This document shows positions 1-64,000 of a DNA stretch of 64,000 nt, one piece after another. Under the pieces are notes generated by a model. The model worked only from the letters and a program-made list of their open reading frames with translations. It did not search any database and was not told the origin of the DNA. Both the position numbers and the translations under genes were made by a program. Source of the DNA: Leifsonia williamsii (lineage in GTDB: Bacteria > Actinomycetota > Actinomycetes > Actinomycetales > Microbacteriaceae); the NCBI RefSeq assembly GCF_030433685.1, contig NZ_JAROCF010000001.1, positions 1,550,001 to 1,614,000 on the forward strand, given 5' to 3'. The stretch's first letter is position 1; each line of letters starts with the position of its first letter.

Positions 1-912
1 ACGGTCGAGCGCGTGCTGCAGGTGGTGCAGGAGCTCGGCTACGAGTCGAGCCTCGTGGCGAGCAGCATGCGCGCCAGGCAGACAGGCGTCATCGGCGTGC
101 TCGTGGCGGACTTCGAGCCGTTCAGCGCCGAGATCCTGAAGGGCGTCGGCGCGGCCCTGCACGAGTCGCGCTACGACCTCCTCGCCTACAGCGGCTCGCG
201 GCAGCTCTCGCCGGAGGGGTGGGAGCGGCGCTCGCTGAGCCGGCTGAGCGGCACCCTGATCGACGGCGTCATCATGGTCACCCCGACGGTCGTGAACGTG
301 TCGGCCGAGGTGCCGATCGTCGCGATCGACCCGCACACCGGGCCGGCCGACCTGCCGACGGTGGAGTCGGACAGCTTCGGCGGCGCCAAGCTCGCCACCG
401 AGCACCTCCTCTCGCTCGGGCACCGGCGGATCGCGTTCGTCGCCGGCCGGCCCGACCTCCGTTCGTCCAGCCTGCGCGACGCCGGGTACCGGCGGGCGCT
501 CGCCGAGGCGGGCATCCCGTTCGACCCGTCGCTGGTGGCGGTGGGGCGCTATGAGCAGGACACGGTGCGGGAGGCGGCACACCGCCTCCTGATCCGGTCC
601 GACCGGCCGACCGCGGTGTTCGCGGCCAACGACCTCTCGGCGATCGCCGTGATCGAGGTCGCGACGGAGCTGGGGCTGGACGTGCCTGGCGAGCTGTCGG
701 TGGTCGGCTTCGACGACGTGCCGGAGGCGACCCAGTCGACGCCGCCGCTCACGACCGTGCGGCAGCCGATGCAACGGCTGGGATCGGCGGCCGCGGAGCT
801 GGTGGTCTCGCTGCTGAACGGCGGGACGCCCGAGAAGACGCACCTGCGCCTCCCGACCCGGCTGGTCCGCCGCGGGACGACGGCGCCGCCGGCCGTGCCT
901 CCTTCCGTCTGA
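1..912 (+). CDS. LacI-family transcriptional regulator, 5' end cut by the window
   Basis: The frame is open from base 1, where it reads TVERVLQVVQELGYESSLVASSMRAR-like residues: the end of a LacI HTH headpiece and hinge helix. The recognition helix lies outside the window. The rest is a periplasmic-binding-protein-like effector domain, with TGVIGVLVADF, LGHRRIAFVAGRPD, PTAVFAANDLSAIAVIEVA and LSVVGFDDVPEATQSTPPLTTVRQP, which closely follow the family. It should be a cytoplasmic sugar-responsive repressor. The GTG at 13 is internal and not the real start. A hairpin follows the stop. The target is not visible; sugar genes downstream have their own regulators. Confidence 0.9.
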   Translation, partial: TVERVLQVVQELGYESSLVASSMRARQTGVIGVLVADFEPFSAEILKGVGAALHESRYDLLAYSGSRQLSPEGWERRSLSRLSGTLIDGVIMVTPTVVNVSAEVPIVAIDPHTGPADLPTVESDSFGGAKLATEHLLSLGHRRIAFVAGRPDLRSSSLRDAGYRRALAEAGIPFDPSLVAVGRYEQDTVREAAHRLLIRSDRPTAVFAANDLSAIAVIEVATELGLDVPGELSVVGFDDVPEATQSTPPLTTVRQPMQRLGSAAAELVVSLLNGGTPEKTHLRLPTRLVRRGTTAPPAVPPSV

Positions 913-921
913 CGCCGCTCG

Positions 922-981
922 TCGAGTTGGCACGACGCGCCGTCCCGGCGCGGCGCCCGACGGCGTGTTGCGACAACTCGA
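922..981. terminator. Inverted repeat after the partial lacI gene
   Basis: TCGAGTTG (922-929) and CAACTCGA (974-981) are perfect 8-bp arms, with further imperfect complementarity inside (GGCACGACGCGCC against GGCGTGTTGCG). It starts 10 bases after the stop codon, so a transcript end is likely. There is no T-tract. Confidence 0.45.
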
Positions 982-1025
982 TCAGGGGAAGAGGGACGGG
1001 GGTGTCATCGGAGCGACGGCGCGCC

Positions 1026-1031
1026 TAGGCT
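1026..1031 (+). promoter_or_regulatory. -10 hexamer placed for a leaderless methyltransferase mRNA
   Basis: TAGGCT ends 6 bases before the GTG at 1038, so transcription would start on or next to the start codon. No Shine-Dalgarno sequence is present. Confidence 0.5.
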
Positions 1032-1037
1032 GCCGCT

Positions 1038-1703
1038 GTGTCAGAGAAGCCCACCGCCGACGAGGCCCGTGCCGAGATCCGTCGCCGCTTCGACGACCGG
1101 GCGCCGACGTACGACGAGAGCCCGATGCACCGCGGGCTCGCCGACGCCGTCGCCGACTTCATCGTGCGCGAGCTGCCGCGCGGCGACGACGGCCTCCCGC
1201 AGCCTCTGGAGGTGCTCGACGTCGCGACGGGAACAGGGCTCGTCCTGCGTGCCATGCACGCCCGCGGGGTCCGCGGTCGCATGATCGGCGTCGACCTCGC
1301 TCCGCGGATGGTGGAGGAGGCGCGCACGCACCTGCCCGACGCCGAGTTCTACACGGCAGACGCAGCGCGCCTCCCGGTCTCCGACGCGTCGGTCGACCTC
1401 GTCACGTGCGTGACGGGCCTCCAGCTGTTCCCCGACGCCGCCGCGGCGATCGCCGAGTTCCGGCGCGTGTTGCGGCCAGGCGGGCGGGTGGTCACGGGGT
1501 CGTTCGTGGCGTTCGAGGCCGGGCGGCACCGCGCCGCGCCTCCGCCCGCGATGCTGCACCACGAGCCGTTCCGGAGCGTGGAGGCGCTGAACGACACCTT
1601 CGCCGCGGTCGGGCTGCGGGTCGGGCGGCACGAGGAGTGGACGGACGGCGCGGAGGTGCTGCTGATCGCCGAGCTGTGGCCGGTGGCGACTCCGGAGCGT
1701 TGA
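1038..1703 (+). CDS. Class I SAM-dependent methyltransferase
   Basis: A 221-residue cytoplasmic protein with a Rossmann methyltransferase fold. Motif I is VLDVATGTGLVL (about residues 55-66), followed by an acidic motif II, IGVDLAPRMVEEAR, then FYTADAARLPVSDASVDLVTC and the post-motif VLRPGGRVV. This is the UbiE/Methyltransf_11 pattern. The substrate cannot be told from sequence. The GTG start is chosen because a TAGGCT -10 element sits 6 bases upstream. The gene stands alone between a LacI gene and a convergent esterase, so context does not narrow the substrate. Confidence 0.85.
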   Translation: MSEKPTADEARAEIRRRFDDRAPTYDESPMHRGLADAVADFIVRELPRGDDGLPQPLEVLDVATGTGLVLRAMHARGVRGRMIGVDLAPRMVEEARTHLPDAEFYTADAARLPVSDASVDLVTCVTGLQLFPDAAAAIAEFRRVLRPGGRVVTGSFVAFEAGRHRAAPPPAMLHHEPFRSVEALNDTFAAVGLRVGRHEEWTDGAEVLLIAELWPVATPER

Positions 1704-1722
1704 GGCGACACGCCGGGAGCGG

Positions 1723-1812
1723 GCGTGCAACTCCGGAGGACGCGGGCGGGCCGGGCGCGCATTCCGGAGTTGCACGCGGCTGAGGCGTGGCGTCGGCGCG
1801 AACTCCGGAGTT
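1723..1812. terminator. Perfect 15-bp stem plus third palindromic copy between convergent genes
   Basis: GCGTGCAACTCCGGA (1723-1737) pairs perfectly with TCCGGAGTTGCACGC (1763-1777) across a 25-base loop. A further self-complementary copy, AACTCCGGAGTT, lies at 1801-1812. The element sits between the methyltransferase stop and the stop of the opposing esterase, so it probably ends transcription from both sides. No T-tract is seen. Confidence 0.6.
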
Positions 1813-1823
1813 GCTACGGCGGG

Positions 1824-2795
1824 TCAGGCGAAGCGCTCCGCGAGCCAGGCCGCCTGCTTGTGCCACTGCGCGGTCGAGCCGCCCTCGTGGTCGTTGAAGG
1901 GGTAGACCTCGATGGCGCGGTCCTCGGCGGCGAGGTGGTTGTATGCGGCGAACGTGGTCGACGGCGGCACGATCCGGTCCATCAGGGCGACGGAGAACAG
2001 CGACGGCGCGTGGATGCGGCGGGCGAAGTTCACGCCGTCGAAGTACGACAGCGTTTCGAACACGCGATCGATGCGGTCGCGGTGCACCGACAGGTAGGTC
2101 GCCAGCTCCACGAACGGACCACCCATCGCGACCTCGGCTCCGCGCCGGTACGCGCAGAGGAAGGCGACGTCGGGCAGCACAGCAGCCACGCCCGTCGCCA
2201 GCGCGCCGGCCGCGAGGGCGATGCCTCCGCCCTGGCTGCCCCCGGTCACCGCCACGCGGTCGGCGTCGACGAACGCGAGATCGCGGACGGCGTCGACCAG
2301 CCGCACGGCGTCGGTGAACACGCGGCGGTAGAAGTGCTCGCGCGGGTCGTCGATGCCGCGGGTCATGAAGCCGGAGGTCGCGGGGCCCGAGCCATGCGGG
2401 TCGGGGGTGTCGCCGCCGGAGCCCCAGCCTCCGCCCTGGCCCCGCGTGTCCATGAACACGTGCACGTACCCCGCCAGCGCCCAGTTGACGTACTCGCCCG
2501 CGAGGCCGCGGCTGCCGTTGTAGCCCTGGAACTGGACCACCGTCGGCAGCGGCCCCGTCGCGCCTTTCGGCCGGGAGACCCAGGCGCGCACGGGCTCCCC
2601 GCCGAAACCGGGGAAGGTGAGGTCCTCCACGACGAGCTGGTTCACGGGCGTGTCCGCCGGCGTGAGCACCGCCTCCCCGCCCGCCGCCTGCGCCTCGGCG
2701 ATGGTGTCCGCCCAGAAGGCGTCGAAGTCCGCGGGTTCCGCCACCTCGGGGCGGAACGCCTCCAGCTCGGCGAGGGTGAGGTCGGTGAAGGGCAT
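1824..2795 (-). CDS. Acetylxylan esterase / cephalosporin-C deacetylase family (AXE1) esterase
   Basis: A 323-residue alpha/beta hydrolase without signal peptide, so it probably deacetylates imported xylo- or oligosaccharides in the cytoplasm. The catalytic triad is visible: Ser187 in VTGGSQGGG, Asp273 in ALMDRIVPPST and His303 in FNDHEGG. The N-terminal DLTLAELEAFRPEVAEPADFD and the VVQFQGYNGSRG oxyanion region are typical of AXE1, and length is normal for the family. The frame stays open beyond 2795, but homology begins at MPFTDLTLAEL, so the ATG at 2795 is used. It is divergent from a lacI gene 52 bases away, which is its likely regulator. The exact ester substrate is uncertain. Confidence 0.9.
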   Translation of the reverse strand: MPFTDLTLAELEAFRPEVAEPADFDAFWADTIAEAQAAGGEAVLTPADTPVNQLVVEDLTFPGFGGEPVRAWVSRPKGATGPLPTVVQFQGYNGSRGLAGEYVNWALAGYVHVFMDTRGQGGGWGSGGDTPDPHGSGPATSGFMTRGIDDPREHFYRRVFTDAVRLVDAVRDLAFVDADRVAVTGGSQGGGIALAAGALATGVAAVLPDVAFLCAYRRGAEVAMGGPFVELATYLSVHRDRIDRVFETLSYFDGVNFARRIHAPSLFSVALMDRIVPPSTTFAAYNHLAAEDRAIEVYPFNDHEGGSTAQWHKQAAWLAERFA

Positions 2796-2847
2796 GGGTC
2801 GCTCCAGGATCGTCGTCGGTCGGGATCGGGCATGACATGGTTGCTGC

Positions 2848-3879
2848 ATGTCCGAACGCACGCTACCGGTTCCCGGTCGCCCGACGCTGGAGGCGATCGC
2901 GCGCGCGGCGAACGTCTCGCTGTCGACGGTCTCCAAGGTGCTCAACGGCCGGCCCGGCGTGTCCGACGCGACGAGGCGGCGGGTGGAGGAGCTGCTCCTC
3001 GACTCCGGGTACGCCCGCCGCGGCGGCGACCTCGAGCGCGGCGGGATCGTCGAGCTGGTGGTCGCCGAGCTGAGCACCGAGTGGGCGGTCGAGCTGATCC
3101 GCGGGGTGGAGCGGGTGACGCGGGAGGCGGGGCTGGTACTGGCTCTCTCGGTCCTGGGTGACCACCTCCAGCCGACCGCCGAGTGGCTGCCGGGGGTGCT
3201 CTCGCGCAAGCCGGTCGCGGTGGTGCTCACCTTCTCCGACCTCTCGGCGGAGCAGCGGCGGCAGCTGCGGGCGCGCAACATCCCGTTCGTCGTGCTTGAC
3301 CCGGCGGGGGACCCGCCGCCGGACGCACCGGCCATCGGCGCCACCAACTGGGCCGGGGGGAGGTCGGCTACGCGGCACCTGCTGGAACTGGGCCATCGCC
3401 GGATCGCCGTCATCTCAGGGCCTGCGGACCTACTGTGCTCGCGGGCGCGCTCGGCCGGCTTCCACTCGGCGATGGCGGAGGCGGGTGTGGAGGTCGACCC
3501 CGCCCTCGTGGGCTCCGGCGGGTTCAGCCGCTCGGCGGGCGAGCGCGAGGGGAGGCGGCTGCTGGCGCTCGACGAGCCGCCGACCGCGATCGTCGCCGGC
3601 AACGACCTCCAGGCGCTCGGGGTGCTCGATGCCGCCTACGGGCTCGGGCTGGAGGTGCCGGCCGACCTGTCGGTCGTCGGCTTCGACGACGTGGCGCCCG
3701 CCGGCTGGGCGCGTCCGGCCCTGACGACGGTGCGGCAGCCGTTGCGCGAGATGGCCGAGGAGGCGGCGCGGCTGGCCCTCCGGCTGCGGGCGGGGACGGC
3801 CGACACCACGCGCCTCGAACTCGCGACATCGCTGGTCGTGCGGGAGTCGACGGCGGCGCCGCGCGCGAAAGTTTTCTGA
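2848..3879 (+). CDS. LacI-family transcriptional regulator
   Basis: A 343-residue sugar-responsive repressor. The HTH headpiece at about residues 13-60 reads PTLEAIARAANVSLSTVSKVLNGRPGVSDATRRRVEELL. The effector domain has LGHRRIAVISGP, PTAIVAGNDLQALGVLDAA and LSVVGFDDVAPAGWARPALTTVRQP. Start ATG 2848 is preceded by CATGGT at 2836-2841, a weak -10 six bases upstream. It is divergent from the AXE1 esterase and lies just upstream of the Gfo/Idh-ThuA operon, whose promoter carries palindromic sequence at 3867-3900. It probably controls one or both units. Confidence 0.92.
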   Translation: MSERTLPVPGRPTLEAIARAANVSLSTVSKVLNGRPGVSDATRRRVEELLLDSGYARRGGDLERGGIVELVVAELSTEWAVELIRGVERVTREAGLVLALSVLGDHLQPTAEWLPGVLSRKPVAVVLTFSDLSAEQRRQLRARNIPFVVLDPAGDPPPDAPAIGATNWAGGRSATRHLLELGHRRIAVISGPADLLCSRARSAGFHSAMAEAGVEVDPALVGSGGFSRSAGEREGRRLLALDEPPTAIVAGNDLQALGVLDAAYGLGLEVPADLSVVGFDDVAPAGWARPALTTVRQPLREMAEEAARLALRLRAGTADTTRLELATSLVVRESTAAPRAKVF

Positions 3880-3923
3880 CTGCCGCGAGAAACTTGCGAG
3901 CCTCCCCGGCGCCCGCATAGCGT
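3867..3923 (+). promoter_or_regulatory. Promoter with operator-like palindromes for the Gfo/Idh-ThuA operon
   Basis: TTGCGA (3894-3899) and TAGCGT (3918-3923) form a -35/-10 pair with an 18-base spacer. A near-palindrome, GAAAGTTTTC (3867-3876), overlaps the end of lacI, and a second GAGAAACTTGCG-like site overlaps the -35. Binding by the preceding LacI protein is inferred. Confidence 0.5.
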
Positions 3924-3990
3924 CGCAACGCGGCCGTGGTGCCGCGCCGGGCGCCTGCGCCCGCACGACGTACGCGAAGGAGCGAGAAGC

Positions 3991-5175
3991 ATGTCCGATT
4001 CGCCGCAGCTGCGGGTCGCGATGGTCGGCTACGGGTTCATGGGCGCCGCCCACTCGCAGGGCTGGCGCGTCGCTCCGCGGTTCTTCGACCTGGGCGCGGA
4101 GCCCGTCATGCAGACGATCGTCGGCCGCGACGGCTCCCGGGTGGAGGCCGCCCGCCAGAAGTTCGGCTGGCAGCACGCGGAGACCGACTGGCGCCGCGTG
4201 ATCGACGACCCCGCCATCGACGTGATCGACATCTGCTCCCCGGGCTCCTCGCACGCCGAGATCGCGATCGCCGCCCTCGACGCGGGCAAGCACGTGCTGT
4301 GCGAGAAGCCCCTGGCCAACACGGTCGCGGGGGCGGAGGCGATGGTGGCCGCGGCCGAGCGCGCCGCCGCCCGCGGGGTGAAGGCGATGGTCGGCTTCAG
4401 CTACCGCCGCGTGCCCGCGATCGGCTTCGCGCGGCGGCTGGTGCAGGAGGGCAGGCTCGGCGCGATCCGCCAGGTGCGCGCGCTGTACCTCCAGGACTGG
4501 CTCGTCGACGAGAACGGCCCGATGACCTGGCGGCTCGACAAGGACGCCGCAGGGTCCGGCTCGCTGGGCGACATCGGCGCCCACGCGATCGACCTGGTCG
4601 AGCACCTCACCGGGTCGCGGCTGCAGAGCGTGTCGGGCACCCTGGCGACCTTCGTGGAGGAGCGGCCGCTGCTGGGCGAGTCGGTCGGGCTCTCCGGCAC
4701 CGCCTCCGACCGCCGCGGCACGGTCACCGTGGACGACGCCGCCTGGTTCACCGCGCGGCTGGAGGGCGGAGAGGCGTCCGGCGCGATCGGCGCCTTCGAG
4801 GCCACCCGGTACGCGACGGGACGCAAGAACGCCCTGCGGATCGAGCTGAGCGGCTCCCGCGGCGCCATCGCCTTCGACCTGGAGGCGATGAACGAGCTGC
4901 AGTTCTACGACGCGACGGCGCCGGCGGGGGAGCAGGGCTTCACCCGGATCATCGTGACCGAGCCCGAGCATCCCTACATGGCCAACTGGTGGCCGACCGG
5001 GCACGCGATCGGCTACGAGCACGCGTTCAGCCACCAGATCAAGGACTTCGTCGACGCCATCACCGGCGGAGGCGACCCCGAGCCGTCGTTCGCCGACGGC
5101 CTGCACGTGCAGCGCGTGCTCGCAGCGGTCGAGCGCAGCGCCGCCGCCGGCAGCGCCTGGACCACGACCGACTGA
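3991..5175 (+). CDS. Gfo/Idh/MocA-family NAD(P)-dependent oxidoreductase
   Basis: A 394-residue cytoplasmic dehydrogenase. The N-terminal Rossmann domain starts with VAMVGYGFMGAAHSQGW (about residues 10-25). CSPGSSHAEIAIAALDAGKHVLCEKPLANT carries the family EKP motif, whose Lys is catalytic. The C-terminal domain contains GDIGAHAIDLVEHLTGS, with the expected Asp/His pair. Family members oxidise sugar or inositol hydroxyls to keto-sugars. GAAGGAG precedes ATG 3991. It is first gene of an operon with thuA-like and a second Gfo/Idh gene, which suggests oxidation of a sugar or glycoside at one carbon. The substrate is unknown. Confidence 0.9.
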   Translation: MSDSPQLRVAMVGYGFMGAAHSQGWRVAPRFFDLGAEPVMQTIVGRDGSRVEAARQKFGWQHAETDWRRVIDDPAIDVIDICSPGSSHAEIAIAALDAGKHVLCEKPLANTVAGAEAMVAAAERAAARGVKAMVGFSYRRVPAIGFARRLVQEGRLGAIRQVRALYLQDWLVDENGPMTWRLDKDAAGSGSLGDIGAHAIDLVEHLTGSRLQSVSGTLATFVEERPLLGESVGLSGTASDRRGTVTVDDAAWFTARLEGGEASGAIGAFEATRYATGRKNALRIELSGSRGAIAFDLEAMNELQFYDATAPAGEQGFTRIIVTEPEHPYMANWWPTGHAIGYEHAFSHQIKDFVDAITGGGDPEPSFADGLHVQRVLAAVERSAAAGSAWTTTD

Positions 5176-5209
5176 CGCGTCGACCCCTCTCACACCACCG
5201 GAAGGAAGC

Positions 5210-5902
5210 ATGACCAAGCAGGCCCTCGTCGTCCGCGGCGGCTGGGACGGGCACATGCCCGTCGAGACCACGAATTTCTTCATCCCGTTCCTCGAGGAGA
5301 ACGGATTCGACGTGCGGGTGGAGGAGGGGACGCCGGTGTACGCCGACACCGCCTTCATGGACACCGTCGACCTCATCGTGCAGATCAACACGATGAACAC
5401 CATCGAGAACGACGAGTTCCAGGGCCTGCAGCGGGCCGTCCTCGGCGGGGCGGGACTGGCCGGCTGGCACGGCGGCATCGCCGACTCGTACCGGAACAAC
5501 GCCGACTACCTGCACATGATCGGCGGCCAGTTCGCCCACCACGCCGGCAAGGACCCGGCCGAGCGCACCGGCGAGCAGTCGGACAACTACATCCCGTACA
5601 CCGTGCACATCACCGAGTACGGGAAGACCCATCCCATCACCGCGGGCATCGACGACTTCGACCTCGTCACCGAGCAGTACTGGGTGCTGAGCGACGAGTA
5701 CAACGACGTGCTGGCGACCACGACGCAGGAGGTGCGGCCGTGGGATGCGTGGCACCGCCCGGTCACCGCGCCCGCGATCTGGACCCGGCAGTGGGGCGAG
5801 GGCCGCATCTTCGTCTCCGCCCCCGGCCACCGGCTGGAGATCGTGGAGTCGCAGCCCGTCCGCACCATCATCGAGCGGGGGCTGCTGTGGGCCGCCCGCT
5901 GA
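5210..5902 (+). CDS. ThuA-domain protein (trehalose-utilisation type, glutamine-amidotransferase-like fold)
   Basis: A 230-residue cytoplasmic protein with the ThuA signature: VVRGGWDGHMPVETTNFF at the N-terminus, GAGLAGWHGGIADSYRNN in the middle and YWVLSDEYNDVL followed by PAIWTRQWGEGRIFVSAPGHR near the end. The fold resembles class I amidotransferases, but the nucleophilic Cys is absent. In Agrobacterium, thuA works with a Gfo/Idh partner in keto-disaccharide metabolism. Here it is sandwiched between two Gfo/Idh genes: 34 bases after the first, and overlapping the second by 16 bases. GGAAGG precedes the ATG. A keto-sugar role is inferred from context. Confidence 0.88.
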   Translation: MTKQALVVRGGWDGHMPVETTNFFIPFLEENGFDVRVEEGTPVYADTAFMDTVDLIVQINTMNTIENDEFQGLQRAVLGGAGLAGWHGGIADSYRNNADYLHMIGGQFAHHAGKDPAERTGEQSDNYIPYTVHITEYGKTHPITAGIDDFDLVTEQYWVLSDEYNDVLATTTQEVRPWDAWHRPVTAPAIWTRQWGEGRIFVSAPGHRLEIVESQPVRTIIERGLLWAAR

Positions 5903-6999
5903 ACGTCGGCGTCGTCGGCGTCGGCGTCATCAGCACGCAGTACTTCGCCGAATTCCCGAAGCTGCCGAACCTGAACCTCGTCGCCGTGGCCGACCTCGAC
6001 ATCGAGCGTGCCGCCTCCGTCGCCGCCGAACAGAGCAGCGACGGCCGGAGCGTGGAGGCGCTCGGCGTCGACGCGCTGCTGGAGCACCCGGGCGTCGATG
6101 TCGTGCTGAACCTCACCATCCCGAAGGCGCACGCCGAGGTGGCCCTGCGGGCGCTCGACGCCGGCAAGCACGTGTACGGCGAGAAGCCGCTCGCGCTGAC
6201 CACGGCCGAGGCCCGGCCGATCCTCGAGCGGGCCTCGGCGCTCGGCCTGCGCGTGGGCAGCGCGCCCGACACCGTGCTCGGCACGGGCATCCAGACCGCG
6301 CGGGCGCTGCTCGACGAGGGCCGCATCGGCACCCCGGTCGCCGCGGCGGCGTCGTGGAGCGCGCCGGGGCACGAGCTCTGGCACCCGGCCCCCGCGTTCT
6401 ACTACCAGCCGGGCGCTGGTCCGCTCTTCGACATGGGGCCGTACTACCTGACGAGCCTCGTCACGTTCTTCGGGCCCGTCGTGCGGGTGTCGGGCGCGAC
6501 CCGCCGCTCGGCGCGCGAGCGCACGGTCGGCACCGGCCCGCTCGCGGGCACGGCGGTGCCGGTGGGCGTGGAGACGCACGTCACCGCCCTGCTCGAGCAC
6601 GCGTCCGGCGTGGTGTCGACCGTCACCATGTCGTTCGACGTCTGGGCCACGCGGGTGCCGCTCTTCGAGGTGTACGGGACCGACGGGACGATCGCGGTGC
6701 CCGACCCGAACCAGTTCTCGCTGCCGGTCTCGGTCGCGACCGCCGCCGACCGGGAGTTCCGGGAGGTGCCGGTCGCCGCGGGCTACGTCGACGCAGGGCG
6801 CGGGTACGGCCTGGCCGACATGGCGCGCGGCATCGAGACCGATCGACCGCATCGCGCCTCCGGCGAGCTGGCGTTCCACGTGCTGGAGATCATGGAGGCG
6901 GTGCTGCGGGCGGGCGCCGAGCACGAGGTCGTGACCCTGACCTCCACTCTCGAGCGGCCCGAGGTGGTGCCGCTGGGCGCGCGGCCCGAGAGCTGGTGA
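5887..6999 (+). CDS. Second Gfo/Idh/MocA-family oxidoreductase
   Basis: A 370-residue dehydrogenase. The GTG at 5887 is chosen because the Rossmann motif NVGVVGVGVISTQYF begins five residues later; this start lies within the end of thuA, a 16-base overlap that implies translational coupling. TIPKAHAEVALRALDAGKHVYGEKPLALT has the EKP motif. GPLFDMGPYYLTSLVTFFGPV corresponds to the metal/substrate-site region and places Asp-Met-Gly-Pro-Tyr where the first paralogue has DIGAHAID, so the two enzymes probably differ in substrate. It is last in the operon, 42 bases before a ROK regulator. Confidence 0.9.
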   Translation: MGRPLNVGVVGVGVISTQYFAEFPKLPNLNLVAVADLDIERAASVAAEQSSDGRSVEALGVDALLEHPGVDVVLNLTIPKAHAEVALRALDAGKHVYGEKPLALTTAEARPILERASALGLRVGSAPDTVLGTGIQTARALLDEGRIGTPVAAAASWSAPGHELWHPAPAFYYQPGAGPLFDMGPYYLTSLVTFFGPVVRVSGATRRSARERTVGTGPLAGTAVPVGVETHVTALLEHASGVVSTVTMSFDVWATRVPLFEVYGTDGTIAVPDPNQFSLPVSVATAADREFREVPVAAGYVDAGRGYGLADMARGIETDRPHRASGELAFHVLEIMEAVLRAGAEHEVVTLTSTLERPEVVPLGARPESW

Positions 7000-7025
7000 G
7001 AGCCGTCGGCCACCGCCGCGCGGGA

Positions 7026-7031
7026 TAGGGT
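7026..7031 (+). promoter_or_regulatory. -10 hexamer of the ROK gene
   Basis: TAGGGT lies 10 bases before ATG 7042, giving a predicted leader of only 3-4 bases. It overlaps the alternative GTG start at 7030, which argues for the ATG. Confidence 0.4.
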
Positions 7032-7041
7032 GGCGGGGACC

Positions 7042-8220
7042 ATGAACGGCACGACGGCGGGCACCAACCTCGACACGGTGCGGCGGCACAACCTCGCTAC
7101 CGTGCTCGGGATGGTGCACCGCGACGGGCCCCTCGCGCGGTCGGCGCTCACCCGCGCGACCGGGCTCAACCGCAGCACGGTCGGTGCGCTGGTCGCCGAG
7201 CTGGTGCAGCAGGGGCTCGTGCTGGAGCGGGAGCCGCGCGTCGGCAACCGGGTCGGCCGCCCCTCGCCGGAGGTCGTCGCCGACGGGCGGGTGGTGGCGT
7301 TCGCGGTGAACCCCGAGATCGACGCCGTCACCGTCGGCGTCGTCGGGCTCGACGGGACGGTGCACCGGAGGCTGCGACGACCGACCGGGCACGTTCCGTC
7401 GGCGCGTGAGGCGGTCGCCATGGCCGCCGGGATGATCGACGGGCTGCGGCAGGAGCCGGGGCGCACCTCCCGCGTGGCCGGCATCGGCGTCGCCGTGCCG
7501 GGCCTGGTGCGCGAGGCCGACGGCGTCGTGCGTCTCGCGCCGCACCTGGGCTGGACGGACGAGCCGTTCGCGGCCGAGCTGGCGACGGCGACCGGACTGC
7601 CCGCGCTGGCCGCCAACGACGCGCGCCTGGGCGCCGACGCCGAGCGGTTGTTCGGTGCCGGGCGCGGCGCCTCCGACCTCGTGTACCTCAACGGCGGCGC
7701 CTCTGGCATCGGCGCCGGTGTCGTCGTCGGGGGAGCGCCGCTCACCGGCGTCAACGGATACGCGGGCGAGCTGGGGCATACCCTCGTGAACTCCTCCGGC
7801 GTCCGCTGCCACTGCGGTGCTGTGGGATGTCTCGAGACGGAGGTCAGCCAGCAGGCGCTGCTCGACGTGCTGGGCCTCGCCTCGGCCGACGCGGAAGAGT
7901 TGGAGGCTGCGCTCACGGCCGCCGTCGCCTCCGGTGATCCCCGGGTGATCGCCGAGGTCGACCGGCAACGGGGCTGGCTGGCGACCGCGCTGCGCACCGC
8001 GGCGAACGTGTTCGACCCCGAGCTGATCGTGCTCGGCGGCTTCCTCGGTGTGCTGCACGGGCTGGCGCCGGAGCGGCTGCCCGAGCTCGTCGCCGGGCAG
8101 GCGCTCGCCGCGTCGGCCGAGACGCTGCGGATCGAGCGCTCGGCGCTCGGCGCCGACATCCTCATGATCGGGGCGGCGGAGATCGCCTTCCGTCCGCTGC
8201 TGGCCGCACCCGCGGGTTGA
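7042..8220 (+). CDS. ROK-family (NagC/XylR-type) transcriptional regulator
   Basis: A 392-residue protein with an N-terminal winged HTH (VRRHNLATVLGMVHRDGPLARSALTRATGLNRSTVGALVAELV, about residues 12-55) and a C-terminal sugar-kinase-like ROK domain. The ROK zinc site is present as CHCGAVGCLETE, and ANDARLGADAERLFGAGRGASDLVYLNGGASGIGAGVV matches the glucokinase-like core. ROK repressors bind sugars or sugar phosphates. An alternative GTG at 7030 would add four residues. It sits directly downstream of the Gfo/Idh operon in the same direction and may be its second regulator. Confidence 0.92.
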   Translation: MNGTTAGTNLDTVRRHNLATVLGMVHRDGPLARSALTRATGLNRSTVGALVAELVQQGLVLEREPRVGNRVGRPSPEVVADGRVVAFAVNPEIDAVTVGVVGLDGTVHRRLRRPTGHVPSAREAVAMAAGMIDGLRQEPGRTSRVAGIGVAVPGLVREADGVVRLAPHLGWTDEPFAAELATATGLPALAANDARLGADAERLFGAGRGASDLVYLNGGASGIGAGVVVGGAPLTGVNGYAGELGHTLVNSSGVRCHCGAVGCLETEVSQQALLDVLGLASADAEELEAALTAAVASGDPRVIAEVDRQRGWLATALRTAANVFDPELIVLGGFLGVLHGLAPERLPELVAGQALAASAETLRIERSALGADILMIGAAEIAFRPLLAAPAG

Positions 8221-8288
8221 CCTGTTCGCAGCGCGACAGCGGCCTGCGGCGTCCGTGGGAACGGTCACATCGTGGGGGCCGCGTGCGA

Positions 8289-8294
8289 TAGGAT
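8289..8294 (+). promoter_or_regulatory. Candidate -10 element of the MFS leader
   Basis: TAGGAT, placed so transcription would begin near 8301. It is followed by the imperfect inverted repeat GATCGATTC / GAATCGATT (8292-8322), which could be an operator. No convincing -35 is seen. Confidence 0.35.
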
Positions 8295-8324
8295 CGATTC
8301 CAGCTTCCGAGTCGAATCGATTCG

Positions 8325-8426
8325 ATGCTCTACCCGACAGCACCGCGCCCGCCGCGGTGCTGTTGTTTTGCGCTCGACGGTGTGCGCGACCACTATCCAC
8401 CTCCACCAAGAAGGACTTCTCCGTGA
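8325..8426 (+). CDS. Leader ORF of 33 codons in front of the MFS exporter
   Basis: ATG 8325 opens a frame that ends with TGA at 8424-8426, overlapping the exporter start GTG (8423) as GTGA, the signature of translational coupling. The peptide is Pro/Arg-rich, with three consecutive Cys (RPPRCCCFALDG) and a DHYPPPPRRTSP end; proline runs slow ribosomes. A perfect terminator-like hairpin (8337-8363) lies inside the ORF. No Shine-Dalgarno is obvious. The likely role is a regulatory leader peptide; expression is unproven and chance cannot be excluded for so short an ORF. Confidence 0.45.
   Translation: MLYPTAPRPPRCCCFALDGVRDHYPPPPRRTSP
8337..8369 (+). terminator. Attenuator-like hairpin in the MFS leader
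   Basis: ACAGCACCGCG (8337-8347) and CGCGGTGCTGT (8353-8363) form a perfect 11-bp stem with a 5-base loop, followed by TGTTTT. This is the best intrinsic-terminator shape in the window's upstream regions, and it lies before, not after, a gene. It could end transcription unless a ribosome on the leader ORF melts it. Confidence 0.6.
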
Positions 8427-9652
8427 CCACCGTCGTGCACCCCGGCGACTCGCTCTCCGGCCGCCAGCGCCTGGCTTACATCCTGATCCTCGGGGCACTG
8501 ACCGCACTCGGGCCGTTCACGATCGACACCTACCTCCCGGCTCTGCCGACGCTGCAGGGGGACTTCGACGTCTCCACCGCGGCGATCCAGCTGACGCTCA
8601 CCGCCACCACCATCGGGTTCGGCGTCGGCCAGCTGCTGGTCGGCCCGTGGTCGGACAAGATCGGCCGCCGCACGCCGCTGATCGCGGCGACGGCCGTCCA
8701 CATCCTGTCCTGCCTCGCGGCCGCTGTCGCCCCCAATGTCGAGCTGCTCGGCGTCGCCCGCGCGCTGCAGGGCATCGGCGCCGCGGCCGGCGGTGTCGTC
8801 GCCATGGCGATGGTCCGTGATCTGTTCGGCGGGCGTCCGCTCGTCCGGATGCTCAGCCGGCTGGCGCTCGTCAACGGCCTCGCCCCGGTGCTCGCGCCCG
8901 TGCTCGGCTCCTGGCTGCTGCTCGTGATGCCGTGGCGCGGCATCTTCGTCGTACTCGCCTGCTACGGCGCGTTCGTGATCATCTGCGTCTCGCTCTGGAT
9001 CGTGGAGACGCTGCCCAAGGCGCGCCGCCACGACGCCGGCCACTCCACGGTGCGGCAGCGCTACAAGAACGTGCTGTCGGACCGCGTCTTCGTCGGCATC
9101 GCCATCGTCGGCGCCGCGAACTTCACCGGGCTGTTCTCGTACCTCTCGTCGAGCTCGTTCATCTTCCAGGAGATCTACAAGTTCAACGCCCAGGAGTACG
9201 GCCTCCTCTTCGCCGTCAACTCCATCGGCATCATCATCGGCGTGCAGTCCGCCTCCCGCCTGACCAAGTACGTCGGGCCGCAGTGGATCCTGGCGTGCAC
9301 GACCATCGTCATGCTCGCCGCGTCCCTGACGATCGTGGTGCTCGACCAGGCGCACGTCGGGCTCTGGGGCGTCGCGATCCCGCTGTGGTTCTTCATCTGC
9401 GCCTGCGGCTTCGGCTTCCCGTGCGTGCAGGTGCTCGCGCTCAACGGGCACGGCCACGAGGCGGGCACGGCGGCGAGCCTCCTCGGCGCCCTGAACTTCG
9501 GCATCGCGGGCATCGTGTCGCCGATCGTCGGCATCCTCGGCGTCGGCAGCGCGGCCCCGATGGGCGCGGTCATGGCCATCTGCGCGCTCGTCTCGATCTG
9601 CTCGCTGTGGCTCGTGGTGCGTCCGCGCACAGTGCCGGCGCTCGCGCACTGA
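8423..9652 (+). CDS. MFS multidrug exporter, Bcr/CflA type
   Basis: A 409-residue inner-membrane protein with 12 predicted membrane helices. The family start is clear (LILGALTALGPFTIDTYLPALPTL), as is motif A, GPWSDKIGRRTPL (about residues 73-85), and GVARALQGIGAAAGGVVAMAMVRDLFGG in helix 4. Members export drugs such as bicyclomycin, chloramphenicol or sulfonamides by proton antiport. GTG 8423 is used because AAGAAGGA precedes it and homology begins there; the frame is open further upstream. The leader ORF and hairpin suggest induced expression. Its substrate is unknown. Confidence 0.9.
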   Translation: MTTVVHPGDSLSGRQRLAYILILGALTALGPFTIDTYLPALPTLQGDFDVSTAAIQLTLTATTIGFGVGQLLVGPWSDKIGRRTPLIAATAVHILSCLAAAVAPNVELLGVARALQGIGAAAGGVVAMAMVRDLFGGRPLVRMLSRLALVNGLAPVLAPVLGSWLLLVMPWRGIFVVLACYGAFVIICVSLWIVETLPKARRHDAGHSTVRQRYKNVLSDRVFVGIAIVGAANFTGLFSYLSSSSFIFQEIYKFNAQEYGLLFAVNSIGIIIGVQSASRLTKYVGPQWILACTTIVMLAASLTIVVLDQAHVGLWGVAIPLWFFICACGFGFPCVQVLALNGHGHEAGTAASLLGALNFGIAGIVSPIVGILGVGSAAPMGAVMAICALVSICSLWLVVRPRTVPALAH

Positions 9653-9673
9653 CCCGCGCCCTCGGGGCGAGTG

Positions 9674-9718
9674 GTGACAAGATGTCACGACTCGGCGCGA
9701 GTGCCGACATGATGTCAC
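9674..9718. repeat. Pair of 30-bp palindromic repeats after the MFS gene
   Basis: GTGACAAGATGTCAC (9674-9688) and CCGACATGATGTCAC (9704-9718) are spaced exactly 30 bases apart, each flanked by CGAGT on the left and ACTCG on the right. The same paired arrangement occurs at 13770-13814. Confidence 0.6.
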
Positions 9719-9749
9719 GACTCGCAGAGAGGGTCGCCGGATGCGCGGG

Positions 9750-9755
9750 TACGGT
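9750..9755 (+). promoter_or_regulatory. -10 hexamer of the PAP2 gene
   Basis: TACGGT lies 6 bases before ATG 9762, predicting a leaderless transcript and favouring this ATG over the one at 9741. Confidence 0.45.
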
Positions 9756-9761
9756 GTGGGC

Positions 9762-10463
9762 ATGAGCGACACCGGACACGACATCCCGAAGGCGGCGAAG
9801 GTCACCCACCGGTGGCCCGTGATCTCTGCGTCGGTGGCGGTCGTGCTCGTTGTCGGGCTGGGCGTGATCATCGCGTTCCGGCGCACCCGCGCGTTCGGGA
9901 TCGACCAGGAGTGGATGGGCGAGATCGTCGAGCACCGCTCGCCGCTCTGGCTCGGGCCGGCGCTGTTCTTCAACTACGCCGGAGGGACGCTGCTCGGGTC
10001 GGTGTTCGTGCCGCTCGTGATCTTCCTCCTGCTGCTGGCGTTCCGGAGGCCGTGGGGCGCCGTGTACTTCGCGCTCGCGAGCCTCATCTCGCTGGGCGCG
10101 GTGCAGCTGCTCAAGCACACGGTGGGGCGCGCGCGGCCCACGGAGATCCTGGTGCACGTCGACACCGGTTCATTCCCCTCGGGGCATACCGCGAACGCGG
10201 CGACGATGGTGGTCGTGCTCGGCATCCTCTTCCCGCGGGTGTGGGTGTGGTGCGTCGGCGGCGCATGGGCGGTGCTGATGGCGGTCAGCCGCACCTACCT
10301 CGGTGCGCACTGGCTGAGCGACACGCTCGGCGGGCTGCTGCTGGGAGCCGCGATCGCGGTGATCGTCTGGGCACCGCTCGCGCACCGGATCGCGCTGGAG
10401 AGCGCGGCTCCGCATCCGTTCTTCCTGGCAAGAGGGAGGAATGCGGCCGCGACCCGCCGGTGA
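9762..10463 (+). CDS. PAP2-family membrane phosphatase
   Basis: A 233-residue protein with about six membrane helices. All three acid-phosphatase motifs are present: KHTVGRARP, PSGH in GSFPSGHTANAATMV, and SRTYLGAHWLSD. The catalytic His is in the last motif. Such enzymes dephosphorylate lipid phosphates, for example undecaprenyl pyrophosphate or phosphatidate, on the outer face of the membrane. Start 9762 fits the -10 spacing; ATG 9741 is in frame and would add seven residues. It is a stand-alone gene after the palindromic repeats. Substrate is uncertain. Confidence 0.88.
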   Translation: MSDTGHDIPKAAKVTHRWPVISASVAVVLVVGLGVIIAFRRTRAFGIDQEWMGEIVEHRSPLWLGPALFFNYAGGTLLGSVFVPLVIFLLLLAFRRPWGAVYFALASLISLGAVQLLKHTVGRARPTEILVHVDTGSFPSGHTANAATMVVVLGILFPRVWVWCVGGAWAVLMAVSRTYLGAHWLSDTLGGLLLGAAIAVIVWAPLAHRIALESAAPHPFFLARGRNAAATRR

Positions 10464-10551
10464 CGCGCCGTGATCGGAGTGGGATCAGGCCAGTTGGCGC
10501 GCGGACTCCTCCGTTTCGGGCGAGCGCTTCGTTCGTGCGGCCCCGGACCGC

Positions 10552-10557
10552 TACGGT
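10552..10557 (+). promoter_or_regulatory. -10 hexamer of the saccharopine-dehydrogenase-like gene
   Basis: TACGGT ends 7 bases before ATG 10565; no ribosome binding site is present, so a leaderless mRNA is predicted. Confidence 0.45.
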
Positions 10558-10564
10558 GTGGCCC

Positions 10565-11842
10565 ATGAGGATTCTCCTGGTGGGTGCGGGCGGTGTCGGC
10601 GACGCCATCGCCAAGATCGCCGCGCGTCGCGCGTTCTACGAGACCATCGTCGTCAGCGACTACGACCCGGCGCGCGCCGAGCGCACGGTGGCGTGGATCC
10701 GCGAGCGGCACGGCGAGGAGGTCGCCGCGCGGTTCCGCACGGCGGCGATCGACGCCTCCGACCCCGACGTCGTCGCCGCGGTCGCGCGCGAGCACGGCGC
10801 GACCCACGTGATGAACGCCGTGGAGCCCTCCTTCGTCCCGACGGTGTTCGCCGGGGCGCTCGCGGCGGGCGCCGACTACCTCGACATGGCGATGAGCCTC
10901 TCGGAGCCGCATCCGACCGACCCGTACGCGCAGACCGGCGTCAAGCTCGGCGACGACCAGTTCGCGCAGCGCGGCGACTGGGAGGCGGCGGGCCGGCTGG
11001 CCCTCGTCGGCATGGGCGTCGAGCCCGGGCTGAGCGATGTCTTCGCCCGCTACGCCGCCGACCACCTGTTCTCATCGATCGACGAGCTCGGCACCCGCGA
11101 CGGCGCGAACCTCGTGGTGCGCGACGAGGCCGGGAACGAGATCTTCGCTCCCTCGTTCAGCATCTGGACCACCATCGAGGAGTGCCTGAACCCGCCGGTG
11201 ATCTTCGAGAAGGGCACCGGCTGGCGCACCACGGAGCCGTTCAGCGAGCCGGAGGTGTTCGACTTCCCCGAGGGCATCGGGCCGGTCGAGTGCGTCAACG
11301 TGGAGCATGAGGAGGTGCTGCTCATGCCCCGCTGGCTCGACGCCCGCCGGGTGACCTTCAAGTACGGCCTCGGCGCCGAGTTCATCGGGGTGCTGAAGAC
11401 GCTGCACCTGCTCGGGCTCGACTCCACGACTCCCCTCCGCGTGCGCAGCAAGAACGGTCCCGTCGAGGTGGCCCCGCGCGACGTCGTCGCCGCCGCGCTG
11501 CCGGACCCTGCCACGATCGGCCCACGGATGACCGGCAAGACCTGCGCCGGTGTCAACGTCACCGGCCTCGGCACGGATGGGCGGCCGCGCGAGGTGTACC
11601 TGTACCACGTGAGCGACAACGAGTGGACGATGCGCGAGTACGACGCACAGTGCGTCGTGTGGCAGACCGCGCTCAACCCGGTCATCGCGCTCGAGCTGCT
11701 CGCGACGGCCGCATGGACGGGCACCGGCGTGCTCGGGCCCGAAGCGTTCGACGCGCAACCGTTCCTCGACCTGATGGCCCGGCCCGAGGCCGAGGGCGGC
11801 TACGGGCAGGCCTGGGGGATGCGGGAGGCCGCGCGAGCCTAG
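10565..11842 (+). CDS. Saccharopine-dehydrogenase-family (Lys9-like) oxidoreductase
   Basis: A 425-residue cytoplasmic protein. The N-terminal NAD(P) domain begins ILLVGAGGVGDAIAKIAARRAF (residues 3-24), then VVSDYDPARAER and HVMNAVEPSFVPTVFAGALAAGADYLDMAMS. The C-terminal half (MGVEPGLSDVFARYAADHLF; FSIWTTIEECLNPPVIFEKG) follows the Sacchrp_dh family. Relatives include saccharopine dehydrogenase and carboxynorspermidine synthase, so the reaction is probably reductive or oxidative coupling of an amino acid, but this is not certain. The frame is open far upstream; ATG 10565 is set by homology and by TACGGT. It is monocistronic. Confidence 0.85.
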   Translation: MRILLVGAGGVGDAIAKIAARRAFYETIVVSDYDPARAERTVAWIRERHGEEVAARFRTAAIDASDPDVVAAVAREHGATHVMNAVEPSFVPTVFAGALAAGADYLDMAMSLSEPHPTDPYAQTGVKLGDDQFAQRGDWEAAGRLALVGMGVEPGLSDVFARYAADHLFSSIDELGTRDGANLVVRDEAGNEIFAPSFSIWTTIEECLNPPVIFEKGTGWRTTEPFSEPEVFDFPEGIGPVECVNVEHEEVLLMPRWLDARRVTFKYGLGAEFIGVLKTLHLLGLDSTTPLRVRSKNGPVEVAPRDVVAAALPDPATIGPRMTGKTCAGVNVTGLGTDGRPREVYLYHVSDNEWTMREYDAQCVVWQTALNPVIALELLATAAWTGTGVLGPEAFDAQPFLDLMARPEAEGGYGQAWGMREAARA

Positions 11843-11862
11843 GCCGCCGCGTCTGCCGTCGG

Positions 11863-11868
11863 TACAGT
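11863..11868 (+). promoter_or_regulatory. -10 hexamer of the HerA-like ATPase gene
   Basis: TACAGT lies 7 bases before ATG 11876, again with no Shine-Dalgarno. It supports that ATG as the original start of the broken gene. Confidence 0.45.
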
Positions 11869-11875
11869 GACCCGC

Positions 11876-13742
11876 ATGAGCGACGCGGAGGCGCTGGAGA
11901 AGGCACAGGCGGAGGCGCTGGCCGCGGCGGCGGAGGCCGAGCGGCTCCAGGCGGAGGCGGCGGAGGCGGTGCGACGCGCGCAGGAGGCATCGGCGCGCGC
12001 CGAGGCGCAGGTGGCGGCGGCGAAGGAGGCGGCAGCGGCTGCCGCGGCGGCCCCGGCGGCCCCGGCTGCCCCAGCGCCCGACGCCGCCGCCAGCGCCCGA
12101 CGCCCCGCTCACCCCCGACGAGGTCGCCGCCGTGCGGGCGGGGTACGCCTTCGACGGCGCCGCGCTCGAGCTGGGCGCCCTGGTCAACGGCGTACCCCTC
12201 GCCGACGTGCCGGTCCGCATCCCGCTCGCGATGACGAACCGGCACGGCCTGATCGCGGGCGCGACGGGTACGGGCAAGACGAAGACGCTCCAGGTGCTGG
12301 CCGAGCAGCTCTCCGCTGCCGGCGTGCCCGTGTTCGCGGCCGACATCAAGGGCGACCTGTCCGGGATCTCGGTGCCCGGAGACGGCGGTGACGCCCTGCT
12401 GGAGCGCACCCGTGCGATCGGTCAGGATTGGACCCCGCGCGCCGCGACCACCGAGTTCTACTCGCTCGGCGGCGTCGGGCGCGGCGTCCCGATCCGCGCC
12501 ACGGTGGCCGGCTTCGGGCCGCTGCTGCTGTCGAAGGTGCTCGGGCTCAACGCGACGCAGGAGTCGAGCCTCGGCCTCGTGTTCCACTACGCCGACAGCG
12601 CCGGCCTGCCGCTGCTCGACCTGGCCGACCTCCGCGCGGTGCTCACGTACCTGACGAGCGACGAGGGCAAGGGCGAGCTCGCCGGCCTCGGCGGGCTGTC
12701 GAGCGCGACGGTGGGCGTCATCCTGCGCGAACTGATCGCGTTCGCCGACCAGGGCGCCGACGCGTTCTTCGGCGAGCCCGAGATCGACACGGCCGAGTTC
12801 CTGCGGGTCGCGCCCGACGGGACCGGGGTTGTCAGCCTCCTCGAAGTCCCCGGTGTGCAGGACAAGCCCGCGGTGTTCTCCACCTTCCTCATGTGGCTGC
12901 TCGCCGACCTGTTCAACGACCTGCCGGAGGTGGGCGACCTCGACAAGCCCAAGCTGGTGTTCTTCTTCGACGAGGCGCACCTGCTGTTCCGCGACGCGTC
13001 CAAGGACTTCCTCGCGTCCATCGCGCAGACCGTCCGGCTGATCCGGTCGAAGGGCGTCGGCATCTTCTTCGTCACGCAGACGCCGAAGGACGTGCCGGGC
13101 GACGTGCTCGCCCAGCTCGGCTCGCGGGTGCAGCACCAGCTCCGTGCCTTCACCCCCGACGACGCGAAGGCGCTGAAGGCGACGGTCTCGACGTACCCGA
13201 CCTCCGGCTACGACCTCGCGGCGGTGCTCCAGTCCCTCGGCATCGGCGAGGCCGTTGTCACGGTGATGAACGAGAAGGGCGCGCCGAGCCCGGTGGCGTG
13301 GACGCGTCTCCGGGCGCCCCAGGGGGCGATGTCGCCGGCGCCGGAGGAGCGGGTGGAGGCCGCGGTCGCCGCATCGCCGCTGCAGGCGACGTACGGCACC
13401 GCCGTCGACCGCGACTCGGCGCGCGAGCAGCTGGCCAGGCGCCTCGATGCTGCGGCGGCCGAGGCGGCGGCCGCCGAGCAGCGCGAGCAGGCCGACAAGG
13501 CGGCGGCCCAGCAGCAGAAGGAGGCCGAGCGCGCCGCGAAGGAGGCGGCGAAGGAGGAAGCGCGCCGCCAGGACGCCGCGCAGCGCGAGTACGACCGCAT
13601 CCTCAAGCAGACCTCGCCCCGCCGCCGCACCTCCACGAAACCGCAGGACAGCGTGCTGGAGCAGGTGCTCGGCTCGAAGGCGACCCGCGACATCCTCACC
13701 GGGGTGGTGGAGGGCATCTTCGGGACGCGCCGCCGCCGCTGA
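11876..13742 (+). pseudogene. DUF853 / HerA-like ATPase gene, frame interrupted by a 19-bp duplication
   Basis: Two frames together encode one protein. The first (ATG 11876, in frame to 12391) gives an Ala/Glu-rich coiled coil, MSDAEALEKAQAEALAAAAE and on. The second (open before 12132, to 13742) gives the DUF853 ATPase: HGLIAGATGTGKTKTL Walker A, FFFDEAHLLF Walker B, then FVTQTPKDVPGDVLAQLG. A 15-bp direct repeat at 12071-12085 and 12090-12104 marks a 19-bp duplication. Deleting one copy joins the frames as PAAPAPDAPLTPDEVAAVRAGY and gives a 615-residue protein. The ATPase part could still start at GTG 12132 without a ribosome site. Whether this is real mutation, a switch or an assembly error is open. 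Family function is unproven (HerA-like translocase). Confidence 0.75.
12071..12104 (+). repeat. 15-bp direct repeat (19-bp period) at the frameshift
   Basis: CCAGCGCCCGACGCC occurs at 12071-12085 and 12090-12104, separated by four bases. Loss of one 19-bp unit shifts the frame by one and restores a single ORF. Confidence 0.85.
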
Positions 13743-13769
13743 GCCGCCGCGCGGCCACCCCGCCGAGTC

Positions 13770-13814
13770 GTGACATGATGTCACTCCCGGCGCCGAGTGG
13801 TGACCACATGTCAC
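13770..13814. repeat. Second pair of 30-bp palindromic repeats
   Basis: GTGACATGATGTCAC (13770-13784) and GTGACCACATGTCAC (13800-13814), each inside CGCCGAGT...GGCG, have the same 30-bp period as the pair at 9674-9718. They lie between the ATPase and acetyltransferase genes, which run in the same direction. Confidence 0.6.
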
Positions 13815-13863
13815 GAGTCGGCGGAGGGCCGGGCCGGCACTCAGGGCAGCACCGAGGAGCAGC

Positions 13864-14379
13864 ATGCGCATCACCGACGCGGACGACTCGCACGTCGCCG
13901 GCATCGCGGCCATCTACAACGACGCCGTCGAGCACACGACGGCGATCTGGAACGACAATCCGGTCGACCTCGCGAACCGCGTCGCGTGGCTCGCCGACCG
14001 GCGGCGGGCGGGCTATCCGGTGCTCGTGGCGCTCGACGACGCCGGCGAGGTCGTGGGGTACGCGTCGTTCGGCGACTGGCGTCCGTTCGACGGCTTCCGG
14101 CACACCGTCGAGCACTCCGTGTACGTACGCGGAGACCAGCGCGGCGCGGGGCTCGGCCGGAGGCTGATGGAGACGCTGATCGAGCGGGCCCGCGCGCTCG
14201 GCAAGCACGTGATGGTCGCCGCGGTCGAGGCCGGCAACACCGGGTCCATCCGCCTGCACGAGAAGCTCGGGTTCGAGCGCGTCGGACTGATGCCGCAGGT
14301 CGGTGCGAAGTTCGGCGGCTGGCTCGACCTGGCGTTCCTGCAGCTGATCCTCGACGAGGCGCCCGCACCGCGCGACTGA
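13864..14379 (+). CDS. GNAT N-acetyltransferase, phosphinothricin-acetyltransferase-like
   Basis: A 171-residue cytoplasmic acetyltransferase using acetyl-CoA. The start MRITDADDSHVAGIAAIYNDAVEHTTAIWNDNP and the HTVEHSVYVRGDQRGAGLGRRLMETLIERA core (CoA-binding Q/R-x-x-G-x-G/A) match the PAT/Bar and YncA group; NTGSIRLHEKLGFERVGLMPQVGAKFGGWLDLAFLQ completes it. Members acetylate phosphinothricin, methionine sulfoximine or related amino-acid analogues. GAGGAGC precedes ATG 13864. The true substrate is not known, so a resistance role is only possible. Confidence 0.88.
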   Translation: MRITDADDSHVAGIAAIYNDAVEHTTAIWNDNPVDLANRVAWLADRRRAGYPVLVALDDAGEVVGYASFGDWRPFDGFRHTVEHSVYVRGDQRGAGLGRRLMETLIERARALGKHVMVAAVEAGNTGSIRLHEKLGFERVGLMPQVGAKFGGWLDLAFLQLILDEAPAPRD

Positions 14380-14390
14380 GGGACGGCCCG

Positions 14391-15227
14391 CTAAGCATCG
14401 AGCAGAGCGCGGGCTCGCCTCCCTACACCCACCGCCACCGTCGCATCCCCGCCGCTGCGCTCGGACCAGGCCGCGGACAAGCCGGCCCAGGCGAGCGCCC
14501 AGCGGAGCACGAGCCGCTCGTCCATCCCGGTCTCCGCCGCGATCACGCCTGCCGTCCGTTCCAGGCGCCCTGGCCGCAGCGCGACCTCCGGACCCGGGTT
14601 GCACAGGATGTTCGCGACGTCGAAGCCGGGATCGCCGTGCACCGGCTTGGGGTCGATGGCGAGCCAGCCGCGCTCGCCGAAGTCGAGCACGTTGCCGTGG
14701 TGCAGGTCGGCGTGCAGTACGACGTCGCCGGACGGATGCGCCAGCAGCGCCGCCGCCTCGGCCGCCGCGCGCGGGTACAGGCCGCCATGAGCCTCCGGCG
14801 CCTCCGCGGCGTGGAGGGGCAGCTCGCGGAACCAGCGCGGCAGGTCGGCCAGCCCCGCCGGCCGCGCGGGGCGGTCGCTCGCGTGCAGCCGCCGGCCGAC
14901 CCGGCACAGGATCCGGGTGGCCTCGTCGTCGCCCTCAGGCCCCGAGGCCGCGAGGCGGGCGAGGTCGCGCTCGCCGGTGGCGCGTTCGAGCAGCAGCGCG
15001 TCGCCCTCCGCCGCGAGCACGGGTGCGGCGCCACGGCCCCGCCACCAGCGCAGCACCCGTCCGCCTGCGCGCTCCTCGTCCTCGGTCGCGAGCTTGAGGA
15101 ACGCCTTACAGCCCTGCCATACCACCGGTTGCAGCACGCTGGTGGCCGTCGCGAAGGCGTCGCCGTCGGGTGCGAGGTGCCAGCGCTCGCGAGCGGGAGC
15201 GAGGAGGTCGTCGATGGCGGTGCTCAC
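14391..15227 (-). CDS. Aminoglycoside/streptomycin 6-kinase-like phosphotransferase
   Basis: A 278-residue cytoplasmic kinase of the APH(6)/StrB type. Motifs are LQPVVWQGCKAFLKLAT (ATP-binding Lys), VVLHADLHHGNVLDFGERGW (catalytic Asp and Asn) and LAIDPKPVHGDPGFDVANIL (metal-binding Asp). Homologues phosphorylate streptomycin, but many actinobacterial members have no proven substrate. Start GTG 15227 overlaps the AraC-family stop by 4 bases (GTGA), so the genes are translationally coupled. It is last in a three-gene minus-strand operon that may sense and inactivate a compound. Confidence 0.85.
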   Translation of the reverse strand: MSTAIDDLLAPARERWHLAPDGDAFATATSVLQPVVWQGCKAFLKLATEDEERAGGRVLRWWRGRGAAPVLAAEGDALLLERATGERDLARLAASGPEGDDEATRILCRVGRRLHASDRPARPAGLADLPRWFRELPLHAAEAPEAHGGLYPRAAAEAAALLAHPSGDVVLHADLHHGNVLDFGERGWLAIDPKPVHGDPGFDVANILCNPGPEVALRPGRLERTAGVIAAETGMDERLVLRWALAWAGLSAAWSERSGGDATVAVGVGRRARALLDA

Positions 15228-16120
15228 CGGCGCCCCGACGGGAGAGCCGCTGGCGGGTCCGCGCGGAGCGTCCGCGCTGAGGTCGCGGCCGCTTGCGCTG
15301 CGTAGCCGCCCGGCGTCGCCCCGATCACCGCTTTGAACTCGCGACTGAAATGCGCCTGGTCGGCGTAGCCGAGGTCGGCGGCGAGCAGGGCGAGCGGGGG
15401 AGGGGCGTCCGAGCGCAGCGCTGCCGCCGCCTCCTGCAGGCGGTACCGCTGGATCAGCCACTTCGGCCCGAACCCCAGGTGTCCGGCGATGAGGCGCTGG
15501 AGGCTGCGCACGCCGATCCCGAACCGCTCGGCCAGCTGCTCCACCCTCCGCAGCTCGCGGTCCTCCTCGACGGCGGCGACGATCGCGTCGACCAGGCGGG
15601 CCTCCTCGCCGGGAGAGGGCAGCGTCGCGAGCGCGGACTCGAAGGCGGTGATCGCCGCATCGCCGTCGCCGGCGGCCATCGCCGCGCGGACGGCGGGGAC
15701 GCACGCCGCGAGCGCTGCCGCGGCCTCCCCGTTCCCCAGGGCGCCGAGCGGGACCACCAGCGGTTGGGACCGCAGCGAACCGCCGGTCCAGCCGAGTGCG
15801 ACGCCGGGCCGCAGCAGCGCTCCGAACGCCCACCCGGTACCGGTGAGCGTGCGCGTGCTGAGTCCCCGGTTCGCCCGGTGGAGAGCGGCGAGCCGGGGCT
15901 CGATCGCGACGTTGGCCGACGGGTACTCGAGCACGGCCTCCCGGCGCACCCGGCCCTCGGGGAGGCTCCACCGGGGCAGCCAGTAGTGCCGCACGAAGAC
16001 GGCGGCGGAGTCCGACGGGAACCGCCGCTCCATCGCCACGTCGGCGGACGGCGTCAGCTGCCCGTTGCTGCGGGGCATCGCGCTCTGCTGCGGTGCGGAG
16101 GACGCTCTCACGTCCGCCAT
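15224..16120 (-). CDS. AraC-family transcriptional regulator
   Basis: A 298-residue regulator. The C-terminal AraC/XylS double HTH (about residues 185-285) includes VEQLAERFGIGVRSLQRLIAGHLGFGPKWLIQRYRLQEA and LALLAADLGYADQAHFSREFKAVIGATPGGY. The N-terminal half resembles the DUF6597 sensor domain of such regulators (FVRHYWLPRW; VLEYPSANVAIEP). GGAGG lies 13 bases before ATG 16120; an in-frame ATG at 16078 is a plausible alternative. It overlaps the kinase gene by 4 bases and follows the membrane-protein gene by 17 bases, so it probably regulates this operon. Confidence 0.85.
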   Translation of the reverse strand: MADVRASSAPQQSAMPRSNGQLTPSADVAMERRFPSDSAAVFVRHYWLPRWSLPEGRVRREAVLEYPSANVAIEPRLAALHRANRGLSTRTLTGTGWAFGALLRPGVALGWTGGSLRSQPLVVPLGALGNGEAAAALAACVPAVRAAMAAGDGDAAITAFESALATLPSPGEEARLVDAIVAAVEEDRELRRVEQLAERFGIGVRSLQRLIAGHLGFGPKWLIQRYRLQEAAAALRSDAPPPLALLAADLGYADQAHFSREFKAVIGATPGGYAAQAAATSARTLRADPPAALPSGRR

Positions 16121-16137
16121 CCTGGCACGGACCTCCG

Positions 16138-16707
16138 CTATCCCAGCCGCGGAAGCCGTTCGTACCAGGGCAGCATGCGCGGGCAGCGCCGCCGGAGCTG
16201 GGCGAAGGTCATCGACTCCTCCGGCCGGCTGATCGGCGCCTCCAGCTGCTCCGCGACCCGCTCCAGGTCGCGGGGCGCCCAGAACTGGCCGCGCATGCGC
16301 AGGAGCGTGCGTCCCTCCGCATCGGTCGCGAACAGCTGCGGGAGGGTGTCGAGCGTGCTGCCGTCGTAGAGCTGCACGATGTGGGTGGTGGCGACGTCGG
16401 AGCTGCGCACCTCGCGCGTGCGGCCGAGGCCGTCGCGCACCCGGACGCCGCTCTCGGTCAGCTCGACCGCGGTCGCCAGGAACGACTGCACGCCCAGGAT
16501 GGTCGCGGCGAGGACGAGGAGCTGCCCGGCGAGCACCGACGGCCAGGGCCCGTTGGGGATTGTCAGCCAGTACAGCACCGCGAACACCGGGGTGGTGAGC
16601 GCCACGACCGCCAGGATGCCGCGCAGGAAGAGGTGCCGGTGCGGTCGCAGAGTCGTCTCCTGCGTCACGCCCGTATCCTGTCCGACCTGTTGCTGATGCC
16701 CACCCAT
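16138..16707 (-). CDS. Membrane protein with two helices and a PH-like domain
   Basis: A 189-residue protein of unknown function. Two hydrophobic segments (LRGILAVVALTTPVFAVLYWL and VLAGQLLVLAATILGVQSFL, about residues 28-75) are followed by a beta-rich region (VELTESGVRVRDGLGRTREVRSSDVATTHIVQLYDG) like bacterial PH domains, then a Trp-rich C-terminus. The start could also be the GTG giving VTQETTLRPHR, about 13 residues in. It is first in the operon with the AraC regulator and the aminoglycoside-kinase-like gene, but nothing specific ties it to them. Confidence 0.6.
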   Translation of the reverse strand: MGGHQQQVGQDTGVTQETTLRPHRHLFLRGILAVVALTTPVFAVLYWLTIPNGPWPSVLAGQLLVLAATILGVQSFLATAVELTESGVRVRDGLGRTREVRSSDVATTHIVQLYDGSTLDTLPQLFATDAEGRTLLRMRGQFWAPRDLERVAEQLEAPISRPEESMTFAQLRRRCPRMLPWYERLPRLG

Positions 16708-16809
16708 CCCTCACAGCCTGACGCACGAGGGCCGGCGTCCGGTAGCGGCATTTTGGGGGACACGCCCCGCCGCTTCCGGGCCGCCGGCCCGTCGTTCCTC
16801 GCGGTCGGC

Positions 16810-18315
16810 TCAGCCGAGTGCGACCGCCGTCCACGACACGGGAGGCAGCTCCACCGTCAGCACGCCGCCGTCGAGCGCCGCGGTGGAGTTCGGGCGCAGG
16901 CCGACCCGATCCTGCTGCTGCAGCGTGTTCTTGGCGTAGACGTCCTCGTCCCAGAGCGAGACGGCCTCCCGCACGGACGAGACCCCCAGGTCGCGCACGT
17001 CGATGCGCACGGTCTCCGTCTCGGTCTGGCTGCGGTTCACCAGGAACACCGCCGCCGAGCCGTCCTCGGCGTCGTAGCTGGCGACCGCGTCGACCAGTCC
17101 GGCCTCGCCGTGCACGGCGGTCTCGTAGGTGCCGGTCGTGATCGTGGGCCGCAGGATCTCGCCGCGCGTCAGGCGCGACATCACCGAGAACGGGTAGAAG
17201 GTCGTCTGCCGCCAGGCCGCGCCGCCCGGCTCTGTCATGATCGGCGCGATCACGTTGACCAGTTGGGCGAGGGAGGCGGAGGTCACCCGGTCGCTGTTCT
17301 TCAGCAGGGTGATCAGGAGGTTGCCGAGCACGACCGCGTCGGCGACCGAGTAGACGTCCTCCAGCTGGCGCGGGGCGAAACGCCACTCGTCGTTGACCTC
17401 CTCTGACTCCTTGTGCTCGTCGAGGTACCAGATGTTCCACTCGTCGAAGGAGATGTTGATCTTCTTCGTGCTCTTGAGTTTGTAGCCGACGTGGTCGGCG
17501 GTCGCGACGACCGTGTCGATGAAGTACTGCATGTCGATCGAGGAGGCGAGGAACGAGCCGAGGTCGCCGCCCCGCTCCTGGTAGTAGGCGTGGGCCGAGA
17601 TGAAGTCGACGTGCTCGTAGGAGTGCTCCAGCACGATCCGCTCCCACTCGCCGAAGGTCGGCATCCCGGAGCCGGACGACCCGCAGACGACGAGCTCGAG
17701 GTCCTTGTCGGCCATCTTCATCGCGGCGGCCGTGCGCGCGGCCAGCTTGCCGTAGTCGTCGGCCGTCATGTACCCGGTCTGCCAGGGGCCGTCCATCTCG
17801 TTGCCGAGACACCACATCCGGATGTCGTGCGGCTCCGGAGTGCCGTTCGCGATGCGCCAGTCGCTCAGCGCGGTGCCGGACGGGTGGTTGGCGTACTCGA
17901 GCAGGTCGAGCGCCGACTCGATGCCCCGCGTACCGAGGTTCACCGCGAGCATCAGCTCCGAGCCGGTCAGCTTCAGCCAGCGCGAGAACTCGTCGAGGCC
18001 GACCTGGTTCGACTCCAGCGAGTGCCAGGCGAGGTCGCGCCGGACGGGGCGCTTCTCGCGCGGGCCGACCGAGTCCTCCCAGCGGAAGCCCGAGACGAAG
18101 TTGCCGCCGGGGTAGCGGATGGTGGTCGAGCCGAGCTCGCGGACGAGGTCCACGACGTCGAGCCGGAAGCCGTCCTCGTTCGCGGTCGGGTGCCCCGGCT
18201 CGTAGATGCCGTCGTACACGCAGCGGCCGAGGTGCTCGACGAACGAGCCGAACAGCCGGCGGTTGGCGGGGGCGACGCGCGCGGAGCGGTCGAGGGCGAT
18301 GCGGGTCTCTGGCAT
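16810..18315 (-). CDS. GH51 alpha-L-arabinofuranosidase
   Basis: A 501-residue glycoside hydrolase of family GH51. It releases terminal alpha-L-arabinofuranosyl residues from arabinan or arabinoxylan fragments by a retaining mechanism. The acid/base is Glu173 in WCLGNEMDGPW and the nucleophile is Glu292 in NISFDEWNIWY. LFGSFVEHLGRCVYDGIYEPGHP and TIRYPGGNFVSGFRWEDSVGP are diagnostic. There is no signal peptide, so it acts on imported oligosaccharides. ATG 18315 follows AGGAAC; upstream in-frame starts lack homology. It is the last gene of the importer operon, 49 bases after the permease. Confidence 0.96.
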   Translation of the reverse strand: MPETRIALDRSARVAPANRRLFGSFVEHLGRCVYDGIYEPGHPTANEDGFRLDVVDLVRELGSTTIRYPGGNFVSGFRWEDSVGPREKRPVRRDLAWHSLESNQVGLDEFSRWLKLTGSELMLAVNLGTRGIESALDLLEYANHPSGTALSDWRIANGTPEPHDIRMWCLGNEMDGPWQTGYMTADDYGKLAARTAAAMKMADKDLELVVCGSSGSGMPTFGEWERIVLEHSYEHVDFISAHAYYQERGGDLGSFLASSIDMQYFIDTVVATADHVGYKLKSTKKINISFDEWNIWYLDEHKESEEVNDEWRFAPRQLEDVYSVADAVVLGNLLITLLKNSDRVTSASLAQLVNVIAPIMTEPGGAAWRQTTFYPFSVMSRLTRGEILRPTITTGTYETAVHGEAGLVDAVASYDAEDGSAAVFLVNRSQTETETVRIDVRDLGVSSVREAVSLWDEDVYAKNTLQQQDRVGLRPNSTAALDGGVLTVELPPVSWTAVALG

Positions 18316-18364
18316 GGGGTTCCTAGTGTTCCTTCTGGATGGGTGGGTCGGGCGCACGCGCCCG

Positions 18365-19318
18365 CTACTTGACGCTGCCGATCGAGAGCCCGCCCTGCCA
18401 GTATCGCTGCAGGGTCAGGAACGAGACGATCAGCGGGATGATCGAGATGAGGGCGCCGGTGATGACCAGGTTCCACAGCGACTGGCCGCCGGTGTTCACC
18501 TGGGCCTGCGACTGCAGCGCGCCGAGGCCGACGGTGACGGGGAAGAGCTGCGGGTTCGAGAACATCACGAGCGGCAGGAAGAAGTTGTTCCACGTGCCGA
18601 CGATCGACAGCAGCAGCACCGTGACGACCGCCGGCCGCATCAGCGGCAGGGCGACCCTGGCGAAGATGCGCACCTCGCCGGCGCCGTCGACGCGGGCGGC
18701 GTCGACCATCTCGGGCGGGATCGCCTCGTCGGTGTACACCTTCATCAGGTAGACCGCGAACGGGTTCAGCATCGACGGGAGGATGACCGCCCACACCGTG
18801 TTGGTCAGGTGCGCGTTGCTCATCATCACGAACAGCGGGATGACCAGCACCGTCGCGGGGACCATGACCGAGCCCAGCACGACGGCGAAGAACAGCCTCC
18901 TGCCGCGGAACCCGTACATCGAGAACCCGTACCCGGCGAGCACGGACAGCACGGTGGCGCCGACCCCGCCCGCGATCGCGTACAGGAACGAGTTGCCGAG
19001 CCAGTGCCCGTACAGCCCGCCCGAGTACGAGAACAGCGAGCCGATGTTGCTGAACAGGTCGAAGCCTCCGCCGAACCACAGCGGACTCGTCTTGCCGTCG
19101 AACAGCGTCTGCTGGCTCTTCGTGCTGGCCACGATCAGCCACCAGAACGGCAGCGCGAAGTAGACGATGAAGGCGGCGAGCACGATGTGCGGCACGACCA
19201 CGCGGCCGCGGCCGCGGCGCTGCGGAGGACGCTGCGCCGCCAGGCGGGACCGGCGCGTGCCCGCGGCGTGCGCGCTCTGCTGGTCTGCGCTCTGCTGATC
19301 GGTGACGATGGCGGTCAT
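18365..19318 (-). CDS. Carbohydrate ABC transporter permease, MalG type
   Basis: A 317-residue inner-membrane permease with about six helices. The EAA loop that contacts the ATPase reads PPEMVDAARVDGAGEVRIFARVALPLMRPA. The N-terminal LPFWWLIVASTKSQQTLFD and C-terminal YWQGGLSIGSVK are typical of the CUT1 family. ATG 19318 overlaps the stop of the MalF-type gene by 4 bases. It forms the membrane channel together with that protein for arabino-oligosaccharide uptake, as judged by the adjacent GH51 gene. Confidence 0.95.
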   Translation of the reverse strand: MTAIVTDQQSADQQSAHAAGTRRSRLAAQRPPQRRGRGRVVVPHIVLAAFIVYFALPFWWLIVASTKSQQTLFDGKTSPLWFGGGFDLFSNIGSLFSYSGGLYGHWLGNSFLYAIAGGVGATVLSVLAGYGFSMYGFRGRRLFFAVVLGSVMVPATVLVIPLFVMMSNAHLTNTVWAVILPSMLNPFAVYLMKVYTDEAIPPEMVDAARVDGAGEVRIFARVALPLMRPAVVTVLLLSIVGTWNNFFLPLVMFSNPQLFPVTVGLGALQSQAQVNTGGQSLWNLVITGALISIIPLIVSFLTLQRYWQGGLSIGSVK

Positions 19319-20280
19319 TTCATCAGTCCACTTCTCTTGCGGGTCGCGAACATGAAGGCGTACGACCCGACGAAGACGACGAGGCCGAGGGCGAACGCGA
19401 TCGCCGAGGCGTAGTTCACCTGGTGGTACGAGAACGCGACCGTGTACGCGTAGATGTTCGGCGTATAGTTGGAGGTGATGGAGCCCGACGCCATCCCGCG
19501 CAGCATCTGCGGCTCGTTGAAGAACTGCAGCGTGCCGATGAGGGCGAACACGAGCACGAGCAGGAGGGAGGAGGCGACCATCGGGATCTTGATCCGCAAC
19601 GCGATCTGCCAGCCGGTGGCGCCGTCGACGCGCGCCGCCTCGTAGATCGACGGGTCGACGCCCTGCAGCGCCGCGTAGATGATGATCATGTAGTAGCCGG
19701 CCCACTGCCAGGTGACGATGTTCACCAGCGAGCCGAAGACGTTCTGGTCGGAGAAGAAGTTCGGCGCCTCGAGCCCGAGCCAGCCGAACACCTCCTGCGC
19801 CGGCCCGAAGCTGGGGCTGTACAGGAATCCCCACATCAGCGCGCCGATGACGACCGGCACCGCGTACGGCACGAAGATCAGCAGCCGCGAGATGCGCGCG
19901 AACCGCGTGGTCAGCGCGTCGATCAGCAGCGCGGCGATCAGGGCGACGATCATCTGCGCCGGGATCATCACCACGGCGAAGAGCAGGACGCGCCAGACGC
20001 CGTCGAGGAACAGCGGGTCGGTGAACGCGCGGGCGTAGTTGGCGAAGCCGACCCAGCTCGTTCCGCCCGCGAGCGTCGAGTTCTGCAGGCTGAGCACGAA
20101 CGCGTACACGAGCGGGATGAGGAGGAACAGCAGGAGGAACACCGCGAACGGTGCGGTGAAGGCCCAGCCCCAGCGGGCGCGGCGGAGACTGACGATGTCA
20201 CGGCGGGGCCGCCCCGCCCCGCGCCGGTCGGCGCGGGGACGGGACGGCCGCTGCGGCGCGGCGACGGCGGATTCGGTCAT
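19315..20280 (-). CDS. Sugar ABC transporter permease, MalF/UgpA type
   Basis: A 321-residue inner-membrane permease. Following a basic cytoplasmic N-terminus, helices begin at WGWAFTAPFAVFLLLFLLIPLVYAF. The EAA loop is SIYEAARVDGATGWQIALRIKIPM. The FNEPQML segment is also typical of the CUT1 partners. It overlaps the second permease by 4 bases and follows the binding-protein gene by 31 bases. No ATPase gene is present in the operon; CUT1 systems of actinobacteria often share one MsiK-like ATPase encoded elsewhere. Confidence 0.95.
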   Translation of the reverse strand: MTESAVAAPQRPSRPRADRRGAGRPRRDIVSLRRARWGWAFTAPFAVFLLLFLLIPLVYAFVLSLQNSTLAGGTSWVGFANYARAFTDPLFLDGVWRVLLFAVVMIPAQMIVALIAALLIDALTTRFARISRLLIFVPYAVPVVIGALMWGFLYSPSFGPAQEVFGWLGLEAPNFFSDQNVFGSLVNIVTWQWAGYYMIIIYAALQGVDPSIYEAARVDGATGWQIALRIKIPMVASSLLLVLVFALIGTLQFFNEPQMLRGMASGSITSNYTPNIYAYTVAFSYHQVNYASAIAFALGLVVFVGSYAFMFATRKRSGLMK

Positions 20281-20311
20281 CGGAGGATCCTTCCGGGCAG
20301 GTGGGCGCCCG

Positions 20312-21640
20312 TTACTTCGTGACGGTGTAGCCCTGCTGCTTGGCGTAGCTGGTGACCGCGTCCTGGTAGGTCTTCAGCGCCTCCTCGGGGGTCGCCTTGC
20401 CCTTGTTGATCGCGTTGATCGCGACGGTCAGCTTGTCGTAGGCGAGGTTCTGGAAGGGGCTGAACTGGAAGCCCTTGTAGTCGGTCGCCGCGGTCAGGAA
20501 GACGTCCTTGTTGATCTGCTGGCCGCCGAAGAAGTCGTACTCCTTGTCGGTGAAGTAGCTCGACTCGAGGATCGGCTTCCAGAGCGGGAACAGGGCGGCC
20601 TTCTCGATGCCGAGCTTCCACGCCTCCTCGGTGCCGAAGATCTCCTGCGCGACCGTCGCCGCCGCCTTCTGGTCCTGCGCCTGCTTGCTCACGGCGAAGG
20701 CCGAGCCGCCGATGTTGATCTGCACCGGGTTCGCGGTGTCCCACTGGGGCACGGGGGCCACGGCCCACTTGGCGTTCTTGTCGGCGCCGGTGAAGCCCTG
20801 CAGGTAGCCGGGCAGCCAGGCGGCGGCGATCGCGGACGCGTAGGTGCCGTTCACGAGGTGGGTGTTGTAGTCGGTGGTGGAGGAGTCCTCGGTGCCGACG
20901 AGCTTCTTCTTCACCAGGTCGTCCCAGTAGCCGAGCACCTTGGTGCTGGCCTCGTCGTTCAGGTCGACCTTGATGCCCTGCTTGCCGGTGAGCTCGAACG
21001 GCTTGTTGCCCGCCTGGGCGAACAGCGCGGTCTGGAAGGCGCGGCCGTTGCCCGGGAAGTCGGTCAGCTTGGTCTTGCCGCCGGTGGCGTCGAAGATCTT
21101 TTGCGCGGCGGCTGCGTACTCGTCCCACGTTGTCGGGACCGCGATGCCGTACTTGTCGAACAGGTCCTTGCGGTACAGGAGGCCGACCGGGCCGCCGTCG
21201 ACCGGGATCGCGTACGCGTCGCCGTCGAGCGACTCGTCGCTCCAGGCGCCCTCGGAGTAGTTGTCCTTGACCTTGTCGGCGCCGAGCTTGCTGAGGTTCA
21301 CGATCGAGCCGTCGGCGATGTAGCTGGGCACGACCTCCGTCTCGAGCATGACGACGTCGGGCGCGCCGGAGCCCGCCTGGATCGCGGTGGAGAACTTCGT
21401 GTACTCGTCGTTGCCGGCGCCCGCGTTGGTCCAGCAGATCTGGACGTCTTTGTGGGTCTTGTTGAACAGGTCGACCACCGGCTCGAAGTTGGGGTACCAG
21501 GCCCACATGGTGACCTGCTTCGCGTCCGACTCGACGATCTTGTTCTGGCAGCTGGCCGCGGCGCTGCCGCCAGCGGAACACCCGGTGAGGGCCGCGACCG
21601 CCAGCGCGACGACGCCTCCCACGGCAAGGAGCTTCTTCAT
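20312..21640 (-). CDS. Sugar ABC transporter substrate-binding lipoprotein
   Basis: A 442-residue extracellular lipoprotein. The signal peptide MKKLLAVGGVVALAVAALTG ends at the lipobox Cys21. The mature part follows family 1 solute-binding proteins: VTMWAWYPNFEPVVDLFNKTH, GSGAPDVVMLETEVVPSYIADG, IPVDGGPVGLLYRKDLFDKYGI and GGSAFAVSKQAQDQKAA. It captures the sugar for the two permeases. AAGGGA precedes ATG 21640. It is first gene of the GH51 operon and is preceded by a 33-bp operator palindrome, so LacI control is very likely. The ligand is inferred to be an arabinose-containing oligosaccharide. Confidence 0.95.
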   Translation of the reverse strand: MKKLLAVGGVVALAVAALTGCSAGGSAAASCQNKIVESDAKQVTMWAWYPNFEPVVDLFNKTHKDVQICWTNAGAGNDEYTKFSTAIQAGSGAPDVVMLETEVVPSYIADGSIVNLSKLGADKVKDNYSEGAWSDESLDGDAYAIPVDGGPVGLLYRKDLFDKYGIAVPTTWDEYAAAAQKIFDATGGKTKLTDFPGNGRAFQTALFAQAGNKPFELTGKQGIKVDLNDEASTKVLGYWDDLVKKKLVGTEDSSTTDYNTHLVNGTYASAIAAAWLPGYLQGFTGADKNAKWAVAPVPQWDTANPVQINIGGSAFAVSKQAQDQKAAATVAQEIFGTEEAWKLGIEKAALFPLWKPILESSYFTDKEYDFFGGQQINKDVFLTAATDYKGFQFSPFQNLAYDKLTVAINAINKGKATPEEALKTYQDAVTSYAKQQGYTVTK

Positions 21641-21670
21641 TGGATTCCCTTCGCGGTGATCTGACACCCT

Positions 21671-21703
21671 TGTCTACAACGTTGTACTACAACGTTGTAG
21701 ACA
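21671..21703 (-). promoter_or_regulatory. Double LacI operator before the arabinoside operon
   Basis: Two 12-bp palindromes, TACAACGTTGTA, at 21675-21686 and 21688-21699 make a 33-bp overall palindrome centred on one base, with TGTC/GACA ends. It lies 31 bases upstream of the binding-protein start, where a repressor would block transcription. A related single site lies before the lacI gene at 22823-22836. Confidence 0.85.
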
Positions 21704-21760
21704 TGATGCCCTCCGCGATGTGACCGTGTCAAACACTTTCTGCCGTGACCTGTGCGAGGG

Positions 21761-22789
21761 TCAGGAGGCGGGCACGTTCACGGCCGTGGACTCGCGCTCG
21801 ACCAGCCGGAACGGCACCGCGATCTCGCGCGGGGTGAAGGCGGTGGAGCCTCCCTCGATCCGCTCGATCAGGAGGTCGACGGCGGTCCGGGCGATCTGCT
21901 CCCGGCCCGGGTCGATGGTCGACAGCGCCGGCATGGAGTACTGCGTCTCGTCGATGTCGTCGTAGCCGATCACCGAGACGTCCTCCGGCACACGCAGCCC
22001 GGCCTCCTGCAGCACGCGCAACGCTCCGAGGGCCAGCGTGTCGTTGAAGGCGACCACGCCGTCGAACGGGAGGCCCAGCGCCAGGAACGCGCGCATCGCC
22101 TCCGCGCCGTCGCGCCGGTGCCAGGTGCCGACCGGGATCGCCAGCCGCTCGTCGTACGCGACGCCATGCGCCGCAAGAGCCTCCCGATACCCGGCCAGAC
22201 GCAACCCTGCCGAGCCGATCACCTCGCCAGGATGCGCGCCGAGCGCGACGATGCGCCGCCGCCCTCCGGAGAGGAGGTGGTCCGTCGCGGCGCGGGCGCC
22301 CTCCGCGTTCTGCATGGTGACGTGATCCTTGGGCCCGTTGAAGATCCGGTCGCCGAGCAGCACCATCGGGGTCGGGATGCCGGCGATGGTGTCCCGGTCG
22401 GCCTCGTCGAGCGCCAGCACGCTGTAGAGCACGCCGTCGACCATCTGGCCCCGCGGCTTCTGCAGCACGCTCAACTCGCTCTCGCGCTCGTTGCCGAACT
22501 GCTCGATCAGCACCGACAGCCCGCGGGAGGCGGCGGCCTTCATCACGGCGTCGGCGAGCTCGGCGAAGTACGCGTTGCGCAACTCCGGGATGATGAGCGA
22601 GATGACATTGGTGCGCCCCGAGCGGAGGCTGCGCGCCGACAGATTCGGCGTATAGCCGAGCGCGGCGATGGCGTCGAGCACCCGCTGCCGCGTCTCGTCG
22701 CGCACGTACGGGTAGTCGTTGATGACGTTGGACACCGTCTTGATCGACACCCCGGCGAGCCGGCTGACATCGTGCATCGTCGCGGACAT
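21761..22789 (-). CDS. LacI-family repressor of the arabinoside operon
   Basis: A 342-residue repressor. The HTH is at residues 5-50: MHDVSRLAGVSIKTVSNVINDYPYVRDETRQRVLDAIAALGY; the hinge LSARSLRSGRTNVISLIIPEL follows. The effector domain includes DGVVAFNDTLALGALRVLQEAGL and DVSVIGYDDIDETQYSMPALSTI. It is encoded just upstream of, and in the same direction as, the sugar-importer operon. Matching palindromes occur before its own gene and before the operon, so it probably represses both and is released by an imported arabinoside. Confidence 0.93.
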   Translation of the reverse strand: MSATMHDVSRLAGVSIKTVSNVINDYPYVRDETRQRVLDAIAALGYTPNLSARSLRSGRTNVISLIIPELRNAYFAELADAVMKAAASRGLSVLIEQFGNERESELSVLQKPRGQMVDGVLYSVLALDEADRDTIAGIPTPMVLLGDRIFNGPKDHVTMQNAEGARAATDHLLSGGRRRIVALGAHPGEVIGSAGLRLAGYREALAAHGVAYDERLAIPVGTWHRRDGAEAMRAFLALGLPFDGVVAFNDTLALGALRVLQEAGLRVPEDVSVIGYDDIDETQYSMPALSTIDPGREQIARTAVDLLIERIEGGSTAFTPREIAVPFRLVERESTAVNVPAS

Positions 22790-22822
22790 CCAAGCCTCCC
22801 CGCCCTCGTCCTGGGTATGACC

Positions 22823-22836
22823 CTACATCGTTGTAG
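22823..22836 (-). promoter_or_regulatory. Autoregulatory LacI operator
   Basis: CTACATCGTTGTAG, one mismatch from the CTACAACGTTGTAG operator form, lies 34 bases upstream of the lacI start (22789), which points to autoregulation. Confidence 0.75.
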
Positions 22837-22872
22837 AGGGGGCGTGGGCTCGTGGTTCGCGCCCGGGTGAGC

Positions 22873-22878
22873 GACAAT
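22873..22878 (+). promoter_or_regulatory. -10 hexamer of the sigma-factor gene
   Basis: GACAAT lies 6 bases before GTG 22885 and helps choose this start over the in-frame GTGs at 22852 and 22867. A leaderless mRNA is predicted. Confidence 0.4.
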
Positions 22879-22884
22879 GACCCC

Positions 22885-23427
22885 GTGGATGACACCGAGC
22901 GTTCACTGATCGCCGGGCTGCAGTCCGGCGAGGTGGATGCGGTCGAGCGGCTGTACCAGCGCTGGGGGCGGCTGGTCTTCACGCTCGCGCTGCGCTCGCT
23001 GGGCGACGTCGGTGACGCCGAGGACGTCACGCAGCAGGTGTTCGTCGCCGCGTGGCAGGGGCGGAACGGCTTCGACCCGGAGAGGGCGAAGCTCAGCACG
23101 TGGCTCATGGCCATCACGCGGCACAAGATCGTCGACGCGCACGAGGCGCGCGCGAAGCGGCAGCGGGAGCTGCAGGCGCTGATGGAGAGCGTGTACCTGC
23201 AGTCGCTCACCTGGACCGACCAGATCGCCGACAGCGTCACGATGACCCAGGAGCTGGAGCAGCTGGATCCGCTTCCGCAGCGGATCATGCGGCTCGCGTT
23301 CTACGATCGGCTGAGCCACACGCAGATCGCGGAACAGCTCGGCCTGCCGCTCGGCACGGTGAAGAGCCATATCCGGCGCAGCCTGCTGCGGCTGCGAGCA
23401 CGGCTGGAGGACGCGGATGACGCATAG
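22885..23427 (+). CDS. ECF-type RNA polymerase sigma factor
   Basis: A 180-residue sigma factor with region 2 (LYQRWGRLVFTLALRSLGDVGDAEDVTQQVFVAAWQGRNGFDPERAKLSTWLMAITRHKIVDAHEAR) and region 4 (LPQRIMRLAFYDRLSHTQIAEQLGLPLGTVKSHIRRSLLRLR), with no extra domains. It directs RNA polymerase to a small regulon. It overlaps the downstream anti-sigma gene by 11 bases, so the two are made together. The anti-sigma type (RskA-like) resembles the SigK system of mycobacteria. Its likely targets are the adjacent DUF4397 and sortase genes. The start is not certain. Confidence 0.93.
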   Translation: MDDTERSLIAGLQSGEVDAVERLYQRWGRLVFTLALRSLGDVGDAEDVTQQVFVAAWQGRNGFDPERAKLSTWLMAITRHKIVDAHEARAKRQRELQALMESVYLQSLTWTDQIADSVTMTQELEQLDPLPQRIMRLAFYDRLSHTQIAEQLGLPLGTVKSHIRRSLLRLRARLEDADDA

Positions 23428-24220
23428 CGATCCCGACGCGCTCGCCATGCTGGCGCTCGGCGACCCCGAGGTCGACGAGGCCGATGTCGAGCACGTCATG
23501 GGCTGCCCCGAGTGCCGTGCCGAGCTCGACCGGCTGATGCGTGTCACCCGCGCCGCCCGCGAGAACGGGCCGGTCGACTTCGAGCTGCTGGAGCCGTCTC
23601 CCGCGGTGTGGGAGGGCATCCGCGCGCAGATCGCGGCGGAGGCGACGGCCGGCGCGGACGACCCGGCGCCGGCCGAGCCGGTCGCACCGGTGCAGACTCT
23701 GCCGCACACGCCCGGCCGTCGACCAGCGCCCGGGTCGGCCCCCTCCCGCCCCGCCGGTCGCCCCGCACGCTCCCGGCGCCGCTGGGTCGCCGCTCTCTCC
23801 GGCGCGGCCGTCCTGCTCGTCGCAGTCGTGGTCGCCGCCACCGTGTTCCTCCGGCCCGGCCAGCAGTCGACGGTGGAGGCGCAGGCGACGCTCGCGGGAC
23901 TCCCCGCCTGGTCCACCTCCAGCGGCACGGCGACGATGGAGCGGGAGCCCGACGGGACCACGGTGCTGCAGGTGGCGCTGGAGTCGCCGGCGGTGGAGGC
24001 GGGAGGCTCGGACTATCGCGAGGTCTGGCTGATGAACAGCGACCTCACGAAGTCGATCAGCGTCGGCCTGCTCGACGGGGGCTCCGGGCGTTTCGTCATG
24101 CCGCCCAACATCGCGGCCGCCGACTATCCGGTGGTCGACATCTCGCAGCAGCCGCTCAACGGCGACCCCGGCCACTCGGGCGACAGCATCGTGCGGGGAA
24201 CGCTCACCGCCTCCGGTTAG
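23417..24220 (+). CDS. Membrane anti-sigma factor, RskA-like
   Basis: A 267-residue single-pass protein. The cytoplasmic N-terminus has a zinc-finger-like anti-sigma segment (DVEHVMGCPECRAELDRLMRV, about residues 24-42). A Pro/Ala-rich linker leads to one membrane helix (WVAALSGAAVLLVAVVVAATVFL). The outer part is an RskA domain: YREVWLMNSDLTKSISVGLLDGG and DYPVVDISQQPLNGDPGHSGDSIVRG. It holds the sigma factor inactive, and release normally needs proteolysis of the anti-sigma protein. It overlaps the sigma gene by 11 bases. The signal is not known. Confidence 0.9.
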   Translation: MTHSDPDALAMLALGDPEVDEADVEHVMGCPECRAELDRLMRVTRAARENGPVDFELLEPSPAVWEGIRAQIAAEATAGADDPAPAEPVAPVQTLPHTPGRRPAPGSAPSRPAGRPARSRRRWVAALSGAAVLLVAVVVAATVFLRPGQQSTVEAQATLAGLPAWSTSSGTATMEREPDGTTVLQVALESPAVEAGGSDYREVWLMNSDLTKSISVGLLDGGSGRFVMPPNIAAADYPVVDISQQPLNGDPGHSGDSIVRGTLTASG

Positions 24221-24228
24221 CCGAGAGT

Positions 24229-24255
24229 GCATCCGTTCGGCCCTCCTTCCGGAAT
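24229..24255 (+). promoter_or_regulatory. Candidate ECF-sigma promoter for DUF4397-sortase
   Basis: GCATCC (24229-24234) and CCGGAAT (24249-24255) are separated by 14 bases. From memory this resembles SigK-type promoters of mycobacteria (CCATCC ... CCGAAT). It lies between the anti-sigma gene and the DUF4397 gene. Confidence 0.4.
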
Positions 24256-24302
24256 GTATGGGCATGAGGCGCGATCAGCGCCCGACATCCCAAGGAGGAT
24301 CG

Positions 24303-25154
24303 ATGAAGATCAGAGCAGTCTCCGCAGCCGCCGTCGCGGTCGCGGCCCTCGCGCTCGTGGCCGGTGCCGCGCCCGCGACGGCCGCCGAATCCGACGCGCA
24401 GCTCTCCGTCATCCACGGCGTGCCGGGCACCCCGGTCGACGTGTGGGTGAACGGGACCGACACGGTGAAGAACTTCCAGCCGGGCACCATGGCCGGTCCG
24501 CTGGCGCTGCCCGCCGGCACCTACAGCGTCGCGATCACGAAGGTGGGCGCCGCCTCGGCGGACGACAGCCCGGTGATCGGCCCCGTCGATCTGAAACTCG
24601 ACGCCGGCGGCAACTACTCGGCGGTCGCGCATCTGGACGCATCGGGCAAGCCGACGGCGACGCTGTTCACCAACGACACCTCCGCCACCGCCGCCGGTCA
24701 GGGCCGGCTGACGGTCCGCCATGTCGCGGCCGCACCCGCGGTCGACGTGGTGGTGGGTGGCAAGGCGGTCGTGAGCAACCTCACCAACCCGAACGAGCAG
24801 AAGCTGGACCTGCCCGCGGGGACGGTGTCGGCATCGGTGACCGCGACCGGCACCACCGAGCCTGCGCTGATCGGGCCGGCCGACGTGACGGTGAAGGACG
24901 GCACGAACACGATCGTCTACGCCTGGGGCAGTGCGAACGACAAGAACCTCGCGCTGATGATCCAGGACGTCGACGGTCTCGGGACGCCGCCGAACGGTGT
25001 GCAGGCCGGCACCACCGGTGCCGCCTACCGCGCCGAGCAGGCGGCGCAGACGCAGCAGCTCGCGGTCGGCGCGGGTGCGCTCGCCCTGCTGGTCGCGGCC
25101 GGGGCGATCGTCCTGGTGGCGGTCAGGAGGCGCGCGGCGTCCGTGCGCGGATGA
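24303..25154 (+). CDS. Secreted DUF4397-domain surface protein
   Basis: A 283-residue exported protein. The signal peptide is MKIRAVSAAAVAVAALALVAGAAPATAAES with an ATA/AES-type cleavage site. Two DUF4397 beta-sandwich repeats follow (AQLSVIHGVPGTPVDVWVNG; GRLTVRHVAAAPAVDVVVGG). A C-terminal membrane helix and basic tail (QLAVGAGALALLVAAGAIVLVAVRRRAASVRG) anchor it, without a clear LPxTG-like motif. AAGGAGG lies just before ATG 24303. It overlaps the sortase gene by 4 bases, so the two are coupled. In function it is probably structural or adhesive in the cell envelope; this is inference. Confidence 0.88.
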   Translation: MKIRAVSAAAVAVAALALVAGAAPATAAESDAQLSVIHGVPGTPVDVWVNGTDTVKNFQPGTMAGPLALPAGTYSVAITKVGAASADDSPVIGPVDLKLDAGGNYSAVAHLDASGKPTATLFTNDTSATAAGQGRLTVRHVAAAPAVDVVVGGKAVVSNLTNPNEQKLDLPAGTVSASVTATGTTEPALIGPADVTVKDGTNTIVYAWGSANDKNLALMIQDVDGLGTPPNGVQAGTTGAAYRAEQAAQTQQLAVGAGALALLVAAGAIVLVAVRRRAASVRG

Positions 25155-25852
25155 CCCGTCCTCCGCGGAGCGGCGCGGGGGCGGCGGCTGCGGTCGCCGC
25201 CTCCGTGCTGATCGCGCTGGCGGGGATGGCGGCCCTGGGCGGCTGCGCGGGCGGGGGAGGTGCGCCCACGCCGGCTGCATCGTCGCCGGTGGCAACGCCA
25301 GCGTCGCCCGCCACGACGGCACCCGCTCCCGTCATCACCGGTCCGTCCCTCCCGCCCATCCCGCGCACCGACATCGACAGCCGCGCGGACCCACAGGGCC
25401 CGGCGCCGGTCGCGCCCGAGCGGGTGCGGGTGCCGTCGCTCGACATCGACATGCCGGTCGTGCCGGTGGGCCTCGACGAGACCGGCGACGTGAGCATCCC
25501 CTCCGCCTCCCACACCGCAGGCTGGTACCGGTTCTCCTCGGGCCTGCGCACCGACAGCGGCACGATCGTCGTGGTCGCCCACATCGATGCGTGGGACGGC
25601 ATCGGTCCGTTCAGCCGCTTGAAGGACGCGCCGGCCGGCACCGAGGTGACGCTGACCGGTGCGGACGCGAGCCGCTCGTTTCGCGTCGACGGGGTCGCCC
25701 AGCCCGCGAAGGCGCCCGGGTCGCTCGCGTCGTACTTCGTCAGCACAGGCCCCGTGAAGCTGGTGCTGATCACCTGCGGGGGAGTGTTCGACGACGCCAC
25801 CGGCCACTACCGCGAGAACGTGATCGCGACCGCTGCGCCGGTGGGAGGGTGA
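25151..25852 (+). CDS. Sortase (class E/F type)
   Basis: A 233-residue membrane-associated transpeptidase. A lipobox-like or membrane-anchor N-terminus (LIALAGMAALGGCAGG) and a Pro/Ala/Thr linker precede the sortase barrel. The catalytic residues are visible: His144 in VVVAHID, Cys209 in LVLITCGG and Arg221 in HYRENV. It cleaves sorting signals and joins proteins to the cell wall. ATG 25151 overlaps the DUF4397 stop. A protein with a LAATG signal is encoded at 55060-55626, but class E is the type known to use LAxTG, so that pairing is not certain. Confidence 0.9.
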   Translation: MTRPPRSGAGAAAAVAASVLIALAGMAALGGCAGGGGAPTPAASSPVATPASPATTAPAPVITGPSLPPIPRTDIDSRADPQGPAPVAPERVRVPSLDIDMPVVPVGLDETGDVSIPSASHTAGWYRFSSGLRTDSGTIVVVAHIDAWDGIGPFSRLKDAPAGTEVTLTGADASRSFRVDGVAQPAKAPGSLASYFVSTGPVKLVLITCGGVFDDATGHYRENVIATAAPVGG

Positions 25853-25858
25853 TCCCGG

Positions 25859-27154
25859 CTAGAGCCCTTCGGCCACCGCTGCTGCGGCGTGCAGCCAGGC
25901 GCGCCGGGTGCGCGGCGCGAGCGACTCGAACGACAGCCGGCCGCCGTGCATCTCCGGATCGAACGGGATGGTGACCGCGCGCCGGGCGAGCGGCTCGAAG
26001 CCGGCGGCCACCCGTCGCACCTCGGAGGCCGGTCCGGTGCGCTCGGACTGCGAGACGATCACGACGGCGTCGCGCGCCAGCCGGGCGGCGTTCGCATCGC
26101 GCTGCTGCAGCGCCTCCAGGAGCAGGGCGCCGGCCTCGGCGTGCTCGCCGAGCGCGGTGGTCGCGATGACGAGCTGGTCGGTGTGGTCGATCATCCGGAG
26201 CCAGCGCTCGGCTGACTCATCGTTGCCGCTGTCGATGATGACCAGCCGGTAGAACTTGGTCGCCATCGCGTGCAGCCGATCGAAGTCGGCGCTCGAGATG
26301 CGCTGCTCGGTGGCGAGCATGGTCGGGTTCGAGCGCAGCACGTCGTACTTGTCGGCGTTCTGGTGGTGCACGAAGTGGCCGATGTCGGCCGTCCGCGCCT
26401 CCGCCGACATGAGCTGGTCCGTCGCGGGGAGGAGGGACTGCACGGTGGCGTCGTGCTCGCCCTTCTCGGTCCGCCAGCCGAGGGTGCCGCGCGTCTCGTT
26501 GTTGTCCCACGCGAGCACGCCGGAGCCGCCGTTGCGGCCGAACACCGCCGAGAGCAGCGCCGTGGTCGGCGTCTTGTTGGCGCCGCCCTTGCCGTTGACG
26601 ATCGCGATGGTGCGCGGACCGGCCCAGTGCCTGCTCACGGCGTCGAGCTCGGCGCGCTCCTGCTGCTCCGCCGCCGACGGCCCGATCGGGACGCCGACGC
26701 GGGCGAAGGCGCCGCGCACGCCCCGCCGCGCACGGTCGGGACGGGAGGGCCGCTCCGACTGCAGGAACGACTCGCGGGCGACGGTGGTCCGGGTGAGCGG
26801 CTCGCCCGGCGTCAGGAGGGGCGGGGCGGAGATACCCGCCGAGGGGAGGCCCGGTGCAGACAGGCTGGACACCGGCTGGTGGTCGGCCGATACCGCCTCC
26901 TCGCCCCCGATGGTGCCGTCGGGCTGGACGGCGAGCAGCCAGTCCCCCTCCTCGTCCGACACCGTGAGCTGCACAGCCCGGCCCGCCTGGGCCGCGATCT
27001 CGGTGACGCGGCCGAGGACCGCCTCCCGCACCCGCTCGGTGCTCTCCTCCACGAACTCCTCACGGGTGCCGTCGACGAGCAGCTCGCCGGTCGCGTCGGG
27101 GGAGAACCGCGCGCTGAGTTGCGGGGCTGGGGGCAGATCGAGGACCACTTTCAT
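25859..27154 (-). CDS. MinD/ParA-like ATPase with long N-terminal extension
   Basis: A 431-residue protein. The C-terminal half is a SIMIBI-type ATPase with deviant Walker A IVNGKGGANKTPTTALLSAVFG, then LAWDNNETRGTLGWRTE and LVIIDSGNDESAERWLRMIDHTDQLVIAT. The N-terminal 150 residues are not recognised apart from a short domain ending WLLAVQPDGTIGGEEAV. Similar proteins in actinobacteria are called SCO5717-type or chromosome-partitioning-like and often sit near type VII secretion genes, but none are here. ATG 27154 touches GGAAGGA; GTG 27148 has better spacing. Convergent with the sortase, 6 bases apart. Its role is unknown. Confidence 0.8.
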   Translation of the reverse strand: MKVVLDLPPAPQLSARFSPDATGELLVDGTREEFVEESTERVREAVLGRVTEIAAQAGRAVQLTVSDEEGDWLLAVQPDGTIGGEEAVSADHQPVSSLSAPGLPSAGISAPPLLTPGEPLTRTTVARESFLQSERPSRPDRARRGVRGAFARVGVPIGPSAAEQQERAELDAVSRHWAGPRTIAIVNGKGGANKTPTTALLSAVFGRNGGSGVLAWDNNETRGTLGWRTEKGEHDATVQSLLPATDQLMSAEARTADIGHFVHHQNADKYDVLRSNPTMLATEQRISSADFDRLHAMATKFYRLVIIDSGNDESAERWLRMIDHTDQLVIATTALGEHAEAGALLLEALQQRDANAARLARDAVVIVSQSERTGPASEVRRVAAGFEPLARRAVTIPFDPEMHGGRLSFESLAPRTRRAWLHAAAAVAEGL

Positions 27155-27197
27155 TCCTTCCGCGGTCGGCGCAGAGGACGCAGCGCAGACCGACGAC

Positions 27198-27214
27198 GAA
27201 CGGTAGACCCGTTC
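27198..27214 (-). promoter_or_regulatory. Promoter with inverted repeat for the MinD-like gene
   Basis: GAACGG (27198-27203) and CCGTTC (27209-27214) are perfect arms with a 5-base gap. On the minus strand, TACCGT (27205 to 27200) within it fits a -10, giving a leader of about 40 bases. The binding protein is unknown. Confidence 0.4.
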
Positions 27215-27246
27215 CGCCACCGGGGCGAGGCGCGCTCAGGGAGTTG

Positions 27247-27849
27247 TCAGGAGGACGCCGGCCGCTGCGTCGCGGCGTCCGCTTCCCGGGTGCGCAGCCC
27301 GTCCAGCAGCAGCCGCACCATCGCATTCGGCGACCCGTCGGCCGATGGAGCCCGGTGGCTGAGGTCGCCGACCGCCTGCAGGAGGTCGAGTGGGTCGACG
27401 CCGGGGCGCACGTCCCCGGACGCCTCGGCCGCATCGAGCAACGAGCGCATGGCCGGCCCGAGCTTCTCGGCGAAGTAGCCCGGGAGCGCGTCGAAGGCCG
27501 GGTCGCCGGAGCGCAGCGCCGCCGACAGCCCCTGCTTGGTCGCCACGAAGCGGGTGAAGCGCGCGATCCAGTGCTCGAGCGCGGCGCCGGGGGCCTCCGT
27601 CGCGAGGAATTCCGCCGCGGCAGCCGCGGTGGCGTCGATCTCGGTCGTGAAGACGGCGGCCACGAGGTCGGAGCGGGTCGGGAAGTTCCGGTACAGCGTC
27701 CCTACTCCCACGCCCCCCTCCGCGGCGATCTCGCGCGCGGGGGCGTCGACGCCGGAGCGCGCGAAGACGGTACGGGCGGCGGCCAGCAGCGCGTCCTGGT
27801 TCTTGCGGGCGTCGGCCCGGGCGGGGCGACCGGCGGCAGGGGAGGGCAC
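27247..27849 (-). CDS. TetR-family regulator of the aldo/keto reductase
   Basis: A 200-residue repressor. The N-terminal HTH (residues 15-60) is ARKNQDALLAAARTVFARSGVDAPAREIAAEGGVGVGTLYRNFPTRSDLVAAVF; the C-terminal ligand domain is of the TetR_C SbtR-like type. AAGGAG precedes the GTG start at 27849. It is divergent from the aldo/keto reductase, and two palindromic operators lie between the genes, so it most likely represses both. The inducer is unknown, perhaps a reactive carbonyl or a xenobiotic that the reductase handles. Confidence 0.93.
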   Translation of the reverse strand: MPSPAAGRPARADARKNQDALLAAARTVFARSGVDAPAREIAAEGGVGVGTLYRNFPTRSDLVAAVFTTEIDATAAAAAEFLATEAPGAALEHWIARFTRFVATKQGLSAALRSGDPAFDALPGYFAEKLGPAMRSLLDAAEASGDVRPGVDPLDLLQAVGDLSHRAPSADGSPNAMVRLLLDGLRTREADAATQRPASS

Positions 27850-27857
27850 GGCACTCC

Positions 27858-27914
27858 TTGCGTAAGCGGAACATTGTTCCGTATAGTGATCGACGTTAGC
27901 GGAACGTTGTTCCG
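27858..27914 (+). promoter_or_regulatory. Promoter and twin TetR operators
   Basis: TTGCGT (27858-27863) and TATAGT (27882-27887) form a promoter with an 18-base spacer. CGGAACATTGTTCCG (27867-27881) fills the spacer, and CGGAACGTTGTTCCG (27900-27914) lies just past the start point. Centres are 33 bp apart, about three helical turns. Confidence 0.85.
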
Positions 27915-27940
27915 TCTTTCCAGACTACAGGAGGAACCCC

Positions 27941-28963
<1,023 letters not shown>

Positions 28964-28978
28964 CGCCGGACGAAGAAA

Positions 28979-29000
28979 GGCGGGTGCTCGCGCACCCGCC
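28979..29000 (-). terminator. Terminator of the tRNA-Ser gene
   Basis: GGCGGGTGC (28979-28987), loop TCGC, GCACCCGCC (28992-29000). Read on the minus strand it is followed by TTTCTT. It may also serve the aldo/keto reductase, which ends 16 bases before it. Confidence 0.75.
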
Positions 29001-29010
29001 TTACAGACTG

Positions 29011-29098
29011 TGGCGGAGAATGGGGGATTCGAACCCCCGAGGGCTTGCACCCAACACGCTTTCCAAGCGTGCGCCATAGGCCACTAGGCGAATTCTCC
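29011..29098 (-). tRNA. tRNA-Ser (anticodon GGA)
   Basis: Read on the minus strand, the acceptor arms GGAGAAT (5') and ATTCTCC (3') pair perfectly, followed by G and an encoded CCA. The anticodon loop TTGGAAA sits on a CACGC/GCGTG stem and gives GGA, which reads UCC and UCU. The T arm is GGGGGTTCGAATCCCCC, and the long variable arm expected for serine is present. Total length is 88 bases. Confidence 0.95.
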
Positions 29099-29187
29099 TG
29101 GGTCGCCATCCCCCTGCGGGAGACGGCTTGAAGTATCTTACCGGACGCCGGGAGCGCTCGCTGCACCACGCTCCCAGCGTCACCCGC

Positions 29188-29193
29188 TACACT
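29188..29193 (+). promoter_or_regulatory. -10 hexamer of the SRP RNA gene
   Basis: TACACT lies 7 bases before the first base of the RNA. No clear -35 is seen. Confidence 0.5.
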
Positions 29194-29200
29194 TGTTCTC

Positions 29201-29290
29201 GGCTCCTCACGTGGCGCCATCCAGGCCAACTCCCCCAGGGCGGAGACGCAGCAAGGGTAACCGGGCTCTGGCGGGTGCGTGAGGGGTCTT
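29201..29290 (+). ncRNA. ffs: Signal recognition particle RNA, small bacterial type
   Basis: The core hairpin of the SRP RNA is visible: CAGG, then GCG-GAGA-CGC capped by a GNRA tetraloop, then AGCA, which form the Ffh-binding symmetric loop. The outer helix pairs CCTCACG (5') with CGTGAGG (3'). GCAAGGGTAACCGGGCTCTGG matches the conserved 3' side. It ends in TTTTCTTTT at 29289-29297, an intrinsic terminator. About 90 bases long, it targets ribosomes making membrane proteins to FtsY. It is independent of neighbours. Confidence 0.9.
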
Positions 29291-29335
29291 TTCTTTTAAG
29301 CAGCGCGTCAGTCCCACCCCGTAGAGTGTGCCCCA

Positions 29336-29365
29336 GTGACACCGCTCTTCTACGTTCTGTAGAAT
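29336..29365 (+). promoter_or_regulatory. Promoter with inverted repeat before DUF1254-pta-ackA
   Basis: GTGACA (29336-29341) and TAGAAT (29360-29365) make a promoter with an 18-base spacer. TTCTAC (29348-29353) and GTAGAA (29359-29364) are perfect arms with a 5-base gap, reaching into the -10, so a repressor may bind here. Confidence 0.5.
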
Positions 29366-29397
29366 GAGAGTCCCGCATCGTGGAGCGAGGTGGTGGA

Positions 29398-30756
29398 GTG
29401 ACCGAGCACGGGTTGACCGAGCAGTGGGCCGAGCTGGCCTCCGAGGCGTACGTCGTCGGGTTCCCGCTGGTGTTCGACCTGGAGCAGGTCGATCGCTTCA
29501 CGCGGCTGGGCATCGGCTCCGTCCCGCCCACGTCGCTCAACTCGTTCGGTCATGCGCGCACCCTGGCCGGCCCTGCTGACGCCTTCGTGTCGATCAACAA
29601 CGACACCCTGTACTCGATCGCGCAGATCGACCTCGGCGTCGGGCCGGTGCTGCTGTCAGTGCCGGAGGCGGGGGAGCGGTACTACGTGCTGCAATTCGTC
29701 GACGCCTGGACGAACAACTTCGCCTACGTGGGCACCCGCGCGACCGGCGGGGGAGCGGGCGAGTTCCTGCTCGTCCCTCCGGGGTGGGAGGCCCCTGCCG
29801 ACGTGCCCGAGACCGCCGAGAGCCCCACGGTCATCCGCTTCCCGACCAGGGTCGGCACGATCGTCGGCCGCTGGGCGGTCGCGGGGGAGGCCGACCTCTC
29901 CGCCGTCCACGCCCTCCAGGACGCCCTGAGCCTGGTGCCGCTGCGCCGCTCGCTGACCCCGCCGGACGGCATCCCTCCGGTTCCGCCCGCGGCCACCGAG
30001 GCGCTGACGTTCTTCGAGCGGATGCGGGTGTGGTCGCAGGCGTTCCCGCCGGCCCAGCGCGATCTCGCGGCGCTCGCCTCGTACGCCGAGCTCGGCCTGA
30101 CCGGCGACGTGCCGGTGCCCGACCTCCCGGAGCAGCTCATGCAGGCGCTCGAGACGGGCTACGCCGTCGGCAAGGAGGCGCTGCAGGGCGGCCTGCGCTC
30201 GTCCGCCGGCGTCGTCGACCACTGGCAGCTCAACCTCCACGCGTTCGACTACAACCTCGACTTCTTCGAGGTGGGCGCGCTCGACGAGCCCGAGTGGAGG
30301 CTGGACGACCAGAAGACGCGCTACGCCACCCGCGCCGCGGCCGCGCTGGGCGGCCTCTGGGGCAACCACGCCTACGAGGCGGCATACGCCTCCACCTACG
30401 AGGACGCCGACGGCGCACCGCTCAGCGGTGAGCACGTGTACCGGCTGCGTCTGTCGCCGACCCCGCCGGTCGGCGCCTTCTGGTCCCTGACGATGTACGA
30501 CCTGCCGGAGTACTTCCTGGTCGAGAACCCGATCGGGCGGTACTCCATCGGCGACCGGACGGAGGGGATCGTGTACGACGACGACGGAGGACTGACCATC
30601 ACGATGAGCGCCACCCGACCCACCGACCCGACGGCCGCGGCCAACTGGCTGCCGGCGCCGGAGGGCGAGTTCCGACCGCTGCTGCGGATGTACGCGCCCG
30701 GCGACGACGTGCTCACCGGCGCGTACCGGCTGCCCGCGATCGAGCGGATCGGCTGA
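29398..30756 (+). CDS. DUF1254/DUF1214-domain protein
   Basis: A 452-residue protein without a signal peptide. The N-terminal DUF1254 part has ASEAYVVGFPLVFDLEQVDRF, FVSINNDTLYSIAQIDLGVGPVLLSVPEAGERYYVLQFVDAWTNNFAYVGTRATG; the C-terminal DUF1214 part has GAFWSLTMYDLPEYFLVENPIGRYSIGDRTEGI. The biochemical role of this family is unknown; beta-rich folds are predicted. GTG 29398 has GAGG seven bases upstream. It ends two bases before pta, so it is the first gene of the pta-ackA operon. That linkage is unusual and is the only clue to its job. Confidence 0.85.
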   Translation: MTEHGLTEQWAELASEAYVVGFPLVFDLEQVDRFTRLGIGSVPPTSLNSFGHARTLAGPADAFVSINNDTLYSIAQIDLGVGPVLLSVPEAGERYYVLQFVDAWTNNFAYVGTRATGGGAGEFLLVPPGWEAPADVPETAESPTVIRFPTRVGTIVGRWAVAGEADLSAVHALQDALSLVPLRRSLTPPDGIPPVPPAATEALTFFERMRVWSQAFPPAQRDLAALASYAELGLTGDVPVPDLPEQLMQALETGYAVGKEALQGGLRSSAGVVDHWQLNLHAFDYNLDFFEVGALDEPEWRLDDQKTRYATRAAAALGGLWGNHAYEAAYASTYEDADGAPLSGEHVYRLRLSPTPPVGAFWSLTMYDLPEYFLVENPIGRYSIGDRTEGIVYDDDGGLTITMSATRPTDPTAAANWLPAPEGEFRPLLRMYAPGDDVLTGAYRLPAIERIG

Positions 30757-30758
30757 CC

Positions 30759-32903
30759 GTGGCGCGTTCGCTGTACATCACCTCCGCGGAGGGGCACACC
30801 GGCAAGTCGACGGTCGCCCTCGGCGTGCTCGAGGCGCTGCGCCACTCGGTGGAGCGGGTCGGCGTCTTCCGGCCGATCGCCCGCTCCACCGTCGAGCGGG
30901 ACTACGTGCTGGAGCTGCTGCTCGGCCGCGTCACCACCGACATCTCCTACGAGGAGGCGATCGGGGTCACCTACGAGGACGTGCACGCCGACGCCGACGC
31001 GGCGCTCGCCGAGATCGTGCACCGGTTCCGGGCCGTGGAGGCGCGCTGCGACGCGGTCGTCATCCTCGGCTCCGACTACACCGACGTCGGCAGCCCCACC
31101 GAGCTGGCCTACAACGCCCGCATCGCCGCCAACCTGGGCGCGCCCGTGCTGCTCGTGCTGGGCGGGCGCATCGGCCAGGGCTTCGGGGAGCGGCTGGGCC
31201 AGGCGGATCCCCGCTCGGCGGAGGAGCTGCGGCAGCTCGCCGAGCTGGCCGTCGCCGAGCTCCGCGAGGAGCACGCCGGCCTGCTCGCTGTGATCGCGAA
31301 CCGCGCGGACGCCGAGCACCTCGACGAGATCGTGGCGGCGGTCGGCAGCGCGGTCGAGGCGGCCACCCCGGTCGGGAGGCGCGCCGCCTCCACCGATCCG
31401 ACGCCGGTGTGGGCGATCCCGGAGGACCCCTTCCTCGTCGCCCCCAGCATCCGGTCGATCATGGAGGCCACGGGCGCGACCCTGCTCGCCGGCGACGAGG
31501 CGCTGCTGGCGCGTGAGGCGCTCGGCGTCGTCGTCGCGGGCATGTCGATGAACAACGTGCTGCCGCGGCTGGTGGAGGGCGCGGTCGTCGTCGTCCCTGG
31601 CGACCGGACGGAGGTGCTCCTCGCCGTGCTGATGGCGAACGCCTCCGGCACCTTCCCGTCGATCGCGGGCATCGTGCTGAACGGCGGCTTCGACCTCCCG
31701 GAGCCGATCGAGCGCCTCCTCGCCGGGCTCCGCTCGCCGCTGCCGATCGTGCGCAGCAGCCTCGACACGTACGAGACGGTGGTGCGGATCACGCACGCCC
31801 GCGGCCGCCTCGCCGCCGACTCGCAGCGCAAGTACGACACGGCGCTCGCGCTGTTCGAGCGGCACGTGGACGCCGGCGCGCTGCTCGCCCGGCTGGACGT
31901 CAGCCGTCACGAGGTCGTCACGCCGCTCATGTTCGAGTACGACCTGCTGGAGCGGGCGCGCGCGGCCGACAAGCACATCGTGCTCCCCGAGGGCGAGGAC
32001 GACCGCGTGCTGCGCGCCGCCGCCACATTGCTGGCGCGCGGTGTCGCGCGGCTGACCATCCTGGGCGAGCCGTTCGAGGTGCGCTCCCGCGCGATCGAGC
32101 TGGGCCTCGACCTGTCGCAGGCGGAGGTGCTGAGCCCGTTCGACGACGTGCTGCGCCTCCGGTTCGCCGAGGAGTACGCGAAGCTGCGCGCCCACAAGGG
32201 GATCACCGTCGACCAGGCGTCGGACACGGTGACCGACTCCTCCTACTTCGGCACGATGATGGTGCACCTGGGGCTCGCCGACGGCATGGTCTCCGGTGCG
32301 GCGCACACGACGGCGCACACCATCCGCCCGGCCTTCGAGATCATCAAGACCCGGCCGGGCGTCTCCGTCGTGTCGAGCGTCTTCCTGATGGCGCTCGCCG
32401 ACCGGGTCCTCGTCTATGGCGACTGCGCGGTCATCCCCGACCCGACCAGCGAGCAGCTCGCCGACATCGCGGTCTCGTCCGCGCGCACGGCCGAGCAGTT
32501 CGGCATCGAGCCGCGGGTCGCCATGCTGTCGTACTCCACCGGTGACTCGGGCACGGGGGAGGATGTGGACAAGGTCCGCAGCGCCACCGCGCTGGTGCGC
32601 GAGCGGGCCCCGCAGCTCGCCGTCGCCGGTCCGATCCAGTACGACGCCGCAGCGGATGCCGCCGTCGGCGCGGCCAAGATGCCGGGGTCGGAGGTGGCGG
32701 GCCGCGCGACGGTGTTCATCTTCCCGGACCTCAACACCGGCAACAACACGTATAAGGCGGTGCAGCGCAGCGCGGGCGCCGTCGCCATCGGGCCGGTGCT
32801 GCAGGGTCTGCGCAAGCCGATCAACGACCTCTCGCGGGGGGCGACCGTGGACGACATCGTCAACACCGTGGCCATCACGGCGATCCAGGCGGAGCTCGGA
32901 TGA
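30759..32903 (+). CDS. pta: Phosphate acetyltransferase, long form
   Basis: A 714-residue cytoplasmic enzyme converting acetyl-CoA and phosphate to acetyl phosphate and CoA. Domains in order are an N-terminal P-loop region (YITSAEGHTGKSTVALGVLEAL, residues 5-26), a DRTGG domain around residues 215-330, and the catalytic PTA_PTB domain (about 385-705) with KHIVLPEGEDDRVLRAAATLL, DGMVSGAAHTTAHTIRPAFEIIKT and FPDLNTGNNTYKAVQRSAGA. The length matches E. coli Pta. It overlaps ackA by 4 bases (ATGA) and follows the DUF1254 gene by 2 bases. Confidence 0.97.
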   Translation: MARSLYITSAEGHTGKSTVALGVLEALRHSVERVGVFRPIARSTVERDYVLELLLGRVTTDISYEEAIGVTYEDVHADADAALAEIVHRFRAVEARCDAVVILGSDYTDVGSPTELAYNARIAANLGAPVLLVLGGRIGQGFGERLGQADPRSAEELRQLAELAVAELREEHAGLLAVIANRADAEHLDEIVAAVGSAVEAATPVGRRAASTDPTPVWAIPEDPFLVAPSIRSIMEATGATLLAGDEALLAREALGVVVAGMSMNNVLPRLVEGAVVVVPGDRTEVLLAVLMANASGTFPSIAGIVLNGGFDLPEPIERLLAGLRSPLPIVRSSLDTYETVVRITHARGRLAADSQRKYDTALALFERHVDAGALLARLDVSRHEVVTPLMFEYDLLERARAADKHIVLPEGEDDRVLRAAATLLARGVARLTILGEPFEVRSRAIELGLDLSQAEVLSPFDDVLRLRFAEEYAKLRAHKGITVDQASDTVTDSSYFGTMMVHLGLADGMVSGAAHTTAHTIRPAFEIIKTRPGVSVVSSVFLMALADRVLVYGDCAVIPDPTSEQLADIAVSSARTAEQFGIEPRVAMLSYSTGDSGTGEDVDKVRSATALVRERAPQLAVAGPIQYDAAADAAVGAAKMPGSEVAGRATVFIFPDLNTGNNTYKAVQRSAGAVAIGPVLQGLRKPINDLSRGATVDDIVNTVAITAIQAELG

Positions 32904-34096
32904 GCACCGTCCTCGTCGTCAACAGCGGCTCGTCGTCGCTCAAGTACCAGCTGATCGACGCGGAGAGCGAGGAGTCGCTCGCCACCGGTCTGGTGGAGCG
33001 GATCGGCGAGCCGAGCGGGCACATCCGGCACCGCGGGCCCGACGGCACGAGCGAGCGCTCGCTGCCGATCCCGGACCACACCGCCGCGTTCCGGGCCATG
33101 CTCGACGCCTTCGCCGAGAGCGGCCCGAGCCTCGAGGACGATCCGGTCGTCGCGGTCGGGCACCGGGTGGTGCACGGCGGCAAGCGGTTCTTCGAGCCGA
33201 CGATCGTGACTCCGCTGGTCGAGATCAACATCGAGGACCTCGCTGACCTCGCGCCCCTCCACAACCCCGCGAACCTGCAGGGCATCCGGGCCGCGAAGAC
33301 GGCGTTCCCCGACGTGCCGCACGTGGCGGTCTTCGATACGGCCTTCCATCAGACCCTGCCGCCCGAGGCGTACACGTACGCGATCGACGCGCAGCTGGCC
33401 GAGAGGCACCGCGTGCGGCGCTACGGCTTCCACGGCACGTCGCACAAGTACGTGTCGGAGGCGGCAGCAGCCTTCCTCGGCCGCCCGCTCGGCGAGCTGA
33501 AGCAGATCGTCCTGCACCTCGGCAACGGCGCGTCCGCCTGCGCGGTCGACGGCGGCCGCTCGGTGGACACCTCGATGGGGATGACGCCGCTGGAGGGCCT
33601 GGTCATGGGCACCCGCTCGGGCGACCTCGACCCGGCGGTGCTCCTCCACCTCGCCCGACGCGCGCAGCTGGGCACCGACGACCTCGACGAGCTGCTCAAC
33701 CGCCGCAGCGGCCTGCTCGGCCTGACGGGGCACGGCGACATGCGCGACGTGCGGCGGGCCGCGCGCGAGGGCGACGAGAACGCGCGCAGGGCGCTCGACA
33801 CCGTGGTCCACCGGCTCAAGCACTACATCGGCGCGTACACCGCGCAGCTCGGCGGGCTCGACGTGCTCGTCTTCACCGCCGGCGTGGGCGAGAACGACGC
33901 CGCGCTGCGGGCGGAGGCCGTGGCCGGGCTGGAGGTGCTCGGCATCCGGCTGGACGAGGAGCGCAACACCGCCTCCTCCGGCGACACCCGGGTGATCTCG
34001 ACCGACGACTCGCCGGTCACCGTGCTCGTGGTGCCGACCAACGAGGAGCTGGAGATCGCGCGCCAGTCCCTGCAGGCGGTGGGCGCGGCGGGGTGA
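32900..34096 (+). CDS. ackA: Acetate kinase
   Basis: A 398-residue enzyme making ATP and acetate from acetyl phosphate, or the reverse. Signatures are VLVVNSGSSSLKYQLID at the N-terminus, VGHRVVHGGKRFFEPTIVT, FDTAFHQTLPPEAYTYAID, RYGFHGTSHKYVS (catalytic His/Asp region) and VFTAGVGENDAALR near the C-terminus. It is the partner of Pta in overflow and acetate uptake. Translational coupling by a 4-base overlap keeps the two equal. Length is normal for the family. Confidence 0.98.
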   Translation: MSTVLVVNSGSSSLKYQLIDAESEESLATGLVERIGEPSGHIRHRGPDGTSERSLPIPDHTAAFRAMLDAFAESGPSLEDDPVVAVGHRVVHGGKRFFEPTIVTPLVEINIEDLADLAPLHNPANLQGIRAAKTAFPDVPHVAVFDTAFHQTLPPEAYTYAIDAQLAERHRVRRYGFHGTSHKYVSEAAAAFLGRPLGELKQIVLHLGNGASACAVDGGRSVDTSMGMTPLEGLVMGTRSGDLDPAVLLHLARRAQLGTDDLDELLNRRSGLLGLTGHGDMRDVRRAAREGDENARRALDTVVHRLKHYIGAYTAQLGGLDVLVFTAGVGENDAALRAEAVAGLEVLGIRLDEERNTASSGDTRVISTDDSPVTVLVVPTNEELEIARQSLQAVGAAG

Positions 34097-34139
34097 GCGG
34101 AGCGGCGCACCACCGGTGCGCCAGACGGAGACGGCGACG

Positions 34140-35543
34140 ATGCGGCGAGGGAGCGGCGGAGGAGCGGAGCGGCGGAGGCCGCCCCGCGGGGGCCGGCCGC
34201 GGCGCGCGCGGCTCGTCCGCCTGGTCGTGGCGGTCGCCGTCGCCCTCGGCCTGACGGCGCTCGCGGGCTGCGCACCGACCGACTCCGGCGGCTTCGGGCC
34301 CCGCTTCGTCACTCCACCGCTCATCCGGTACAGCTCGGTGCTGTGGCCCGTCCCGCTGCAGCTCGTCGGCGCGGAGCCGGGGAGCAGACTCCGCCTCTCC
34401 GCGTCCGTGACGACCGACCGCGGGACGTGGGGCTCGTCCGCGACCTACACGGTCCCCGCCAACGGGACGCTCGACCTCGCCACGGCGCGGCCGCAGCTGG
34501 CGCCGTTCCGCGAGCCGGACTCCATCGGCCTGTACTGGTCGCTGCGCGGCCCCGAGCTCAGCGGCAGGGACCTCGCCCGGCAGTGGATGCGCGAGACGCT
34601 TCCCGTGCGCCTGACCGCCTCCGCCGGCGACCGGGTGGTGGCGGAGCGGACGTTCCGGCTGCAGGGGCTCGCGGCGGACCTCCGCCCCCGCACGGTCTAC
34701 ACGCGCGACCTCGTGGCGGCGGAGGTGCAGGCGGATGGGGGCGACGCGGCACCCGGATCGCCGGGCTCCACGCCGCCGGTCCTCCCGCGGCAGACGCACG
34801 AGGACCAGCCCATCGGCCGCTACTGGGGAGCGGCCACGCTGGAGCGCCCGGTCACCCCGGCGGTGCTGATGTTCGACGACACGTCGCCTGGCGCCTCCGG
34901 CTCCTTCGTGGCGCCCGTGCTCGCGCAGCTGGGGGCCTCGGTGTTCGTGCTGCCGGTCACCGGCGACGGCGACGGCGTGCTGCTCTCGAGCGTGGTGGAC
35001 GCGGGCACGGTGGACGCCGTGCTCGACTGGCTCGGGCAGCGCGCCGACGTCGACCCGCGCAAGCTGTTCGTCTACGGCACCGGCGCCTCCGAGCAGCTCG
35101 CGCTGTGGGCGGCCAACCGGTTCGGGTCGCGGTTCGAGGGCGTCTTCGCAGCCGGAGGCGTTCCCGCGCTGGTGTGCACGCCCTCCGGCGCGTCGCCGGT
35201 GGTGGAGCAGGGGACCGACTGGCCGTGCCGCGTGGCGCCGGCGCCGGTGACGCCCGCGTCGATGTTCCGGCTCGATCACGTGCCTGGCGCGGTCGTGCTG
35301 GCGTGCGCCGAGCACGACGAGGTGCTGCCGGAGGCGTGCTCCTGGCAGCAGGCGCTGGCGACGGGCCGGGTGTCGGCGAACGGCTCTACCAGCCTGGTCG
35401 CCGACGCGGCGCACGCGATCACCGTCCCGCCCGGGCTGCCGATCGCCCTCCCGGAGGGCGCGCTCGCGCAGCCCACCGAGCAGGCGCGGATCGCCTTCTG
35501 GGACGCCGTCGGCCGGGTCGTGCTGAGGGCGGCGCGATCGTGA
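34140..35543 (+). CDS. BAAT-like lipoprotein 1, nucleophile missing
   Basis: A 467-residue secreted lipoprotein (lipobox LAGC, Cys44) following a very basic N-terminus. The first part resembles the N-terminal acyl-CoA thioesterase/BAAT domain (GLYWSLRGPEL); the second is an alpha/beta-hydrolase domain. At the nucleophile elbow it reads VYGTGASEQLALW, so Gly315 stands where the third paralogue has Ser. The Asp (CAEHDEVLPEACSW) and His (DAAHAITVPPG) remain. It is probably not catalytic, or works differently. ATG 34140 is preferred to GTG 34116. It follows ackA by 43 bases and overlaps the next paralogue by 4. Confidence 0.8.
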   Translation: MRRGSGGGAERRRPPRGGRPRRARLVRLVVAVAVALGLTALAGCAPTDSGGFGPRFVTPPLIRYSSVLWPVPLQLVGAEPGSRLRLSASVTTDRGTWGSSATYTVPANGTLDLATARPQLAPFREPDSIGLYWSLRGPELSGRDLARQWMRETLPVRLTASAGDRVVAERTFRLQGLAADLRPRTVYTRDLVAAEVQADGGDAAPGSPGSTPPVLPRQTHEDQPIGRYWGAATLERPVTPAVLMFDDTSPGASGSFVAPVLAQLGASVFVLPVTGDGDGVLLSSVVDAGTVDAVLDWLGQRADVDPRKLFVYGTGASEQLALWAANRFGSRFEGVFAAGGVPALVCTPSGASPVVEQGTDWPCRVAPAPVTPASMFRLDHVPGAVVLACAEHDEVLPEACSWQQALATGRVSANGSTSLVADAAHAITVPPGLPIALPEGALAQPTEQARIAFWDAVGRVVLRAARS

Positions 35544-36838
35544 GCAGGAGGCCGGCTCGGCTCGCGGCGCTGGTCGCCACCGCGGTCTGCGCGGTGATGC
35601 TCGCCGGCTGCGGCGTTCCGACGGCGGGAGGGCCGCACCTCGTCGTGCGCGAGTTCGGCACGACCGTCACGAGCGAGGTCGGCATCACGCTCCAGGGCCT
35701 GCGACCGGGGGAGCCGGTCGTGCTCACCGCCACGGCGCGGACCTCCGCCGGCACCTGGCGTTCGCGGAGCGTCTTCCCGGTCCCGCCCGACGGCACGGTG
35801 TCGCTCGCGGCGCAGCAGCCCGCCCTCGGCGCCTACGCGGGCGCCGACCCCGGCGGGCCGCTCTGGAGCATGTCCGGTCCGCCCACCAGCCAGGACGAGC
35901 TGGAGCGGGCGTGGGCGTACGGCGGCGTCGATGTGGTCGTCGCGGCCGATCAGGGCGGCAGGAGGGTCGCCACCACGACGCTGCGCCGCCAGGGCCTCGC
36001 CGAGGTCACCGCGCAGCGCTTCGTCGAGCCGTCGGAGCTGGTGCCGGAGGGGGTGCCGCCCGACGCCACCGGCACGCCGTCGGCCGCGACCGCCGGCTGG
36101 GTGGTGGTGCCGTTCCCGCTGCCGAGCGGCAGCCCGCGGCCGGGTGTGCTGCTCATCGACGGCGACGAGGGCGGTGCGTCGGCGGTGTTCGCGGCGCGGG
36201 TGATCGCCGCCGCCGGGTTCCCCGTGTTCGTGCTGCCCGCCTTCGGCCCGCCCGGACAGCTGCCGGGCTCGGCAGCGCTGTCCGTCGAGGCGTTCGACGC
36301 GGCGCTGAGCTGGTTCGCCGGCCGCCGCCTGGTCGACCAGGACCGCGTCCTCGTCTACGGCACAGGGGCGGCCTCCGGCATGGCGCTCTGGTTCGCCTCC
36401 CACCGCCCCGACCGGGTGCGCGGCGCCATCGCGGCGGGCGGCCCGACGGCGCTGCTGTGCGCGGCGAGGGGAGGCTCGCCGACGCTGACCGACCACGGCG
36501 AGCCGGTCCCGTGCGAGGACGGCACGCGCGCCGTCGCCGACACCGCGCTCCCACCGGTCCGGCTCATCAGCGGCCCGGTGGTGCTGGCCTGCGGCCTCGC
36601 CGACGAGACGCTGCCGTCCACCTGCGAATGGGCGGACGCCGTGCACACCGCACGCGGCCGGCGCGTCGGCGACGTGGTCATGCGCACACACGGGGCCGCT
36701 CACGACGTGGTCACCGCGCCGCTCCTGCCGATCGGGCTCGACGACCTCCCTCCCGCCACCGCCCAGGCGACGGAGCAGGGGAGGCGCACCTTCTGGGCCG
36801 CCGTGATCGGCACGCTGGAGCAGGAGGCGCGGCGGTGA
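35540..36838 (+). CDS. BAAT-like lipoprotein 2, nucleophile missing
   Basis: A 432-residue lipoprotein (lipobox LAGC, Cys24). It has the same two-domain plan as its neighbours: GPLWSMSGPPTS in the first domain and a hydrolase domain in the second. The elbow reads VYGTGAASGMALW, with Gly276 in place of Ser, while the Asp (CGLADETLPSTCEW) and His (GAAHDVVTAPLLP) positions are kept. GTG 35540 overlaps the first paralogue as GTGA. The three genes probably arose by tandem duplication. The pairing of Cys residues (two near the Asp region) suggests disulfides outside the cell. Function unknown. Confidence 0.8.
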   Translation: MSRRPARLAALVATAVCAVMLAGCGVPTAGGPHLVVREFGTTVTSEVGITLQGLRPGEPVVLTATARTSAGTWRSRSVFPVPPDGTVSLAAQQPALGAYAGADPGGPLWSMSGPPTSQDELERAWAYGGVDVVVAADQGGRRVATTTLRRQGLAEVTAQRFVEPSELVPEGVPPDATGTPSAATAGWVVVPFPLPSGSPRPGVLLIDGDEGGASAVFAARVIAAAGFPVFVLPAFGPPGQLPGSAALSVEAFDAALSWFAGRRLVDQDRVLVYGTGAASGMALWFASHRPDRVRGAIAAGGPTALLCAARGGSPTLTDHGEPVPCEDGTRAVADTALPPVRLISGPVVLACGLADETLPSTCEWADAVHTARGRRVGDVVMRTHGAAHDVVTAPLLPIGLDDLPPATAQATEQGRRTFWAAVIGTLEQEARR

Positions 36839-38088
36839 CCGGGCGGGCGCTCGCGCGCGTGCTGCGGGTCGTCGCCGCGCTCGCCGTGGTGCTGCTCCTC
36901 CCGGTGCTGGCCGGGTGCGCACCCGCGCGCACGGGCACGGGCCCGCGCTTCCAGGTCGCGCAGAACCCGAGCCCGGCGTGGGAGGCGGTGCACCTGCGCC
37001 TGGTCGCCCTGCCGCCGGGCGAGCGCGTCACGATCACTGCTGCCGTCGGCCGGCTGTGGACCTCCCGCGCCGTCTACGCCGTCCCGGCCACCGGCGTCGT
37101 GGACCTCGACAAGGAGGCGCCGCTCGAGGCGCCGTTCACCGGGGTCGACGGGATGGGGCTGTTCTGGTCGCTGCGCAGCGCAGCCGGTGCCGCGGCCACG
37201 GCCGACGAGGGCTGGGGCATCAGCACCCAGTCCGTCGACCTCCGCGCGGCGATCGCGGGCAGGAGGGTGGCCGAGACCCGGGTGCAGCGGGTCGGGCTGG
37301 CCGCCGCCGCTCCGTCGCGCGCGGTGTTCGACGCCGGGATCAGCGGCGACTACTTCCGCCCCGTCGCGTCGGGGGAGGCGCTGCGGCCGGGCGTGCTCGT
37401 GCTCGACGGCACCGACCCTGGCGCGCAGACGGGCGTGCTCGCGGCCTCCACACTGTCGGCGATGGGCTATCCGGCCCTCGCGCTCTCGACGTTCGGGCCC
37501 GCCGGGCAGCTCGACCCGCGCCGGGTCTTCACGGCCGAGCGGCTGCTCTCGGCGGTCGCCTGGCTGCGCTCGCAGCCCGGCGTCGACGACCAGCGCATCT
37601 TCGTGTTCGGCACCTCGCGCGGGGCGCAGCTCGCGCTGTGGTCCGCCGTCGCCTTCCCCGGCACGGTCTACGGGGCCATCGCACCGGGAGGGACGACCGG
37701 GCTGGTCTGCCCGTCGCCCGTCCCGTCGCCCGCCGTCACCGTCGGCGGATCGTGGGTGCCTTGCGTGAGCGGAACGCGCGAGCCGTCGCCCGCGGCGGTG
37801 CTCGACCTCGGGCGCATCCCGGGGCCGGTCGTGCTCGGCTGCGCCGGGGCGGACGAGCAGCTGGAGACGGGCTGCGCCTGGCTCGACGCGGCCGCGAAGA
37901 TCCGGCCGCCGGAGAGCTTCGACGTGTACCTGCGGGCGCCGGGCGCCACGCACTACTTCTACCTGCCCCCGTACTCGCCGCTGCTGCTGCCTCCCGCTCC
38001 GCACGCCCAGGCGACGGAGGACGCGCGGGTCGCCTTCTGGGGGGCCGTGGAGTCCGCGCTCTCCGCTCCGTCGAGCCTTTCGCGCTGA
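36835..38088 (+). CDS. BAAT-like lipoprotein 3, nucleophile intact
   Basis: A 417-residue lipoprotein (lipobox LAGC, Cys28). The first domain has GMGLFWSLRSAAG, the second the intact elbow FVFGTSRGAQLALW with Ser261, then CAGADEQLETGCAW (Asp) and GATHYFYLPPYSP (His). It is therefore the only member of the trio with a full alpha/beta-hydrolase triad. BAAT-family enzymes cleave or transfer acyl thioesters, but acyl-CoA is not expected outside the cell, so an ester, thioester or lipid substrate in the envelope is more likely. GTG 36835 overlaps paralogue 2 by 4 bases. Confidence 0.82.
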   Translation: MTGRALARVLRVVAALAVVLLLPVLAGCAPARTGTGPRFQVAQNPSPAWEAVHLRLVALPPGERVTITAAVGRLWTSRAVYAVPATGVVDLDKEAPLEAPFTGVDGMGLFWSLRSAAGAAATADEGWGISTQSVDLRAAIAGRRVAETRVQRVGLAAAAPSRAVFDAGISGDYFRPVASGEALRPGVLVLDGTDPGAQTGVLAASTLSAMGYPALALSTFGPAGQLDPRRVFTAERLLSAVAWLRSQPGVDDQRIFVFGTSRGAQLALWSAVAFPGTVYGAIAPGGTTGLVCPSPVPSPAVTVGGSWVPCVSGTREPSPAAVLDLGRIPGPVVLGCAGADEQLETGCAWLDAAAKIRPPESFDVYLRAPGATHYFYLPPYSPLLLPPAPHAQATEDARVAFWGAVESALSAPSSLSR

Positions 38089-38134
38089 GAGCGATCGCCG
38101 CGCTCCCGCCCGGGCGGATGTCGGCGGCGGCAAG

Positions 38135-38140
38135 TAGCAT
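38135..38140 (+). promoter_or_regulatory. -10 hexamer of dnaX
   Basis: TAGCAT lies 6 bases before GTG 38147 and decides between GTG 38141 and 38147; the latter also gives the usual MVTALYRRYRP start. Confidence 0.5.
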
Positions 38141-38146
38141 GTGTGG

Positions 38147-40783
38147 GTGGTAACCGCTCTCTATCGCCGCTACCGGCCCGACACCTTCGCCGACATGATC
38201 GGACAGTCGCAGGTGACCGAGCCGCTGATGACGGCGCTCCGCTCCGACCGGGTGAACCACGCCTACCTGTTCTCGGGTCCGCGCGGCTGCGGCAAGACCA
38301 CCTCCGCCCGCATCCTGGCCCGCTGCCTCAACTGCGCGGAGGGCCCCACGGACACTCCGTGCGGCAAATGCTCCTCATGCATCGAGCTCAGCCGCGACGG
38401 CGCCGGCTCGCTCGACGTGGTCGAGATCGATGCCGCGAGCCACAACGGCGTCGACGACGCCCGTGACATCCGCGAGCGGGCGATCTTCGCCCCGGCCCGC
38501 GACCGCTACAAGATCTTCATCCTCGACGAGGCGCACATGGTCACGCCGCAGGGCTTCAACGCCCTGCTGAAGATCGTGGAGGAGCCGCCGGAGCACGTGA
38601 AGTTCATCTTCGCGACCACCGAGCCCGAGAAGGTCATCGGCACCATCCGCTCGCGCACCCACCACTACCCGTTCCGGCTCGTGCCGCCTGCGCAGATGCT
38701 CGCCTACGTGCAGAGCCTCTGCGACAGCGAGGGCATGACCGTCGCGCCCGGCGTGCTGCCGCTGGTGGTGCGGGCCGGTGGAGGCTCGCCGCGCGACACC
38801 CTCTCGCTGCTCGACCAGCTCATGGCCGGCTCCGAGGGCGACGCGATCGAGTACGAGCGCGCGGTCGCGCTGCTCGGCTACACGCACGCGGCCCTGCTCG
38901 ACGACGTGATCGACGCGATCTCGGCGCGGGATGCCGCCGGCGCCTTCGCCGCGGTCGACCGGGTCATCCAGACCGGCCAGGACCCGCGCCGCTTCGTCGA
39001 AGACCTGCTGGAGCGTCTCCGCGACCTCATCGTCGTCGCCGCGACCAGCGTCGAGGGCGCTGCGGCCGTGCTCCGCGGCGTGCCGCAGGACGAGCTCGAC
39101 CGGATGGGCGTGCAGGCCATGAAGTTCGGCGCCGCCGAGTTGAGCCGCTCCGCCGACATCGTCAACGCCGCGCTCACCGAGATGACCGGGGCGACCTCCC
39201 CGCGCCTCCACCTGGAGCTCATGATCGCGCGCGTCCTCGTGCCGTCGGCCGACGAGAGCGAGCGCGGCGCGCTGGCCCGCGTCGAACGGCTGGAGCGCCG
39301 CGTCGGCGTGAGCGACGCTGCGGGCGCGCCCGCGCCCGCCGCTGCGCCGCGCGCTGCTGCTCCTGCTGCGCGACCGGAACCGGTCGTGGTGGAGTCGGTG
39401 GTCGCCGTCGAGGCGGCCGAGGCTCCGGCGGCGTCGGCGGCTGTGTCGGTGCCTGCTGCTGCTCCTGCTACGCCTGCCGCCTCTGCGCCCGCTCCTGCAT
39501 CGCCTGCCGCGTCTGCGCCTGCCGCGTCTGCGCCTGCCGCGTCTGCGCCTGCTTCGGGTGCGCCCGCCTCGGCTGCGCCTGCTGCTGCGTCGCCCTCCGC
39601 GCCTGCGCCCGCGGTGTCGGCGCCCGCTGACGCCCCGGCTCCGGCCGCTGCCTCTGCACCCGCTGCGGATGCCGCCGCCGCGCCCGCCGCGGTCGGCCCG
39701 GTGACGACGCAGCAGGTGAAGGACGCCTGGCCGCAGATCCTCGAGGCGGTCCAGCGCGCGAAGCGCAGCGCCTGGATGGTCGTCTTCACCGCGCAGGTGC
39801 GCTCTCTCAACGGCGACGTGCTGACCCTGTCGTTCCCGAGCGACAACGACGTGCAGAGCTTCCGCCAGCCGCAGGCCCCCGGCACCCAGGGCGTCAGCGA
39901 GTTCCTGCGCCAGGCGATCGTCGACGTGCTCGGCATCCGGGTCAAGTTCATCGCCCGCGCCGACGGCTCCCCGGCCGGAGGCGGCGCCGCCCGCCCCGGC
40001 GGCGGCGCCCCGTCCGCTCCCGAGGCCGAGACCTGGCCGGGAGCGGCGGACGCCGCAGCTGAGGAGCCTTCCCCAGCGCGCTCCACGACCGCCGCAGCTC
40101 CCGCAGCCCCTGCTGCCGCGGCGCCCGCGGACGCAGCGCGCGCCACCACCTCCGCTCGTACGGCCACCACCTCCGCTCGCGCGGACGCAGTCTCCGCAGC
40201 GCCCGCCGCCGCTGGCTCCACGCCTCCCGCCGCCGCAGCCGCGGCTGTCTCGGCCCCGGCCACGCCCTCCGGCCCGGTGACCGAGTGGGCGGTCGTCGCG
40301 ATCCCGAGCGCGGCGGAGGCCGCCCCCGCCCCGGCCGCCGTCGCCACCATCGAGCGCGACGGCTCCGCCTCCGTCGCCGCCGCAGTGGTCGCCCCTCCGG
40401 CTCCCGCGGCGCGAACAGCTCCGCCCGCCCCCGCCTCCACCCCGGCAGCCGACGACCCGCCCTACGACGACGTCCCACCGCCGGAGACGGAGCCGCCGTT
40501 CGAGCCCCCGGTCCCCGAGGAGCCCGCGGGCGACTGGCGCGTCGACAACGCTCCTGCGCCCGCCGACGCGACGGCCGCCCCTGCGAGCCGGACCACCGGG
40601 ACTCCTGCCGCTGCGACCGCGCCCGCGTCGAGCGCCGCCCCGCAGCGCAGCGCCTCCGCCGCGGGCGCCCGCACGCCGACCTTCCAGCAGCCGCAGCGCT
40701 ACGGCGAGGCGGTGGTGCGCGAGATCCTGGGCGCCACCTTCCTCGAGGAGCAGCCGGCTCCGCAGAACCCGGGGATGAGGTAG
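38147..40783 (+). CDS. dnaX: DNA polymerase III subunit gamma/tau
   Basis: An 878-residue clamp-loader ATPase. MVTALYRRYRPDTFADMIGQSQV starts the AAA+ module; Walker A is SGPRGCGKTTSA (residues 43-54). A zinc knuckle uses Cys63, Cys72, Cys75 and Cys78. Walker B is FILDEAHMV, and the SRC-like sensor region IRSRTHHYPF follows. The tau part (about 520-610) is VTTQQVKDAWPQILEAVQRAKRSAWMV. Two long Ala/Pro-rich stretches (about residues 385-520 and 625-840) make it longer than typical. It is followed by recR three bases later. Confidence 0.97.
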   Translation: MVTALYRRYRPDTFADMIGQSQVTEPLMTALRSDRVNHAYLFSGPRGCGKTTSARILARCLNCAEGPTDTPCGKCSSCIELSRDGAGSLDVVEIDAASHNGVDDARDIRERAIFAPARDRYKIFILDEAHMVTPQGFNALLKIVEEPPEHVKFIFATTEPEKVIGTIRSRTHHYPFRLVPPAQMLAYVQSLCDSEGMTVAPGVLPLVVRAGGGSPRDTLSLLDQLMAGSEGDAIEYERAVALLGYTHAALLDDVIDAISARDAAGAFAAVDRVIQTGQDPRRFVEDLLERLRDLIVVAATSVEGAAAVLRGVPQDELDRMGVQAMKFGAAELSRSADIVNAALTEMTGATSPRLHLELMIARVLVPSADESERGALARVERLERRVGVSDAAGAPAPAAAPRAAAPAARPEPVVVESVVAVEAAEAPAASAAVSVPAAAPATPAASAPAPASPAASAPAASAPAASAPASGAPASAAPAAASPSAPAPAVSAPADAPAPAAASAPAADAAAAPAAVGPVTTQQVKDAWPQILEAVQRAKRSAWMVVFTAQVRSLNGDVLTLSFPSDNDVQSFRQPQAPGTQGVSEFLRQAIVDVLGIRVKFIARADGSPAGGGAARPGGGAPSAPEAETWPGAADAAAEEPSPARSTTAAAPAAPAAAAPADAARATTSARTATTSARADAVSAAPAAAGSTPPAAAAAAVSAPATPSGPVTEWAVVAIPSAAEAAPAPAAVATIERDGSASVAAAVVAPPAPAARTAPPAPASTPAADDPPYDDVPPPETEPPFEPPVPEEPAGDWRVDNAPAPADATAAPASRTTGTPAAATAPASSAAPQRSASAAGARTPTFQQPQRYGEAVVREILGATFLEEQPAPQNPGMR
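39490..39560 (+). repeat. Short tandem repeats inside dnaX
   Basis: Units of about 15 bases such as CGCGTCTGCGCCTGC repeat several times and encode the ASAPA-type linker. Slippage here would change length by five residues and keep the frame. Confidence 0.7.
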
Positions 40784-40786
40784 GCC

Positions 40787-41383
40787 GTGTACGAGGGCAT
40801 CGTCCAGGAGCTGATCGACGAGCTCGGCCGCCTCCCCGGCATCGGGCCGAAGTCGGCACAGCGGATCGCGTTCCACATCCTCCAGACCGAGAGCTTCGAC
40901 GTCACCCGGCTCGCCGAGGTGCTGCTCGAGGTGCGTGACAAGGTCCGCTTCTGCGAGATCTGCGGCAACGTCTCCGAGCAGGCGACCTGCTCCATCTGCC
41001 GCGACCCGCGCCGCAACCCCGCGCTGATCTGCGTCGTGGAGGAGGCGAAGGACGTCGTCGCGATCGAGCGCACCCGCGAGTTCCGCGGCCTCTACCACGT
41101 GCTCGGCGGCGCGATCAGCCCGATCGACGGCGTCGGCCCCGACGACCTCCGCATCCGCCAGCTGATGCAGCGCCTCGCCGACGGCACGGTGCAGGAGGTC
41201 ATCATCGCGACCGATCCCAACCTCGAGGGGGAGGCGACCGCCACCTACCTGAGCCGTCTGCTCACGACGCTCGAGATCCGCGTCACCCGGCTCGCCTCCG
41301 GCCTGCCCGTCGGCGGCGACCTGGAGTACGCCGACGAGGTCACGCTCGGGCGCGCGTTCGAGGGACGCCGGCAGGTCTCCTAG
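40787..41383 (+). CDS. recR: Recombination mediator RecR
   Basis: A 198-residue DNA-repair protein. It has an N-terminal helix-hairpin-helix ([21 protein letters not shown]), a zinc finger with Cys56, Cys59, Cys68 and Cys71, and a Toprim domain ([52 protein letters not shown]). It acts with RecO or RecF in loading RecA on gapped DNA. The GTG start is three bases after the dnaX stop, the usual dnaX-recR operon arrangement. Full length for the family. Confidence 0.98.
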
Positions 41384-41459
41384 CCTCCGCCTCCCGCCGT
41401 CCCGGCCCCGTCACCACGGCCCCGCCGTCACATGGAAGGGGCGGCATATGGGCGCCCGG

Positions 41460-41485
41460 TAGGATGGGGGTTCCGTGACCGAGGA
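41460..41485 (+). promoter_or_regulatory. -10 element and ribosome site of aspartokinase
   Basis: TAGGAT (41460-41465) fits a -10 with a start point near 41472. GAGGAG (41480-41485) is 6 bases before GTG 41492 and decides that start. Confidence 0.55.
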
Positions 41486-41491
41486 GTGCGA

Positions 41492-43946
<2,455 letters not shown>

Positions 43947-43974
43947 CCCCGTCGCCCTGCCGGGCACGGCGCGC

Positions 43975-43980
43975 TAGCCT
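43975..43980 (+). promoter_or_regulatory. -10 hexamer of the DUF1801 gene
   Basis: TAGCCT ends 6 bases before ATG 43987; a leaderless mRNA is predicted. Confidence 0.4.
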
Positions 43981-43986
43981 GACCGC

Positions 43987-44442
43987 ATGACCGCCGCCGT
44001 GCCCTCGGAGGTCGCCGCCTACATCGAGGCGGTGCCGGAGCGCCACCGTGAGGTCTTCCTGCCCGTGTTCGACACCGTCGCCGCGGCCATGCCGGACGGC
44101 TATCGCCTCGGCCTGCACTGGCGCATGCCAGGCTGGGTCGTGCCCCTGGATACGTACCCCGACACGTACAACGGGCAGCCGCTCGCCTACGTGAGCATCG
44201 CCGCACAGAAGAATTACGTCTCCCTGTACCTGATGGCCCTCTACAGCGACTCGGCCGAGGAGCAGGAGTTCCGGCGCGCTTGGGAGGCCGGCGGCCGGCG
44301 TCTCGACATGGGCAAGAGTTGCCTGCGTCTGCGCCGCCCGGAGGACGCCGATCTGCCACTGATCGCGAGCACGATCGCCGCCTTCCCCGTCGACCGCTTC
44401 CTCGCGGTGCACGAGCGGATCCGGGCAGGAGGGACCGCCTGA
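43987..44442 (+). CDS. DUF1801-domain protein
   Basis: A 151-residue soluble protein with the DUF1801 (YdhG-like) pattern: VAAYIEAVPERHREVFLPVFDTVAAAMPDGYRLGLHWRMPGWVVP, YVSIAAQKNYVSLYLM and MGKSCLRLRRPEDADLPLIASTIA. The family has a small alpha/beta fold and no proven reaction. It is transcribed alone between asd and mqo. Length is typical. Confidence 0.82.
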   Translation: MTAAVPSEVAAYIEAVPERHREVFLPVFDTVAAAMPDGYRLGLHWRMPGWVVPLDTYPDTYNGQPLAYVSIAAQKNYVSLYLMALYSDSAEEQEFRRAWEAGGRRLDMGKSCLRLRRPEDADLPLIASTIAAFPVDRFLAVHERIRAGGTA

Positions 44443-44465
44443 GAACACCCCTCCCGCACCCCGAT

Positions 44466-44471
44466 TAGGAT
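44466..44471 (+). promoter_or_regulatory. -10 hexamer of mqo
   Basis: TAGGAT ends 6 bases before GTG 44478; leaderless transcript predicted. Confidence 0.5.
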
Positions 44472-44477
44472 TGACGG

Positions 44478-45968
44478 GTGAGCACTTCTCCCATCGACGT
44501 CGTCCTGATCGGCGGCGGCATCATGAGCGCGACGCTGGGGTCGCTGATCCAGCGCGTGCAGCCCGACTGGAGCATCCGGATCTACGAGCGTCTGGGCGCC
44601 GTCGCCCAGGAGAGCTCGAACCCCTGGAACAACGCCGGTACCGGGCACGCCGCCCTCTGCGAGCTGAACTACATGCCCGAGGCCTCCGACGGGTCCGTCG
44701 ACCCGGCCAAGGCCATCAGCATCAACGAGCAGTTCCAGCTGAGCCGCCAGTATTGGGCGAGCCTCGTCGCCGCCGGTGACCTCCCGGAGCCGAACAGCTT
44801 CATCAACCCGACCCCACACATGACGTTCGTGCGCGGCCGCGACAACGTCCGCTACCTGCGCAAGCGCTTCGAGGCGCTCAAGGAGCAGCCGCTGTTCGAG
44901 GACATGGAGTACTCGGAGGACCCGGCCGTCATCGGCGAGTGGACCCCGCTGCTGACCAAGAAGCGCAACGCCAAGCAGCGCATCGCGGCCACCCGCTCCA
45001 CGTCGGGCACCGACGTCGACTTCGGCGCGCTGACCCGCTCGCTCGTCGACAACCTCGTGGAGCGCGGCGCCGAGCTGGCGCTCAACCACCAGGTGCGCAG
45101 CATCAAGCGCACCAAGGACGGCCTGTGGCGGCTCAAGGTCATGCACGAGGTCGGCAAGAACCAGTCCGAGGTCACGGCCCGGTTCGTGTTCGTCGGAGCG
45201 GGTGGAGGCGCGCTGCACCTGCTGCAGAAGTCCGGTATCCCCGAGATCAACGGCTTCGGCGGCTTCCCGATCTCCGGCCAGTTCCTCCGCACCACGAACC
45301 CGAAGATCGTCGCGCAGCACCAGGCGAAGGTTTATGGCAAGGCCGCCGTCGGCGCGCCTCCGATGTCCGTCCCGCACCTCGACACCCGCGTCGTCGACGG
45401 CGAGACCTCGCTGCTGTTCGGCCCGTACGCCGGGTTCAGCCCGAAGTTCCTCAAGACCGGCTCGTGGTTCGACCTGCCGGGCTCCGTGCGCGCGGGCAAC
45501 CTGGGTCCGATGCTCGCGGTCGCACGCGACAACTTCGACCTGATCAAGTACCTGGTGGGCGAGCTGCTCGCCAACCGCGCCAAGAAGCTCCGGGCGCTGC
45601 AGGAGTTCATGCCGACGGCGAAGAGCGAGGACTGGGAGCTCATCACCGCCGGCCAGCGCGTCCAGGTCATGAAGAAGGACGCCAAGAAGGGCGGCGTGCT
45701 GCAGTTCGGCACCGAGGTCGTCGCGGCGGAGGACGGCTCGATCGCGGGTCTGCTCGGCGCGTCACCAGGCGCCTCCACCGCCGTGCCGATCATGCTCGAT
45801 CTGCTCAAGCGCTGCTTCCCCGACCGTTATGACGGCTGGGTGCCGACGCTCAAGGGGCTGATCCCGACCATGGGTACGACGCTGAACGACCGGCCGGAGG
45901 AGGCGCGGCGCGTGCTGGCCGAGACCGCCGACACGCTCGGCCTGGCGCAGAAGGCGCTGACCGAGTAA
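44478..45968 (+). CDS. mqo: Malate:quinone oxidoreductase
   Basis: A 496-residue peripheral membrane flavoprotein that oxidises malate to oxaloacetate and passes electrons to menaquinone. The FAD site starts DVVLIGGGIMSATLGSLIQ; NPWNNAGTGHAALCELNYMPE, FVFVGAGGGALHLLQKSGIPEINGFGGFPISGQFL and LFGPYAGFSPKFLKTGS are diagnostic. It links the TCA cycle to respiration and replaces or supplements cytosolic malate dehydrogenase. The GTG start is fixed by the -10 spacing. It is monocistronic. Confidence 0.97.
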   Translation: MSTSPIDVVLIGGGIMSATLGSLIQRVQPDWSIRIYERLGAVAQESSNPWNNAGTGHAALCELNYMPEASDGSVDPAKAISINEQFQLSRQYWASLVAAGDLPEPNSFINPTPHMTFVRGRDNVRYLRKRFEALKEQPLFEDMEYSEDPAVIGEWTPLLTKKRNAKQRIAATRSTSGTDVDFGALTRSLVDNLVERGAELALNHQVRSIKRTKDGLWRLKVMHEVGKNQSEVTARFVFVGAGGGALHLLQKSGIPEINGFGGFPISGQFLRTTNPKIVAQHQAKVYGKAAVGAPPMSVPHLDTRVVDGETSLLFGPYAGFSPKFLKTGSWFDLPGSVRAGNLGPMLAVARDNFDLIKYLVGELLANRAKKLRALQEFMPTAKSEDWELITAGQRVQVMKKDAKKGGVLQFGTEVVAAEDGSIAGLLGASPGASTAVPIMLDLLKRCFPDRYDGWVPTLKGLIPTMGTTLNDRPEEARRVLAETADTLGLAQKALTE

Positions 45969-46015
45969 TCGCACCGGATCGCAGGATCCGCTGGACAGGC
46001 CCGGCGACCGGCTGT

Positions 46016-46195
46016 TATGGTCGTCGGGCTATGAAGTGAGAACCTCCACTCGTCCCGCGCCTGAGGCGCCGTCGACCCGAGTGACGTGGTCGCTTCGAGC
46101 GATCATCGCGTTCACAGCGCTCCAGCGCAGCTCGGTGACGGCATGTGCCCGGCGGGAGTCGGCTCCATCCGGAGCGCCCGGAAGGCGGTTCTCAT
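46016..46195 (+). promoter_or_regulatory. Attenuator-like leader of the ABC-F gene with a two-codon ORF
   Basis: TATGGT (46016-46021) fits a -10, followed by a minimal ORF, ATG AAG TGA (46031-46039). Its stop overlaps GTGAGAACC (46036-46044), which can pair over nine positions with GGTTCTCAT (46187-46195), the stretch from just past the ribosome site into the ABC-F start codon. A ribosome held on the mini-ORF would free the start. A small stem GCGCC/GGCGC (46057-46069) lies between. Confidence 0.5.
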
Positions 46196-47825
46196 GCCCA
46201 CGACCACTACTCTCTCCCCTCTGCGCGCCGACGGCGTCTCGCTGTCGTACGGCGACCGCCGCGTGCTCACCGACGTCTCGCTCACGGTCGGCCCCGGCAC
46301 CCGGCTGGGTCTGATCGGCGAGAACGGCGTCGGCAAGTCCACCCTGCTGCGCGTGCTCGCCGGCGTCGAGACCCCGGACTCCGGCGTCGTCTCGCGGCCG
46401 CAGCGCCTCGGCTTCCTCTGGCAGGAGGTCCGGTTCGCGCCCGAGGAGACCCTCGGCGCGCTGATCGAGGACGCCCTCGCCGAGGTGCGCGCCATCGAGC
46501 GGGAGCTGGAGGAGGCCGCGGCGGCGCTCGCGGACGACGCGACAGTCTCCACCGGGGCCTCCACCCGTTATGACGACGCCCTGGCCGCTGCCGAGCGCGC
46601 GGAGGTGTGGAGCATCGACGCGCGCCGCGACGAGCTGCTCGCCGGCCTCGGCGTCGGCGCGATCCCATTCGACCGCCGCGTCGGCGAGGTGTCCGGCGGC
46701 CAGCGGTCGCGGTTCGCGCTCGCCGCGCTGCTGCTCGCCCGCCCCGACGCCCTGCTGCTCGACGAGCCGACGAACCACCTCGACGACCAGGCGGCCGCGT
46801 TCCTCGAGCGGCAGCTGCTCGGCTGGAGCGGGCCCGTCGTGTTCGCCAGCCACGACCGCGCCTTCCTCGACGCGGTCGCCAGCGGGCTGCTCGACCTCGA
46901 CCCGGCGCGCTCCGGCACGACGGTTTTCGGGGGAGGCTACAGCGACTACCTGGCCGCGAAGGCGGCGGAGCGGGCGCGCTGGGAGAAGCAGTTCGCCGAC
47001 GAGCAGGACGAGCTGAGGGCGCTCCAGCACGCCGTCGACGTCACTGCGCGCTCCATCGCCTGGTCGGGCAAGGTGCGCGACAACGACAAGTTCGTGAAGT
47101 CGGTGAAGGGCAACGCGCTCGACCGTCAGATCAGCAGGCGCATCAAGAACGCCTCCGGGCGGCGCGAGGAGCTGGAGCGCACCCAGGTGCGCAAGCCGCC
47201 TGCCGTGCTCAGCTTCGCGGGCATCCCGTCCGGCTTCCAGCCGCTCGGCGACGAGACGGGACTGCTGGTGCAGGCCCGCGACGTGCGGGTGCCAGGGCGG
47301 CTGGCGGTCGACGCGTTCTCCGTCGAGCCGCAGTCGCGTCTCCTCGTCACCGGTGCGAACGGCGCCGGCAAGTCGACGCTGCTCGCCGCGGTGGCGGGGA
47401 GGCTGGAGCCGGCCGCCGGCAGCATCCAGCGGCGGCGCGGGCTGCGGGTGGGGCTGCTGGAGCAGGACGTCCGCTTCCCGGACCCCGCGGCGTCCCCGCG
47501 GCGGATCTACGCAGAGACGCTCGGAGAGCGGAGGGCGGAGGCTGTGCCGCTGACCTCCCTCGGCCTGATCGCTCCCCGCGACCTGGACCGCCCGGTGGGA
47601 GCGCTGTCGGTCGGCCAGCAGCGCCGCCTCGCGCTCGCGCTGATCCTCGCCCGGCCGCCGCACCTGTTCCTGCTCGACGAGCCGACCAACCACCTGTCGC
47701 TGAACCTCGCCACCGAGCTCGAGGAGGCCCTGGGCGCCTACCCGGGAGCGGTCGTCGTCGCCAGCCACGACCGCTGGCTGCGCTCGAGGTGGAGCGGGGA
47801 GGAGGTGGCGCTGCGCGCCGCTTGA
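46194..47825 (+). CDS. ABC-F family ribosome-associated ATPase
   Basis: A 543-residue cytoplasmic protein with two ABC domains and no membrane segment. The first has GENGVGKSTLLRVL, VSGGQRSRFALAALLL and LLLDEPTNHLDD; the second has GANGAGKSTLLAAV, LSVGQQRRLALALIL and LLDEPTNHLSLN. A charged linker joins them. ABC-F proteins bind the ribosomal E site; resistance members dislodge macrolides, lincosamides or pleuromutilins, others are housekeeping factors. GGAAGG precedes ATG 46194. The structured leader suggests a drug-induced resistance type. The drug class cannot be told. Confidence 0.92.
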   Translation: MPTTTTLSPLRADGVSLSYGDRRVLTDVSLTVGPGTRLGLIGENGVGKSTLLRVLAGVETPDSGVVSRPQRLGFLWQEVRFAPEETLGALIEDALAEVRAIERELEEAAAALADDATVSTGASTRYDDALAAAERAEVWSIDARRDELLAGLGVGAIPFDRRVGEVSGGQRSRFALAALLLARPDALLLDEPTNHLDDQAAAFLERQLLGWSGPVVFASHDRAFLDAVASGLLDLDPARSGTTVFGGGYSDYLAAKAAERARWEKQFADEQDELRALQHAVDVTARSIAWSGKVRDNDKFVKSVKGNALDRQISRRIKNASGRREELERTQVRKPPAVLSFAGIPSGFQPLGDETGLLVQARDVRVPGRLAVDAFSVEPQSRLLVTGANGAGKSTLLAAVAGRLEPAAGSIQRRRGLRVGLLEQDVRFPDPAASPRRIYAETLGERRAEAVPLTSLGLIAPRDLDRPVGALSVGQQRRLALALILARPPHLFLLDEPTNHLSLNLATELEEALGAYPGAVVVASHDRWLRSRWSGEEVALRAA

Positions 47826-47851
47826 CGGTTCTTCGAACATATGTTCGAATA
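47823..47851 (+). promoter_or_regulatory. Promoter with a perfect SOS (LexA) box
   Basis: TTCGAACATATGTTCGAA (47832-47849) is an 18-bp perfect palindrome and contains the actinobacterial LexA pattern TCGAAC-N4-GTTCGA. It lies between TTGACG (47823-47828) and a weak -10 (GAATAG or CGAATA), directly before the radical SAM gene. Confidence 0.85.
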
Positions 47852-47856
47852 GCTGC

Positions 47857-49044
47857 ATGAGATGGAGCGGGCAGGAGCTGACGGCCGAGGCGCCGTCCAC
47901 ATTGCCCGGGCTCGCGCGGCTCAACAACCTCGTGCGCTCGGTGCGCACGCCCGACTTCGCGGGCATCACGTTCCACGAGGTGCTCGCGAAGTCGGCGCTC
48001 AACAAGATCCCCGGCGGGGGAGGGCCGATGCCGTTCGGCTGGACGATCAACCCGTACCGCGGCTGCTCGCACGCCTGCGTGTACTGCTTCGCCCGGCCGA
48101 CCCACTCCTACCTCGAACTCGACCAGGGCAAGGACTTCGACAACGAGATCATCGTCAAGGTCAACGTCGCCGAGGTGCTCCGCAAGGAGCTTGCAAAGCC
48201 CAGCTGGGCGCGGCACCCGGTCGCGCTCGGCACCAACACCGACCCGTACCAGCGGGCGGAGGGGCGCTACGCGCTGATGCCGGGCATCATCGACGCGCTG
48301 GCCGACTCGGCCACGCCGTTCAGCATCCTCACCAAGGGGTCGCTGCTGCGGCGCGACCTCGATCATCTGGCGGAGGCGGCGAAGCGCGTGCCCGTCGACC
48401 TCGCCATGTCGATCGCGGTCTACGACGACGAGCTGCAGCAGTCGGTCGAGCCGGGTACGCCCACCACGAAGGCACGGCTCGCCACGGTCACGGCGGTGCG
48501 CGAGCACGGGCTCGACTGCTCGGTGTTCCTCATGCCGATCCTCCCGTACCTCACCGACACGCGCGCCCACCTCGACGAGGCGCTGCGCCAGGCGAAGGAG
48601 GCCGGGGCGACCTCGGTGCTGTACACCGCCCTCCACCTCAAGCCGGGGGTCAAGGAGTGGTACTACCTCTGGCTCGGCCGCGAGCACCCCGATCTGCTGC
48701 CGAAGTACCGGCAGATGTACGGGCGCGGCACCTACGCGCCCAAGGAGTACCGGCAGTGGCTGGCTGCGCGCATGAAGCCGCTGATCCGCGCGCACGGTCT
48801 GCAGCGCGGCGAGGAGGACCCGCTGACCGGCGGGGTGAAGTCCTCGGCGGGTGTGACGGCGTCGACGGATGCCGTGAAGGCGTTCCCGGAGGTGCGCGCC
48901 TCCGCCCTCGGGATGCTGCGCGACGGTGATGGGGAGCGCCGGGTCCTCGCCAACCGTGCGAACGGCGGCGACGAGGCGCCCGACGAGGCCGCGCTGATCG
49001 GCGCGTCGCTCGTGAACCTCGGCGTGCAGCCGACGCTGTTCTGA
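47857..49044 (+). CDS. Rv2578c-family radical SAM protein, SplB-like
   Basis: A 395-residue enzyme. The radical SAM cluster Cys are 70, 74 and 77 in YRGCSHACVYCFARPTHSYL. The N-terminal RWSGQELTAEAPSTLPGLARLNNLVRSVRTPDFAGITFHEVLAKSALNKIP is typical of the Rv2578c family, distantly related to spore photoproduct lyase. FSILTKGSLLRRDLDHLAEAAKRVPVDLAMSIAVYDDE follows. The reaction is unknown; a DNA repair role is suggested by the SOS box 8 bases upstream. The mRNA leader would be very short and has no ribosome site. It runs alone. Confidence 0.9.
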   Translation: MRWSGQELTAEAPSTLPGLARLNNLVRSVRTPDFAGITFHEVLAKSALNKIPGGGGPMPFGWTINPYRGCSHACVYCFARPTHSYLELDQGKDFDNEIIVKVNVAEVLRKELAKPSWARHPVALGTNTDPYQRAEGRYALMPGIIDALADSATPFSILTKGSLLRRDLDHLAEAAKRVPVDLAMSIAVYDDELQQSVEPGTPTTKARLATVTAVREHGLDCSVFLMPILPYLTDTRAHLDEALRQAKEAGATSVLYTALHLKPGVKEWYYLWLGREHPDLLPKYRQMYGRGTYAPKEYRQWLAARMKPLIRAHGLQRGEEDPLTGGVKSSAGVTASTDAVKAFPEVRASALGMLRDGDGERRVLANRANGGDEAPDEAALIGASLVNLGVQPTLF

Positions 49045-49072
49045 CGGCACCCTCCCGGCCGGTCGTTCTCGC

Positions 49073-49101
49073 GGGGTACATCCCCCCATACCCGGGGTAC
49101 A
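49073..49101 (+). promoter_or_regulatory. Direct repeats GGGGTACA before the sensor operon
   Basis: GGGGTACA occurs at 49073-49080 and 49094-49101, 21 bp apart (two helical turns), upstream of CATAAT (49121-49126), a likely -10. The spacing fits a dimeric regulator such as the response regulator of this operon. Confidence 0.4.
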
Positions 49102-49195
49102 CATCGACCGGAGCCGGTGCCATAATCCCCAGGGGCGCCCGGAGGCGGCGTCCCGCCGGCGCCGCCGGCCCGTCCACGCCCTCGAGGGAGGCCGC

Positions 49196-50464
49196 GTGTC
49201 GCTCGGCCTTCCGAGTCACCTGTCACGCAGTGCGAACGCGCGCGCCATCGCGACGGCAGCCCGCTGGGCCGGGCTGGTCTGCCTGGGCGCCGCGGTGTTC
49301 AACATCGCCGTGGCCGCTCTGCGCGGGGGAGGCGGCGCCTCCTCCTGGATCACGCTGCTCACGCTCGTGCCGATGGTCGCCCTGCTCGCCCTCCTCGCCC
49401 GCGGACGGACGACCGGGCTGACGGTCGCGTACCTCCTCGTCGGCGCGGTGTGCACCTACTTCTACACGGTCGCCTTGCTGGCCGCGAACCCGTCGTACCG
49501 GGATACCCAGTTGTTCGTGGTCGCGCTGCCTGTCGTCGCGATGACGCTCGTCGGCGGCACCGGCGCGGGGACGCTCGCCGGAATCCTGTGGGCCACGCTC
49601 GGCTTCGCACTCGCCGAAGCCGCCGTGGTGCTCGCGGCACAGACGAGCGGTCGCACCTTCGTGCCGGAGGCCGCGTCGCTGGGCGCCTACCTGCTGCTGG
49701 TGGGTGTGCTCGCGTACGACGGCCTCACACGCGGGGTGCGTGCACGGCCCCAGTCGGCCCTCCACCGCGCCGTCCGCGACGCGCGGCTGGTGGACCTGCG
49801 CAGGGAGGCGATCGCCGACCTCGCCGCCGACACCCATGACACCGTGCTCAGCGACCTTCTGGCCGTCGCGGCCACACAGGAGGGCCCCCTTCCCGACCGG
49901 CTCCGGCAGCGGATCGACACCGACCTGCACGGGCTCGGAGCCCTGGCGGCCGCGGAGGTGCTTCCGGAGGAGCGGGCGCCCGGCGCGGAGTCGACGAGCG
50001 GGCCCACCAGCCCGGCCGGTGCCGACGGGCCGCACACCGCTGACGGCCCCTGGTACGACAGCGAGCTCCACCGCGCCATCGAGGCCGCCCGCGACGAGGG
50101 CCTCGCGGTCGACGTCTCCGGTGACCGCCGCGTGATCGGCCGGCTGGATGCCGCGGCGCAGCGGGCGGTCGGGCTCGCCGTCCGGCAGTGCCTCGTCAAC
50201 GTGCTGCGGCACTCCGGCAGCGCCACGGCCGAGGTCGCGCTCTCGGCCGACGGCGACGCGGTCTCGGTGATGGTCGTGGACGCCGGCCGCGGCTTCCCCT
50301 CCGGCGGCACGGGGGCGGACAGGCTCGGGCTGCGCCAGTCGGTGGACGACCGCATCGCGCGCGTGGGCGGCTCGGTGACCATCTACTCCAGCGAGGATGT
50401 CGGGACGACCGTCATCATGATCGTGCCCTGCCCGCCGCCCGAGCGTGCAGGAGGGGCCGCATGA
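49196..50464 (+). CDS. Sensor histidine kinase
   Basis: A 422-residue membrane protein. About five helices occupy residues 22-175. The phosphorylated His is probably His214 in LAADTHDTVLSDLLAVA. The ATPase domain has the N box CLVNVLRHSGSATAEV, the G1 box VMVVDAGRGFPSGG and a late GTTVIMIVPCP. There is no recognisable extracellular sensor, so the membrane part may sense directly. GGGAGG precedes GTG 49196. It overlaps the next gene by 4 bases, which in turn overlaps the response regulator. Signal unknown. Confidence 0.88.
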   Translation: MSLGLPSHLSRSANARAIATAARWAGLVCLGAAVFNIAVAALRGGGGASSWITLLTLVPMVALLALLARGRTTGLTVAYLLVGAVCTYFYTVALLAANPSYRDTQLFVVALPVVAMTLVGGTGAGTLAGILWATLGFALAEAAVVLAAQTSGRTFVPEAASLGAYLLLVGVLAYDGLTRGVRARPQSALHRAVRDARLVDLRREAIADLAADTHDTVLSDLLAVAATQEGPLPDRLRQRIDTDLHGLGALAAAEVLPEERAPGAESTSGPTSPAGADGPHTADGPWYDSELHRAIEAARDEGLAVDVSGDRRVIGRLDAAAQRAVGLAVRQCLVNVLRHSGSATAEVALSADGDAVSVMVVDAGRGFPSGGTGADRLGLRQSVDDRIARVGGSVTIYSSEDVGTTVIMIVPCPPPERAGGAA

Positions 50465-51681
50465 CGGCGGCACGGACGACAGGGCTGGCGCCGGAGACGC
50501 TGGTGCGCCTCCGCTCCGCCCCCGTCGAGCGCACACCGCAGCGGCTCGACCCGCTCGGCGCGCAGTCGGCGTGGCTGTTGCTGCCGCTCGTCGGCCTCCT
50601 GGCCGTCGGGTACGCCCTCTTCTCGACGCTGACCCACCGCGACCAGTTGCGCGACCCGGCGCTCGCCGGGGCGGCGGTCGTGCTGCTTGTCCTCGGGGTG
50701 ACGGCGGCGGCCGTCCGCGCGCGCCCAGGCGCCCCACTGTTCGGCCGATGGACGCATGCCGCGGTGCTCGCCGTCGTCCTGGGTGGCGCCTGCCTTTTCG
50801 ACGCAGCGGTGTGGGGGCGCAACGAGCGCATCCAGGACGACTGGGGCCAGGTCGCGGTCGCCCTCCTGCTCGCCATCATGCCGCTGTACCGGCCGGTGCT
50901 GGAGGTGCTGGGCGCGGCCGTGCTGAGCGCGGCGGTCCTCGGGACGCTCGCGGCCCTCCAAGCGCCGTCGCTGATCATCGCCACGGACCGGCTCGTCTAC
51001 GCCTCCGTCGCCGCGACGCCGGTCATCGCGCTCGCCTGCGCCGGCGCCGGATACGCGTGGACGATGACGGGCGAGACCCTGCGCTGGCGCCAGCTCGCCC
51101 GCGCCGGCCAGGCCCGGCTGGAGGCCGAGCAGCGTCAGACCGCGCGCCGCATGATCGAGCAGGAGCGGATCACCGCGCTCAACGTCGCAGCCGTCCCCTT
51201 CCTCGCCGGGCTGCTCGCCGCCGGTGAGGTGACCGCCGCCGACCGGGCCACCGCCGGGCGCCTGGCGGAGGTCGTCCGCACGGTCTCCGTCGCCGCCGTC
51301 GAGCGCACCTGGCTGGACGACACGATCATGCTGGCGCTGGCCGCGCGCCGGGGAGCGCCGCCGACCGTCGGTTCGCGGGTCGACGACCCCGACCGGCTCG
51401 ACCGGGCGCTGACCGAGGAGCAGCGGGCGATCGTCGGCGCGCTCGTGGCCACCGTCGCGGCGCTGCCGGGGCTCGACACCGGAAGCCTGCGCGTCGCGGT
51501 CTCGCGCCCCGAGCAGCCGCAGTTCGTGCTGACGGCGCGCGTCGAGCAGCCGTCGCGGGAGGTGCGTCGGGAGCTCGTCCCGTTCGTCGGTGCGCTGCGC
51601 TCGGTGTCGTTCGACGCACGCCTCGCCCAGCGCGGCGACGACCTGGTGGTCCGCTTCGCCTACGCTGGGAGCACACCATGA
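50461..51681 (+). CDS. Degenerate histidine-kinase-like membrane protein
   Basis: A 406-residue protein with about five membrane helices (residues 38-200) and a cytoplasmic region that starts as a coiled coil (WRQLARAGQARLEAEQRQTARRMIEQERITAL). Where the true kinase has THDTVLSDLL, this one reads ALNVAAVPFLAGLLAAGEV, so no phosphorylatable His is present, and N and G boxes cannot be recognised in the C-terminus. It is likely a pseudokinase partner. ATGA overlaps join it to the kinase before and the regulator after. No known family could be named. Confidence 0.65.
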   Translation: MTAARTTGLAPETLVRLRSAPVERTPQRLDPLGAQSAWLLLPLVGLLAVGYALFSTLTHRDQLRDPALAGAAVVLLVLGVTAAAVRARPGAPLFGRWTHAAVLAVVLGGACLFDAAVWGRNERIQDDWGQVAVALLLAIMPLYRPVLEVLGAAVLSAAVLGTLAALQAPSLIIATDRLVYASVAATPVIALACAGAGYAWTMTGETLRWRQLARAGQARLEAEQRQTARRMIEQERITALNVAAVPFLAGLLAAGEVTAADRATAGRLAEVVRTVSVAAVERTWLDDTIMLALAARRGAPPTVGSRVDDPDRLDRALTEEQRAIVGALVATVAALPGLDTGSLRVAVSRPEQPQFVLTARVEQPSREVRRELVPFVGALRSVSFDARLAQRGDDLVVRFAYAGSTP

Positions 51682-52367
51682 GCAGCACCAGCGACACGAG
51701 CCTCACGACGACAGAGCCTTCCGCGCCGGCCATCCGGCTGGCCATCCTCGACGATCACGAGATCCTGCTCGACAGCCTGGCGTCGTGGATCGAGCGGAAC
51801 GCCCCCGAGTTCGACCTCGTGCTGCGAGCCGGCAGCTGGTTGGAGCTGGTGCACAGCGACGCGTTCCCGACCGATCTCGTGATCATGGATCTCCAGCTGC
51901 GCGAATCCGTCAGCATCGGCGCGCGCGTGCGCACCTGCCGCGCGGCCGGCGCGAAGGTGGTGGTGCTGAGCGCGGTCGACACGCAGGAGGACCGCGACGC
52001 GGCGATGGCCGCCGGCGCCGTCGCCTACGTCACCAAGGCCCAGCCGATGACCGAGCTGATCGCCGCCGCCCATGCGGCGATGGGACAGACCTCGGCCCGC
52101 ACGCCGGCTCCAGCGCCCGTATGGCGCCCGCGTCCGGCCGTGCCGGAGACCACGCGGCCCCGGCTCAGCGACGGCGAGCGGCAGGCGCTGGTGCTCTACG
52201 CGGACGGACGCACGACCTCGGAGGTCGCGCAGGCGATGAACGTGCAGTACGAGACGGCCAAGACGTACCTGCGCCGGGTGCGCGAGAAGTACGGCAAGGC
52301 GGGGCGCCCGACGAGTTCGCGCGCCGACCTGATCCGCCGGGCCGCCGAAGACGGCTACCTGACCTGA
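51678..52367 (+). CDS. Response regulator, NarL/LuxR type
   Basis: A 229-residue DNA-binding regulator. The receiver domain (residues 20-135) has acidic DD at 25-26, phospho-acceptor Asp71 in LVIMDLQLRE, the Ser of VVLSAVD and Lys in AYVTKAQP. The LuxR-type HTH reads LSDGERQALVLYADGRTTSEVAQAMNVQYETAKTYLRRVREKYG. It forms one operon with a kinase and a kinase-like protein, both overlapping by 4 bases. Targets probably include its own promoter with two GGGGTACA repeats. Confidence 0.92.
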   Translation: MSSTSDTSLTTTEPSAPAIRLAILDDHEILLDSLASWIERNAPEFDLVLRAGSWLELVHSDAFPTDLVIMDLQLRESVSIGARVRTCRAAGAKVVVLSAVDTQEDRDAAMAAGAVAYVTKAQPMTELIAAAHAAMGQTSARTPAPAPVWRPRPAVPETTRPRLSDGERQALVLYADGRTTSEVAQAMNVQYETAKTYLRRVREKYGKAGRPTSSRADLIRRAAEDGYLT

Positions 52368-52390
52368 GCCGCGCAGCGCCGCCGCCCGCA

Positions 52391-52396
52391 TAGGAT
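52391..52396 (+). promoter_or_regulatory. -10 hexamer of tdk
   Basis: TAGGAT ends 6 bases before GTG 52403; leaderless mRNA predicted. Confidence 0.5.
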
Positions 52397-52402
52397 CGTT
52401 GC

Positions 52403-53077
52403 GTGGCAAAACTGTATTTCCGCTATGGGGCGATGAACAGCGGCAAGAGCACGGCCATGCTGCAGGCGGCCTACAACTACGAGGAGCGCGGCCACCGGGT
52501 GCTGCTCGCGAAGCCGTCGATCGACACCAAGGGCGACCTCGGCATCCTCTCCCGGCTGGGCGTGCAGCGGCAGGTCGACTTCCTGATCTCGCCGGAGACC
52601 GATGCGTACGGCAGGTTCCAGCAGCACCGTGAGCGGACGATCAAGCGCTTCGGCACCGACGTCAGCGCCCTCCTGGTGGACGAGGCCCAGTTCCTGACCG
52701 AGGCCCAGGTCGACGACCTGCTGCGGATCGCGCTGCTCGAGGGCATCCCGGTGCTCGCCTACGGCATCCGCACCGACTTCCAGACGGTCGCCTTCCCGGG
52801 CAGCCGCCGGCTGCTGGAGGTCGCGCACAGCCTCGAAGAGCTCAAGACCATCTGCCGCTGCGGCCGCAAGGCGATCTTCAACGCGCGCAAGATCGACGAC
52901 GTCTTCGTCTTCGACGGCGACCAGGTCGCCATCGACGGCGCCTCGGTGAGCTACGAGTCGCTGTGCGGCACCTGCTACCTGCAGGAGAGCCGCGGCGTGC
53001 TCAACAACGGCCGCCGACGCTGGCCCGTGGAGGCCGCCGCGGTCTACGAGAGCGAGCCCGACCCCGACTTCACCTGA
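52403..53077 (+). CDS. tdk: Thymidine kinase
   Basis: A 224-residue salvage enzyme making dTMP from thymidine and ATP. MAKLYFRYGAMNSGKSTAMLQAAYNYEERGH contains the P-loop (residues 9-17). LLVDEAQFLTEAQVDDL is Walker B with the catalytic Glu; LAYGIRTDFQTVAFPGSRRLLEVAHSLEELKTICRCGRKAIFNAR contains a lasso region and zinc Cys pair, with the second pair in LCGTCYLQ. It is the type II, tetrameric form. Normal length. Transcribed alone. Confidence 0.97.
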   Translation: MAKLYFRYGAMNSGKSTAMLQAAYNYEERGHRVLLAKPSIDTKGDLGILSRLGVQRQVDFLISPETDAYGRFQQHRERTIKRFGTDVSALLVDEAQFLTEAQVDDLLRIALLEGIPVLAYGIRTDFQTVAFPGSRRLLEVAHSLEELKTICRCGRKAIFNARKIDDVFVFDGDQVAIDGASVSYESLCGTCYLQESRGVLNNGRRRWPVEAAAVYESEPDPDFT

Positions 53078-53116
53078 GGCGCGGCCTGCCCTGACCCCCG
53101 CGCGGGGGAGGGCGTC

Positions 53117-53129
53117 AAAAGTGAGGATT
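53117..53129 (+). promoter_or_regulatory. Shared upstream motif, copy 1
   Basis: AAAAGTGAGGATT lies before the DUF4012 gene. Almost the same word, AAAATGAGGATT, lies at 55019-55030 before the LAATG protein gene. TGAGGA here also pairs with TCCTCA (53140-53145) beside the ATG. Confidence 0.35.
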
Positions 53130-53145
53130 TGTTACCTTTGTCCTC

Positions 53146-55020
53146 ATGGCGATCGGTCTCACCCAGGAAGATGCGCCCGCGCCGGCGCGGGAACCCGAGC
53201 CTCCCCGCCGTCGCCGGCAACGCTGGGGGACGCTCGTGGCGGTCCTCCTGGTGCTCGCCGTGGCCGCGATCGTGGGCTGGATCGGCCTGCGCGGCGTGCT
53301 CGCGCGCGGTGAGCTGACCGCCGCCCTCCCCGCGGCACAGGCCGTCAAGGCCGCGGTGCTCGACGGCGACATCGGGCGCGCGCAGGCTGCGGCCGCCGAC
53401 CTGCGCCGGCACACCGATGCCGCGGCCTCCCTGACCGGCGACCCCGTCTGGCGTGCGGCGGAGGTCGTGCCCTGGGCGGGCCCCAACCTCGCGGCCGTGC
53501 GGGTCGCGGCGGAGGCGGCGCAGACCGTCTCCGCGCAGGTCGTCCAACCGCTGCTCGGCGTCGCCCGCTCGGCCGACCCGCGCACCCTGTCGATCACGGG
53601 CGGCAAGGTCGACCTGGCACCGCTCATCGCGGCCCAGCCGGCGGCCGAGAAGGCGCAGCGCGCCTTCGCCGACGCCGAGCGCAGCGTCCGCGGCGTCGAC
53701 ACGGGTGCGACGCTGGAGCCCGTCGCCTCCGGCGTCACGCGGCTGCGCGACTTCTTCACGCAGACGCGGCCGGCGATCGATGCTGTCGCCACGAGTGCGC
53801 GCCTCCTGCCGCCGATGCTCGGCGCGGACGGCCCACGGCAGTACCTCCTCGTCGCGCAGAACCCCGCCGAGCTGCGTTCGACCGGCGGGCTGATCGGCTC
53901 GATCGCGCTCGTGCGCGCCGACGCGGGAGCCGTCTCGCTGGTCGCCCAGGCCTCCGGCTCGTCGATCGGTCCGTGGCCGGAACCGGTGTCTGCCGTGCCG
54001 GACGCGACGCAGGGGCTGTTCGGGCCGCTGATCGGCCGCTACCTGCAGGATGCCAACCTCACGCCCGACTTCCCGCTCGCGGCATCGACCGTCTCGGCGA
54101 TGTGGACGCGCTCGCACGGCGGCACGGTCGACGGCGTGGTCGCCCTCGACCCGGTCGTGCTCAGCGCGGTGCTGGGCGCCACCGGCCCGGTGATGCTGCC
54201 GACGGGGGAGAAGCTGGAGGCCGGAACGGCCGTCCCGCTCCTGCTCAGCAGCGTGTACGCGCACTACGCCGAGCCCGCCCAGCAGGACGCCTTCTTCGCC
54301 TCCGCCGCCGCGGCGGTCTTCGCGCGGATGACGGGACAGGGTGCGGCCGGAGAAGCCGTCGACGGCGCGGGTCTCGTCCGCGCGCTCGCCGCCTCCGGCG
54401 CCTCCGGTCGCCTGCTGCTGTGGAGCGCCCACCCCGCGGAGCAGGCCCGGCTCGCGGCCACCTCCCTCGCGGGCGGGCTGCCCACCTCCACCGCGTCGAC
54501 GGCCGGGGTGGGCGTCTACTTCAACGACGCCACCGGCGCCAAGATGGACTACTACCTCGCCACGAGCGTCTCCGCCGGAGCCGCCGTGTGCCGGGCGGAC
54601 GGCACGCCGACGATCCAGGTGCGCGTGACACTCACCAATCGCGCTCCGGCGGATGCCGGCGCCACCCTGCCGGCCTACGTCACCGGCGGCGGCTGGAACG
54701 GCGTCGCCCCCGGGTCCATCGTGACCCGCGTCGCCGTCTACGGTCCGGAGGGCGGGCTGCTGGCCTCGACACTGAGCGATGGGAGGCTGTCCGGCTCGGT
54801 CGTGTCCGGCACGGATCGCTCGCGGCCTGTCTCGCTGGTCACGTCGCTGCTCGCGCCCGGGCAGTCCAAGACGTTCGACATCTTCTTCCTCGGCGTTGGC
54901 CAGAAGGGCACCGGCGTGACGGTGCAGACCACGCCGACCCTGCCCGGCGACGGCTCGACCCCCGATGTGGGGGTGGCTCCTCCTGTAGGGGCGATTGCCG
55001 TCGACTGCTCCAAGGGATAA
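53146..55020 (+). CDS. DUF4012-domain envelope protein
   Basis: A 624-residue protein with a Pro/Arg-rich cytoplasmic N-terminus, one membrane helix (WGTLVAVLLVLAVAAIVGWIGL, residues 27-48) and a large outer part. LLPPMLGADGPRQYLLVAQNPAELRSTGGLIGSIALVRAD and VDGVVALDPVVLSAVLGATGPV are the DUF4012 signature. The family is widespread in actinobacteria, often near exopolysaccharide or wall genes, without proven function. ATG 53146 is at the edge of a small inverted repeat. The LAATG-anchored protein follows 39 bases later, and the two share an upstream motif, so co-expression is likely. Confidence 0.88.
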   Translation: MAIGLTQEDAPAPAREPEPPRRRRQRWGTLVAVLLVLAVAAIVGWIGLRGVLARGELTAALPAAQAVKAAVLDGDIGRAQAAAADLRRHTDAAASLTGDPVWRAAEVVPWAGPNLAAVRVAAEAAQTVSAQVVQPLLGVARSADPRTLSITGGKVDLAPLIAAQPAAEKAQRAFADAERSVRGVDTGATLEPVASGVTRLRDFFTQTRPAIDAVATSARLLPPMLGADGPRQYLLVAQNPAELRSTGGLIGSIALVRADAGAVSLVAQASGSSIGPWPEPVSAVPDATQGLFGPLIGRYLQDANLTPDFPLAASTVSAMWTRSHGGTVDGVVALDPVVLSAVLGATGPVMLPTGEKLEAGTAVPLLLSSVYAHYAEPAQQDAFFASAAAAVFARMTGQGAAGEAVDGAGLVRALAASGASGRLLLWSAHPAEQARLAATSLAGGLPTSTASTAGVGVYFNDATGAKMDYYLATSVSAGAAVCRADGTPTIQVRVTLTNRAPADAGATLPAYVTGGGWNGVAPGSIVTRVAVYGPEGGLLASTLSDGRLSGSVVSGTDRSRPVSLVTSLLAPGQSKTFDIFFLGVGQKGTGVTVQTTPTLPGDGSTPDVGVAPPVGAIAVDCSKG

Positions 55021-55030
55021 AATGAGGATT
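55019..55030 (+). promoter_or_regulatory. Shared upstream motif, copy 2
   Basis: AAAATGAGGATT overlaps the DUF4012 stop codon and lies 30 bases before the LAATG-protein start; compare 53117-53129. Confidence 0.35.
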
Positions 55031-55059
55031 AGTCAATAACGGACGGCGGGAGGCCCCCG

Positions 55060-55626
55060 ATGTTCACGAAGCTCCTGGTGACCAAGAAAGTCCTGGCGGC
55101 GATGGCCGTGACCGCGGCCTTGCTCGTCGCAGCGCCCGCCGCCGCCAACGCCGAGAACTACACGGACGGCACTCCGTGCAAGCTCGACCTGAGCGTCGTG
55201 CAGTCCGGGGACACCGCTCGGGTGATCTGCAGGCCAGGAACCTGGGCGTCGAGCGAGGAGGTCGCCTGGACGGCCACCGGAGAGGACGGCGCGAGCATCC
55301 GGCTCGCAGCGACGAGCACTGTCACGTTCACCAAGCAGGCCGAGAGCGACGGCAGCGACGTGCTGGCGGTGACGCTTCCCGCCGACGCGACCGGCGTGTA
55401 TTCGATCGTCGGTCACGGCCAGGCGAGCGGTCACACCTGCGCGGTCTCTCTCACCGTGCTGCCCGACGACGCGGCCGTCCCCGCCTCGGACGTCGGGTCG
55501 CAGGGCCTCGCGGCCACCGGCTCGACGATCGCCGCGTGGGCCGCCTGGGTGGGCGGCGGGCTGCTCGCACTGGGCGGGCTGACGGTCGCGATCGCCGCGT
55601 GGGTGCGCAGGATGCGAGCCTCCTGA
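55060..55626 (+). CDS. Cell-wall-anchored protein with LAATG sorting signal
   Basis: A 188-residue exported protein. The signal peptide ([25 protein letters not shown]) likely ends at ANA-EN. The mature domain is beta-rich with four Cys (Cys40, 57 and 127 plainly seen) and no known fold. At residues 150-154 LAATG is followed by a helix ([24 protein letters not shown]) and RRMR tail: a complete class E-type sorting signal. A sortase should join it to the peptidoglycan. It follows the DUF4012 gene by 39 bases and is probably in its operon. GGGAGG precedes ATG 55060. Confidence 0.85.
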
Positions 55627-55693
55627 ACCAGCGCCGCGTGGGCCGGGGCGTCCGCGCGGGAATCCGCCGCGTGGTCACCCGGTTGGCCTCTGT

Positions 55694-56749
55694 GTGAGCT
55701 CCTCCCGCATCCCCCTCAACGTCCTCGATCTCGCCTCCCGCCCCGCAGGGGGCAGCAACGCCGATGCCGTCCAGGGCACGGTCCGCCTGGCCCAGGCCGC
55801 CGAGGCGCTCGGTTACCAGCGTTTCTGGGTGGCCGAGCACCACGGGATGCCGGGCATCGCCTCCAGCGCGCCCGCCGTGCTCATCGCGGGTGTGGCCGCA
55901 GCGACCGAGCGCATCCGGGTCGGGTCCGGCGGCGTGATGCTGCCGAACCACGCCCCGCTCGTCGTGGCGGAGCAGTTCGGCACCCTGCGCGCCCTCTACG
56001 GCGACCGCATCGACCTCGGCATAGGGCGGGCCCCCGGCACCGACGGGGCGACCGCGATGGCGCTCCGGCGCAGCGAGGAGGGGCTCGGCGTCGAGGACTT
56101 CCCGCAGCAGCTGCTCGACCTGTTCGGCTTCTTCTACGGCGGCATGAGCGACGCCAACCCGATGCACAGCATCACCGCCGTCCCCGGTCTCGGCGACCCG
56201 CCGCAGATCTGGCTGCTCGGCTCGAGCGGCTACAGCGCGCAGGTGGCGGCGGCGCTCGGCATCCCGTTCGCGTTCGCCCACCACTTCGCCGGAGACAACA
56301 CGGAGGCCGCCCTCCGGCTGTACCGCGAGCGCTTCGAGCCGAGCGACCTGCTGGCCGAGCCGCACACCATGATCGCCGTCAACGTCGTCTCGGACGACGA
56401 CCCGGAGGTCGTGCGTGCCCAGTCCCTCCCCGGCCAGCTGTCGTTCCTGCGCATGCGGCGCGGCCTCAAGCCCGAGCCGGTCAGCGTGGAGGAGGCCCTC
56501 GCCTACGAGTTCACCCCGCTCGAGGAGGAGTTCATCGCCGCCCGCAACGCGCGGCAGGCGATCGGCACCCCGCAGGAGGTGGAGCGCCGGCTCGACGCCC
56601 TGCTCGCCTCCACCGAGGTCGACGAGCTGATGATCTCCTCCGGTGCGGCGACGGTCGAGGGCCGCATCCGCTCGCTGGAGGTCGTCGCCGACCTGTTCGG
56701 AGCGGGGGAGGGGGAGGTCGCGCCCGAGCGGGCGCATGACGGCGTGTGA
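55694..56749 (+). CDS. LLM-class flavin-dependent monooxygenase, MsnO8-like
   Basis: A 351-residue luciferase-like TIM-barrel enzyme using reduced FMN and oxygen. [81 protein letters not shown] and [12 protein letters not shown] are diagnostic of the MsnO8/YwcH group. GTG 55694 is used; no ribosome site is obvious. The next gene encodes an FMN reductase, which would supply the reduced flavin: a two-component system. The substrate is not known. Confidence 0.92.
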
Positions 56750-56826
56750 CGCCGGCAGGGGCGGTGCGCGAGGCGCGCGGGTAGCGTAGCCGCAATCCCA
56801 GCCCCGTGAGTGAAGGCGGTCCCCGC

Positions 56827-57420
56827 ATGGCATACGCACCCTCGGTCGTCGGCGTGAGCGGCAGCCCGACGCGGCCGTCGCGCACGACGGTCCTCGTCGA
56901 CGAGGTCACGCGCACGTTCGCGGACGCGACGGGCGGCACGGCCCGCACCATCGAGCTCGCGCCGCTGCTCTCCGACCTGGGCGCCGCGCCGTTCCGCTCG
57001 CAGCTCAGCCCGCAGGTGGTGGAGGCGCTGGAGGCGGTGGAGAGCGCCGACATCGTCATCGTCGGGTCGCCCGCCTACCGCGCGACCTACACCGGCCTGT
57101 TCAAGCTGTTCTTCGACCAGATCGGGCAGTACGCCCTCATCGACAAGCCGATCGTGCTCACCGCGACCGGCGGCAGCGACCGGCACGCCCTGCTGGTGGA
57201 GCACCAGATGCGGCCGCTGTTCGGCTTCTTCCAGTCGCTGACCCTGCCGCTCGGCATCTACGCCAGCGAGGGCGACTTCGCCGACTACGCGATCTCCTCC
57301 GACGACCTGCGGCTGCGCATCGACACCGCTGTCCAGCGGACGCTCCCGCTCGTCCGCGCCCACATCGACCCGGAGTCGCGCTACGCGACGGCGGAGTTCG
57401 CGCGGCCCGACGCCTTTTGA
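56827..57420 (+). CDS. NAD(P)H-dependent FMN reductase
   Basis: A 197-residue flavodoxin-like enzyme. VVGVSGSPTRPSRTTVLVDEV binds FMN phosphate; VIVGSPAYRATYTGLFKLFFDQIGQYALIDKPIVLTATGGSDRHALLVEHQMRPLFGFF is typical of reductases paired with luciferase-like monooxygenases (CE1759/MsuE type). GAAGGCGG precedes ATG 56827; a GTG at 56806 is in frame. TAGCGT at 56782-56787 could be its own -10. It supplies reduced FMN to the preceding enzyme, 77 bases upstream. Confidence 0.92.
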   Translation: MAYAPSVVGVSGSPTRPSRTTVLVDEVTRTFADATGGTARTIELAPLLSDLGAAPFRSQLSPQVVEALEAVESADIVIVGSPAYRATYTGLFKLFFDQIGQYALIDKPIVLTATGGSDRHALLVEHQMRPLFGFFQSLTLPLGIYASEGDFADYAISSDDLRLRIDTAVQRTLPLVRAHIDPESRYATAEFARPDAF

Positions 57421-57448
57421 GCGCTGCGCGTTCTGAGCGCGAGGGGTT

Positions 57449-58333
57449 CTAGACGACCGCCTTCTCGGGCTCCCGTGGCGCGGCCTCCCGCGTCCTCGTC
57501 GCCGCCGTGACCGTCGAGCCGATGCTCGCCGCGATCACCAGCGCGATCGCGGCGAGGCGCAGCCAGCCGCTGGTCTGGCCGAGGAGCAACCAGCCCGCGA
57601 GCGTTGCCACGGCCGGCTCCAGTGCCAGCAGCACGCCGAACACGCGCTCCGGCAGGCGGCGCAGCGCGCTCAGCTCGAGCGTGTACGGGATCACGGAGGC
57701 GAGCACCGCCATGGCAGCGGCCGGGAGCAGCAGCTCCGGCCGCGTGACCACCGTGAGCGCGCCCTCCAGTCCGATCGGCAGGAGCACCACCGCGGACACG
57801 GCCATCCCGACCGCGAGTCCGCCGATGCCGTCCACCGCCCGTCCCACCCGGGCGCCCGTGAGCACATAGAGCGCCCAGAACGCGCCGGCGACGAGGGCGA
57901 ACACGACCCCGAGCGGATCGAGCGCGTCTCCTGCTCCGGCGAAGCCCAGCAGCCCGACGCCGACCAGCGCGAGGCCGACCCACACCAGGTCGCGTCCGCG
58001 CCGCGACAGGATCGCCGCCAGCCCGAGCGGTCCGAGGAATTCGATGGCGACCGCCGGCCCCAGCGGGATGTGCGCGATCGACGCGTAGAAGAACCCGTTC
58101 ATCCCGGCGAACGCGATGCCGAACGGGACCACCTCCCGCCACTGCCCGCGCCGCCAGCGCCACGACCGGGGCCGGGCGATGGCGATCAGGATGACGGCCG
58201 CGAGCGCCAGCCGCAGCAGGGTGACACCCCATGACCCCAGCTCCGCGAACAGCGGCGTCGCGAGGGCGGCGCCGAACTGCACGGACACGCACGAGCCGAG
58301 CACGGCGAGGACGGGAGGGAGGAGGCGGGGCAT
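57449..58333 (-). CDS. EamA-family exporter, RhtA-like
   Basis: A 294-residue inner-membrane protein with ten predicted helices in two EamA repeats. SCVSVQFGAALATPLFAELGSWGVTLLRL, FGIAFAGMNGFFYASIAHIPLGPAVAIEFLGPLG and PYTLELSALRRLPERVFGVLLALEPAVATLAGWLLLGQ match RhtA/YddG-type amino-acid or metabolite exporters. ATG 58333 is chosen; 58360 is in frame but adds residues without homology. It is divergent from a LysR-type regulator, which likely induces it when its solute accumulates. Confidence 0.9.
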   Translation of the reverse strand: MPRLLPPVLAVLGSCVSVQFGAALATPLFAELGSWGVTLLRLALAAVILIAIARPRSWRWRRGQWREVVPFGIAFAGMNGFFYASIAHIPLGPAVAIEFLGPLGLAAILSRRGRDLVWVGLALVGVGLLGFAGAGDALDPLGVVFALVAGAFWALYVLTGARVGRAVDGIGGLAVGMAVSAVVLLPIGLEGALTVVTRPELLLPAAAMAVLASVIPYTLELSALRRLPERVFGVLLALEPAVATLAGWLLLGQTSGWLRLAAIALVIAASIGSTVTAATRTREAAPREPEKAVV

Positions 58334-58390
58334 GCTTCCAGCCTGACGGCGCGTTATCATTCAGTCCAGTTACAGTCTTCAATCAGAACC

Positions 58391-58407
58391 CATCAGCACA
58401 TCTGATG
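58391..58407. promoter_or_regulatory. Inverted repeat between eamA and lysR-type genes
   Basis: CATCAG (58391-58396) and CTGATG (58402-58407) are perfect arms with a 5-base gap, a plausible LysR-type site close to the regulator start. Confidence 0.4.
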
Positions 58408-58422
58408 AAACGACAGGTGCAC

Positions 58423-59325
58423 ATGCTCTCCGTCTCGCGGCTCCGCATCCTGCGCGAGCTCCATCGGCTCGGCACACTGGCCGCCGTCGCCCGCGCGCTC
58501 TCGTACACGCCCTCCGCCATCTCGCAGCAACTCGCGCAGCTCGAACGCGAGGCCGGTGTGACGCTGCTGGAGCACGTCGGCCGCGGCGTCCGCCTCACCG
58601 CCGAGGCGCAGCGCCTGGTGGAGCACACGGAGGCCGTTCTCGCGCGGCTGGAGCTGGCCGAGTCCGAGCTCGCCGGCGCGCATCCGGCGACGCAGGGCGT
58701 GCTGCGGGTGGCATCCTTCCCGTCGGTGGTGCTCTCGCTGATCCCGCGCGCCCTCACGATGCTGGCCGCCTCGCATCCCGAGCTCGTGGTCGAGGTGACC
58801 CAGCGGGAGGTCGAGCCCGCCTACGCCGGGCTGCTCGCGCACGACTTCGACGTGATCCTCGGCGAGGAGTATCCCGGCTTCCCCGATGCCATCGTCGACG
58901 GCGTCGACCGCGCGGACCTCGTCGAGGACACGCTGCGGCTCGCGCATCCCTCATCCGGCCCGTTCGCGGACGCCACGCGCCTGGAGCAGCTGGCCGACGC
59001 CCCGTGGACGCTCGACCCGATCGACACCGCACTGGGCCGGTGGGCGCTCGCGGTCTGCCGTGCGGCCGGCTTCGAGCCGCGGGTGCGGTTCGAGAGCCCG
59101 GACCCGCTGCTGCACGCCCACCTCGTGCGCACGGGCCACGCGGTCGCGTTCCTGCCCGAGTTGATCGCCGCGCAGCACCTCGGTGACGCCCGCCTGCTGC
59201 CGCTGCCCGGGGCGCCGACCCGCACGCTCTACACGGCGGTCAGGACCGGCCGCCTGCGGCATCCCGCGATCGTCGCCTTCCGCGATGCGCTCGCCGAGGC
59301 GGCGCGGCAGGAGAAGGCCGGCTGA
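58423..59325 (+). CDS. LysR-family transcriptional regulator
   Basis: A 300-residue regulator. The HTH (residues 1-60) is MLSVSRLRILRELHRLGTLAAVARALSYTPSAISQQLAQLEREAGVTLLEHVGRGVRLT; the effector domain includes GVLRVASFPSVVLSLIPRALTMLAASHPELVVEVTQREVEPAYAGLLAHDFDVILG. This short N-terminus is common in actinobacterial LysR proteins and supports ATG 58423; ATG 58405 is possible. It is divergent from the EamA exporter, its probable target. Confidence 0.92.
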   Translation: MLSVSRLRILRELHRLGTLAAVARALSYTPSAISQQLAQLEREAGVTLLEHVGRGVRLTAEAQRLVEHTEAVLARLELAESELAGAHPATQGVLRVASFPSVVLSLIPRALTMLAASHPELVVEVTQREVEPAYAGLLAHDFDVILGEEYPGFPDAIVDGVDRADLVEDTLRLAHPSSGPFADATRLEQLADAPWTLDPIDTALGRWALAVCRAAGFEPRVRFESPDPLLHAHLVRTGHAVAFLPELIAAQHLGDARLLPLPGAPTRTLYTAVRTGRLRHPAIVAFRDALAEAARQEKAG

Positions 59326-59345
59326 GGAGACCGTACAGAAACGAC

Positions 59346-59375
59346 GAATGCCGGAGCAGTTCTGCTCCGGCATTC
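59346..59375 (-). terminator. Terminator of the tRNA-Pro gene
   Basis: GAATGCCGGAGCAG (59346-59359), a TT loop, and CTGCTCCGGCATTC (59362-59375) form a perfect 14-bp stem. It lies just past the 3' end of tRNA-Pro and 20 bases after the LysR gene stop, so it can serve both. Confidence 0.75.
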
Positions 59376-59381
59376 ATCACG

Positions 59382-59458
<77 letters not shown>

Positions 59459-59519
59459 AAGGCCATCGGCCCGAAGGCCTCAGCCAGTCTACACGAGCCG
59501 CGAGCTGCTCATGACCATC

Positions 59520-60500
59520 TCAGGCCGCCGTCAGCGTCACCAGCGTCGCCTCCGGCCGGCACGCGAAGCGCACCGGTGCGTAGATCGACGTGCCCAGGCC
59601 GGCCGAGACGTTGAGGTACGCCGAGCGGAACGCGTGCCGCCAGACGCTCAGCCCCTTCACCTGCTTGCGCGGGATGTCGCAATTCGTGACCAGGGCGCCG
59701 TAGCCCGGCACGCAGACCTGGCCGCCATGCGTGTGACCGGCGAAGATCATGGCGGCGCCGTACGTGACGAACGCGTCGAGCACACGTCGGTAGGGGGCGT
59801 GCACGACGCCCAGCGTGACCGTCGGCCGCTCGGGGCGGGCCTTGTCCGTCGGCCAGGTCGAGTCGTCGCTGTACGGGTCGTCCTCGCGCAGCTCGTCGAG
59901 CGCGCCGGGGATGGCGGAGACGCGGTCGTAGTGGATGTGCGGGTCGTTGACGCCGAACAGCTCCAGGTGGGTGCCGTTGATCTCCAGCGCGCCCGCCGCG
60001 TTGTTGAGGTCGAGCCAGCCCAGCTCTCTCAGGTACGCCGTGAGCGCGGCGTTGTCGAGTCGGGGAGCGGTGGACGCCTTCTTGGTCGACGGTCCCGAGA
60101 AGTACTTCAGCGGGTTCTTCAGTTGCGGTCCGAAGTAGTCGTTCGAGCCGTGCACGAAGACGCCCGGGACCCCGCAGAAGACGTCGAGCGCCGCCCGGAT
60201 GCCCTCCAGCCCGTTCTCATGGCTCAGGTTGTCACCGGTGTCGACGACGAGGTCGGGCCGGAGCCGGGCCAGACTGCGCACCCACTCCTGCTTGTCGCGC
60301 TGCCAGGGCGCCATGTGCAGATCGGAGAGGTGCAGCACCCGGATGGGCGCCGATCCGGCGGGGAGCACCGGCGCGGTCACGCGGCGCAGCGTGAACGCAC
60401 GCCGCTCGATCAGCGAGCCCCAGGCGAACGCCGCCGCGCCCGCCCCGGCGAGCACCGCGAGAGCGGCGCCCACCGGGCGGAGGCCGGAGCCGCGTGTCAC
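59520..60500 (-). CDS. Membrane-anchored metallophosphoesterase
   Basis: A 326-residue protein with one N-terminal helix (PVGAALAVLAGAGAAAFAWGSLI) and a calcineurin-like phosphoesterase domain. Metal ligands are in LHLSDLHMAPW, LVVDTGDNL, VHGSNDYFGP, LGVVHAPY and FAGHTHGGQ, the YkuE/YaeI-type pattern, so it may act on UDP-linked lipids or related phosphoesters. GTG 60500 overlaps the penicillin-binding-protein stop by 4 bases, so wall synthesis is the context. The exact substrate is unknown. Confidence 0.9.
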   Translation of the reverse strand: MTRGSGLRPVGAALAVLAGAGAAAFAWGSLIERRAFTLRRVTAPVLPAGSAPIRVLHLSDLHMAPWQRDKQEWVRSLARLRPDLVVDTGDNLSHENGLEGIRAALDVFCGVPGVFVHGSNDYFGPQLKNPLKYFSGPSTKKASTAPRLDNAALTAYLRELGWLDLNNAAGALEINGTHLELFGVNDPHIHYDRVSAIPGALDELREDDPYSDDSTWPTDKARPERPTVTLGVVHAPYRRVLDAFVTYGAAMIFAGHTHGGQVCVPGYGALVTNCDIPRKQVKGLSVWRHAFRSAYLNVSAGLGTSIYAPVRFACRPEATLVTLTAA

Positions 60501-63067
60501 TTGCCGTTGTCTTTCGCGCCCGGCGTGGGCTTGGCCGACGGGTCGGTGACCGTGAGCGTCACCTGCGTGCCCGCCTTGGCGGGCGTGCCGCCGGCCGGAT
60601 CCTGGGCGGTCACGGTCGACGTCGGGCCGCCTCCACCGTTCACCTTCACGCCGAAGCCGGCCGCGGTCAGCGCCTTCTGCGCCTCCGACAGCTTCTGGTT
60701 CACCACGTTCGGCACGGCGACGAGCGAGCCGTTGCTGGTGAACACGGTGACGACGGCGCCCTTGCCCACCGAGGTGCCGGGAGCCGGATCGGTCCCGGAG
60801 ACGGTGCCTGCGGGGGCGGTGGAGTCCTGCTGACCGCCGTCCGCCATCTGCAGGCCGACGCCCTTGAGGATGGACTGCGCCTCGGCCGGCGTCTTGCCGG
60901 TGAGGTCCGGGATCGCCACCTGGACGCCGCGGACCAGCTTGTCGGGTGCGGCCGGGAAGTCGTCGCCGCCGTACTTGCCGACCGCGGACGACATCATCGT
61001 CTGCATGACCGCCTTGCGGGCGATCGCCGGCGTGGTGCCGTGCGTCGGCCAGATGCGACGCATGTCCTGGTGACCGGTGATGTTGCCGACCCAGTATGCG
61101 CCCGCGACCTTCGTCGTCGCGGCGACGAGCCAGAGCTGCTCGTTGTTGTCGGTGGTGCCGGTCTTTCCGAGCATGTCGACGCCGGTGGTGTTCATTCCCT
61201 GTGCGGTGCCGTTCTCGACCGGTCCCTGGAGCGCCTTCGCCATCGTGTTCGCCACGGCCGGGTCGATGGCCTGCGTGCACTTGGAGGCGGGAGCCGGCAC
61301 CTCCTTGCCGTCCGCACCGACGATCTTGTCGATGGCGATCGGCGTGCAGGTCATGCCGTTGTTGGCGATGCCCGCGAAGGCGGTGGCCATCGTCAGGGGC
61401 GCGATGTTGTTGGTGCCGAGGATCGCGGCCGGGTTCGTGGCGAGCGGGTCGCCGTTCGCGGAGTGCACGCCGAACGCCTCGGCGTCCTTCTTGATCTCGC
61501 ACAGGTCGAGCTCCGACGCCATCGCGACGAACGCCGTGTTGATGGAGTTCGTGGTCGCATTCTGGGCGGATCGCCAGCCCTCCTCGCCCGGGGAGTCGTT
61601 GGTCGGCCGCCACGGGGCGCCCTCGTGGGGTCCGTTGCAGGAGTCCGTGAAGGTGGACTGGTTGTACGTGCGCACGTTCGCGTTGACCGACTCGTACAGC
61701 GAGTGGCCCTGCTTCAGCCACTCGGCCAGCGTGAACACCTTGTAGGTCGAGCCGACCTGGAAGCCGTTCGAGCCGCCGTAGTCCTGGTCCGTCGCGTAAT
61801 TGACCGACGTGTACTCGTTGCTCGTGTTCAGGACGTCCGGATCGTCGCTGAAGTTCTTGTTCTGTGCCATGTAGAGCACCCGGCCGGTTCCCGGCTGCAC
61901 GCCAACGAGGACGCCACCGATGTCGACCGAGTAGGTCTTGGGCACGTAGGAGCTGATCGTGTCCTCGGCGACCTTCTGCAGGTCGAGGTCGAGGGTCGTG
62001 TAGATCTTGTAGCCGCCGCGGTTGAAGGCGGCCGTGCGGGAGTCCTTGTCCTTGCCGAACGACGGGTCGTTCTGGATGATCCTCTGCACGTAGTCGCAGA
62101 AGTAGGCCGCGCCTCCGGCCGTGGTGCACCCGCGCGTGGAGGGAGTGATCACCGGCTGGATCGGGGTCTTGATCGCCTCGTCGTACTGAGCCTTGGTGAG
62201 CTTCTTGTACTGGTACATCTTCTGCAGGATGTAGTCGCGGCGCTCCTTGTTCTTGGCGTAGCCGTTGGCGGCGCCGTTCGTCTCGGAGTCCGGGTTGTCG
62301 ATCTTGAGGGTCGTCGGCTCGTTCACGATCGCGAGGAGGCTCGCGGCCTGGGCCGGGGTGAGAGCGGCGGCCGTGGTGTTGTAGTAGTACTTCGCCGCCG
62401 CCTCGATGCCGTAGACCGAGCCGCCGAACCCGGCGATGTTGAGGTACCCCTGGAGGATCTCGTCCTTGGTGTACTTCTTCTCGATGCCGATGGCGTACTT
62501 CATCTCCTTGACCTTGCGGTCGGGGGTGACGCCGGTCGAGTCGTCGACGCAGGTCTGGTACGCCTTCTTCTGCTCGTCGGACTTGACGGGCATGGCCTCG
62601 CACTTCTGCAGCAGCACGTTCTTCACGTACTGCTGGGTGATCGAGGAGCCGCCCTGCACCCCGCCGCCGGACACGGTCGACAGGACACCGCGCAGCGTGC
62701 CCTGGATGTCGACGCCTCCGTGGCTGTAGAAACGCGGGTCCTCACCGGCGATGGCCGCGTCCTTGGCGGCCTGCGAGATCTGCGAGAAGCCGACGGGGAG
62801 GCGGTTCTGCGAGTAGAAGGTCGCCATCGCGTAGTCGCCGCCATCGGCGGTCTTCGCGTAGATCGTGGTCGGCTGGGCGAGCTGGCCCACCTCGAGGTAC
62901 TCGGGGAGACCCTCGAACACGCCGATGCTGTTGTTGGCGGCCATCCCGGTCGCCGCGATGGCGGGGGTGACGGCGGCGGTGACCAGAAGACCGGCCACGG
63001 CGGACATGCCGACGAAAGCGCCGACCGCACCGAGCACACCTCTAGCCTGTGGTTTTTGCGCAGACAT
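60497..63067 (-). CDS. Bifunctional class A penicillin-binding protein with PASTA domains
   Basis: An 856-residue membrane enzyme that polymerises and crosslinks peptidoglycan. Following a helix at residues 10-40, the glycosyltransferase has catalytic Glu110 in GEDPRFYSHGGVD and GGSSITQQYVKN. The transpeptidase has Ser440 and Lys443 in GSTYK, SIN at 508-510 and KTGT at 635-638. Two C-terminal PASTA domains (about 713-778 and 782-842) bind muropeptides. The start is set by TACCTT six bases before ATG 63067. It is coupled to the metallophosphoesterase by a 4-base overlap. Confidence 0.96.
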   Translation of the reverse strand: MSAQKPQARGVLGAVGAFVGMSAVAGLLVTAAVTPAIAATGMAANNSIGVFEGLPEYLEVGQLAQPTTIYAKTADGGDYAMATFYSQNRLPVGFSQISQAAKDAAIAGEDPRFYSHGGVDIQGTLRGVLSTVSGGGVQGGSSITQQYVKNVLLQKCEAMPVKSDEQKKAYQTCVDDSTGVTPDRKVKEMKYAIGIEKKYTKDEILQGYLNIAGFGGSVYGIEAAAKYYYNTTAAALTPAQAASLLAIVNEPTTLKIDNPDSETNGAANGYAKNKERRDYILQKMYQYKKLTKAQYDEAIKTPIQPVITPSTRGCTTAGGAAYFCDYVQRIIQNDPSFGKDKDSRTAAFNRGGYKIYTTLDLDLQKVAEDTISSYVPKTYSVDIGGVLVGVQPGTGRVLYMAQNKNFSDDPDVLNTSNEYTSVNYATDQDYGGSNGFQVGSTYKVFTLAEWLKQGHSLYESVNANVRTYNQSTFTDSCNGPHEGAPWRPTNDSPGEEGWRSAQNATTNSINTAFVAMASELDLCEIKKDAEAFGVHSANGDPLATNPAAILGTNNIAPLTMATAFAGIANNGMTCTPIAIDKIVGADGKEVPAPASKCTQAIDPAVANTMAKALQGPVENGTAQGMNTTGVDMLGKTGTTDNNEQLWLVAATTKVAGAYWVGNITGHQDMRRIWPTHGTTPAIARKAVMQTMMSSAVGKYGGDDFPAAPDKLVRGVQVAIPDLTGKTPAEAQSILKGVGLQMADGGQQDSTAPAGTVSGTDPAPGTSVGKGAVVTVFTSNGSLVAVPNVVNQKLSEAQKALTAAGFGVKVNGGGGPTSTVTAQDPAGGTPAKAGTQVTLTVTDPSAKPTPGAKDNGK

Positions 63068-63073
63068 AGGATC

Positions 63074-63079
63074 AAGGTA
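63074..63079 (-). promoter_or_regulatory. -10 hexamer of the penicillin-binding-protein gene
   Basis: TACCTT on the minus strand, then six bases, then ATG 63067. A leaderless mRNA is predicted. Confidence 0.45.
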
Positions 63080-63120
63080 GCCGACGAACCTGTAAAACCC
63101 CCCGAACCACAAGGAGCACG

Positions 63121-63288
63121 ATGCCGCGCTGGGAGTACCTGACCACCCCGCTGATGATCCACAACACCGCCGCGATCCTCAACAACTGGGGCTCGGAGGG
63201 GTGGGAGCTGGTCCAGGTGGTGACCGGTCCGGAGGGTGGGCTGGTGGCCTACCTCAAGCGTCAGATCGTCGACGGGGACGACGCCTGA
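63121..63288 (+). CDS. Small DUF4177-like protein
   Basis: A 55-residue protein, MPRWEYLTTPLMIHNTAAIL to QIVDGDDA, with the WEY..., NNWGSEGWELVQVV and YLKR pattern of DUF4177. It has no signal or membrane segment. AAGGAG is 5 bases before ATG 63121. It overlaps the RidA-family start by one base (TGATG), so they are co-translated, and it is divergent from the penicillin-binding-protein gene. Function unknown. Confidence 0.85.
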   Translation: MPRWEYLTTPLMIHNTAAILNNWGSEGWELVQVVTGPEGGLVAYLKRQIVDGDDA

Positions 63289-63758
63289 TGGCCGCCATCG
63301 AGCAGCGCCTCGCCGAGCTCGGCATCGACCTGCCCGACGTCGTGCCTCCCGTCGCCGCGTACACGCCGGCGGTCGTCGAGGGAAACCTGGTCTACACCTC
63401 CGGTCAGCTCCCGATGGTCTCCGGTGCGCTGCCGGCGACGGGCAAGGTGGGGGAGGGGCACGGCCTCATCCCCGCCGGCGACGCCAAGCAGTACGCCCGC
63501 ACGTCCGCGCTCAACGCGCTGGCCGCCGCCAAGAGCGTGATCGGCTCGCTCGACCGCGTCACCCGGGTCGTGAAGGTCGTCGGCTTCGTCGCCTCCGACC
63601 CGTCGTTCACCGGCCAGCCCGGCGTCATCAACGGCGCCTCGGAGGTGCTCGGCGAGATCTTCGGCGACGCGGGCGTCCACGCACGCTCGGCGGTCGGCGT
63701 CGCGGTGCTGCCGCTCGACTCCCCGGTCGAGGTGGAGCTGATCCTCGCGTTCACCTGA
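63288..63758 (+). CDS. RidA-family (YjgF/Rid) protein
   Basis: A 156-residue cytoplasmic protein of the Rid superfamily, related to imine/enamine deaminases. LGIDLPDVVPPVAAYTPAVVEGNLVYTSGQLPMVSG, YARTSALNALAAAKSVIGSLDRVTRVVKVVGFVASDPSF and ARSAVGVAVLPLDSPVEVELILAF are typical of the longer actinobacterial subgroup. The catalytic Arg of archetypal RidA (near C-terminal RxAV) appears as HARSAVGV. ATG 63288 is coupled to the DUF4177 gene. It ends before a very large hairpin terminator. Confidence 0.9.
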   Translation: MAAIEQRLAELGIDLPDVVPPVAAYTPAVVEGNLVYTSGQLPMVSGALPATGKVGEGHGLIPAGDAKQYARTSALNALAAAKSVIGSLDRVTRVVKVVGFVASDPSFTGQPGVINGASEVLGEIFGDAGVHARSAVGVAVLPLDSPVEVELILAFT

Positions 63759-63770
63759 CCCTCCCTGGCT

Positions 63771-63847
63771 CGGCAACAGCCGAGTACGCGAAAAATGCCA
63801 CGAATCGCTCGGATTCGTGGCATTTTTCGCGTACTCGACTGTTGCCG
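63771..63847. terminator. Very long hairpin between ridA-like and acs genes
   Basis: A perfect 26-bp stem (63781-63806 with 63812-63837), loop of 5, is extended by a 9-bp outer stem, CGGCAACAG / CTGTTGCCG (63771-63779, 63839-63847), with one mismatch between. Each arm holds an AAAAA/TTTTT run, so it can work as a terminator in both directions. It separates two convergent genes. Confidence 0.85.
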
Positions 63848-63858
63848 TCGCGGCTGCG

Positions 63859-64000
<142 letters not shown>

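Follow-up and report, generated by a model that had tools for sequence, protein, structure and literature searches.

A two-codon leader ORF as a candidate peptide-independent translational attenuator of an ABC-F gene in Leifsonia

The locus and its ABC-F gene

Can a reading frame that consists of a start codon, one further codon and a stop control the gene behind it? The question is raised by a 64,000 nt stretch of the Leifsonia williamsii genome (the window), in which the mini-ORF ATG-AAG-TGA (Met-Lys; 46031-46039) precedes a gene for an ABC-F ATPase. A sequence-only reading of this DNA had singled out a -10-like TATGGT, the mini-ORF, two complementary arms and the ABC-F ATG, and all the letters of these elements were found where it had placed them. 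All features of the locus given here lie on the plus strand.

The ABC-F gene (46194-47825, ATG at 46194-46196) encodes a 543 aa protein that is nearest to the TlrC/CarA/OleB/SrmB ribosomal-protection group. It scores 434 bits against the NCBIfam model of this group, below the curated cut-off of 800, and 332 bits against the general ribosomal-protection model with its cut-off of 380, and the relatives returned by a search of solved structures are EttA and resistance ABC-Fs. Judged from its sequence, with scores under the curated resistance cut-offs, the gene is a candidate antibiotic-resistance gene. PADLOC matches look like generic ATPase matches and were set aside. At the gathering threshold the window's Rfam matches are confined to 29014-29294 and 59385-59458, where two tRNA genes lie on the minus strand and a small SRP RNA gene on the plus strand, and none falls on the leader; the leader loci of seven relatives gave no Rfam match at E<=1.

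Conservation of the mini-ORF

ABC-F orthologues were found in 26 of 28 Leifsonia genomes, the 25 others being 76-82% identical to the window's protein, and a close orthologue is absent from two small genomes of 2.6-2.7 Mb. The mini-ORF proved to be conserved in these relatives: ATG-AAG-stop stands in the same place in 26/26 genus orthologues, 21 of them ending in TGA and five in TAG. Where the stop is TAG, TGAG has become TAGG in four leaders, and the fifth (L017) has a 1-nt deletion with the stop preserved. From the stop onward the genus leaders mostly read GAGAACCTCC, GATCACCTCC or GGAATCTCC, which we take to resemble the 3' end of the 16S rRNA, i.e. the anti-Shine-Dalgarno.

The exact DNA pattern of the genus leader, from which the window's own leader deviates, was matched in 8 of 398 family genomes, all of them Leifsonia (8 of the 10 genus members drawn). 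Since this pattern is confined to the genus, homology beyond it was traced through the ABC-F orthologues, which are present at E<=1e-110 in 79/299 genomes and 31/78 genera of the family. There are 72 matches outside the genus, of which 63 upstream regions were examined and nine left out (eight partial matches and G232). An ORF of 2-5 codons occupies the position of the mini-ORF in 62 of the 63. Most of these have three codons (53 leaders), the remainder two (5), four (3) or five (1); they start with ATG (26) or GTG (36), stop with TGA (34), TAA (15) or TAG (13) and encode 28 different peptides, including MKL, MKN, MK, MKI, MKR, MKF, MLL, MIS, MRL, MWL and MFS. The mini-ORF was placed by eye in 17 leaders, L171 was excluded from the counts (hairpin absent, ORF uncertain), L147 was retained though its hairpin was not found, and the ABC-F start was reassigned by hand in L011, L124 and L134 and later also in L190. 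The comparison indicates that a short ORF upstream of the ABC-F gene is probably kept by selection.

A contig search of related loci returned at least 80, one from Leifsonia and mostly from distant ABC-F genes; the Pseudonocardia and Streptomyces leaders mentioned below were drawn from it. Two leaders ahead of other Leifsonia ABC-F genes (L029 and L030), read by eye, contain six-codon ORFs, MHLYFL-stop and MGTLFL-stop, beside a -10-like site, and these paralogues may answer other drugs.

Promoter and predicted transcript start

TATGGT (46016-46021) forms part of an extended -10 element, TGTTATGGT (46013-46021), with TG before the hexamer, and a -35-like TGGACA (45992-45997) lies 18 nt upstream of it. 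This is the only sigma-70-like site that a promoter scan found between 45800 and 46400 (shuffle mean 0.0). CTGGACA occupies the same place in many, not all, Leifsonia relatives, and TGnTAnnnT precedes the mini-ORF in 26/26 genus leaders, the inner bases of the hexamer varying as expected for an extended -10. In the other genera TAnnnT is found 6-11 nt ahead of the mini-ORF start in 58/62 leaders, 21 of these with TGn. In Leifsonia 9-10 nt separate the -10 from the start, in the other genera mostly 7-10 nt. Such gaps imply a predicted 5' UTR of about 0-4 nt, and the transcript of the window leader is predicted to start at about 46027-46031.

An inverted repeat flanks the -10 in the window (46000-46030) and occurs at the same place in L002-L026, with near-perfect arms in L012 and L013. 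The arms of the 26 genus leaders match their own partners better than swapped ones (8.2 vs 7.4 +/- 0.16, 0/20,000 swaps); the advantage of own arms is absent from 48 other-genus leaders (2854/20,000).

Pairing of the ORF region with the ABC-F start

The anti-start arm, GTGAGAACCTCC (46036-46047), overlaps the second codon, the stop and bases beyond. Its partner would be the ribosome-binding region of the ABC-F gene, GGAAGG...GGTTCTCAT (46180-46195). As the sequence-only reading had it, GTGAGAACC (46036-46044) and GGTTCTCAT (46187-46195) form nine pairs, one of them G-U, that reach into the ABC-F ATG. Folding the RNA returned this helix in the predicted minimum-free-energy structure, but the fold as a whole is not unusually stable (z -0.83; 36/200 shuffles as good). 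Shuffled arms pair with the window's start region at least as well in 50/5000 cases, but random 23-mers of the GC-rich window pair equally well or better in 887/3000, which is not above chance, and the window pairing alone was therefore not taken as proof. Between the two arms, ahead of the start region, lies a genus hairpin, GCTCC...GGAGC (46162-46175), in which 95.2% of cells are paired in the genus, with no double changes.

The compensatory changes foreseen for the two arms are seen across genera but not within Leifsonia. Counted together with two additional pairs, the nine-pair helix is preserved in 83.9% of the genus cells. One inner pair is broken in 15 of 25 distinct rows, and covariation does not exceed that of shuffles; the helix was dropped as covariation evidence at this level. 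The wider comparison relies on a swap test of the ORF region, taken from the mini-ORF start codon as far as 14 nt past the stop: the energy of its pairing with the start region of its own ABC-F gene is set against that with swapped start regions. Own pairs are stronger in all 88 leaders (-14.5 vs -11.7 +/- 0.28 kcal/mol, 0/20,000) and with one leader per genus (n=29; -15.1 vs -11.5 +/- 0.52 kcal/mol, 0/20,000). For a fixed 26-nt segment z is -8.5 in the 62 non-genus leaders and -6.7 in the 29 genera (-15.0 vs -11.5 +/- 0.5 kcal/mol). As controls, seven segments from elsewhere in the leader reached z -2.0 to +0.8 in the 29 genera, and the arm set against four other regions gave z -1.3 to +0.8. 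Two further segments score in the 62 non-genus leaders, which are the less independent set: one before the presumed transcript start (z -3.6) and one at +104 (z -2.7, 19 leaders). Within the genus the swap signal is weak (164/20,000; fixed segment 245/20,000, z -2.3). When the 29 start regions are ranked for each leader, 17 leaders have their own partner in the first five places and eight have it at 13th place or worse; in L146 it comes last. Long pairings are exemplified by L119, where ACCTTCTTTCG pairs with CGAAAGAAGGT, and by L121, where ACCACCCTTC pairs with GAAGGGTGGT.

The earlier proposal that a ribosome on the mini-ORF frees the ABC-F start was followed by computation. To imitate a ribosome footprint, the leader was forced to be single-stranded between its presumed 5' end and position +17 of the mini-ORF, and the cost of opening the ABC-F start was calculated. 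The mean cost over 88 leaders drops from 11.8 to 7.9 kcal/mol, by at least 2 in 63 of them; with 20-nt control masks placed elsewhere the average decrease is 0.5 kcal/mol, and it reaches at least 2 in 14/80 leaders, a further eight being too short to take such a mask. The window's leader gives 12.8 kcal/mol without a mask, 8.1 with the footprint mask and 14.2 under control masks. Among the leaders printed, L012, L125 and L126 barely respond. As computed from covariation across genera, and not within the genus, and from the mask, RNA pairing appears to hide the ABC-F start and to conflict with a ribosome on the ORF.

The leader could instead work by transcription attenuation, its hairpins acting as a terminator or as a pause for RNA polymerase and a stalled ribosome altering elongation into the gene. 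Control of this kind has been published for lmrC, are5sc and vmlR, and the Leifsonia leader does contain a conserved hairpin, P1, that could play such a part. However, the interval 45800-46400 holds no terminator-like site, and a run of T after P1 is absent in the window. Moreover, the ORF region covaries with the ABC-F start region and not with the 26 nt upstream of it or with the coding sequence that follows. The leader may yet hold a Rho site or a terminator that lacks a T run, and transcription attenuation as the main mode of control is considered unlikely.

A hairpin measured from the start codon

In the window P1 is formed by TCCCGC (46053-46058), 22 nt past the mini-ORF start, and GCGGGA (46152-46157). 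It encloses a conserved loop segment, GCCTGAGGC (46059-46067; family consensus GYCYGAGGC), and a facing segment, GCCCG (46147-46151); the final GGC of the former pairs with 46147-46149 (P2). Across the leaders P1 usually begins 9-14 nt past the mini-ORF stop and encloses GYCYGAGGC ... GCCCG. P1 is invariant in the genus, and covariation is uninformative there. An alignment of 24 leaders, namely 23 of the 29 short-hairpin leaders and L119 (L135, L142, L160, L163, L169 and L174 being omitted), has 97.7% of cells paired, a figure biased towards structure by locating P1 through maximal pairing. Double changes occur at 5/6 P1 pairs and in 24 cells, vs 5.6 in shuffles, and when the partner is shifted by one column pairing falls below 50%.

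When the hairpin was searched for without reference to the ORF it was present in 75/89 upstream regions, and 73 of these 75 hairpins have a start codon with a stop within five codons at 21-26 nt upstream. The same criterion was satisfied by 0-4 of 75 in twelve control windows placed 31-186 nt upstream and by a mean of 2.7 (maximum 9) in 200 shuffles. Outside the genus it holds for 48/50 hairpins in 24/25 genera.

The distance from the start codon to P1 is 21-24 nt in 73/79 leaders with ORFs of two to five codons, a count that omits nine of the 88 leaders, together with L171, in which P1 is unclear. It is 22 nt for 27 of 30 two-codon ORFs, 21-24 nt for 39 of 45 three-codon ORFs (16, 25 or 26 nt in the rest) and 22 nt for every ORF of four codons (three leaders) or five codons (one leader). 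Averaged per genus, it amounts to 21.8, 22.7, 22 and 22 nt for two, three, four and five codons (4, 20, 1 and 1 genera, the last two classes thus standing for one genus each), and the mean distance from stop to P1 declines from 12.8 through 10.7 and 7 to 4 nt. The search procedure for P1 favours a fixed distance from the stop, i.e. it is biased against a spacing measured from the start. The sequence-only reading had left open whether initiation or termination on the mini-ORF is the event that counts; because the spacing of P1 follows the start codon and not the stop, it favours, as far as sequence comparison goes, a ribosome held at initiation on the mini-ORF AUG as the sensed state. For the leader ORF of vmlR, the toeprint of a 30S subunit is reported to lie 16 nt downstream of the start-codon A (PMC9226507), from which it follows that a ribosome positioned at the start would extend to about six bases short of P1 and would cover most of the arm.

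A competing possibility is that the leader senses how translation of the Met-Lys minigene ends, by termination or by drop-off, or else the supply of Lys-tRNA, and not initiation. Two-codon minigenes are described as able to release peptidyl-tRNA at the stop (PMC8708949), and AAG is the second codon in 26/26 genus leaders and in 41 of the 62 others. The hairpin is nevertheless spaced from the start and not from the stop, and a different second codon is found in the other 21 of the 62 leaders, on which account Lys-specific sensing is not favoured and the alternative as a whole is held to be quite improbable; AAG as second codon may simply favour initiation. That the conserved block acts solely as RNA, through its structure or by binding a protein, and that ATG-AAG-TGA within it is accidental and untranslated, would fit the nucleotide-level conservation within the genus and the covariation of P1 across genera, but it is very improbable given that an ORF is kept while its start (ATG/GTG), stop (TGA/TAG/TAA) and length (2-5 codons) vary and that control windows contain so few such ORFs.

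Proposed mechanism

It is proposed that the leader is a translational attenuator of an ABC-F ribosome-protection gene that responds to drugs of the peptidyl-transferase centre independently of the peptide encoded, a reading to which we assign a probability of roughly three in four (0.77), the drug class and the direction of regulation being the parts that we infer. The mini-ORF, the promoter, the covariation of arm and start across genera and the spacing from start to hairpin emerge from sequence comparison as conserved features, around which the following course of events would be built. The transcript would begin a few bases ahead of the Met-Lys-stop ORF. In the absence of drug, ribosomes would load at the near-5'-terminal AUG, complete the two codons and depart, after which the bases of the ORF and those behind its stop would pair with the emerging Shine-Dalgarno and start region of the ABC-F gene and keep translation low. 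A drug that blocks the first peptide bonds at the peptidyl-transferase centre (of the lincosamide, streptogramin A or pleuromutilin class) would hold the initiating ribosome on the AUG. The footprint of the held ribosome, about 16 nt downstream, would then cover the anti-start arm, the ABC-F start would be open and the protein made. Release of the start region by the footprint is the computed step of this scheme, and arrest at the AUG, the predicted transcript start and a mainly translational mode of control are presumed parts of it. Two codons would suffice because the peptide itself is irrelevant. The hairpin would perhaps act as a pause or as an insulator.

Relation to known leaders

One of the closest parallels by description is are5sc of Streptomyces coelicolor, which like the Leifsonia gene is an actinobacterial ABC-F gene with an ultra-short leader ORF (three codons, MLV) and for which LSAP drugs are reported to stall ribosomes at the uORF start codon in toeprints (PMC12421871). 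Unlike the Leifsonia leader it has a TTG start with its own ribosome-binding site, and the drug is reported to induce transcription; a hairpin and a start-region pairing of the Leifsonia type are not mentioned in the available part of that account (PMC12421871). In Firmicutes, ultra-short leader ORFs likewise control ABC-F genes, namely cplR (MRI), vmlR (MIN), vmlR2 (MK[L/Q], which begins with Met-Lys as in Leifsonia) and lsaA (MAGN), and cplR is described as combining transcriptional and translational attenuation (PMC10201436, PMC9226507). As described, these ORFs have three or four codons, that of vmlR is led by a Shine-Dalgarno and cplR and vmlR have intrinsic terminators, whereas the Leifsonia ORF has two codons and a near-5'-terminal start and no terminator-like site was found around it (45800-46400). 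In lmrC of Streptomyces lincolnensis, likewise an ABC-F gene of an actinobacterium, LSAP drugs act through ribosome-mediated attenuation, but the control is reported to be of the terminator/antiterminator type, with constitutive expression upon disruption of uORF2 (PMC8546547). The axe-txe minigene shares with the Leifsonia leader a two-codon ORF that acts in cis on a downstream gene; it differs in belonging to a toxin-antitoxin leader, for which mRNA protection is proposed and drug sensing is not described (PMC8708949).

ABC-F leader ORFs of three or four codons and cis-regulating two-codon minigenes outside resistance are therefore already known, and what appears to be new here is the two-codon form, the near-5'-terminal position, the hairpin measured from the start and the spread across the class. 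A two-codon ABC-F leader, this hairpin and ABC-F leaders of Microbacteriaceae were not met among the open-access papers listed. Consisting of a start, one codon and a stop, the Leifsonia mini-ORF would come close to the smallest size possible for a regulatory gene. If the leader does sense stalled initiation independently of the peptide, this would explain how one leader can answer several drug classes, and the leader offers a compact system for testing a ribosome held at the start codon, rather than a nascent peptide, as the signal.

The leader element beyond the family

The conserved hairpin lends itself to model-based searches of actinobacteria, which may reveal further genes induced by ribosome-targeting drugs. 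A covariance model built from the 24 leaders matched 30 of 246 genomes of the class (16/96 genera) at E<=0.01. The model is insensitive to long hairpin loops and misses the window's own leader, its only matches in that genome having E values of 0.34 and 0.56 and lying elsewhere. Among the 17 best class loci (L182-L198), 14 stand ahead of an ABC-F-like gene, two (L183 and L187) ahead of a 58-residue protein and one ahead of neither; the ABC-F identity of the 14 comes from a profile for L182, L185, L188, L191 and L198 and from sequence reading for the rest. Twelve class matches have an E value above 1e-3, and of the seven inspected one (L204) precedes an ABC-F gene.

Pairing between leader and gene start is seen here as well. 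In 13 class loci of five genera the swap test gave -16.8 vs -14.8 +/- 0.67 (8/20,000), and in L182 the partner of ACACCTGAT, whose first base is the last of the stop, is ATCAGGTGT, in which the GTG start lies. The ORF takes further forms. The Pseudonocardia pini leader (L044) encodes MRH-stop, and in L188, L193 and L195 GATGTGATCTGA holds both GTG-ATC-TGA and, two bases earlier, ATG-TGA, a bare start-stop, either of which may be used. Initiation at AUGUG sequences has been reported in E. coli (PMC9841429).

It is tentatively suggested, as a possibility that falls somewhat short of even odds, that a class-wide actinobacterial RNA element, hitherto undescribed, senses arrested initiation complexes as such. 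It would comprise an ORF of 2-5 codons close to the 5' end (in one genus perhaps a bare AUG-UGA), the peptide of which would not matter, and a hairpin (GYCYGAGGC / GCCCG) about 22-23 nt from the start that a start-positioned ribosome would nearly abut. The arm containing the ORF would hide the start of the gene. The targets of the element would be several ABC-F genes and, perhaps, a further small conserved gene.

The leaders of L183 and L187 consist of GTG-ATC-CTC-TGA and the hairpin, and the conserved 58-residue protein begins 192 and 215 nt past the mini-ORF start; this protein, which ends in QYRRH, matches no Pfam family at the cut-off. In L041 (Streptomyces), L202 and L204 an upstream gene that reads like an ABC-F ends (...GAG-GTG-TGA) ahead of the hairpin core, as if its stop had replaced the mini-ORF.
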